NCBI GenBank assembly: GCA_945877175.1
Contig: CAMCRC010000015.1
Coordinates: 1 to 41,326, forward strand
Length of the DNA stretch: 41,326 bases
Reading direction: 5' to 3'
DNA from: Klebsiella pneumoniae
Lineage (GTDB): Bacteria; Pseudomonadota; Gammaproteobacteria; Pseudomonadales; Pseudohongiellaceae
Shown here: positions 1-41,326 of the stretch, one piece after another
Numbering within the stretch: position 1 is the stretch's first letter
Layout: every line of letters starts with the position of its first letter
Program-made: the position numbers and the translations under genes
Notes under the pieces: generated by a model
What the model was told of the DNA's origin: nothing
Databases searched by the model: none
Seen by the model: only the letters and a program-made list of their open reading frames with translations

Positions 1-1652
1 GGAATGTGCCTGTTTCGTCCAGCACCGGCTCGCCACTGAAAGCTAGGTAGTACTGCTCGCCCACGCTGTTCACGAAGCTGAACTCACACTCGCGGAAGCG
101 TTCTCGTTGCCTTAGCAGCCCGCGGAATTCGTCCCAGCTGATGCTGCAGGGCTCTATGCCTGGCATGTCCCACAGGGGTTTGCCCAGCAGTGTGGCAACG
201 GCGTCGCGATTGACCGGGCTCACGATATGGCCGTCGTAGTTTCTGAACCGCAAGCCGGCGTCTATCTCCCAGTAAAAGTCTGAAGACAGCTGGGTCAGGC
301 TGCGTAAGCGTTCTTCACTCTCGCGAAGCACCCGGGTCGCGTCGCGTCGCTCCTGGGAATTCTGAAAGTTGTTCAGCGCAAACGAAATGTTGTCGGCCAT
401 GCTGGCGAGCAGAGCGACTATCTCTTCGTCGAAGGTGTTGCGCTCAAAGGAATAGAACAGCAGCACACCCACTGGCAGTGCGCGCAGATGCAAGGGGAAA
501 GCGGCTGCGCTGAGGATGCCGCCAGCGGCGATCTGGTCACGCCATGGCAGGCTGCGCGGGTCGTCCAGAAATTCATTGCTGAAAGCGGGTTTGAGGGTGT
601 GGAACGCTGCGCCAACGAGCCCCTGTCCCTCCGGGATACTGGGATTCAAGGGCACTCGAAGGGCCAGCAAGCGTTCGCTGAACTGACCGGCAACTGCTAC
701 GGGCCGCATGGAGTCGCCATCCGGGGTCAGAATGGCCGCCACTGAGAACCTGCCACCCTTGACCACGGCTTCGCACACCGTCTCAAAGAGTTCTTCCCGG
801 GACTGAGCCCGCAACATGGCTGCATTGGTTTACGTCAGTGCCGAATACATGCGCTGCAGTTTGGCGGTGCTGCGGATCATTTCCATGCGCCGAGTCACGT
901 CGCGCATTACGCCGATGATGATCCAGCGCCCGTCGATGCAGGTGGCCCGGCTGTAGGTTTCCAGATCTCGCACGCGCCCCAGGGCGTCGACGCTGACGCT
1001 GGCACAGCGACTTGTAGTGCGATCAAGAATCAGGCGGTCGTAGCGCTCTGCCAGTTCTTCAAGACTTTCCTTCAAGACGTCGAGGTCGGGTCCTCTTTGC
1101 AGCAATTCCTCGCGACTGAGTCCTGTGTTGCGGCATACAGTGTCGTTGATATCCACGAATTTCATGGTATTGCGGTCCACCAGATGGATCATGTCGCCGG
1201 ACATGTCCACGGCAGCGCGGAAGCGTCGCAGGGAGAGTTCGCTGCGGACCTGACGGGTGATGTCACGCGCGAAGCAGTGATAGCCCAGGAACGCTCCCTG
1301 GTCGTCCACGCGAGCCTTGCCGCTGATGCTCAGATAACGCTCTGTCTTCGTCACTGGAAGCGGCGACCTGGCAGATCAGTTCGCGGAAGTCGCGGCGAGC
1401 CTCGCGAATCGCAAGATGGGCGCGCCAGCTCTGGCCGGACCCGGTCACCAGAAAGCCGCCGTCCCACAGCGTTTGGCCGGGCAGGTGGCCAAGCAGACTG
1501 GAGCCTGCCACGGAACTCGGGCTGTGACGCAGATGGGTGCAGATGTAAGCAGGGTCTTCCTGCCAGTAGTAATCGGCGCACAGGTCCAGCAGTGCCCAGA
1601 GACGCTCCTCCGACACCAGTCCCCAGGCCTTGTCCTGCGAATTGCCAGACAT
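1..1652 (-). pseudogene. Broken multi-PAS/GAF sensor gene (frameshift plus in-frame stop), runs off the left edge
   Basis: Reading leftward from an ATG at 1652-1650, the product starts as a PAS domain (about 1652-1350). It then needs a one-base frame change near 1354-1365 to continue into a second PAS domain, whose 'YLSISGK' and 'GYHCFARDIT' motifs lie in the new frame to 830. A TAA at 832-830 interrupts that frame where family members usually continue 'ALTQTNAAMLRAQ'. After the stop the frame stays open to base 1, giving a GAF-type domain and a third PAS domain ('DFYWEIDAGLRF', 'GKPLWDMPG'). Proteins of this layout are cytoplasmic sensors that usually end in a GGDEF/EAL or kinase output; the output part lies outside the window, so the reaction is unknown. 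The start overlaps the stop of the aminotransferase gene (TGATG), suggesting translational coupling. Two separate lesions favour a decayed gene, but consensus errors cannot be excluded. Confidence 0.75.
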
Positions 1653-2830
1653 CAGCCAGCTGTCGCCAGTCGGGAACAGGCAGTCCGCACAATGGCGAGT
1701 GCCTGAGCGATTTCGTCGGCAGTCACATTCAGCGGCGGCAGCAGACGCACGGAGTTGCCACCGGCCTTGACCACCAGCATGTGTTCGTCCTTGAGCGCGT
1801 AAATGAAGTCGGCGTTGCTGATGCTGCACTTGAGCCCGATCATGTAGCCAAGGCCGGTCTGTTCGGAGATCACGCCGGGGTATTCATTGATCAGTTCAGC
1901 CAGTCCGGCACGCAGCTGCGCCGCACCTGCCATGGCTTCCGTGAGAAAGCCCGGTGCCAGAATCACATCCAGTACCGCGTTGCCGACAGCGGTCGCCAGC
2001 GGGTTGCCGCCAAAGGTGCTGCCGTGCGTGCCAGCCACCATGGGCGCGGCCACGCGCTCGCTGGACAGGCAGGCGCCAATCGGGAAGCCACCGCCGAGGC
2101 CTTTCGCGGAGGCCAGCAGATCGGGCACAACGCCGGAGGCCATGTAGGCATACAGATAGCCGGAGCGGCCTACGCCCGACTGCACCTCGTCATACATCAG
2201 CAGAATGCCCTTCTCATCGCACAGGTCGCGGACCTGCCTGAGATAGTCGAAGGGGGTCAGGCGAATGCCGCCTTCACCCTGGATCGGCTCCAGAATGACA
2301 CCCGCCGTCTCCGGCGTAATGGCGGCGCGCAGGGCATCGATGTCACCGAAAGGCACCTGGTCAAACCCGGGGTCGCCCGTCAGGAAGCCCTCGATGTGGA
2401 CGGGGTTCTTGCACGCAGCAATGGGCGCCAGGGTGCGTCCGTGGAACGAACTGGTCAGGGAGATGATGCGCACCCGCTGACTTTCGCCGCGACTGTAGTG
2501 ATAACGCCGCATCATCTTGAAGCCGGCTTCCACTGCTTCCGTACCGGAATTGCTGAAGAACACGCGGTCTGCAAAGGTATTGTCCACCAGGCGCTGCGCA
2601 AGACGCTCAGTCTGGGGAATGCGGAACAGGTTGGAGCTGTGCCAGATACGGGTGGCCTGCTCCTGCAGTGCCTGCACGAGATGGGGATGGCAATGTCCCA
2701 GGCAGTTCACGGCGATCCCGGTAGTGAAGTCGAGGTAGCGCTCGCCTGCTGGTGTATAGAGCCAGCTGCCCTGGCCGCGCTCGAATTCCAGGTCCGGGTT
2801 GCCGTAGTTGCTCATCAATGCGGAAATCAT
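1652..2830 (-). CDS. argD: Class III PLP-dependent aminotransferase, acetylornithine/succinyldiaminopimelate type (ArgD family)
   Basis: The 392-residue product belongs to the fold-type I, class III aminotransferases. In the ArgD family the enzyme transfers an amino group between N-acetylornithine (or N-succinyl-diaminopimelate) and 2-oxoglutarate in arginine or lysine synthesis, in the cytosol. Visible hallmarks are the phosphate-binding 'NSGTEA' at about residues 94-99, 'SFHGRT' at about 129-133, 'DEVQSGVGRSG' with the cofactor aspartate D214, the Schiff-base lysine K243 in 'SAKGLGGGFPIG', and 'STFGGNP'. I chose the ATG at 2830 because 'MISALM.NYG' is the usual start of this family; in-frame sequence further upstream does not look coding. 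Its stop overlaps the start of the broken sensor gene. Substrate choice among acetylornithine, succinylornithine or other omega-amino acids cannot be settled from sequence, so the symbol is provisional. Confidence 0.85.
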   Translation of the reverse strand: MISALMSNYGNPDLEFERGQGSWLYTPAGERYLDFTTGIAVNCLGHCHPHLVQALQEQATRIWHSSNLFRIPQTERLAQRLVDNTFADRVFFSNSGTEAVEAGFKMMRRYHYSRGESQRVRIISLTSSFHGRTLAPIAACKNPVHIEGFLTGDPGFDQVPFGDIDALRAAITPETAGVILEPIQGEGGIRLTPFDYLRQVRDLCDEKGILLMYDEVQSGVGRSGYLYAYMASGVVPDLLASAKGLGGGFPIGACLSSERVAAPMVAGTHGSTFGGNPLATAVGNAVLDVILAPGFLTEAMAGAAQLRAGLAELINEYPGVISEQTGLGYMIGLKCSISNADFIYALKDEHMLVVKAGGNSVRLLPPLNVTADEIAQALAIVRTACSRLATAG

Positions 2831-3043
2831 GCGACCATCCTTTTCAAGTCCAGTGTGGGGCTCAGGGCGTAACGTATACTGCGTGGGGTTGCGGGGCCGG
2901 AATGGCAGGCGCCGGGCCTGTTTTTCCAGAGGCGCGATCATGCCTGATCACCCGTCAGCATTCAAGCCGCCAGCCCACAGACGGCGGGCCTTCTGCCTGA
3001 TCTGACAGGCTGCTTTCCACCCAGCTCAACGAGGATACATACC

Positions 3044-3679
3044 ATGTTTTCACGCAAGCCCGATTCCCTTCCCACGGCGGCCACGGCGCTGCCGGGGCGC
3101 GCTGCGCCAGTGCAGATCAGCAACCGTCATTTCGTCAACGGTCAGCCCTATCGAGCACCGCTGCCGGCGCACCTGCAGCAGGCTGTCTTCGCGCTGGGGT
3201 GTTTCTGGGGTGCCGAGCGGGTGTTCTGGCGTCTGGAAGGCGTGTTCAGCACAGCGGTGGGTTATGCAGGGGGCATTACGCCGAATCCTACCTATGAGGA
3301 AGTGTGTGGTGGCTGGACCGGCCATACGGAAGTGGTACGTGTGAACTACGATCCGCAGGTGATTTCATTCAAACGACTGTTGGAAGTGTTCTGGGAATCC
3401 CATGACCCTACGCAGGGCATGCGTCAGGGGCATGACCGGGGCACCCAGTACCGCTCGGCAATCTATGCACTGACTGCTGAGGCCTTGTCGGCGGCACTTG
3501 CCAGCCAGCAGCAGGTTCAGGCGTTGTTAAGTCCTGAAGGGCATGGCTCTATTACTACTGAAATCAAAATGTTGGATGCGTTTTATTATGCAGAGGATTA
3601 TCACCAGCAATACCTCGCCAAGAACCCCAATGGCTACTGCGGCATTGGCGGGCTTGGACTCAAGTGTGTGCTGGACTGA
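3044..3679 (+). CDS. msrA: Peptide methionine sulfoxide reductase A
   Basis: This 211-residue protein reduces methionine-S-sulfoxide, free or in proteins, using thioredoxin, and so repairs oxidative damage. The catalytic 'GCFWGAE' motif with C53 is present, followed by 'VGYAGG' and 'GHTEVV'. Probable resolving cysteines are C199 and C208 in the C-terminal segment 'YCGIGG...KC'. The extended N-terminus (about 45 residues before the core) and C-terminal cysteines match the long enterobacterial form. There is no clear signal peptide, so it should be cytosolic. The ATG at 3044 follows a GAGGA ribosome site. Its last 20 bases overlap the convergent 3' end of the patatin gene. Confidence 0.95.
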
Positions 3680-4802
3680 AAAAATCGCGGATCTGGTCTT
3701 CCTTGGCCATGGCGTCGTGGAATCCCAGCGCGATGAGGCGCTGACAGTAGCGCTTCTCGAACATCAGCAGGCTGAGCACGCTGCTTGAGCCTGAGTCCTT
3801 CACGAACAGGCGCAGGGCGCGGGGCAGGTCATCAAAATACTCTGCCGCGATGGTGTTCAGGTTCTGGCTGGGTGAGATGTCCAGCAGGCAGATGGGTTTC
3901 AGGCCCAATGCGGCTTCGTCCTGCAGTCGCTCCGGGGGGATCAGCGGCAGCAGTTTGTTCACTCGGCGCAGGGCTTCCATGTCATTGGTCAATGTGTCCA
4001 CGAAAGCGCTGTTGAGGATATGGGCAAGAATCTGGGTGAGTGACGGATGCGAGGGCGCTGCATCCCGGGGTGGGCTGCCTGGCTTGTTGCTGCTGACGCC
4101 CACGGCGAGGATGCGGTCGGCTCCCAGCTTGATGGCCGGGCTCAGGGGCGATAGCTGGCGGATGGCGCCGTCACCAAAGAACTCCCGATTGATCCGCACC
4201 GCCGGAAACAGTGTGGGAATGGCGGAAGACGCCAACAAATGCTGCACGCCCAGGGTACTGCGAATTCCCACTCGATGAGCCTTGTGCCAGTTCTGCAGAC
4301 CCGCTGCGCCCTGGTAGAACGAGACCGATTCCCCGCTGGTATAGCCCGATGCGGTGATCGCAAGAGCCTCGAGATACCCGGCCTCTATGCTGCGCTGCAG
4401 CCGCTCGAACTTGATCACCTTGCCCAGCAATGCTTCCAGTGGGGCATTGTCGAGCAGCGACGCCGGAGTATCCCTGCGGCGGTTGGCCAGAAAGGAGAAC
4501 ACCCAGTTCGAGGCGCTGCTGATAAGACCACCGGAGTCGAGCCGGTACACCTGGTCGCTGCTGATATTGTTCCAGACATACTCGAGCGTGCGCACGCCGG
4601 TGCGCAGGCGCTGTGCATGGGTGGCAATGGACGCGGCATTGAGCGCGCCTGCCGAGGCGCCGGTGATGATCTGAAAGGGATTGCTGGCTTCACGGGGCAG
4701 GATGTTGGCGATCGCGCGAAGTACTCCGACCTGATACGAGGCGCGTGCGCCTCCGCCTGAGAGCAACAGGGCACGCTTCTCTGAAGCTCCGGCACAACTC
4801 AT
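3660..4802 (-). CDS. Patatin-like phospholipase
   Basis: The 380-residue protein has the patatin catalytic dyad fold: an oxyanion loop '[14 protein letters not shown]' (about residues 15-28), the nucleophile serine S50 in 'GASAG', and the catalytic aspartate D211 in 'FGDGAIR'. Patatins are acyl hydrolases acting on phospholipids or other lipid esters. Variation of the glycine loop ('GGGARAS', usual form GGGxRG) is common in a bacterial subgroup. There is no signal peptide or secretion domain, so it is probably cytosolic or membrane-associated. I took the ATG at 4802; a GTG two codons upstream is also possible. The gene converges on msrA with a 20-base overlap and diverges from the 5'-nucleotidase gene. 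The exact lipid substrate is unknown. Confidence 0.88.
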
Positions 4803-4980
4803 GGCCACGGGGCAGACACTCTTGGTGGGGCAGGTGAATGCGACGATTCTAGCCGCAACCGCGATGGTCTGTCATGGAAGCGTTGGCATGGCTTGCGATC
4901 CGCCAGCCGCTTTGGACTATACTCAGCCCTGCTCACACCGCCCTGCGGCGGCAATTCAGTGCCAACCACGGAAACTCAGC

Positions 4981-5916
4981 ATGTCAGCGCCAAGCGCAGT
5001 TCCCAATGTCGACCAGCTGGTCATCGCCATCTCGTCGCGCGCCTTGTTCAACCTTGATGAGAGTCATCAGGTTTACGAGCAGCATGGCCTTGAGGCCTAC
5101 CAGCAATACCAGATAGCCCACGAGGATGAACCATTGCAGCCAGGCGATGCCTTCGTGATGGTGAACAAGCTTCTGGCGCTGAACGAACTGCTGGGAGAGG
5201 CCCGTGTCGAGGTCATCCTGCTGTCTCGCAACAGTGCCGACACAGGGCTGCGCATCTTCAATTCCATCAGTCACTACGGTCTGAAGATCACCCGCGCGGC
5301 ATTCAGTGGCGGTGAGAGCCCGTATCGCTATATCGTGCCGTTCAATTGCCACCTGTTCCTTTCCACGGACGGAAGTGATGTGCGGCATGCGCTTGAGCAA
5401 GGCGTGGCGGCTGCCACCATTCTGCCTTCCAAGGTCAGCGCCAATCCTTCCGGGCGTCTCAAGTTTGCGTTTGACGGTGACGCCGTGCTGTTCTCTGACG
5501 AAGCAGAGCGCATCTACAAGTCGAGCGGTCTGGCCGCGTTTACGGCCAGTGAACAAAAGGCGGCCAATCAGCCGCTGTCAGGCGGACCCTTCAAGCCTTT
5601 TCTTGCTGCCTTGCAGCGCTTGCAGATGGCATTCCCGCCTGGGGAGGCGCCACTGCGCACTTGCCTGGTGACTGCGCGTTCAGCGCCTGCCCACGAGCGG
5701 GTGGTGAAGACGCTGCGGGCATGGAACATCCGCATCGACGAATCACTTTTTCTTGGAGGCAAGGAAAAAGGCGCCTTTCTGCAGGCTTACGATGCCGACG
5801 TGTTCTTTGACGATCAGCAGGCCCATTGCGATTCTGCCCGCCATCACGTGGCGACCGGGCATGTTCCCAGTGGTGTGGCCAACAATCCGCCAGCAGACAA
5901 GCAGGGGGAGAAATGA
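4981..5916 (+). CDS. Cytosolic 5'-nucleotidase (NT5C1/PF06189 type)
   Basis: The 311-residue protein resembles the 5'-nucleotidase family related to animal cytosolic nucleotidase I, which removes phosphate from nucleoside monophosphates such as AMP. Features seen are the N-terminal 'LVIAISSRALFNLDESH' segment, 'ILLSRNSADTGLRIFNSI' (about residues 79-96), the acidic 'FDGDAVLFSDE' motif at 164-174, and 'VFFDDQ' near the C-terminus. The metal- and phosphate-handling aspartates are therefore present. The start at 4981 is where family similarity begins; longer in-frame sequence upstream does not look coding. A possible promoter is TTGCGA (4893-4898) and TATACT (4918-4923), with a long 19-base spacer. 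The stop overlaps the cysB start (ATGA), which implies co-translation. A role in clearing the AMP released by the neighbouring APS reductase is only inference. Confidence 0.8.
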   Translation: MSAPSAVPNVDQLVIAISSRALFNLDESHQVYEQHGLEAYQQYQIAHEDEPLQPGDAFVMVNKLLALNELLGEARVEVILLSRNSADTGLRIFNSISHYGLKITRAAFSGGESPYRYIVPFNCHLFLSTDGSDVRHALEQGVAAATILPSKVSANPSGRLKFAFDGDAVLFSDEAERIYKSSGLAAFTASEQKAANQPLSGGPFKPFLAALQRLQMAFPPGEAPLRTCLVTARSAPAHERVVKTLRAWNIRIDESLFLGGKEKGAFLQAYDADVFFDDQQAHCDSARHHVATGHVPSGVANNPPADKQGEK

Positions 5917-6890
5917 AACTTCAGCAATTGCGTTACGTCTGGGAAGTCGCGCGCAATGGCATGAATGTGTCGGCGGCTGCCCAGTCGCTGTTCACTTCGC
6001 AGCCTGGCATCAGCAAACAGATTCTGCAGCTGGAGGAAGAACTGGGCGTCCAGATTTTCGTGCGCAACGGCAAGCATCTGAGCGGGCTGACACCGGCCGG
6101 TCAGCGCATTCTGGAAGAGGCAGGTGCCGTGCTGTTGAGGATGGACAATATCCGCGCCATCGCCCGGGAATTTACGGATGAAAAGTCAGGCAGTCTCTCC
6201 ATCGCCACTACCCACACTCAGTCCCGCTACGTGCTGCCGGCCATCATCAGCCGCTTTGTGAGCCAGTATCCTTCAGTGTCCCTGCACATGCATCAGGGCA
6301 CGCCGCTGCAGATTGCCGAGATGGCCGCTCGCGGTGCGGCCGATTTCGCCATCGCGACAGAGTCCATGGAGCTGGCGGGAGACCTGATCATGATGCCTTG
6401 TTACCGCTGGAACCGGGTGCTGCTGCTTCCGCAGGGCCATGCTCTGCTGGCAGTGGAGCGGCTGACCCACGCCGACATCGCGCGATTTCCGATCGTGACC
6501 TATGTGTCTGGATTCACGGGACGCGCCAAGCTGGATGACGCATTCAAGGCCCACGACCTGGTCCCGCATGTCGTCGTGACGGCGGCGGATGCCGATGTCA
6601 TCAAGACCTATGTGCGGCTGGGGGTGGGCATCGGCATTGTGGCCAGCATGGCCTGGGATGCCACGAAGGATGCTGACCTGGTGGCTGTGGATATCAGCCA
6701 CCTCTTCGATTTCAGCACCACTCGCATCGGCTTTCGCCGGGGCGCGGTGCTGCGAGGCTACATGCTGGATTTCATCGAGATGTTCGCGCCGCATCTGCAC
6801 CCGGCACTCATTCGGGCGGCCATTGCCACCACGTCGCAGCACGAACTGGATGCATTGTTCGCTGCTGTGCCTATTCCCATCCTGCGCTGA
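5913..6890 (+). CDS. cysB: CysB-type LysR transcriptional regulator of sulfur assimilation
   Basis: The 325-residue LysR-family regulator begins 'MKLQQLRYVWEVARNG', the typical CysB/Cbl N-terminus. A winged helix-turn-helix occupies about residues 1-60 ('AAAQSLFTSQPGISKQI'). The effector domain has 'HTQSRYVLP' and 'GTPLQIAEM', in the region where CysB binds sulfate or N-acetylserine. In relatives CysB activates sulfate uptake and cys genes when sulfur is limiting. The ATG at 5913 has a strong AGGGGGAG site seven bases upstream and overlaps the nucleotidase stop. cysH lies immediately downstream on the other strand, the arrangement I recall for Pseudomonas cysB/cysH/thrH/pabB. That context and the N-terminus support CysB rather than a generic LysR protein. 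Confidence 0.93.
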   Translation: MKLQQLRYVWEVARNGMNVSAAAQSLFTSQPGISKQILQLEEELGVQIFVRNGKHLSGLTPAGQRILEEAGAVLLRMDNIRAIAREFTDEKSGSLSIATTHTQSRYVLPAIISRFVSQYPSVSLHMHQGTPLQIAEMAARGAADFAIATESMELAGDLIMMPCYRWNRVLLLPQGHALLAVERLTHADIARFPIVTYVSGFTGRAKLDDAFKAHDLVPHVVVTAADADVIKTYVRLGVGIGIVASMAWDATKDADLVAVDISHLFDFSTTRIGFRRGAVLRGYMLDFIEMFAPHLHPALIRAAIATTSQHELDALFAAVPIPILR

Positions 6891-6901
6891 ACCGGTTCAG
6901 C
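6886..6901. terminator. Perfect inverted repeat between convergent cysB and cysH
   Basis: GCTGAACCGGTTCAGC is a perfect 16-base palindrome spanning the cysB stop codon and the last codon of cysH. It can fold as a 6-bp stem with a 4-base loop in either transcript. No T-run follows, so it may be a weak bidirectional terminator, an RNA-stability element or chance. Confidence 0.3.
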
Positions 6902-7637
6902 CGGGCATGCGGTCGCTGGATATCACGCCGGGCTTGTGCAGTCCGCATTCCCTGGCAGTCGCTTCTTCCCACCACCAGCGGCCTTCGCGTTCGTGCTGAT
7001 TTGGTCCTGTCGGACGGGTACAGGGTTCGCAACCAATGCTGACGAAGCCGCGCTCGTGCAGGGGGTTGAAGGGCAGCTCCAGCAGGCGTATGTAGTCCCA
7101 GACTTGCTTCGAGGTCCAGTTGGCCAGTGGATTGAATTTCAGCAGGGGCCGGGCGGCAGTAGAGAAGGCCTTGTCCAGCTGAGCGACAGACACTTCTGCG
7201 CGGGTAGGGCTCTGGTCGCGCCTCTGCCCGGTAATCCAGGCGTCCAGCCCTGCCAGCTGGCGACGCAGCGGTTCGACCTTGCGTATGCCGCAGCACTCTT
7301 CATGGCCGTCTTCATAAAAGCTGAACAGCCCCTTGGCACGGGTGAGCGTCTGCAGCTGTGCCGCATCCGGGCTCATGATCTCGAGGTCGAGGTTCCAGAG
7401 TTTGCGCACCTGCTCGATGAAGCGCAGCGTTTCCGGGTGCAGGCGTCCTGTGTCCAGGCTGAACACCTTGATTTGCTTGTTTGCTTTCCAGGCCATGTGC
7501 ACCAGGGCGACATCTTCCGCACCGCTGAAGGAGACCGCGATGGCAGGAATCTCGCTCAGGATGTGACGCAGAATTTCACGCGGCTCAAGACTCTGAAATT
7601 GTGTATTTAGTTCAACAAGTTGATCGCTTCTTATCAT
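6897..7637 (-). CDS. cysH: Adenylylsulfate (APS) reductase, 4Fe-4S type
   Basis: The 246-residue protein reduces activated sulfate to sulfite with thioredoxin in assimilatory sulfur metabolism. It carries the nucleotide-binding 'SFSGAEDV' (about residues 36-43), two cysteine pairs, 'ECCG' at C115-C116 and 'GCEPC' at C203/C206, which in this family hold a 4Fe-4S cluster, and the catalytic cysteine in 'ECGLH' (C231). The cluster cysteines mark the APS-reducing form found in Pseudomonas and plants rather than the PAPS-reducing enterobacterial enzyme. The start is uncertain between the ATG at 7637 and a GTG at 7649; the GTG has a GGA five bases upstream. The gene converges on cysB, its likely activator, and diverges from thrH. 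Confidence 0.93.
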
Positions 7638-7760
7638 GAGATGCTTCACTTTTTCCGGAGGGCTGGGGCGGCGAGGGCGCGGGGAACCGGACGGCGGTCA
7701 TTCTCTCCGATTTGCAGGGGCCGGTAAACCGGCACAGCCGTCGCAGCGCGGCGTCCCGCC

Positions 7761-7789
7761 TTGCATCGCCCCCATGATCTGGGTACATT
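7761..7789 (+). promoter_or_regulatory. Probable sigma-70 promoter of thrH
   Basis: TTGCAT (7761-7766) and TACATT (7784-7789) are separated by 17 bases and lie about 37 bases before the thrH start. This is from pattern reading only. Confidence 0.45.
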
Positions 7790-7825
7790 GGCGCCTCTTT
7801 GAATTTCAGCCTTTGGCGAAGGGGA

Positions 7826-8449
7826 ATGGCGTTGGAAGTAGTCTGTCTTGATCTGGAAGGTGTGCTGGTCCCGGAAATCTGGATTGGTTTTGCAGAACGT
7901 ACCGGCATCGCAGAATTGCGTGCCACCACCCGGGACATCCCCGATTACGACGTGCTGATGAAACAGCGCCTGAAGATTCTGGCGGATCACAAGCTGGGCC
8001 TGCCGGACATCCAGGCCGTCATCGCGGAAATGAGCCCAATGCCCGGTGCCCGCGAATTCGTGGACTGGCTGCGGGAGCGTTTCCAGGTGGTCATTCTGTC
8101 GGACACTTTCTACGAGTTCTCCCAGCCATTGATGCGTCAGCTGGGCTTCCCGACACTGTTCTGTCACCGTCTGATCACCGACGAGAAGGGCATGGTCGTA
8201 GACTACAAGCTGCGTCAGCGCGACCCGAAACGCCAGTGTGTCAAGGCCTTCCACGAGCTGAACTACCACGTGATGGCGGCCGGCGATTCCTACAATGACA
8301 CCAGCATGCTGTCTGAAGCTGATCTGGGAGTGTTGTTCCGTGCCCCGGCCAATGTGATCGCCGAGTTTCCCCAGTTTGCGTCCGTCACTGAATATGACGA
8401 ACTGCGCCAGGCCTTTCTCAAGGGTAGTCCGCGCCAGCTTTCAATGTAA
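7826..8449 (+). CDS. thrH: Phosphoserine phosphatase / homoserine phosphotransferase ThrH
   Basis: The 207-residue haloacid-dehalogenase-fold enzyme starts 'LEVVCLDLEGVLVPEIW', the ThrH signature, in which the first aspartate of 'DLEG' is the phosphorylated nucleophile. Later motifs are 'VVILSDTFYEFSQP' (motif II) and 'AAGDSYNDTSML' (motif IV, metal-binding aspartates). Pseudomonas ThrH removes phosphate from phosphoserine and can pass it to homoserine, linking serine and threonine synthesis; it is cytosolic. The ATG at 7826 follows a GAAGGGGA ribosome site. An in-frame ATG at 7799 exists, but family similarity begins after 7826. The gene sits between cysH and pabB as in Pseudomonas. Confidence 0.94.
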   Translation: MALEVVCLDLEGVLVPEIWIGFAERTGIAELRATTRDIPDYDVLMKQRLKILADHKLGLPDIQAVIAEMSPMPGAREFVDWLRERFQVVILSDTFYEFSQPLMRQLGFPTLFCHRLITDEKGMVVDYKLRQRDPKRQCVKAFHELNYHVMAAGDSYNDTSMLSEADLGVLFRAPANVIAEFPQFASVTEYDELRQAFLKGSPRQLSM

Positions 8450-8466
8450 GAATTGACCTTCGAGTA

Positions 8467-9789
8467 TCATTTCAACACATTGATTATGTTGTTTATTTTG
8501 TCGAAGCATTCCTGATATTCCTGACTGCAGACGGAGTCGGCCACCAGGCCGCCTCCGCCCCAGCAGTACATGTCCTGCCCCTCGCACAACAAGGTGCGAA
8601 TCATGATGTTCGTATCCATCTGGCCGTCGAATCCCACATAGCCAGCGCTGCCGCAATACACCCGCCGGGCATCTGGCTCAAGCTCCGCAATGATTTCCAT
8701 GGCACGTTGCTTTGGCGCGCCAGTGATGGAGCCTCCGGGGAAGCAGCTGCGCAGCAGATCTATCGGCGTTTGCGGCGCCTCCAGCCGGCCGCGGATCGTG
8801 CTGACCAGGTGATGCACATTGCTGAAGCTTTGCAGTTCGAACAGCTTCTCCACTTGCACCGAGCCTGTCGCGCACAAGGAACCCAGATCATTGCGCAGCA
8901 GGTCGACGATCATGAGGTTCTCGGCTCGATCCTTGTCGCTGTTCAGCAGCTCGTCGGCCTGCGCGGCGTCCAGAAGCGGGTCAGGCGACCGGCGCCGTGT
9001 GCCCTTGATCGGCTGAGTCTGGACCTGCTCGCCGCGCACCTCCAGGAAGCGCTCTGGTGAAAAGCACAGCACGCTGCTCGCGCCATCGCGGATGAAGGCG
9101 GAGAAGGGACTGCGGATACTGCCACGCAGCTGCAGGTAAGCGCCCAGCGAATCCCCGGAGAAACGCGCACTGAAACGCTGCGCCAGGTTCACCTGATAGC
9201 AGTCGCCGGCTTGAATGTAATCCTGCACCCGCGCAAACGCTGCGGCATAGGATTCGGGCGTGAAGTTGGACGCGAACCCTGTCTCGAGTGCAAAGCCAGG
9301 CAGCGCAGGCGGTGGCTGCTCCAGACAGGCGAGCACCCTTTGCAGCGTGTTGACCGGACAGTCGGGGAGAGCGAACAGCAGACTCGTCTGCTTGTGGTGG
9401 TCCACCACGATGGCCCAGTCGTGAATGCCGAAGCGCGAATCCCCGTCATAGCCCACATAGCCCAGCGCCCCGCCCACAAAGGGTAGGCCACGCAGTTCGG
9501 ACGGCAGAGCTTGCGTCGGGGCATGGCTGTGCAGAGCTGCAGACAACTGTGAAAACAGCGCCTCCTCTCGGAACACGGAGGGTGCCAGTCGGCGGTCGGG
9601 CATCGAGTAGCTGAGGGTATGGCGTGGCAATGCGCTCAGAATGTCATGGCGGGCGCCGAGCCCGGGCGGATGTGCCACGGCACGCAATCCGCTGTCCAGC
9701 ATGACGAGCCCGGGTAGATCGGCAAGGCGTCGCAGCAACAGGCTGCTGTCGTCGGAATAGGGTAGCGTACGGACGAAGTAGTCGCTCAA
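8467..9789 (-). CDS. pabB: Aminodeoxychorismate synthase component I
   Basis: The 440-residue chorismate-using enzyme makes 4-amino-4-deoxychorismate with a PabA glutaminase, the first step toward p-aminobenzoate and folate. The 'PIKGTRRR' motif at residues 260-267 has the lysine (K262) that distinguishes PabB from anthranilate synthase TrpE, which has alanine there. Also present are 'SPERFLEV', 'DRAENLMIVDLLRNDLG', 'FPGGSITGAPK' and 'YCGSAGYVG'. The only good start is a TTG at 9789, because 'VRTLPY' just after it is typical of PabB N-termini. This TTG overlaps the stop of the upstream gene (TTGA), implying coupled translation. It converges on thrH with a 17-base gap. Confidence 0.93.
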   Translation of the reverse strand: MSDYFVRTLPYSDDSSLLLRRLADLPGLVMLDSGLRAVAHPPGLGARHDILSALPRHTLSYSMPDRRLAPSVFREEALFSQLSAALHSHAPTQALPSELRGLPFVGGALGYVGYDGDSRFGIHDWAIVVDHHKQTSLLFALPDCPVNTLQRVLACLEQPPPALPGFALETGFASNFTPESYAAAFARVQDYIQAGDCYQVNLAQRFSARFSGDSLGAYLQLRGSIRSPFSAFIRDGASSVLCFSPERFLEVRGEQVQTQPIKGTRRRSPDPLLDAAQADELLNSDKDRAENLMIVDLLRNDLGSLCATGSVQVEKLFELQSFSNVHHLVSTIRGRLEAPQTPIDLLRSCFPGGSITGAPKQRAMEIIAELEPDARRVYCGSAGYVGFDGQMDTNIMIRTLLCEGQDMYCWGGGGLVADSVCSQEYQECFDKINNIINVLK

Positions 9790-10565
9790 GGCAGCAATTC
9801 AACCCGCAAGGCCAATGATGCAGAGCGTGCCGTGCTGGTGAGCCGGGCGTCTGTCACGGGAACCTGTGGAGCAGCGTCATCGAGAATGACGTACCAGCCA
9901 TTGAACCCGATCTCCAGTGCCGTATTGACGACCTCGGTGCGGCGGCTGCCATCCAGAGCGACCGTCTCGCGTGTCGCGGCAATCGTTAGTGCAATGCGCT
10001 CGCCGCGCACCTCGGCGCTGACGCTCAGGCTCTGCCCCTCACGCTGACTGTCCTGCTGCAGCATGAGTCCATGGGGGCCGAAGACCGGGCTGATCTGAGC
10101 GGTGGCATTGCTGCGGCTGAAGTAGGCATGTTCGCCCTCGGTCAGGACAATGCTCTGCAGCGGATGGTCAGCGCCCGGCGCGGTCTGCACCGTGGTGAAT
10201 GTGCTGGTATCTCCGGGACTCTGCGTCACCGGGCTGCCATAGGCAAAGTCCACGCTCAGTCGCAGCTGTCGTCGCGGCACGTCCAGCGTGTCGATCAGCG
10301 CCTGGATCTGCTCCAGATTGGCGCGCGAGGTGCTGATGATCAGGTTGTTGTCGATCTGACTGATGGCACCGCGCTGGTCAAGCACTGGCGTGATGGCCGC
10401 GCGGATGGCGTCGGGTTCGCGATGCTGCAGACGCACGATCTCGACAACGGCCTGTTGCCCATTGGCGGGAGCCTGGGCCAGGCTCAAGGGGCAGGCAAGC
10501 AGTGCGCTGAACGCCAATGCGGCCAGGGCAGAGCGGTGCAGAAACAGGCGCGTATCAGTCATCAT
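9786..10565 (-). CDS. Exported protein with a secretin N-domain-like module, function unknown
   Basis: This 259-residue protein has an N-terminal export signal (hydrophobic about residues 11-30). It could be cut after 'LSLA' (about residue 30) or be a lipoprotein at C25 in 'LLAC'. Residues about 37-107 ('VVEIVRLQHREPDAIRAAITPVLD...LIISTSRANLEQIQALIDTLDVP') look like the short ring-forming N1/N-domain of type II/III secretins. No secretin pore domain follows; the remaining about 150 residues resemble a beta-rich domain I do not recognise. Related single-domain proteins are rare and uncharacterised as far as I know. The gene precedes pabB with a four-base overlap and lies 29 bases downstream of roxA, with no link to a secretion operon. 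Domain assignment is from pattern; function is not inferred. Confidence 0.75.
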   Translation of the reverse strand: MMTDTRLFLHRSALAALAFSALLACPLSLAQAPANGQQAVVEIVRLQHREPDAIRAAITPVLDQRGAISQIDNNLIISTSRANLEQIQALIDTLDVPRRQLRLSVDFAYGSPVTQSPGDTSTFTTVQTAPGADHPLQSIVLTEGEHAYFSRSNATAQISPVFGPHGLMLQQDSQREGQSLSVSAEVRGERIALTIAATRETVALDGSRRTEVVNTALEIGFNGWYVILDDAAPQVPVTDARLTSTARSASLALRVELLP

Positions 10566-10594
10566 GCGGGTCTCGTGGCAGAAAGGTCGGCGGC

Positions 10595-13203
<2,609 letters not shown>

Positions 13204-13887
13204 TCAGTGCACGGTGATCAGCCGGCGCCGTACGTCGGCCACGCAGTCGCGAATGCGTTTTTTATATACAAACAGATGCCAGCGGCGGCCGCCCAGCTGC
13301 TGCCACAACAAAGCTGAACGGATGCCGGACAGCAACAGTGCGCGAATCTTGTCGGCGACATCCTGTTTGCGCAGATGCTCGGGGACGCCCTTGACATGGA
13401 TACGCATTGTCAGGCGGCTGATGGTGTCCTGATAGAGCGCTGCCAGCACGGCAAAATCATATTCTTCCTGAGAGTCAGCGGGAGATTCGCCGCTGCCTGG
13501 CTCCTGGCGTTCGGCCAGCAGGGAATGTCGTATCTGCAGGCGCTGGCGGATAAGGGTCTGCATCGCGGGGACACTCATCAGCTGTTGCTGCAGGACAGTC
13601 ATGTCCAGCACATACTTGATGGGCTCGGCAAATTCCTTCACGCCGTCGTTGCTCAGGGAGTGTTGCAATGCTTTCAGGCCGTTGCTGAACAGCGCGACAT
13701 CCGGGTAAACCTCGTCGACGGAATCGGGCGACAGCACCAGCAAGGGCGCGATGCACGCATTCACCAAACGCGTGTCGGCGCGGCCGGTGGTGGCCAGGGA
13801 ATGCACGAGTTGAGCGCACTGCGCCACCACTGCAAGAGCGATGTTGCGGTACTCCCACTGACTGAACTTAGCTGAAGTATTCTGCAA
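13204..13887 (-). CDS. hflD: High-frequency lysogenization protein HflD homologue
   Basis: The 227-residue all-helical protein matches HflD by position between mnmA and purB and by motifs such as '[21 protein letters not shown]' in place of E. coli 'LAGICQSARLVQQLAHQG', and '[24 protein letters not shown]' near the C-terminus. In E. coli HflD is a membrane-peripheral protein that binds phage lambda CII and affects lysogeny; its cellular role is poorly known. The start is a TTG at 13887, supported by a perfect GGAGGAG ribosome site six bases upstream. This places the first 20 bases inside mnmA. A TTG at 13902 is in frame, but it would put that ribosome site inside the gene. Confidence 0.88.
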
Positions 13888-15004
13888 TGACAGCTCCTCC
13901 AAGGCACACTTCGCCCTGATAAAACACGATCGTCTGGCCGGGGGTCACGGCACGTTGCGGCGCTGCAAAGGTGACCAGTACGGACTCAGTAGAAGTGCCT
14001 GCGCTGGTCAGCGCCACAGTACAGGCCTGGTCTGCCTGACGGTACCGGATCTTTGCCGTGCACTCCAGAGGCAAGTCAGGTGACTGATGGTTGATCCAGG
14101 CCACCTGGGTGGCCAGCAAGGCGGATGAAAACAGGCTGGGATGATTGTTGCCCTGTGCCACAAGCAATACATTGCGGCGCAAGTCCTTTCCCACGACGTA
14201 CCAAGGGGCCTCACCGTGCTTTTGCAGCCCGCCAATGCCCAGTCCCTGGCGCTGCCCGTAGGTGTGGTACATCAGGCCCTGATGCTTGCCGACCACTTCC
14301 CCCTCCACGGTTTCAATCACACCGGGCTGGGCCGGAAGATAACGTTGCAGAAAGTCCTTGAATTTGCGTTCGCCGATAAAGCAGATACCGGTACTGTCCT
14401 TTTTGTCATGGGTTACAAAGCCGTGCCTGGCCGCAATTGCCCGGACTTCGGTTTTCTCCAGCTCACCCACGGGAAACAGGCTGCTTGCCAGGCTGGTTTC
14501 GTTCACGGCACTCAGGAAATAGCTCTGATCCTTGTTGGCATCCAGCCCCTTGAGCAGCAGAGTCTGGAGACCGGTGGACGTCATGCGGTGGCCGATGCGG
14601 GCGTAATGTCCGGTGGCTATAAGGTCGGCGCCCAGTACCGTTGCGTAGTCCAGGAAGGCTTTGAACTTGATTTCGCGATTGCACAGGATGTCAGGATTCG
14701 GAGTGCGGCCAGCGCGATACTCCTGAATGAAGTGTTCAAACACGTTGTCCCAGTATTCGGACGCGAAATTGGCAGTGTGCAGGACTATGCCCAGCCGGTC
14801 GCACACTGCCTGCGCGTCGGCCAGATCAGTCTTGGCGGTGCAGTATTCTGTGTCGTCGTCCTCGTCCCAGTTCTTCATGAAGAGGCCTTCCACCTGGTAG
14901 CCCTGCTCCAGCAGCAAAAGTGCCGCCACAGAGGAGTCGACGCCGCCGGACATGCCTGCCATTACTCGCGTGGAAGCAACGGGCTTGACGGATATTGCGC
15001 TCAT
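13868..15004 (-). CDS. mnmA: tRNA-specific 2-thiouridylase MnmA
   Basis: The 378-residue enzyme inserts sulfur at position 2 of the wobble uridine in tRNA-Lys, -Glu and -Gln. The ATP pyrophosphatase loop '[12 protein letters not shown]' lies at about residues 17-28. The two catalytic cysteines are C108 in '[10 protein letters not shown]' and C208 in '[11 protein letters not shown]'. Tail motifs '[21 protein letters not shown]' and 'TPGQTIVFY' complete the family pattern. Sulfur reaches MnmA through the Tus relay, and tusBCDE are also in this window (34930-36369). The ATG overlaps the nudJ stop (ATGA). Confidence 0.97.
13894..13900 (-). promoter_or_regulatory. Strong ribosome binding site deciding the hflD start
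   Basis: On the minus strand GGAGGAG lies six bases before the TTG at 13887 and inside the 3' end of mnmA. No ATG or GTG is available at suitable spacing, so it supports a TTG start. Confidence 0.7.
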
Positions 15005-15447
15005 GCAAGACTCGTGATCAATGCAAGCGGATGGCGTATTCCGGCCAGATAATCATCAATCACGCGCAGGACGATCTGACTGCGCAGCTGGTCCTTGCGC
15101 AGCTCCAGGTCTTCCCGGCTCATCCACAAGGCGCGCAGGACCCCTGTGTCAAGGGCGCGCTCGGGGTGGTGCTGCAAAGGCTCTGCCACAAAGCACGTGC
15201 GGATGTAGCAGGTCCCATCGGCCGTGGTGTAGTGATACAGGCCAAGCAAACTGGTCAGGTGGACGTCCCAGGCGGTTTCTTCCATTGTCTCGCGCAGTGC
15301 GCCTTCCTGCAGCGTCTCGTTCGCTTCCAGATGACCGGCCGGCTGGTTGTAAAGGATCCGGCCTTCGATCATTTCTTCTACTATCAGGAAGAGGCCGTCG
15401 CGCTCGACTACGGTTGCCACGGTGCTGTGAGGGTGCCACTGAGTCAT
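15001..15447 (-). CDS. nudJ: NUDIX hydrolase NudJ
   Basis: The 148-residue protein has a complete Nudix box at residues 38-60, '[21 protein letters not shown]', with the metal-binding 'REtxEE' glutamates. E. coli NudJ (YmfB) hydrolyses nucleoside tri- and diphosphates and the thiamine precursor HMP-PP. The N-terminal '[19 protein letters not shown]' and 'YNQPAGHLE' match that subfamily. It is the first gene of the nudJ-mnmA-hflD-purB-roxA run, each joined by overlaps or short gaps. Promoter elements in the 141 bases before it are not clear. Confidence 0.93.
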
Positions 15448-15588
15448 GAAAGGGGGCTGTCTGCTGGTTTTCGGGAAGGCGCAATGTTACCCGAAAAAGC
15501 ACGGCAATGCTCTGTCGAATCGCTTCAGCTCACTGGACAATCCGTGGATAATGACCGTCCGAATCATCTTGGCGAGCAGGGCTGAAAC

Positions 15589-16065
15589 ATGAGTGGATTG
15601 ACGCATCTGGATGCGCAGGGCAATGCCCGAATGGTCGATGTTGGCGGCAAGGCTGTGACGACACGCGTGGCAACAGCAGTGGCGACTGTCGCCATGCAGC
15701 CCGAAACCTTGCGACTGATTGTAAAGGGAGGACACAAAAAGGGGGATGTTCTTGCCGTGGCCCGCATTGCAGGCATTCAGGCGTCGAAGAAGTGTGCTGA
15801 TCTCATTCCCCTGTGTCACCCGCTCATGCTGACCCACGTTACCGTGGATTTCACCATCGACGAGGCCGAAAGCCGTATCCGAATCTCTGCGACCTGTGGC
15901 CTGGATGGCAAGACCGGTGTCGAGATGGAAGCGCTTACGGCCGCGTCAGTGGCCGCGCTGACCATTTATGACATGTGCAAGGCCGTGGACAAGGGCATGG
16001 TCATCGAGAACATCTGCCTTCAGGAGAAAAGTGGTGGTAAATCAGGTCATTATGTTCGTCAATAA
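15589..16065 (+). CDS. moaC: Cyclic pyranopterin monophosphate synthase MoaC
   Basis: The 158-residue protein converts the MoaA product into cyclic pyranopterin monophosphate in molybdenum cofactor synthesis. Conserved segments are '[16 protein letters not shown]', '[28 protein letters not shown]' in two adjoining halves, and '[23 protein letters not shown]', which contain the active-site histidine, lysines and acidic residues. Length and motifs are full. It is the first gene of moaC-moaD-moaE; moaA and moaB are not in the window. Confidence 0.96.
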
Positions 16066-16113
16066 ATGTGAATTATCTGCAATTTCCACGACTGAACCGG
16101 GAGTCCATGAAGT

Positions 16114-16368
16114 ATGTTGAACATTCACTATTTCGCCAGTTTGCGCGAGACGCTGGGGCAGGGCAGTGAAGCGCTGGCATTGCCGGCGGACGTGCATGAT
16201 GTGGGCGCTCTTGTCATGCATCTCGCGACACTGCGCGGAGACCCATGGACGGCCCTTGAAGACCGCAGTCGCGTGCTTGTGGCGGTGAACCAGACCATTG
16301 TTGACCATGCCCATACCTTGACTGGCAACGAGGAAGTTGCCTTTTTCCCGCCAATGACAGGGGGTTGA
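16114..16368 (+). CDS. moaD: Molybdopterin synthase small subunit (sulfur carrier) MoaD
   Basis: The 84-residue ubiquitin-fold protein ends in 'FFPPMTGG'. The C-terminal diglycine is thiocarboxylated and donates sulfur to molybdopterin. The N-terminal 'LNIHYFASLRETLG' is typical. It lies between moaC and moaE, with moaE starting two bases after its stop. A GGGAG element precedes the ATG at a slightly long spacing. Confidence 0.95.
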   Translation: MLNIHYFASLRETLGQGSEALALPADVHDVGALVMHLATLRGDPWTALEDRSRVLVAVNQTIVDHAHTLTGNEEVAFFPPMTGG

Positions 16369-16370
16369 GC

Positions 16371-16837
16371 ATGCTTTCCGTGCAGAACAGCGACTTTGAT
16401 GCCGCCGAACTTTACCGGCAGTTGCGTGCTGAGGCGACCAATGCCGGCGCGATCGTGACGTTTTCTGGACTGGTGCGTGAATTTTATGAATCTGCGTCGC
16501 CCGGCAAAGAGCCGGCAGTGCAGGCCCTGGTGCTGGAACACTACCCCGGCATGACCGAAAAGGCGCTTTCGGAGATTGTTCAGCAGGCCCGGTCCCGTTG
16601 GGACGTGCTGGCGTGGCGTGTCATACATCGTGTCGGCGAGCTGCACGCGGGCGATCAGATCGTCTATGTGGGCATTGCGAGTACGCATCGCGGCGATGCC
16701 TTTGCAGCAGCCGAGTTCATCATGGACTATCTGAAGACCCGGGCACCGTTCTGGAAGAAGCAGCGGACTGAGGCAGAATCGCAGTGGATCGAAAGCCGCA
16801 GCGCCGATGAGCAAGCCCGCGCGCGCTGGGACAAGCG

Positions 16838-16841
<4 letters not shown>
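16371..16841 (+). CDS. moaE: Molybdopterin synthase catalytic subunit MoaE
   Basis: The 156-residue large subunit of molybdopterin synthase uses thiocarboxylated MoaD to add the dithiolene sulfurs. Seen motifs are 'GAIVTFSGLVREF', 'LEHYPGMTEKAL', 'VGELHAGDQIVYVGIASTHR' and 'DYLKTRAPFWKK', holding the conserved arginine and lysine near the active site. The ATG at 16371 is preferred over an in-frame TTG at 16365 because an AGGGGG ribosome site is correctly spaced for the ATG. Its 3' end overlaps the convergent rluE by four bases. Confidence 0.95.
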
Positions 16842-19778
<2,937 letters not shown>

Positions 19779-19792
19779 TCACGCACGCAAAG

Positions 19793-19823
19793 CACCCTCA
19801 TTGGCGCTATTCCAATGAGGGTG
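19793..19823. terminator. Perfect 12-bp stem hairpin between icd and cspD
   Basis: CACCCTCATTGG (19793-19804) and CCAATGAGGGTG (19812-19823) form a perfect stem around a 7-base loop. It follows icd and faces the end of convergent cspD, so it could stop both transcripts. The trailing T-rich tract is weak on both sides. Confidence 0.65.
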
Positions 19824-19867
19824 ACATTTCGCAAGGTTCGATCAGGGCGATTGCGCTATGCGATCAG

Positions 19868-20110
19868 TCAGCTGCCATTGACGGCGTGTGACTCTGCATG
19901 CTCCTGAACAATCGGTCGAATATTGGTGGCGTGCAGACCCTTGGTGCCTTCGATGGTCTCGAAGGTGACGGTCTGGCCTGCCTTGAGGGTCTTGTAACCA
20001 TCCATCCCGATTGCGGAGTAGTGAGCGAAAAGATCGTCGCCCCCATTGTCCGGAAGAATGAATCCAAAGCCTTTTGCGTTGTTGAACCACTTCACTTGCC
20101 CAGTACCCAT
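19868..20110 (-). CDS. cspD: Cold-shock-domain protein, CspD-like
   Basis: The 80-residue protein is one cold-shock domain with RNP1 'KGFGFI' and RNP2 'DLFAHY', which bind single-stranded nucleic acid. The N-terminal 'GQVKWFNNAKGFGF' and 'MDGYKTLKAGQ' are closer to CspD than to CspA. In E. coli CspD is a stationary-phase inhibitor of replication, and its gene also lies next to clpS-clpA, divergently. That shared position supports the name. The ATG follows a GGGAG ribosome site. A near-consensus promoter is visible upstream (20173-20201). Confidence 0.92.
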   Translation of the reverse strand: MGTGQVKWFNNAKGFGFILPDNGGDDLFAHYSAIGMDGYKTLKAGQTVTFETIEGTKGLHATNIRPIVQEHAESHAVNGS

Positions 20111-20459
20111 GGCAATGCTCCCGTGTAACGTTTTGTTGTTATTGTTTACTTAGGAAATCCACTAGCTCATCTCATATAACGCAATGATTTAGGTTTGTCA
20201 ATTTTAGAAGCCACAGCCTTGATGGAGTGCTGGTGCATTTTGGTGCACGGAAGTGCCAGGCGCGAAGGTCTATTTCGAGCGCATCGAGGCAATGAATCCT
20301 TTACCTTTCGCGAACGTATACAGCGTATGATTGTCAAGCTGACTGACTGGTCGAAACCGCCAGCCAGACCGGCATTCATCGCAATGAAACAGGAAATTGC
20401 AGACGATGTGGAAGACAGACAGACACGCACCATACCCGCCAGAACCGAGGAGTCAGGCG
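20111..20459. other. Divergent intergenic region cspD/clpS
   Basis: 349 bases without a gene. The cspD-facing half carries a strong promoter (20173-20201) and an AT-rich leader of about 55 bases. The clpS-facing half contains small open frames, but I see no convincing gene and no clear clpS promoter beyond a GAGGAG ribosome site just before 20460. Confidence 0.6.
20173..20201 (-). promoter_or_regulatory. Near-consensus sigma-70 promoter of cspD
   Basis: On the minus strand TTGACA (20201-20196, perfect -35) is followed after exactly 17 bases by TATATG (20178-20173). The predicted start leaves an untranslated leader of roughly 55 bases before the cspD ATG, long enough for cold-shock-type leader control, though no specific structure was identified. 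Confidence 0.75.
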
Positions 20460-20792
20460 ATGGGTGAATGGAATGCAGGTTCGGGGGAAGAACGCGACAG
20501 CGGCCTTGCAACCTCATCCGTCCGCCCCAAGCTTGCACAACCACCACTGTACAAAGTTGTGTTGTTCAACGATGACTACACACCAATGGACTTTGTGGTG
20601 GATGTCTTGTGCTCCTTCTTTGCCATGAACGTGGAGAAGGCGACGCAGATAATGCTGAAGGTGCATACTGAGGGCAAGGCCGTCTGTGGAGTGTTCAGCA
20701 AGGACGTCGCGGAAACCAAAGCGCAGCAGGTCAATGACTATTCGCGAGAGTGCGAGCAACCGCTGCTTTGCAATGTGGAAGTAGACAGATAA
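20460..20792 (+). CDS. clpS: ATP-dependent Clp protease adaptor ClpS
   Basis: The 110-residue adaptor delivers proteins with destabilising N-terminal residues (Leu, Phe, Trp, Tyr) to ClpAP. The core has '[20 protein letters not shown]', which forms the N-degron pocket, and '[23 protein letters not shown]'. A flexible N-terminal tail of about 30 residues is normal. The ATG at 20460 has GAGGAG seven bases upstream. It lies 15 bases before clpA, so the two are one operon. Confidence 0.96.
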
Positions 20793-20807
20793 CCGGAAGA
20801 CTGAATC

Positions 20808-23099
20808 ATGTTGAGCAAAGATCTTGAACTTACTTTGAACAGCGCTTTTTCGGGAGCCCGCAAGAAGCGTCATGAATACATGACGGTAGAGCATCTGCTC
20901 CTTGCGCTCCTGGACAACGAAGTTGCCGCAGATGTGCTGCTTGCGTGCGGTGCTGATATTGCCCGACTGCGCACAGAGCTCACCGAGTTCGTAGATTCCA
21001 CCACACCAGTGATCCCCGAGCCCGAAGCCGGGCGGGAGACACAACCAACGCTGGGCTTTCAGCGCGTTTTGCAGCGCGCAGTATTTCACGTGCAGTCATC
21101 GGGCAAGCGCGAAGTGACAGGTGCCAACGTCCTTGTTGCTATTTTCAGCGAACAGGAAAGTCATGCCGTCTATCTGCTGCGCCAGCAGGACATCGCGCGA
21201 ATCGATGTTGTCAATTACATCACCCATGGCACCTCCAAAGTCCCAGGCCATGACGGTCAGCCTGAATCTCCTCAGCCTCGGGAGAGCGAGGAAGAGGCCC
21301 CGGAGCGAGCAGCCAGTGCGTTGGAGAGCTTCGCCACGAATCTGAACGAGCAGGCCCTGCTGGGCAAGATTGACCCCCTGATAGGTCGCGACGAAGAAAT
21401 CACGCGAGTCATTCAGGTTCTGTCGCGCCGTCGCAAGAACAATCCCTTGCTGGTAGGGGAGTCGGGTGTTGGCAAGACTGCAGTCATTGAAGGTCTGGCC
21501 CGGATGATCGTGGAAGATCAAGTGCCGGACATTCTCAGAGGCAACGTAATCTATTCACTGGACCTCGGGTCGCTGCTTGCGGGCACCAAATACCGCGGTG
21601 ACTTTGAAAAGCGCTTCAAGGCCTTGCTTGGTGAATTGAAGAAAAATCCGAAAGCGATCCTTTTCATAGACGAGATCCATACCATCATTGGCGCTGGCGC
21701 AGCATCGGGCGGGGTCATGGACGCTTCCAATCTGCTCAAGCCCGTACTGACATCGGGTGACTTGCGATGTGTAGGTTCCACCACGTATCAGGAATACCGT
21801 GGCATCTTTGAAAAGGACCGCGCCCTGTCGCGACGCTTCCAGAAGATCGATGTCAACGAACCAGACGTGGAAACGACCTATCGCATTCTCAAGGGTCTGA
21901 AGTCGCGCTTCGAGGAGCACCATGACCTGCGCTACAGTGACAATGCTCTTCGGGCAGCCTCAGAGCTGGCCGGTCGCTACATCAATGATCGCTTCATGCC
22001 CGACAAGGCCATCGATGTGATCGACGAAGCTGGGGCCTACCAGCGCCTTCAGCCAGCCAGCAAGCGCAAGAAGTTGATACAGGCCCAGGATATGGAAAAA
22101 GTTGTGGCTGCCATCGCGCGCATTCCGCCGAAGCACGTTTCCACTTCAGACACCCGGGCGCTGAAAAATCTGGAAGAGAACTTGCGCATGGTGGTGTTTG
22201 GTCAGGACGAGGCTATCGACAATCTGGCATCAGCCATCAAGCTCTCGCGGGCCGGGCTCAATCATCCCGACAAACCAATTGGGTCCTATCTGTTCTCCGG
22301 CCCAACGGGTGTTGGCAAGACAGAGGTCAGTCGTCAGCTGGCGAAAATTCTTGGCATCGAGCTGCTGCGTTTCGACATGTCCGAGTACATGGAACGGCAC
22401 ACCGTTTCGCGTCTGATCGGCGCGCCACCCGGCTACGTTGGTTTCGATCAGGGAGGATTGCTGACGGAGGCCATCGCCAAGGCGCCGCATTGCGTGCTGT
22501 TGCTGGACGAGATTGAAAAGGCGCATCCGGATGTCTTCAATCTGCTGCTGCAGGTAATGGACCACGGTACCCTCACGGACAACAATGGTCGCAAGGCGGA
22601 TTTCCGCAATGTCATTCTGATCATGACCACCAACGCGGGTGCACAGGAAATGTCCCGTGCCTCCATTGGTTTCAGCAGACAGAATCACAGTACGGATGGG
22701 ATGGAAGCCATCAAGAAGATTTTCACGCCTGAGTTCCGCAATCGCCTGGATGCCATAGTCCAGTTCGGCGCACTCACGATAGAGACAATCCGCACCGTGG
22801 TAGACAAGTTTCTGGTGGAGCTGCAGGTGCAGCTGGATGACAAGAAGGTGACCCTTCATGTGGATGAATCAGCAAGGGACTGGTTCGTGGAGCATGGCTA
22901 CAGTGAAACCATGGGGGCGCGACCCATGGGCCGGCTTATTCAGGACAAACTCAAGAAAGCCCTGGCCGAGGAGATTCTCTTTGGCGAACTTGTCGATGGC
23001 GGGGAAGTGCAGGTGTCCATCGTCAATGACGAGGTCAAGCTCGCCATTACCGGTCGACGCAGCGCAGAGGAGAGAGTGTTGAGCAAGAGCGAGGGGTGA
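20808..23099 (+). CDS. clpA: ATP-dependent Clp protease ATPase subunit ClpA
   Basis: The 763-residue AAA+ unfoldase partners with ClpP to degrade proteins, including N-degron substrates brought by ClpS. It has an N-terminal double Clp repeat (about 1-145), a first ATPase domain with Walker A 'GESGVGKTA' (about 215-223) and Walker B 'LFIDEIHT', and a second with Walker A 'GPTGVGKTE' (about 497-505) and '[12 protein letters not shown]'. There is no middle coiled-coil domain between the ATPase rings, which separates ClpA from ClpB. Length matches the family (about 758). A GGAAG site precedes the ATG. The stop codon lies inside a hairpin that may be a terminator. Confidence 0.97.
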
Positions 23100-23108
23100 A
23101 CCCCTCGC
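23089..23108. terminator. GC-rich hairpin between convergent clpA and infA
   Basis: GCGAGGGG and CCCCTCGC form an 8-bp stem with a TGAA loop, spanning the clpA stop codon and lying just past the infA stop. There is no strong T-run, but on the infA side the following bases are T-rich, so it may end the infA transcript. Confidence 0.5.
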
Positions 23109-23112
23109 TGGC

Positions 23113-23331
23113 TTAGCGGGCGCGGTAAGTGATACGGCCCTTGCTGAGGTCGTAGGGTGTCAGTTCCACCTTGACCTGATCGCCGGTCAGAATGCGGATG
23201 TAGTTCTTTCTCATCTTGCCGGAGATGTGGGCCGTCACGATGTGGCCATTCTCAAGCTTCACACGAAACATGGTATTGGGCAGTGTATCCACAACCTCAC
23301 CATCCATTTCGATCTGATCTTCTTTTGCCAT
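23113..23331 (-). CDS. infA: Translation initiation factor IF-1
   Basis: The 72-residue OB-fold protein binds the ribosomal A site during initiation. The sequence '[19 protein letters not shown]' and '[19 protein letters not shown]' is nearly invariant across bacteria, and 72 residues is the standard length. An AGGA site precedes the ATG at 23331. As in Pseudomonas and E. coli, infA lies with aat, bpt and clpA. Confidence 0.98.
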
Positions 23332-23467
23332 CAACAAGCATTCCTGATTTGGTAAACGGGCACTGACTGTGTGCCGGGACAAAAACGTGCGCGCATTTTG
23401 CCTCATCCGCGCCGGATAAGCAAAATCTCGCGCAAATCTGCCGCGAAACCGGTTCGATCTGCAGTGC

Positions 23468-24182
23468 TCATGTCAGCAACAGCCACTTTGTCCCTATCAG
23501 CAGCTCCAGCGGACGAAAGTCTGTCTTGTAACGCATCTTGTCGCAGTCCTTGATCCAGTAACCCAGATAAAGGCAGGGCAGGTTGAGTCGCCGGGCCTTC
23601 TCTATCTGCCATAGAATCACATAGGTGCCCAATGAGCGTGCAGCCTGAGCGGGATCGAAGAAGGTGTACATCGCTGAGAGGCCGTGGTCGAGCTCGTCCA
23701 GTACACACAGCGCCACTACGGATTGTTCGTCATGAAATGCAAAAAAAACGAGTTGTCGGTGTAGTCGCCGCTATGAACGCGCGATATTGCTCGAGGTTTG
23801 GCGGAAACATGTCGCCATCGGGATGGCGCTGCGTGATGTAACGGCAGTACAGTTCGAACAATTCCGGGGTATCCGGGGTCGTGATCTGAATACTGCGCAA
23901 GTCCTGATTGCGTTTCCACAGGCGCGCGAAACGCTTGTTGTGCGTGAACTCGTGAACTCGCACGCGACAGGAAATGCATGCCTCACAGTGATCGCAGCCC
24001 GGGCGGTAAAGATGTGTTCCGCTGCGTCGAAAGCCCGCGGTGACAAGGCGACTGTAAAGCTGGGTACTGACGGGCTGCTCCGGGTCCATGAAGACGGTAC
24101 GGGCTTCCCTGTCAGCAAGATAACTGCACTCGTGGGCCTTGGTTTGAAAGAATCGCAGCGACTGAATGTCGTCAGAGGTCAT
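23468..24182 (-). pseudogene. bpt: Aspartate/glutamate leucyltransferase (Bpt/Ate), frameshifted at a T8 run
   Basis: Bpt attaches leucine to N-terminal Asp or Glu of proteins, making them ClpS/ClpAP substrates. The N-terminal part (24182 to about 23750) has 'SLRFFQTKAHECSYL', 'FMDPEQP', 'GFRRSGTHLYRPGCDHCEAC' and 'YITQRHPDGDMFPP'. The C-terminal part lies in another frame (about 23748 to 23468): 'DELDHGLSAMYTFFDP', 'LGTYVILWQIEKARRL' and 'LGYWIKDCDKMRYKTDFRPLEL'. The two join smoothly if one T is removed from the eight T (minus strand) at 23748-23741, giving 'TRFFAFHDEQ' as family members would. The rest is intact and full length, so this may be a recent mutation, phase variation, slippage-corrected expression or a homopolymer sequencing error. 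Its start overlaps the aat stop by 11 bases. Confidence 0.85.
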
Positions 24183-24879
24183 CGACACTGATCTCCATCT
24201 GCCAGGGGCCCCTTTTGCCCGGCGCATCGCGAAAGTGCTGCAGGTACGTCTGGAACTCGCCCCTCGGCATTTCCCTGGCACCCAGGCTGTACAAGTGTTC
24301 GCTGGGCACCTGACAGTCTATGATCTGAAAGTGCCAGGCCTGCAATTGCCGTGTCAGCCAGACAAGAGCTGTTTTTGACGCATTGCTGCGCAGGCTGAAC
24401 ATGGACTCACCGAAAAACAGTTGCCCCATGGCAATGCCATAAAGACCTCCCACCAATTCGCCTTCCTGCCATACTTCCACCGAATGCGCGACAGACAACG
24501 CATGCAACTGGCAATAGGACGTCTGCATTTCGGGTGTTATCCATGTGCCCGGGTAGACTTCCCGGATCTGTGCGCAATGGGCAATGACCTTTGCAAAGGC
24601 CGTATCAAGGGTGACATGGTAGTGGCCGCTGCGCAGCAGCTTGCGCATGCTGCGGGAAACATGCAGTTCTTCCGGATGCAGCACCATGCGTGTGGAGGGT
24701 GACCACCAGAGGATCGGCGGCTCTTGAAACCATGGGAAAATGCCCTGTTCATACGCTTTTACGAGTCGCTCCGGGCGCAGATCGCCGCCGACGGCCAGCA
24801 GGCCATCGGGGTCGCGCAGCGCGCGGTTGACTGGGGGAAAGTGCAGCTCGGTCGCACTCAGCCAGGGCAGTTTCGACAT
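24172..24879 (-). CDS. aat: Leucyl/phenylalanyl-tRNA--protein transferase
   Basis: The 235-residue enzyme adds Leu or Phe from tRNA to proteins starting with Lys or Arg, creating N-degrons for ClpS. Motifs are 'FPPVNRALRDPDGLLAVGGDL', split between the N-terminal strand and loop, then 'YEQGIFPWF', 'ILWWSPSTRMVL', 'GLYGIAMGQLFFGESMFS' and 'IDCQVPSEHLYSLGAREMPR'. The ATG at 24879 matches the usual N-terminus ('LPWLS'); longer in-frame sequence overlaps trxB and is rejected. It is followed by overlapping bpt and preceded by trxB with a 25-base gap. Confidence 0.96.
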   Translation of the reverse strand: MSKLPWLSATELHFPPVNRALRDPDGLLAVGGDLRPERLVKAYEQGIFPWFQEPPILWWSPSTRMVLHPEELHVSRSMRKLLRSGHYHVTLDTAFAKVIAHCAQIREVYPGTWITPEMQTSYCQLHALSVAHSVEVWQEGELVGGLYGIAMGQLFFGESMFSLRSNASKTALVWLTRQLQAWHFQIIDCQVPSEHLYSLGAREMPRGEFQTYLQHFRDAPGKRGPWQMEISVDDL

Positions 24880-24904
24880 GGTCTTGCGCCTCGCAGGCTG
24901 GGCG

Positions 24905-25942
<1,038 letters not shown>

Positions 25943-26020
25943 CTATTCTAGTGGATAAGCACGCCTTGCTCATGCAATTTTTCAATCCGCGCAGACATGC
26001 TGTGGCGGTGGATGCGCGGT

Positions 26021-26048
26021 TTGCGGCAGTGGAAAAATTGATTATGAT
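26021..26048 (+). promoter_or_regulatory. Possible sigma-70 promoter of ftsK
   Basis: TTGCGG (26021-26026) and TATGAT (26043-26048) are 16 bases apart, about 50 bases before the ftsK start. No LexA-like box was noticed. Confidence 0.4.
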
Positions 26049-26096
26049 GACGCCGGTGAAAAACTAGAATTTGATGCAATATGAATTTGCAGGTAT

Positions 26097-28439
26097 TTGA
26101 AAAGTTTGAAAAATAAATCAAACAAGAAAGTCGATAAAGAACAGCAGCTTAGTTCTGTGACGCAACGCATCGTGCGCGAAGGCACCCTGATCCTGAGTTT
26201 TCTGGCCGGGCTGTTTTTGTTCATTGCCTTGATCAGCTACTCGTCGACTGACCCAGGCTTTACCACAACAGGCTCAGGTGATGAGGTCAACAACCTGGTC
26301 GGTCATATTGGTGCCTGGATTGCTGATCTGCTTTATCAGCTGTTCGGCTATTTCGCCTATCTGTTTCCCCTCGCTCTCGGCCTGAAAGCCGTTTCTCTGC
26401 TGCGCCAGCCACAAGTGCCTCAGGAAGTATTTTCCTGGCCCATGTTTGCATTGAAGCTGGCAGGGATCGTGCTGCTGGCCGTGGGGGCCTGTGCACTGGC
26501 CACCATGCATTTCGAGATTGACCAGAGCCTGCCCTGGCTGGCTGGTGGCGTAATTGGTTCCATGATGGTGGATGTGACAGTGCCTGTGTTCGCCGTCATC
26601 GGAAGCACATTGTTGTATTTCGCTATTTTCCTGTTGGGCCTGACGATAGCCGTCGAGATTTCGTGGCTGCGCGTTGTAGATCAGACGGGTTTCCTGACGC
26701 TCTCCCTGTTTGGTCTGGTGCGGCGCTCCCTAGGGGGTTGGCTGGAGAAGCAGAAGGAGCAGAGTGATACCCGGCAGATTCTGGAGACTCGCAAACGGGC
26801 CCTGGATGTGTACATCGAAAAGGAAAAGACCCGTGTGCCGCCGACCATTGCGGCTGCGCCGAAAGCGCCTTCCGTAAAAAGCGCCCGCGTCGAGAAAGAG
26901 CGGCAGGGACGTCTTTTTACGGCTCCCAATCCAGGCGACCTCCCTGCCATTTCGCTGCTGGATGAGTGGACCGGAATTACCAAGGCTGGTTTCTCGAAAG
27001 AGTCCCTGGAGGCCATGTCCCGGCTGTTGGAGCTCAAGCTGAATGACTTTGGTATCGAGATACAGGTAACTGCCGTAAACCCCGGTCCGGTGATCACGCG
27101 TTTCGAAGTGCAGCCTGCCCCTGGCATCAAGGCCAGCCGCATCACCGGGCTTGGCAAGGATCTGGCCCGCTCGCTGGCACTGGTAAGCGTGCGTGTGGTG
27201 GAGGTCATTCCCGGAAAGACAGTGATCGGCATCGAAATTCCCAATGAGCACCGCGAAATGATCATGCTTAGCCAGGTGCTGGCCTCACCTGACTTCGACA
27301 AGTCCGGCTCACCGGTAAGCATGGCCCTGGGCCACGACATCGTTGGCAAACCCGTGATTGTGGACCTGGCAAAGATGCCCCACCTGCTGGTCGCCGGCAC
27401 CACTGGTTCGGGCAAGTCTGTGGGTATCAATGCCATGATCCTGAGCCTGCTTTTCAAGTCCACACCGCAGGAAGTGCGCATGATCATGATCGACCCCAAA
27501 ATGCTGGAGCTTTCGGTATATGACGGCATTCCTCATCTGCTGACCCCGGTGGTCACCGACATGAAGGATGCGGCCAATGCCCTGCGCTGGTGTGTGGCCG
27601 AAATTGAGCGCCGCTACAAATTGATGTCTGCACTGGGTGTTCGCAACCTGGCCGGTTACAACAAGAAGGTTACAGATTCGACCAAGGCCGGACAGCCAAT
27701 TCTGGACCCTCTCTGGCGCCCCGACCCGATGCAGCTGATCGAGGAACAGCAGCCGCCGGTGCTCGAATCGCTGCCAGTCATCGTTGTGGTCGTCGACGAA
27801 CTCGCCGACATGATGATGGTCGTCGGCAAGAAGGTGGAGGAGTTGATCGCCCGGATCGCGCAGAAGGCCCGTGCGGCCGGAATCCATCTGATCCTCGCAA
27901 CGCAGCGACCATCGGTGGATGTGCTGACCGGCCTGATCAAAGCGAATATTCCGACGCGCCTGTCATTCATGGTGCAGTCCAAGATCGACTCCCGCACGAT
28001 TCTGGGAGAGGGCGGTGCTGAGCAGCTGCTCGGTCATGGTGACATGCTGTTCCTCCCTCCCGGTGGCGGTGTTGCAACGCGTGTCCACGGAGCGTTCGTC
28101 AGCGACGAGGAAGTGCATCGTGTGGTAGCAGACTGGAAGTCCCGCGGCGAACCTGTATACATCGACGAGATTACCCAGGGAGCAGACGAACGCGACTACG
28201 GTGGCGGCGGCAGTGACGACGAGGGAGAGGGTGGCGAAGAGGATGATGCGCTGTATGACGAGGCGGTGGCATTCGTGACCGAGTCGCGCAAGGCATCCAT
28301 ATCAGCCGTGCAGCGCAAACTGCGAATCGGCTACAACCGCGCGGCACGCATGATCGAAGCCATGGAATCAGCAGGAGTCGTCTCCGCCATGAGCAGTAAC
28401 GGCAGTCGTGAAGTCATCGCCCCACCCCCACCACGTTAG
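26097..28439 (+). CDS. ftsK: DNA translocase FtsK
   Basis: The 780-residue protein anchors at the division septum and pumps DNA so that chromosome dimers are resolved at dif. About four membrane segments lie in the first 200 residues. They are followed by a short charged linker, the FtsK/SpoIIIE motor with Walker A '[10 protein letters not shown]' (about 433-442) and '[13 protein letters not shown]', and a C-terminal winged-helix gamma domain ('[26 protein letters not shown]' in two parts) that reads KOPS sites. The linker is much shorter than in E. coli FtsK (1329 residues), as in Pseudomonas. The start is uncertain: a TTG at 26097 or another TTG at 26106; no in-frame ATG precedes the first membrane segment. 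lolA follows after 12 bases. Confidence 0.95.
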
Positions 28440-28451
28440 CCAGGATCCCCC

Positions 28452-29114
28452 ATGTCGCCGAAGCGAAAATTTCTCCTGCGTTTCCTTTGCGTGCTCACGG
28501 TCATGCATGTTTCCGCTGTCAGTACCGTTCATGCCCAGGACGAGGCCGCCGTGCAGCTGAACGGTTTGCTCAGCAATATTCAGACTTTTCAGGCCGATGT
28601 GCGTCAATTGATTGTCGAATCCACAGGCGGTGTGCTGGAGGAGAGCTTCATCAAATTCAAACTCAAGCGCCCTGACGGCTTCTATTGGGAAACACTGGAA
28701 CCCTATCCGGAACTCATCGTCACCGATGGCGCCACCCTCTGGAATTATCAGCCGGATCTGTTGCAGGTCACCATTGAAGACTGGGAGTCCGAGCGCTCAG
28801 AGCTCGCAGCGCAACTGCTCAATGGCCGCATTGATGAGATCGAAGCGGACTACTTCATCACCGGTGGCGACATCGGCAACGGTTCGGCCTGGGAATTCGT
28901 GCTTGAGCCGGTGGATCCCGCGAGTCTTTATGAGCGCGTGACGCTGTATTTCCGCGAGGGGCGACTCGACGCTATCCATGTGGACAATGGCAATGGGCAG
29001 CGCACGTTCTGGGAGTTCTTCGAACACATTCTTGATGAGCCTCTGGCGGACGATGTGTTCTTGTTCGTTGCACCCGAAGACATCGAAGTGCTGGACAATC
29101 GCAGCGCCCCCTGA
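28452..29114 (+). CDS. lolA: Outer-membrane lipoprotein carrier protein LolA
   Basis: The 220-residue periplasmic chaperone carries lipoproteins from LolCDE to LolB. A signal peptide covers about residues 1-28, with probable cleavage after 'VHA'. The mature part shows '[16 protein letters not shown]', '[12 protein letters not shown]', '[18 protein letters not shown]' and '[13 protein letters not shown]', all typical LolA strands lining a hydrophobic pocket. A CAGGAT site precedes the ATG. It sits in the ftsK-lolA-rarA order shared by most gammaproteobacteria. Confidence 0.96.
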
Positions 29115-29122
29115 GGATGACC

Positions 29123-30534
29123 ATGACAACTGGCGTGACGGTATCGCTGTTTGCCGATGATGAGGACCTGGAGGCGTCGCCAGAGCATCTCGTGAACATG
29201 GCAACTCAGCCATTGGCCGCGCGCATGCGTCCGCAGCAACTTGCCGACTTCATCGGACAGGAACATCTACTGGCCCCCGGCAAGCCACTGGGCGAGGCAA
29301 TCCGGAGAGGGATGCCGCACTCCATGATTCTGTGGGGGCCGCCAGGTGTTGGCAAGACCACACTGGCACGCATGCTTGCCAAGTCCAGTGGTGGTCACTT
29401 CGAGAGCCTTTCTGCAGTCCTTGCCGGGGTCAAGGACATTCGCGCCGCAGTGGAGCGCGCCGAGACTCGCAAGCGCGCCAACGGGATGGGCACGGTGCTG
29501 TTCGTGGATGAAGTGCACCGTTTCAACAAGAGTCAGCAGGATGCGTTCCTGCCCCATGTGGAGGATGGCACGCTGATCTTTGTGGGAGCCACTACCGAGA
29601 ATCCGTCGTTCGAACTGAACAATGCGTTGCTGTCGCGAGCGCGAGTCTATCTGCTGCGCTCCCTTGACGATGCCGATCTGCTGCGCGTTATCGAGCAGGC
29701 GCTGCATGATCGCCAGCGCGGGCTGGGTAACCGGGCTATCGTGCTTGCCGATGCCGCAGCTCTGCGCCTGGCAGTAGCCGCGGATGGCGATGCCCGTCGC
29801 GCGTTGAACCTTCTGGAGATCGCCGTTGATCTGGCGTCAGAGCACGAGAGTGTGCTGAACATCGATCTGGGTGTTGTGGAGTTGGTGCTGCAGGGCAGCG
29901 CGCGACGATTCGACAAAGGCGGGGACGTTTTCTACGAACAGATATCGGCCCTGCACAAAGCGGTTCGTGGCTCCAGCCCTGATGCAGCACTGTACTGGCT
30001 GGTGCGCATGCTCGATGGGGGTTGTGATCCCTTGTATATCGCACGCCGACTTGTTCGCATGGCCAGTGAAGACATCGGCAATGCCGACCCGCGGGCATTG
30101 CAACTGGCGCTGCAGGCCTGGGATGCGCAGACGCGGCTTGGCAGCCCGGAAGGTGAACTTGTAATCGCCCAAGCCGCGCTTTACCTGGCCTGCGCTCCAA
30201 AGAGCAACGCGGTTTACGCGGCGTTCAATCAGGCACGGGCTGATGTCCAGAACGGTCCTTCTCTGGAAGTTCCCGCGCATTTGCGCAATGCGCCGACGGA
30301 CTTGTTGAAGTCCCTGAACTACGGTTCTGACTACCGCTACAGCCATGACGAGCCGGGAGCGTATGCGGCTGGAGAAAATTATTTTCCGCCACAGCTGCAG
30401 GATACCCGTTATTATTTCCCCACCGAAAATGGCCTGGAACTGAAGATCCGCGAGAAACTGGAAACTTTGCGCGAGAGGGATCGTCTGAGCTCACGCCAGC
30501 GCTATGCCGGCGACACGCAACACAGGAAGTCAGA

Positions 30535-30538
<4 letters not shown>
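29123..30538 (+). CDS. rarA: Replication-associated recombination protein RarA (MgsA)
   Basis: The 471-residue AAA+ ATPase acts at stalled replication forks and resembles the clamp-loader subunits and RuvB. Motifs are '[20 protein letters not shown]', Walker A 'GPPGVGKTT' (about 72-80), Walker B 'LFVDEVHRF', sensor 1 '[12 protein letters not shown]', and the C-terminal '[20 protein letters not shown]' with 'YFP' repeats. The ATG at 29123 is preferred because GAGG lies six bases upstream; an in-frame ATG at 29117 directly abuts that site. The stop overlaps the crcB start. Confidence 0.96.
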
Positions 30539-32230
<1,692 letters not shown>

Positions 32231-32275
32231 GACAAGGCGCTGCCTGCAATATCACATTCTGTGGAGACACACTGC

Positions 32276-33700
32276 ATGCAGTTCCTGCCTGTATTCCTGA
32301 ACGTTCGCGCACAAAACTGCCTGGTGGTGGGCGGCGGAGACGTCGCCTACCGCAAGGCCGTGTTGCTGGATCGCGCGGGAGCTCGACTGCGCGTGGTGGC
32401 CCCCGAGATTGAAGCCCAGCTGCAAGCGCTGGTGATCGCGGGGGCAGGGGAGATGTGCTTGCGCGAGTTTCACGACAGCGACCTGGAGGGGGTATTTCTG
32501 GCCGTTGCCGCGACCGATGACGAAGAGGTCAATGCGGCCGTTTCCGTGGGTGCCAAGGCCCGGGGTCTGCCGGTCAATGTGGTGGACAAGCCTTCACTTT
32601 GCAGTTTCATCGTGCCCGCCATTGTCGATAGATCCCCCGTGGTGATCGCAATTTCCAGTGGCGGTGCGTCGCCGATTCTGACGCGCAAACTCAAGGAAAA
32701 GCTCGAGACCATGATCCCTGCCGGTTACGGGCGACTGGCCCTGTTGCTCGGCAGTTATCGTGGCCGTGCCAAGAGTGTCATTGCTGATTTCAAACGCCGC
32801 ACGCGCTTTTGGGAGGCATTGCTGGCAGGTCCGTTTCAGGAAATGGTCCTGGCGGGTAAAGAGGACGAGGCACGCAGACACATTGAACAACAACTCGCGC
32901 TTTCCGAGCATCTGGATATTCGCGGGGAAGTTTTTCTTGTCGGTGCAGGCCCTGGCGATCCCGATCTGCTGACCTTGAAGGCACTGCGTTTGATGCAGGA
33001 AGCCGATGTGGTGTTGTACGACCGTCTGGTGTCGAAGGAAATTCTGCAAAGAATCCGCCCTGACGCTGAAAAAATCCATGTCGGCAAAGAGCGGGCAAAC
33101 CACACGCTGCCGCAGGAGCAGATCAATGAGATGCTGGTGCGTCTTGCCCTGGAGGGCAAGAAGGTCCTGCGATTGAAGGGCGGAGATCCCTTCATTTTCG
33201 GGCGCGGCGGCGAGGAAATCGACTCGCTTGCCGAAGCGCGGATCCCTTTTCAAGTAGTGCCCGGCATCACAGCCGCTTCTGGCTGTGCCTGTTATGCGGG
33301 GATTCCTCTCACGCATCGCGATTGTTCGCAATCCGTGCGCTTCGTGGCAGGCCACCTGAAGAACGACAGTCTGGACCTTGACTGGCCTGAGCTGGCCAAA
33401 GACAACCAGACTGTGGTGTTCTACATGGGATTGGTGGGGCTCGACATGATCTGCGCACAGCTGATTGCACACGGCATGCCGGACACCATGTCGATTGCAT
33501 TGGTGCAACAGGGCACAACTGCCAATCAGAAAGTGCTTACGGGCACACTGGCCACCATGCCTGCCATTGTGAAATCGGCTCAGGTAAAGGCGCCTACCAT
33601 CATTGTCGTAGGTCGCGTGGTGGAATTGCAGTCTCGCTATGCGTGGTTTCGAAAATCGGCCCTGATCACAGGGCCGGAATCGCAGGACGCGTTCTCTTGA
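32276..33700 (+). CDS. cysG: Siroheme synthase CysG (fused dehydrogenase/ferrochelatase and methyltransferase)
   Basis: The 474-residue fusion makes siroheme, the cofactor of sulfite and nitrite reductases, from uroporphyrinogen III. The N-terminal half (about 1-205) is the NAD-dependent dehydrogenase/ferrochelatase with 'CLVVGGGDVAYRKA', 'AATDDEEVN' and 'SSGGASPILTRKLKEKLE'. The C-terminal half (from about 218) is the SAM-dependent methyltransferase with 'VGAGPGDPDLLTLKALR', 'LKGGDPFIFGRGGEE' and 'VPGITAASGCACYAGIPLTHR'. The ATG at 32276 follows GGAG; a GTG at 32261 is less likely. It converges on purC. Confidence 0.97.
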   Translation: MQFLPVFLNVRAQNCLVVGGGDVAYRKAVLLDRAGARLRVVAPEIEAQLQALVIAGAGEMCLREFHDSDLEGVFLAVAATDDEEVNAAVSVGAKARGLPVNVVDKPSLCSFIVPAIVDRSPVVIAISSGGASPILTRKLKEKLETMIPAGYGRLALLLGSYRGRAKSVIADFKRRTRFWEALLAGPFQEMVLAGKEDEARRHIEQQLALSEHLDIRGEVFLVGAGPGDPDLLTLKALRLMQEADVVLYDRLVSKEILQRIRPDAEKIHVGKERANHTLPQEQINEMLVRLALEGKKVLRLKGGDPFIFGRGGEEIDSLAEARIPFQVVPGITAASGCACYAGIPLTHRDCSQSVRFVAGHLKNDSLDLDWPELAKDNQTVVFYMGLVGLDMICAQLIAHGMPDTMSIALVQQGTTANQKVLTGTLATMPAIVKSAQVKAPTIIVVGRVVELQSRYAWFRKSALITGPESQDAFS

Positions 33701-33716
33701 GAGAGCGCTTGCGCTG

Positions 33717-34832
33717 TCAAACTATCAAGTCGTAGTCGCGGCGCAAAATGTCGAGAATTTCCTGTCGCGGGTTGTCAGACAATTCGATGCTTTTGCCAAC
33801 GATCTTTGCGGCGATATCGAGATAGGTGCGCGAGACCTGCATCAGAATCTCTTCTGGCAGGGCGTTGTCGCGCGCCAGTGCAGCGCGTTCGGGCATGCGA
33901 TCCTTGTTGAGGAGAATATCCGGATCGGGAAAGTAGCTCAGCAGTTGCTGACGGAATTCTTCCTTGGACTTCTCTATGACTTCGCCAGTGCGATACGATG
34001 GACCATCCCAGATGCGCGAAGAATCCGGTGTGCCCACCTCATCCATGTATATCAGCTTTTCGTGCCCCTGCTTGTCCGTGACGTAGCCGAACTCAAACTT
34101 GGTATCGACGAACACCTGGTCAAGCTTTTCCAACGCCGTGCTGATGAGCCCGAAGCCTTCCCGAAGCAGCTTTTCGTAAAGGTCGATGTCCTGCAGATTG
34201 CGAAAGTTGAACGCTGCGAAGTTGTGCTCGATGTCCTGTCGCGTGATGTTCACATCGTCAGACTCTGGAACGCCGGGAATGCCGCGCAGGATCCCTTTGG
34301 TTGATGGAGTGATGAGCAGCTCCGGCAGGCGTTGATCTTTCTTCAGCCCGTCAGGAATAGTAATCCCACAGAACTCGCGCTCGCCTTTGCTGTATGAGCG
34401 CCACATGGAGCCAGTGATGTACTGGCGGCAGATGGCTTCGATCATCACTGGTCTGGCTTTCTGCACAATCCACACGAACGGGTGGGGAATCTCGAGAATG
34501 TGACTGTCAGCAAGCCCTTGTTCCTTGAACATTCCGAACCAGTGATTGGAAATTGCATTCAATGCCGCACCTTTGCCGGGCACACCATTTAGCCCCCCTA
34601 CGCCATGCCAGATGCAGTCGAAAGCGGAGATACGATCGCTGATCACCATGATGGCCAACGGTGCATCAGGTGCAACGTCATAGCCGCGCTCTTGTATCAG
34701 GCGTTTGCTGTCTTTCTCAGTGAGCCAGTAAACGGAGCGGACCTTGCCACTGTGCACTGGTTTGTCAGTGCGGATCGGCAAGTCGTTGTTGATGGCAAGT
34801 ACGCGGTCAGCGAGGCTTCTGGCAGTGCTCAT
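33717..34832 (-). CDS. purC: Phosphoribosylaminoimidazole-succinocarboxamide synthase, long form
   Basis: The 371-residue enzyme joins aspartate to CAIR with ATP, giving SAICAR, the substrate of PurB (11770-13146 here). It begins '[13 protein letters not shown]', has '[23 protein letters not shown]' in the ATP/substrate loop, '[14 protein letters not shown]', 'DTKFEFGY' and '[13 protein letters not shown]'. The usual bacterial PurC is about 240 residues. This longer type with a C-terminal extension occurs in Shewanella, Vibrio and other gammaproteobacteria. It stands alone, converging on cysG with a 16-base gap. Confidence 0.95.
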
Positions 34833-34929
34833 TGAAAGAATCCTGTGGGTCTGTTGCAGTGATCGGGGGGTGAATTTGACGAGCGCGAATCATAGCAGAA
34901 AGCCTTTCATGCGCCACGGATGTGCACTC

Positions 34930-35268
34930 TCAGAAGCAATTTTCGGGGCGGGGCAGGCCGGCTATTTTCGCGCCAAGCAGTGCCGGATTGCCGGGAAAAA
35001 GCGTCAACAGATAGACGCTGCGTCCCTTGTCCGGCCCCAACTTTCGAGACGTGAATTTGACCAGTGCGCGCATCGCCGGAGACAGGCCATGTGCTGCGTA
35101 GAACTCGCGCAGCAGGAGAATGATCTCCCAGTGCGCAGCGCTCAGCTGCAGTGACGCAGCACTGGCCAGGCCTGCGGCAACGTCTTCGTCCCAGTCCTCC
35201 AGACAGCGCAGATATCCGTCCTCGTCCAGCTCGATCCTGCGTTGATCCTTCAGCAACAGGCAGTTCAT
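34930..35268 (-). CDS. tusE: Sulfur relay protein TusE (DsrC family)
   Basis: The 112-residue protein takes persulfide sulfur from TusD and hands it to MnmA for tRNA thiolation. It has the DsrC fold signals 'DEDGYLRCLEDWDEDVA', 'LSAAHWEIILLLREFY' and the C-terminal 'PRPENCF' with the active cysteine C111 next to last, as in E. coli TusE. It ends the tusD-tusC-tusB-tusE run, 20 bases after tusB. Full DsrC of sulfur oxidisers carries a second cysteine in the C-terminal arm; here a proline-glutamate stretch occupies it. Confidence 0.93.
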   Translation of the reverse strand: MNCLLLKDQRRIELDEDGYLRCLEDWDEDVAAGLASAASLQLSAAHWEIILLLREFYAAHGLSPAMRALVKFTSRKLGPDKGRSVYLLTLFPGNPALLGAKIAGLPRPENCF

Positions 35269-35288
35269 GTGCAGGGTTCCATAGATGT

Positions 35289-35597
35289 TCAGAACCAGTG
35301 AACGGATTGCCGGTGAGCACAGGCAAGAGCGACGAATCCGGTATGGTCGACCGCCGATATGAAGTCAGGCAAAGCATTCTCGGCGACTCCTCGTGCTGTC
35401 AGGTCATCGCGCAGAACACAGCACTGCAACCCTGAAAGTTCGCAGCCTTGCCCCGCGGCCAAATCCTCAAGCGTGCGGACATTGTAGATGCCGTCCTCGA
35501 TCAGCAGGATGCAGTCGCCCGCGCGCGCAACGCGCAGGCACGAAGACAGCAGATCAGAATTCAGGGAATGTTTGTTGACTGTATGCAGGGTTGTCAC
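35289..35597 (-). CDS. tusB: Sulfur relay protein TusB (DsrH family)
   Basis: The 102-residue protein is the smallest subunit of the TusBCD hexamer. It begins 'TTLHTVNKHSL' and has 'AGDCILLIEDGIYN', typical DsrH motifs, and ends in the hydrophobic 'ALACAHRQSVHWF'. The start is GTG at 35597, overlapping the tusC stop (GTGA), so translation is probably coupled. Its role is structural support of sulfur transfer by TusD. Confidence 0.92.
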   Translation of the reverse strand: MTTLHTVNKHSLNSDLLSSCLRVARAGDCILLIEDGIYNVRTLEDLAAGQGCELSGLQCCVLRDDLTARGVAENALPDFISAVDHTGFVALACAHRQSVHWF

Positions 35598-35971
35598 AGC
35601 GTGAATACCACATCGGATTGGCGAATGATTTCGGCGATCTTGTCTGCATCACAAAGCATGACTTCGATAGCCAGCTGATCTGGTAACAAGCCGCGCCGCG
35701 TTAGTGAGTCCTGTTCCGCATAAACCTTGTCGACATCATAAAGGGGCAGTGCTGCCAGCGCAGCACTCAGGTCTTTTGCATGGATATTGCCAGCCTGTTG
35801 GTTGGGCAGCAGCTGCAGTACGCCTTCATCCATGAAGACCAGTGTCACGTTCTGGTCGAAAACCGCCGCGGACAGCACCATGTCCAGGCATGCCTTTGCG
35901 TAGCCGCTGCCGTAAGGTGACCGGCGACTGATGAAGGTGAGATTCCTGCGTCCGCTCGCATTGCTGGTCAT
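35594..35971 (-). CDS. tusC: Sulfur relay protein TusC (DsrF family)
   Basis: The 125-residue subunit shows 'LTFISRRSPYGSGYAKACLDMVLSAAVFDQNVTLVFMDEGVLQLL' in consecutive pieces that match the DsrF/TusC fold, and 'LPLYDVDKVYAEQDSLTRRGL'. It forms the TusBCD complex with its neighbours. The ATG at 35971 lies five bases after the tusD stop. Confidence 0.93.
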   Translation of the reverse strand: MTSNASGRRNLTFISRRSPYGSGYAKACLDMVLSAAVFDQNVTLVFMDEGVLQLLPNQQAGNIHAKDLSAALAALPLYDVDKVYAEQDSLTRRGLLPDQLAIEVMLCDADKIAEIIRQSDVVFTL

Positions 35972-35976
35972 CGTGT

Positions 35977-36369
35977 TCAGGCTCCGAAGCTGATGACGCG
36001 GTCGGACTTCAGGCTGGCATCCACCAGTTGCCCCAGGCCCGACAGCACCACACTTTCCATGAGATTGCCGCCGGTGCGCTCATAGCGCACGGCTTCTCTG
36101 GTGTCGAGAACACCGCGCTTGAGTGCCGAGGAAACGCAGCTAACTGCATCGATTTCATGTTCGAGTATCAAAGCGTTCCAGGCCCTTACCAGATCGTACT
36201 CATCCTGTGCCGGCACACTGAATGCACTTGTGTTGTGGACGCCATCATAAAAGAAGAATACACGCACAATTTCGTGGCCCTGCTCCAGTGCGGCCTGTGC
36301 AAACCGCAGAGCACTCAGAGAGGCCTGGCTGGAGTAGGGAGCTGCGTAGAGGACGATTGTGAATTTCAA
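35977..36369 (-). CDS. tusD: Sulfurtransferase TusD (DsrE family)
   Basis: The 130-residue protein carries the active cysteine C78 in 'VSCVSSALKRGV', at the same position as E. coli Cys78, and takes sulfur from TusA. N-terminal 'KFTIVLYAAPYSSQASLSALRFAQAAL' in two halves and 'RVFFFYDGVHN' are family signals. The start is a TTG at 36369 with GGAG nine bases upstream; no ATG fits the family N-terminus. tusA is not in the window. It is the first gene of the tus operon. Confidence 0.93.
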   Translation of the reverse strand: MKFTIVLYAAPYSSQASLSALRFAQAALEQGHEIVRVFFFYDGVHNTSAFSVPAQDEYDLVRAWNALILEHEIDAVSCVSSALKRGVLDTREAVRYERTGGNLMESVVLSGLGQLVDASLKSDRVISFGA

Positions 36370-36401
36370 GGCGTGCGCTCCGTTGCCGAGCTTCAGAAAT
36401 G

Positions 36402-36428
36402 AAAAGCCCCGATCAGGACCGGGGCTTT
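36402..36428 (-). terminator. Rho-independent terminator after the YccA gene
   Basis: AAAGCCCC (36403-36410) and GGGGCTTT (36421-36428) form an 8-bp stem with a 10-base loop; on the minus strand it ends in a short T-run. It lies 25 bases past the end of the YccA/BI-1 gene and before tusD, so it separates the two transcripts. Confidence 0.8.
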
Positions 36429-36452
36429 CGATGACTGGCCGTTCTTGCCTGC

Positions 36453-37118
36453 TTACTCGTCGCCAGAGAAGGCAGTCAACAGGTGTATCAGGCTCATGAA
36501 CAGGTTGTAGATTGACACAAACAGCGTGATTGTGGCGAGGATATAGTTACGCTCGCCCCCATTCACGATCTGGCCAGTCTGGTGCAGGATGATTGCACTG
36601 GAGAACAGCATGAAGCCGACTGATATGGCCAGTTGCAGCGCAGGAACCTTCACGAAGATACCCAGAATCATCGCCGCCAGCAGTACAAACATCCCTGCGG
36701 TGATAAAGCCGTTCAGGAAGGAAAAATCCTTGCGCGACACCAGGGCATAGCCAGACAGACCCAGGAATATAAAGGCTGTACCACCAAGGGCAGTCGTCAC
36801 GACCTGACTTCCGGCGCTGGTGGACATTAGACCACCAATCAATGGGCCAGTGCCGTAGCCAATGAAACCGGCAAAGGCAAACATGGTCAGAAGACCCCAG
36901 GCACTCTTTGCCAGAGCGTGAGTGGCGAACAGCAGCCCGTAAACGCCAATGATGTACATCCAGATGTTCATGGGGGCCGCATTGGTGCTCACGAACGCCA
37001 TCAATGCACTGAAGGCGAGCGTCATGCCCAGCAGCATGTAAGTATTCTTGAGAACCTTGTTGACTGCGAGAACCGATTCACCGGTATGCGCAACATCCAT
37101 TACATCAAACTGACTCAT
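36453..37118 (-). CDS. yccA: Bax inhibitor-1 / YccA family inner-membrane protein
   Basis: The 221-residue protein has seven predicted hydrophobic segments ('NTYMLLGMTLAFSALMAFVS', 'MYIIGVYGLLFATHAL', 'LLTMFAFAGFIGYGTGPLIG' and so on) and the BI-1 pattern. E. coli YccA is a substrate and modulator of the membrane protease FtsH; other BI-1 proteins are proposed ion or proton leaks. The ATG at 37118 follows GGAG; longer in-frame sequence is not hydrophobic or conserved. The position next to tus genes and a tRNA-Ser matches Pseudomonas. A terminator follows. Confidence 0.92.
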   Translation of the reverse strand: MSQFDVMDVAHTGESVLAVNKVLKNTYMLLGMTLAFSALMAFVSTNAAPMNIWMYIIGVYGLLFATHALAKSAWGLLTMFAFAGFIGYGTGPLIGGLMSTSAGSQVVTTALGGTAFIFLGLSGYALVSRKDFSFLNGFITAGMFVLLAAMILGIFVKVPALQLAISVGFMLFSSAIILHQTGQIVNGGERNYILATITLFVSIYNLFMSLIHLLTAFSGDE

Positions 37119-37328
37119 AGTGATCTCCGTTGTGTCTCTTTGCTGTTGAAGTCTGTAAACAAGACTGCAGGTGGCTCGCCAAAACTGCTCCTGCACGTCA
37201 GGGATATGAGGTCAAACCCTCGATATTTCAATATCCTTGGACCATCAGACCGGCGAGGGCCATGATACATTGCAAGTCTTCAAAAGCAATCCCTTCCGCG
37301 CCGAGCCTGCGCTGCAGCTATTCTGTGG

Positions 37329-37356
37329 TTGACTGAACTTCATTTTTCAGTAAGAT
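37329..37356 (+). promoter_or_regulatory. Promoter of tRNA-Ser(UGA)
   Basis: TTGACT (37329-37334) and TAAGAT (37351-37356) are 16 bases apart. A GC-rich discriminator (TTGGCCCCCGTC) follows, as expected for stringently controlled stable-RNA promoters. The tRNA begins 14 bases after the -10 box. Confidence 0.75.
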
Positions 37357-37369
37357 TGGCCCCCGTCGC

Positions 37370-37459
37370 GGAGGGGTGGCAGAGCGGTTGAATGCACCGG
37401 TCTTGAAAACCGGCGAGGGTGTGAGCCCTTCGAGAGTTCGAATCTCTCCCCCTCCGCCA
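37370..37459 (+). tRNA. tRNA-Ser(UGA)
   Basis: A 90-base tRNA with encoded CCA. The acceptor stem pairs GGAGGGG (37370-37376) with CCCCTCC (37449-37455). The anticodon loop is CTTGAAA within the stem ACCGGT-CTTGAAA-ACCGG, giving anticodon TGA (Ser, UCA codons). There is a long extra arm (GAGGGTGTGAGCCCTTC) and a T arm with GTTCGAATC. The long extra arm is the class II feature of serine tRNAs. It marks the border between conserved core genes on the left and accessory DNA on the right. Confidence 0.95.
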
Positions 37460-37971
37460 CTATACTAATTAAATCAATAACTTAGACAGAAGTTAAAGAT
37501 TTAACCATCTTAATACCTATCAAAAAATAAATGCACATAAAAACCCGCCTAAACTTGAGCAGGCTTGTCGGCTTTTGAGTGGTCAACAAATCCCGGACAT
37601 GGTTTTAGATAGTTTCTCAGCCTTTGCCGGTTGCAAGCTTTTGTTGTACGCGTGTGACCTGACCTAGTTGCAATAGTCCATCAGATATATCCCAAGATCC
37701 CCTTTTGCCTGCGCTTCATTTCTGTATCCCAGCGCCGGAACCCGCTCAGTGGCAAGCCCCCGATAATCTTGACACTCCCCCCTGACCATCAACGTACAGG
37801 GACAAGATTGGGGCAAGGCTAGGTGATAATGGTAATATTGACCTCCCGACGTCCCCCCGGCATTGTTGGCCATTGAACACCTCGTTGACGGTGGCAAGAT
37901 AAGCGCCTAAGTTGGTGTCCAGATTTATTGAACCACTTCATATCAAACCCGTTGCGCAGGAGAATAAAATT
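37460..37971. other. 512-base AT-rich gap after tRNA-Ser
   Basis: The first about 200 bases are clearly AT-richer than the rest of the window. The rest holds a 77-codon open frame on the minus strand (37897-37664, ending 'LMDYCN') without a recognisable family; I do not call it a gene. No transfer-RNA 3' repeat, integrase or clear terminator was seen. The end carries a GCAGGAG site for the next gene. Confidence 0.5.
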
Positions 37972-38502
37972 ATGGAAACCGCAAGGAAGTCCAGTAACAA
38001 CAAGATCTACCTGTATTCCGGAATTGCCTTCTTCGGGATCATCATCGCTGCCGCCGTTGCCTTCTATATCTACTCCATGATCTGCCCTTGCGAGCGTACG
38101 CCGGGAGGAATTCTGTTCGGCGAACGCATCAATGAGCCAGTAAGCGATTGGAGCCATGTAAACGAAGTGGAAAACTGTGAGCTGCAAATTGCTGCTGGAA
38201 TTCGTCCTCATTCATTGACGCTGAACTGCTGGGCGACCCCGGAAGGAGTACTTTTCGTAGGATGCATGTCCTGTGACAACAAGTATTGGGGGTATCAGGT
38301 TGGACCGAATGAAAAAGGATACATTCGAGTAGCCGGCCGCGTTTATCCGGTCACTGTCAATCGCATCGAAGATCCTGCTGAAATGGACAATATTTGGCTA
38401 TCCCGTTTCTACAAGCTGGGCTTACTCAGTACGGAGCCGGTTAATGAAGAGCCAAGAGCCGAAGGCTGGTGGGCATTCAGCGTTGTCTCCCGTCCATCCT
38501 GA
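37972..38502 (+). CDS. Membrane-anchored protein of unknown function
   Basis: The 176-residue protein has one N-terminal membrane segment at about residues 13-34 ('IYLYSGIAFFGIIIAAAVAF'). After it comes a soluble domain of about 140 residues with 'GGILFGERINEPVSDWSHV', 'PHSLTLNCWATPEGVLFVG', 'DNKYWGYQVGPNEKGYIRVAGRVYPV' and 'RIEDPAEMDNIWLSRF', ending 'GWWAFSVVSRPS'. The order of motifs (a DWS element, a strand ending in a 'lyvgC.sC..K.W' element, then 'R..g.vYpv...ri.dpae') recalls conserved hypothetical split-barrel-like proteins, possibly of flavin-binding type, but I cannot name a family. Cysteines in 'MICPCER' and 'GCMSCDNK' could bind metal or form disulfides outside the membrane. The ATG has a GCAGGAG site. 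It stands alone in the accessory strip. Confidence 0.7.
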   Translation: METARKSSNNKIYLYSGIAFFGIIIAAAVAFYIYSMICPCERTPGGILFGERINEPVSDWSHVNEVENCELQIAAGIRPHSLTLNCWATPEGVLFVGCMSCDNKYWGYQVGPNEKGYIRVAGRVYPVTVNRIEDPAEMDNIWLSRFYKLGLLSTEPVNEEPRAEGWWAFSVVSRPS

Positions 38503-38968
38503 CAGCGTGATTACTATAACCAAAAAAAGAGGTACAGAAACTCGACCAATTCTTGAACGAAGCAGGATTCATCCAGCGACAAGATGGAAGGTGCTGTATG
38601 GTGCCGGGCTGGAAAGCGGCTTTATTACAATTGTAAAAAGTGTTTTGGCGCTTATTCGGCCAACGCATTCCTCCCGTTGTTCAAGCGATCACGTATTGAG
38701 GAGTCACTTTGACCTTGTACGCCTGGGAATGTTCTTGAAGCGTGTTCCTGGACAGCCTTGCCGACGCCAAGCGTGATGCTGGTTTAAAACGTGAGGAAAA
38801 ACAAGGACTTTCGAGGCTATTACTTCGTATTGAAACTTGGGTCGGTATTGGGTCGGTCGAAGGGGTCAGCGCGGGGAGTGCGTCGGCGAGGCCCCAACAA
38901 AAGCAAGGCCTTATGGGAAGTGCGCAAGCTTGGAGCAACGGACAGAAGATCCGAGCAACCCCTCCCGG
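38503..38968. other. 466-base gap with possible gene remnants
   Basis: No supported gene. A 38-codon open stretch in the plus strand (38523-38636) reads like a coding fragment ('DQFLNEAGFIQRQDG') but has no start and no family match I recognise. Base composition changes sharply near 38830, where the sequence becomes very GC-rich toward the next gene, suggesting a junction. Confidence 0.4.
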
Positions 38969-39460
38969 TCAGCCCGGGGCGGCCGCCTTGCGGGCCTTCT
39001 CCGTCAGGACATAGTGGCGCGACTTGCCCTCCATCCTCTGAACCAGCCCTTGGTCCATCAGGGCCGCCAAAAGGAACCCCGCCGTATTCACGCTCTTCCC
39101 CCGGAACAGTCCCCGCAGAGTGATCGAGGTGAACCGGTCCGAGGCGTTGCAGGCGGCGAATATCCGGCTCCACGCCACCCACTCCTGAGAGAAGAACCCT
39201 CCGGCATTGTTGGCCACTATGCGAAAGTAGGTCTCCTTGGCTTCATCACTGCCGATCTCGTAGTCCAGGACCCCCGTGTCGGACAGGCTGGGGCAGAAGC
39301 CCTTCCGGAGGACCTTTACGGCGATAGGGGCGGCTTCGGGGGTCTTGGCGGGGTTGACTGAGGGGGTCGGCCGGGCTTTGGCGGCGGGGGGCGTCGGGGA
39401 GGAGTTGGCGGGGGTGGCTTTCGCGGGCTTGGATCGGGATGGGGCGGCTTTCGAGGTCAT
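38969..39460 (-). CDS. Winged-helix-like protein with Ala/Pro/Lys-rich N-terminal tail
   Basis: The 163-residue protein has a low-complexity tail (residues 1-45, alternating Ala, Pro, Lys and Ser, as in DNA- or RNA-binding tails). A compact helical domain follows (about 60-157), with 'SDEAKETYFRIVANNAGGFFS', 'TSITLRGLFRGKSVNTAGFLLAALMDQGLVQ' and 'EGKSRHYVLTEKAR' pieces. The last two resemble the recognition helix and wing of MarR- or phage-type winged helices, so DNA binding is likely. The ATG at 39460 has a strong AGGAG site eight bases upstream. An in-frame start at 39574 is rejected. GC content is visibly higher than in neighbours, consistent with recent transfer. Target and role are unknown. 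Confidence 0.7.
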   Translation of the reverse strand: MTSKAAPSRSKPAKATPANSSPTPPAAKARPTPSVNPAKTPEAAPIAVKVLRKGFCPSLSDTGVLDYEIGSDEAKETYFRIVANNAGGFFSQEWVAWSRIFAACNASDRFTSITLRGLFRGKSVNTAGFLLAALMDQGLVQRMEGKSRHYVLTEKARKAAAPG

Positions 39461-39610
39461 GGGTGATTCTCCTGAATTGGATTGAGGGGGACACTTGAGG
39501 TAAGCACCCGAAACCGATATGGTCCGGGGGGTGCGGGGGTTATTCATATAAGATGGTGAAAAAGCCGCAAACATAAAAACAGGGATTCAACGACAAGGAC
39601 GCAAGCCGCT

Positions 39611-39838
39611 ATGCCTATACCCGATTTTCAGACCGTCATGCGTCCCGTCCTTGAGGTTGTCAGTGATGGTGTCCCCCATGCGCTGTCGCAAGTGCGCGAG
39701 GACGTTGCCAACAGCTTCGGGCTGACTGAAGACGAGCGTCGCGAACGCATCACCTCCGGCACCCAAACCACCATCAACTCACACTGGGCAACTCAGAGCA
39801 GAGTTGAAGAAAATGGGTCGGCCTATCGGCCCCTATGA
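39611..39838 (+). pseudogene. Remnant of Mrr-type restriction protein (N-terminal domain only)
   Basis: The 75-codon frame begins 'MPIPDFQTVMRPVLEVVSDG' and continues 'VREDVANSFGLTEDERRERITSG'. This is the N-terminal winged-helix domain of Mrr-like type IV restriction enzymes, which cut modified DNA. Similarity ends near 39780, and the frame then runs into the VapC remnant in a different frame. The catalytic PD-(D/E)xK domain is missing, so it cannot cut DNA. An AAGGA site precedes the ATG, so a short peptide might still be made. Confidence 0.75.
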
Positions 39839-39956
39839 CGAAATGATCGCTGGGCACGCTCGTTCGCAAGGCCTGGTGGTTGTCACCAACAATATCAAGC
39901 AGTTCGAGAATGCACCGGGTATTCGGCTGGAGAACTGGCACAACACCAAAAGCTAA
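39786..39956 (+). pseudogene. Remnant of VapC-type PIN-domain toxin (C-terminal part)
   Basis: In the second plus-strand frame 57 codons (39786-39956) encode 'AELKKMGRPIGPYDEMIAGH', 'ARSQGLVVVTNN' and 'FENAPGIRLENW', which is the C-terminal third of VapC ribonuclease toxins, including the acidic residue of 'GPYDEMIAGHA' and the 'VTNN' strand. The N-terminal part with the first catalytic aspartate and any VapB antitoxin are absent. An internal ATG at 39813 could start a 47-residue peptide. The fragment overlaps the end of the Mrr remnant, so the two pieces appear joined by a deletion. Confidence 0.8.
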
Positions 39957-39980
39957 TTGGCGCACGGCACCAAAAGCTAA
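39944..39980 (+). repeat. Short direct repeat at the end of the VapC remnant
   Basis: CACCAAAAGCTAA occurs at 39944-39956 (including the vapC stop codon) and again at 39968-39980. A partial duplication at the edge of a decayed gene is the simplest reading. Confidence 0.6.
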
Positions 39981-40062
39981 AAGCGGTACGACGCGGGGGC
40001 ATTCAGGAACATTGGCCGTGCAGACGGCGGTGACGGGGATTGAGTATGTTTGAGGTGCGCGC

Positions 40063-40989
40063 ATGAGGCGTTTCCAATGTAATGAAAAAGTATCCGTGCA
40101 GCGCACTCGGTATCGATTCGCTGTCCATATCCTGACTGTGATCGTACTGTCTGTCAGCCCGATGACGCTCGTTGCCCAGGAAGCAGAATCGAATGACACG
40201 TCTTTCGAACTCGACGTGATGACATTCAATATTCGAACTTCGGATGGACAGGACGGCGATAACATTTGGCCGCTGCGCAAAGAGCTTGTGGTCGAGACCA
40301 TGCGAGCCTTCGACCCTGACGTCCTCGGTCTCCAGGAGGCTCTCACGGTGCAGATTGACTTTCTTCAGTCGGAAATGCCCGAGTACCGATGGTTGGGCGT
40401 CGACCGCGGTCTGAACGGAGGCGTTGGGCTGAGCGAGGCGACTCCGATCTTCTACAAGCACGAGGTGCTGGTGCCACTAGAATCTGGCACCTTCTGGCTC
40501 GCGGACGATCCGAATCCTCCTGCGCAACCCGGTCGGGGCGCCCGCATAGTCACCTGGGCTCGCTTCCACCATCTCGAGACTCGCCGACAGTTCTACGTCT
40601 ACAACACGCATTTCACGATACGTGGCGGCCCTCGTCAGATCCAGGCCGCAGAACAGATCAATGCGCACATCTCGCAACATCCTCCCGAGAGCGTGGTAGT
40701 GGTGATGGGTGACTTCAACGCCATAGCAGAAACAAGCGAGACGTGGCACGCCGCGACGCGCGATGGCCTCAGGGATGCCTGGCAAGTTGCAGAAAAGCGG
40801 GAGGGACCGCCACTGACGTCGAACGGTTTTGGCCCACCGCCGCAGGGGCGCGAGGGCCGTATTGACTGGATACTGGTCGGTGGGCTCATCGCAGTGGAGC
40901 GAGCCGTCACGGTGCTGCACAGCGCGGACGGGCGATGGCCGTCGGACCATTATCCCGTGGCAGCGGAGCTGGTCATACCGTCTCGGTAG
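40063..40989 (+). CDS. Exported endonuclease/exonuclease/phosphatase (EEP) family hydrolase
   Basis: The 308-residue protein has a likely signal peptide with a hydrophobic core at about residues 20-37 and possible cleavage near 'LVA' at 38. The EEP catalytic set follows: N56 in 'MTFNIRT', E92 in 'LGLQEAL', H183 in 'YNTHFTIRGG', D217 and N219 in 'MGDFNA', D268 in 'GRIDWIL', and 'SDHYPV' with D295-H296. Such enzymes cut phosphodiesters in DNA, phosphoinositides, sphingomyelin or similar; this short exported form resembles bacterial proteins of unproven substrate. It is complete and seems functional, unlike its left neighbours. No partner gene is visible. Confidence 0.88.
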   Translation: MRRFQCNEKVSVQRTRYRFAVHILTVIVLSVSPMTLVAQEAESNDTSFELDVMTFNIRTSDGQDGDNIWPLRKELVVETMRAFDPDVLGLQEALTVQIDFLQSEMPEYRWLGVDRGLNGGVGLSEATPIFYKHEVLVPLESGTFWLADDPNPPAQPGRGARIVTWARFHHLETRRQFYVYNTHFTIRGGPRQIQAAEQINAHISQHPPESVVVVMGDFNAIAETSETWHAATRDGLRDAWQVAEKREGPPLTSNGFGPPPQGREGRIDWILVGGLIAVERAVTVLHSADGRWPSDHYPVAAELVIPSR

Positions 40990-41078
40990 GCTAACGACAA
41001 ATCCCGCACAAGGCGCTACGAAGCCGGCTGCCAACTGCTTGAATCCGAAGGATTTTTCGAGAAACTTCTGAAGAAATC

Positions 41079-41127
41079 TGGTGGGCCCACCTGGACTTGA
41101 ACCAGGGACCAACGGATTATGAGTCCT
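41079..41127 (-). other. 3' fragment of a CAU-anticodon tRNA (probable attachment-site scar)
   Basis: On the minus strand the sequence from about 41127 to 41079 contains GGACTCATAATCC (anticodon loop CTCATAA, anticodon CAT), a perfect T arm (CCTGG-TTCAAGT-CCAGG), the 3' acceptor strand TGGGCCC, a discriminator A and CCA. The 5' half (D arm, 5' acceptor strand) does not match: the seven bases expected to pair with TGGGCCC are absent, and the outer anticodon stem is mispaired. Integrases often recombine in exactly this 3' part of tRNA-Met/tRNA-Ile2 genes, leaving such a copy at one end of the element. By orientation, the inserted element would lie to the right of 41127. Confidence 0.75.
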
Positions 41128-41326
41128 ACGCTAACTAATTCTCCCAACTCGCAACAACTGCCTGCTATAGTTAAGTAATTGAATAATAGTACTTTATCTT
41201 CGGTGGTCAATGGCCATTAGTTGTATCGAGTTGGTGGGCAGTGTCCCGCGAGTGTCCCATGGGCGGGTAGAGCGGTCTCTGGCAGCCTTGCGGCTAGCTT
41301 TTGATCTTCAATTCCTCCAAAACTCC
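41128..41326. other. Right-edge sequence beyond the tRNA fragment
   Basis: About 200 bases without a supported gene. On the minus strand a frame is open from the window edge and ends 'EELKIKS' before a TAG at about 41296; it could be the tail of a gene outside the window, such as one belonging to the inferred element. An AT-rich stretch sits beside the tRNA fragment. Confidence 0.35.

Follow-up and report, generated by a model that had tools for sequence, protein, structure and literature searches.

A displaced 3′ end of a CAU tRNA gene at the end of a gammaproteobacterial contig, probably a boundary within a layered island

Origin of the Locus

The window analysed in the present study is the entire contig C15 (41,326 bp) of a gammaproteobacterial genome of 2.64 Mb in 126 contigs. 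Near its right end lies a sequence resembling the 3′ part of a CAU tRNA gene, and the question that this locus raises is how a partial tRNA gene came to stand there: whether it is a scar left by an integrated mobile element and, if so, what kind of DNA lies on either side of it. As the window is the whole contig, the element is cut off 200 bp past the fragment.

The tRNA Fragment and Its Intact Counterpart

The features concerned are the following:
41079–41126, minus strand: attachment-site repeat, the displaced 3′ portion of a CAU tRNA gene, probably tRNA-Ile2, 48/48 identical to the intact gene G000:C26
41117–41123, minus strand: anticodon loop CTCATAA, presumed crossover region; the ten fragments compared start matching at tRNA position 25–33

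The fragment reads from 41126 to 41079 and comprises 48 bases, from the anticodon stem to CCA. The genome possesses an intact CAU tRNA gene at C26:31201–31277 (anticodon CAT, called tRNA-Met by ARAGORN), and the fragment matches its part at 31230–31277 with 100% identity (E 5.9e-19). Compared position by position, the two agree at 48 of 48 bases from tRNA position 30 to CCA and at 8 of 29 upstream. They are the only two matches to the tRNA 3′ sequence in the bin, and after base shuffling of the 26 scanned sequences the profile of the tRNA 3′ end gave no match at E ≤ 1. The preliminary description, which had claimed a CAU tRNA 3′ fragment of about 49 bases with an unrelated 5′ half, is thus borne out, the exact copy being 48 bases long. 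ARAGORN called no tRNA at 41 kb of the window, where the sole tRNA is the tRNA-Ser at 37370–37459, and Rfam at the gathering threshold yielded only this tRNA-Ser and nothing at the fragment; neither program finds an intact CAU tRNA at this place.

The same description had left the choice between tRNA-Met and tRNA-Ile2 open. The CAU identity stands, and tRNA-Ile2 is the likelier of the two: in E. coli the C26 target tRNA is matched best (85.7%) by a CAT-anticodon tRNA that RefSeq annotates as tRNA-Ile, so the target is probably tRNA-Ile2 rather than elongator tRNA-Met, a candidate that this comparison disfavours. That E. coli tRNA-Ile (CAT) is also called tRNA-Met by ARAGORN. Both tRNAs possess C-G pairs at 4-69 and 5-68, which we take to be features of tRNA-Ile2. 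Another CAU tRNA called by ARAGORN on C26 (6434–6510) presumably resembles elongator tRNA-Met more; its top E. coli match is a GAT tRNA-Ile (81.8%), so the E. coli comparison leaves it without a class.

Fragments of the Same tRNA in Related Genomes

Ten fragments from seven genomes (the window, G007, G012, G013 and G058 with one each, G005 with two and G011 with three) were compared with the intact tRNA of their own genome. They cover every strong fragment match but those of G116 and G119, 10 of 12 in all. From position 30 to CCA the agreement is 45–48 of 48 bases, and upstream of position 30 it falls to 5–15 of 29. The match begins at tRNA position 30–33 in eight fragments and at position 25 in the remaining two (G011b and G013), which are orthologous. 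T-arm variants, one kind in G005 and another in G007, G012 and G058, are common to the fragment and the intact gene of each genome. Judged by sequence comparison, these breakpoints and shared T-arm variants form the pattern that integration at the anticodon loop would give. A PF00589 (tyrosine integrase) gene lies between the intact tRNA and the fragment in 4 of the 13 relatives searched for integrases (G005, G007, G012 and G058).

Several further observations were made at these sites. The island of G012 (L158, L159, L038) spans 31 kb and contains type I restriction-modification genes, with an Hsp70-like gene and a TPR gene close to the fragment; C26 has a J-domain gene past its tRNA. In the island of G007, copper-resistance genes (multicopper oxidase, CopB; L157 2738–5399) lie 0.6 kb past the tRNA. 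At least 16 among the 150 tRNA matches listed begin no more than 130 bp from the first base of a contig (hand count). This is what one would expect if assemblies are broken by repeats and strain variants, and the CAU tRNA hotspot seems to break them.

The Element to the Right of the Fragment

The DNA between the fragment and the contig end contains:
41127–41326, minus strand: right-hand terminus of an integrated element, truncated where the contig stops; 75% identity to G116:C211:91-279
41240–41258, minus strand: two direct repeats GGGACACT, 11 bp apart, putative integrase arm sites

The homologue in G116 abuts a fragment of the same CAU tRNA, and its downstream flank differs from that of the window. 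Weaker copies were found in G119, G155, G097 and a second contig of G116 (C98); with 41127–41326 as the query, 9 of the 137 family genomes match, the own genome included, mostly weakly. The proposal that an element lies to the right of the fragment therefore holds, as the orientation agrees, the start falls within the anticodon loop or stem (41117–41126) and the end recurs in G116. The window ends inside an integrated element.

The GGGACACT copies stand 124 and 113 bp ahead of the fragment both in the window and in G116. G119 has the pair at the same places, the second copy being imperfect. In viral contig L235, copies are found 125 and 114 bp ahead of another tRNA 3′ fragment, which by eye has a GTT anticodon and belongs to tRNA-Asn. 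We infer that the pair represents integrase arm sites. The search of viral contigs with the pattern TGGGACACTNNTGGGACACT gave 16 matches, L235 among them with the same spacing ahead of the tRNA 3′ fragment, and TGGGACACTCATGGGACACT matched none; GGGACACTCGCGGGACACT matched two viral contigs, which were judged unrelated from their ORF lists. In the region 7339–7529 of L235, paired TGGGACACT repeats stand 114 bp ahead of the tRNA 3′ fragment, and this fragment adjoins a gene that by eye resembles a large serine recombinase. Among 361 records of the phage collection, the best 20 match the tRNA part alone. Neither PHROG nor Pfam gave a match to the 33-aa ORF tail at the edge of the G116 contig, and the best hits in plasmids and phages reach an E of about 6.

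The 200 bp between the fragment and the contig end contain no integrase. The genome has seven PF00589 matches, all on other contigs; when they were compared with the integrases of relatives, those of C66 and C89 showed 30–36% identity with the integrases from the islands of G005, G011 and G012. Neither the paired GGGACAC repeat nor a CAU tRNA was found in C66, C89, C64 and C73 (searched whole) or in one end each of C1 and C8, and the attempt to name the integrase of the element among the seven matches was given up, as none is tied to the fragment site. By eye, C66 appears to start in the end of an IS3-type transposase, and C64 (L009 2880–3300) seems to carry several tRNA 3′ ends in tandem ahead of an integrase.

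The Far End of the Element

The preliminary description had predicted that the element ends, on its far side, at an intact CAU tRNA gene, to be found by extending the contig to the right. The extension failed: no contig of the bin overlaps the end of C15, and no overlapping partner was found for the last 200 bp of C15 or the last 150 bp of C26. The prediction itself stands in part, as an intact gene with an identical 3′ end exists on C26, but C26 and C15 carry different repeats, and neither flank is linked with the CAU tRNA in relatives. A tandem array, a rearrangement, entry of the element into a stray fragment or a chimeric contig may each account for this. The C26 tRNA stands 897 bp from the contig end, and the J-domain gene runs off that end. 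The intact tRNA and the C15 fragment are thus both at contig ends, and their orientation fits a single element.

The repeat after the C26 tRNA is CTTACACAG, as against GGGACACT in the window, while the elements of G007 and G058 have CTTACAC-type repeats at both ends. A shuffle test of the words shared by the two ends, a weak test, gave P of 0.004 for G007, 0.118 for G058, 0.737 for G005 and 0.022 for G012. For the C26 and window ends, the same weak test gave 0.153, with four words in common, none of them the CTTACAC or GGGACAC repeats. In the relatives compared, the genes found upstream of the C26 tRNA do not adjoin the CAU tRNA. A search of the remaining 136 of 137 family genomes gave no relative of the C26 J-domain protein at E ≤ 1e-20; in viral contigs it has one short 43% match, and among its plasmid matches none reaches 80% coverage.

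The EEP Unit and the DNA to the Left

To the left of the fragment the window contains:
38969–39574, minus strand: 201-aa ORF with no Pfam or NCBIfam match
39611–39838, plus strand: truncated remnant of an Mrr N-terminal domain (Pfam PF14338, E 2.6e-12)
40063–40989, plus strand: endonuclease/exonuclease/phosphatase-family gene (EEP; PF03372, E 7e-24), cargo of units at the CAU tRNA in relatives
40990–41078, minus strand: possibly the worn left end of an EEP unit (weak similarity, z at most 3.9)

A VapC-like tail supposed at about 39802–39954 was rejected, having no Pfam match. DNA similar to the 201-aa ORF was located close to the CAU tRNA, or to fragments of it, in G005, G011, G013, G016 and G027. 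The EEP gene was found at 88–93% identity in 7 of 56 relatives, with a 34% match in an eighth, G025, and all seven have a CAU tRNA or a fragment of it within 13 kb of EEP. At the level of loci, 9 of the 12 with EEP at 87% identity or more (L077–L088, several of which repeat the G genomes) match the tRNA 3′ profile; the other three are L084, L085 and L087, and L085 is apparently G016, where the tRNA lies beyond the flank compared. G016 and G027 belong to another genus; their EEP genes share 88 and 90% identity with that of the window, against 67% for Bax1-I in both, so EEP has probably been moved horizontally.

Such a unit can be examined by comparing two relatives. In G013 the order is CAU tRNA, MqsA antitoxin unit, fragment; in G011, where the locus spans two contigs overlapping by exactly 141 bp at their ends, it is tRNA, EEP, fragment, MqsA unit, fragment. 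The upstream flanks of G011 and G013 are 89% identical over 4.4 kb, and the MqsA units 97–98%. The search for an empty site, which the preliminary description had recommended for the element to the right of 41127, yielded none for that element in the relatives; it did yield one for the EEP unit, empty in G013 and filled in G011. This pair indicates that the EEP unit is a discrete insert, in G011 of 2433 bp (2.4 kb) at the anticodon loop of the CAU tRNA, with a DsrE-like ORF besides EEP. The EEP gene of G005 is bracketed by two fragments that stand 1703 bp apart. No PF00589 gene was found within the EEP units of G005 and G011, which thus have att repeats on both sides and no PF00589 gene, as CIME-like units do. 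The window copy has one fragment only and at best a worn end.

The MqsA unit (L046 1110–2189; L160 14182–15442) is 1.0–1.2 kb long, with CAU tRNA 3′ ends on both sides; it has neither the left end shared by other units nor an integrase match.

The view of the left flank as ordinary host DNA was abandoned because of the breaks of similarity at the tRNA-Ser (see below), the likenesses of the 201-aa ORF and the G011/G013 pair. On these comparisons, the DNA to the left of the fragment is to be read as island DNA too.

Ends Shared by EEP Units and Integrase Islands

The first 110 bp past CCA are alike at nine sites: the integrase islands of G005 and G011, both EEP units and five more. The z values against base shuffles range from about 8 to 58, the EEP unit of G011 being the furthest from that of G005 (z about 8). 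The pattern ACGGACTA[TC] lies 81–84 bp past CCA at 10 of 26 tRNA 3′ ends, in the exact form ACGGACTATGCATCCGT at eight of these ten; the ten include the orthologous G011b and G013, and the 26 include L181 (G097), by sequence another CAU tRNA. In 712,088 bases, both strands counted, the pattern occurs 20 times. It is absent from 40990–41078 of the window. Sequences identical or close to ACGGACTATGCATCCGT resemble the anticodon-arm core of the tRNA and were noted in L036, L039, L040, L045, L046, L156, L160, L161 and L164.

The right ends of the EEP units of G005 and G011 are strongly alike (z 58–64) and resemble those of the integrase islands of G005, G011 and G012 more weakly (z 5–27). The G005 and G011 islands have the word GGTTCGG three times in their right ends; in those of the EEP units it occurs twice and once, and in G012 once. 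It does not occur in the right ends of G007, G058, the MqsA unit and the window. The shared left end is likewise absent from the CTTACAC-type elements, the MqsA unit, C26 and G012, and the right end of the window shows no likeness to the right ends of EEP units or integrase islands. Since the window copy has at best a worn left end, its membership of this family rests mainly on EEP.

The similarity of the ends of EEP units and integrase islands is only suggestive as a sign of mobilisation. We tentatively propose, as a reading that falls somewhat short of an even chance, that EEP cassettes of 1.7–2.4 kb, a family in Pseudohongiella-like bacteria having no integrase of its own, may insert exactly at the anticodon loop of the CAU tRNA, with the integrase of larger islands at that tRNA acting in trans to move them. 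Cassettes and islands would share a left end of about 105 bp, including the near-copy of the anticodon-arm core 81–84 bp past CCA, and similar right ends with GGTTCGG words.

The tRNA-Ser/Bax1-I Locus

The left flank contains two features:
36453–37196, minus strand: Bax1-I family gene (Pfam PF01027), anchor of the left flank
37370–37459, plus strand: tRNA-Ser(UGA), called by ARAGORN; the similarity of relatives stops at its 3′ end or within 13 bases of it

The similarity of the window to the loci of ten relatives ends at 37459–37472, that is, at the 3′ end of the tRNA-Ser(UGA), and because of these ten breaks the tRNA-Ser is probably a second insertion hotspot. Of 22 relatives, 20 possess Bax1-I (E ≤ 1e-40). 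Where the genome is a single contig (G062, G092 and G099) it lies more than 1 Mb from the best CAU tRNA match, and in G001, G005, G012, G016, G027 and G058 the two are on separate contigs. This indicates that the fragment stands outside the usual place of that tRNA, unless a rearrangement or a chimera is involved. An inversion was considered as the source of the link with the tRNA-Ser; the orientations of the CAU tRNA and Bax1-I loci vary among G062, G092 and G099.

Alternative Explanations

Taken together, the evidence makes it very probable that the 48 bp stem from a CAU tRNA gene whose 3′ end was displaced when an element integrated site-specifically, with an older EEP unit on the left, in a layered island. 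A decayed tRNA gene or a chance likeness, with no element at all, is hardly credible: the bases ahead of the fragment look slightly D-arm-like by eye, but 8 of 29 upstream positions agree as against 48 of 48 downstream, and these bases are conserved with the G116 element end, whose junction contradicts decay. The other alternatives concern the place of the scar and the far end of the element. It is rather unlikely that the element entered a fragment that had already been displaced within a tRNA-Ser island, its far end then being another fragment. This explanation would suit a left flank that is a tRNA-Ser locus whose likeness to relatives stops at the 3′ end of tRNA-Ser, the retention of the entire anticodon-to-CCA region by the fragments and the multi-fragment arrays of G005 and G011; yet the bin has no further fragment besides the intact gene, and the CAU tRNA fragment has no match in any of the ten relatives' tRNA-Ser loci.

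A single element joining the C26 tRNA to the window, with a rearrangement that brought the tRNA-Ser locus alongside, seems distinctly unlikely. The 48 identical bases, the location of both at contig ends, the fitting orientation, the J-domain gene running off the C26 end and the presence of just two such tRNA matches in the bin are in its favour, but the ends CTTACACAG and GGGACACT are unlike where G007 and G058 have repeats of one type at both ends (a contrast with weak statistics), and in relatives the flanks of neither contig go with the CAU tRNA. Quite improbable, finally, is an assembly chimera in which about 37460–41326 comes from a CAU tRNA island and was misjoined to a tRNA-Ser contig. 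The assembly in 126 contigs would agree with it, as would the finding that in relatives EEP and the 201-aa ORF lie close to the CAU tRNA or to fragments of it; against it, the DNA past the tRNA-Ser in the ten loci differs from the window, which indicates that variable content is normal there.

Proposed Sequence of Events

For the displaced-end reading, the following course may be proposed. A tyrosine integrase would recombine attP with the tRNA gene at the anticodon loop, the element's own 3′ part would restore the gene, and the old 3′ end would be displaced. The element would have come from the right, pushing the former 3′ end and the attached EEP unit off the 5′ half, and repeated integrations would stack units downstream of the tRNA gene. 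The window would represent one layer boundary, with a GGGACACT-type element on the right and an older, worn EEP unit on the left. In the relatives, several elements have accumulated at the CAU tRNA and make the locus a layered island; in the own genome, the layer would lie at the tRNA-Ser/Bax1-I locus or have been moved there. We infer the involvement of a tyrosine integrase, the order of events and the content past the contig end.

Comparison with Known Systems

The scar belongs to ordinary tRNA-island biology, with tandem accretion and CIME-like units, and insertion scars of this kind are already known. Islander records two classes of sites, and 2083 of its 3919 islands have anticodon-centred ones (PMC4383910). 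There, as here, an intact tDNA and a displaced 3′ fragment mark an island, and tandem arrays are known; the window differs in showing one element end only, with no integrase in its 200 bp. The Islander filter employs 2 kb and an integrase match, whereas the smallest units of the relatives are shorter and the EEP and MqsA units have no integrase match (PMC4383910).

In Dehalococcoides, tandem islands at ssrA are bounded by repeats of the target 3′ end, and 15 islands without an integration module may be cis-mobilizable elements (PMC3146451). Both the tandem islands marked by target 3′-end repeats and the integrase-less units are paralleled here, but that system involves tmRNA, a 20-bp repeat and a serine recombinase, as opposed to a CAU tRNA, 45–48 bases and tyrosine integrases in the relatives (PMC3146451). 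CIMEs, the cis-mobilizable elements treated in an IME review, have lost the integrase and kept the att sites, and tandem accretion takes place when a new element enters an att site (PMC5704250). The integrase-less units with att repeats in tandem are similar to them, although the EEP and MqsA units measure only 1.0–2.4 kb. Work on Methylophilaceae reports an additive island at tRNA-Lys with recurring tRNA ends, and a tycheposon, a variable island that starts from tRNA-Met(cat) and holds a tyrosine recombinase (PMC10872708). The recurring tRNA ends and a CAT tRNA at the start of a variable island are common to both cases (PMC10872708).

Significance

It follows that a gammaproteobacterial contig breaks off within a mobile element, and that both sides of the scar are, by the comparisons made, island DNA. 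The G013/G011 pair places the insertion point within a few bases. The EEP units, whose ends resemble those of integrase islands, make a small and testable example of cassettes that have no integrase and apparently dock at a tRNA gene. If the tentative proposal of mobilisation in trans is true, the tRNA gene would be an assembly point for gene cassettes, a docking site somewhat like that of an integron.
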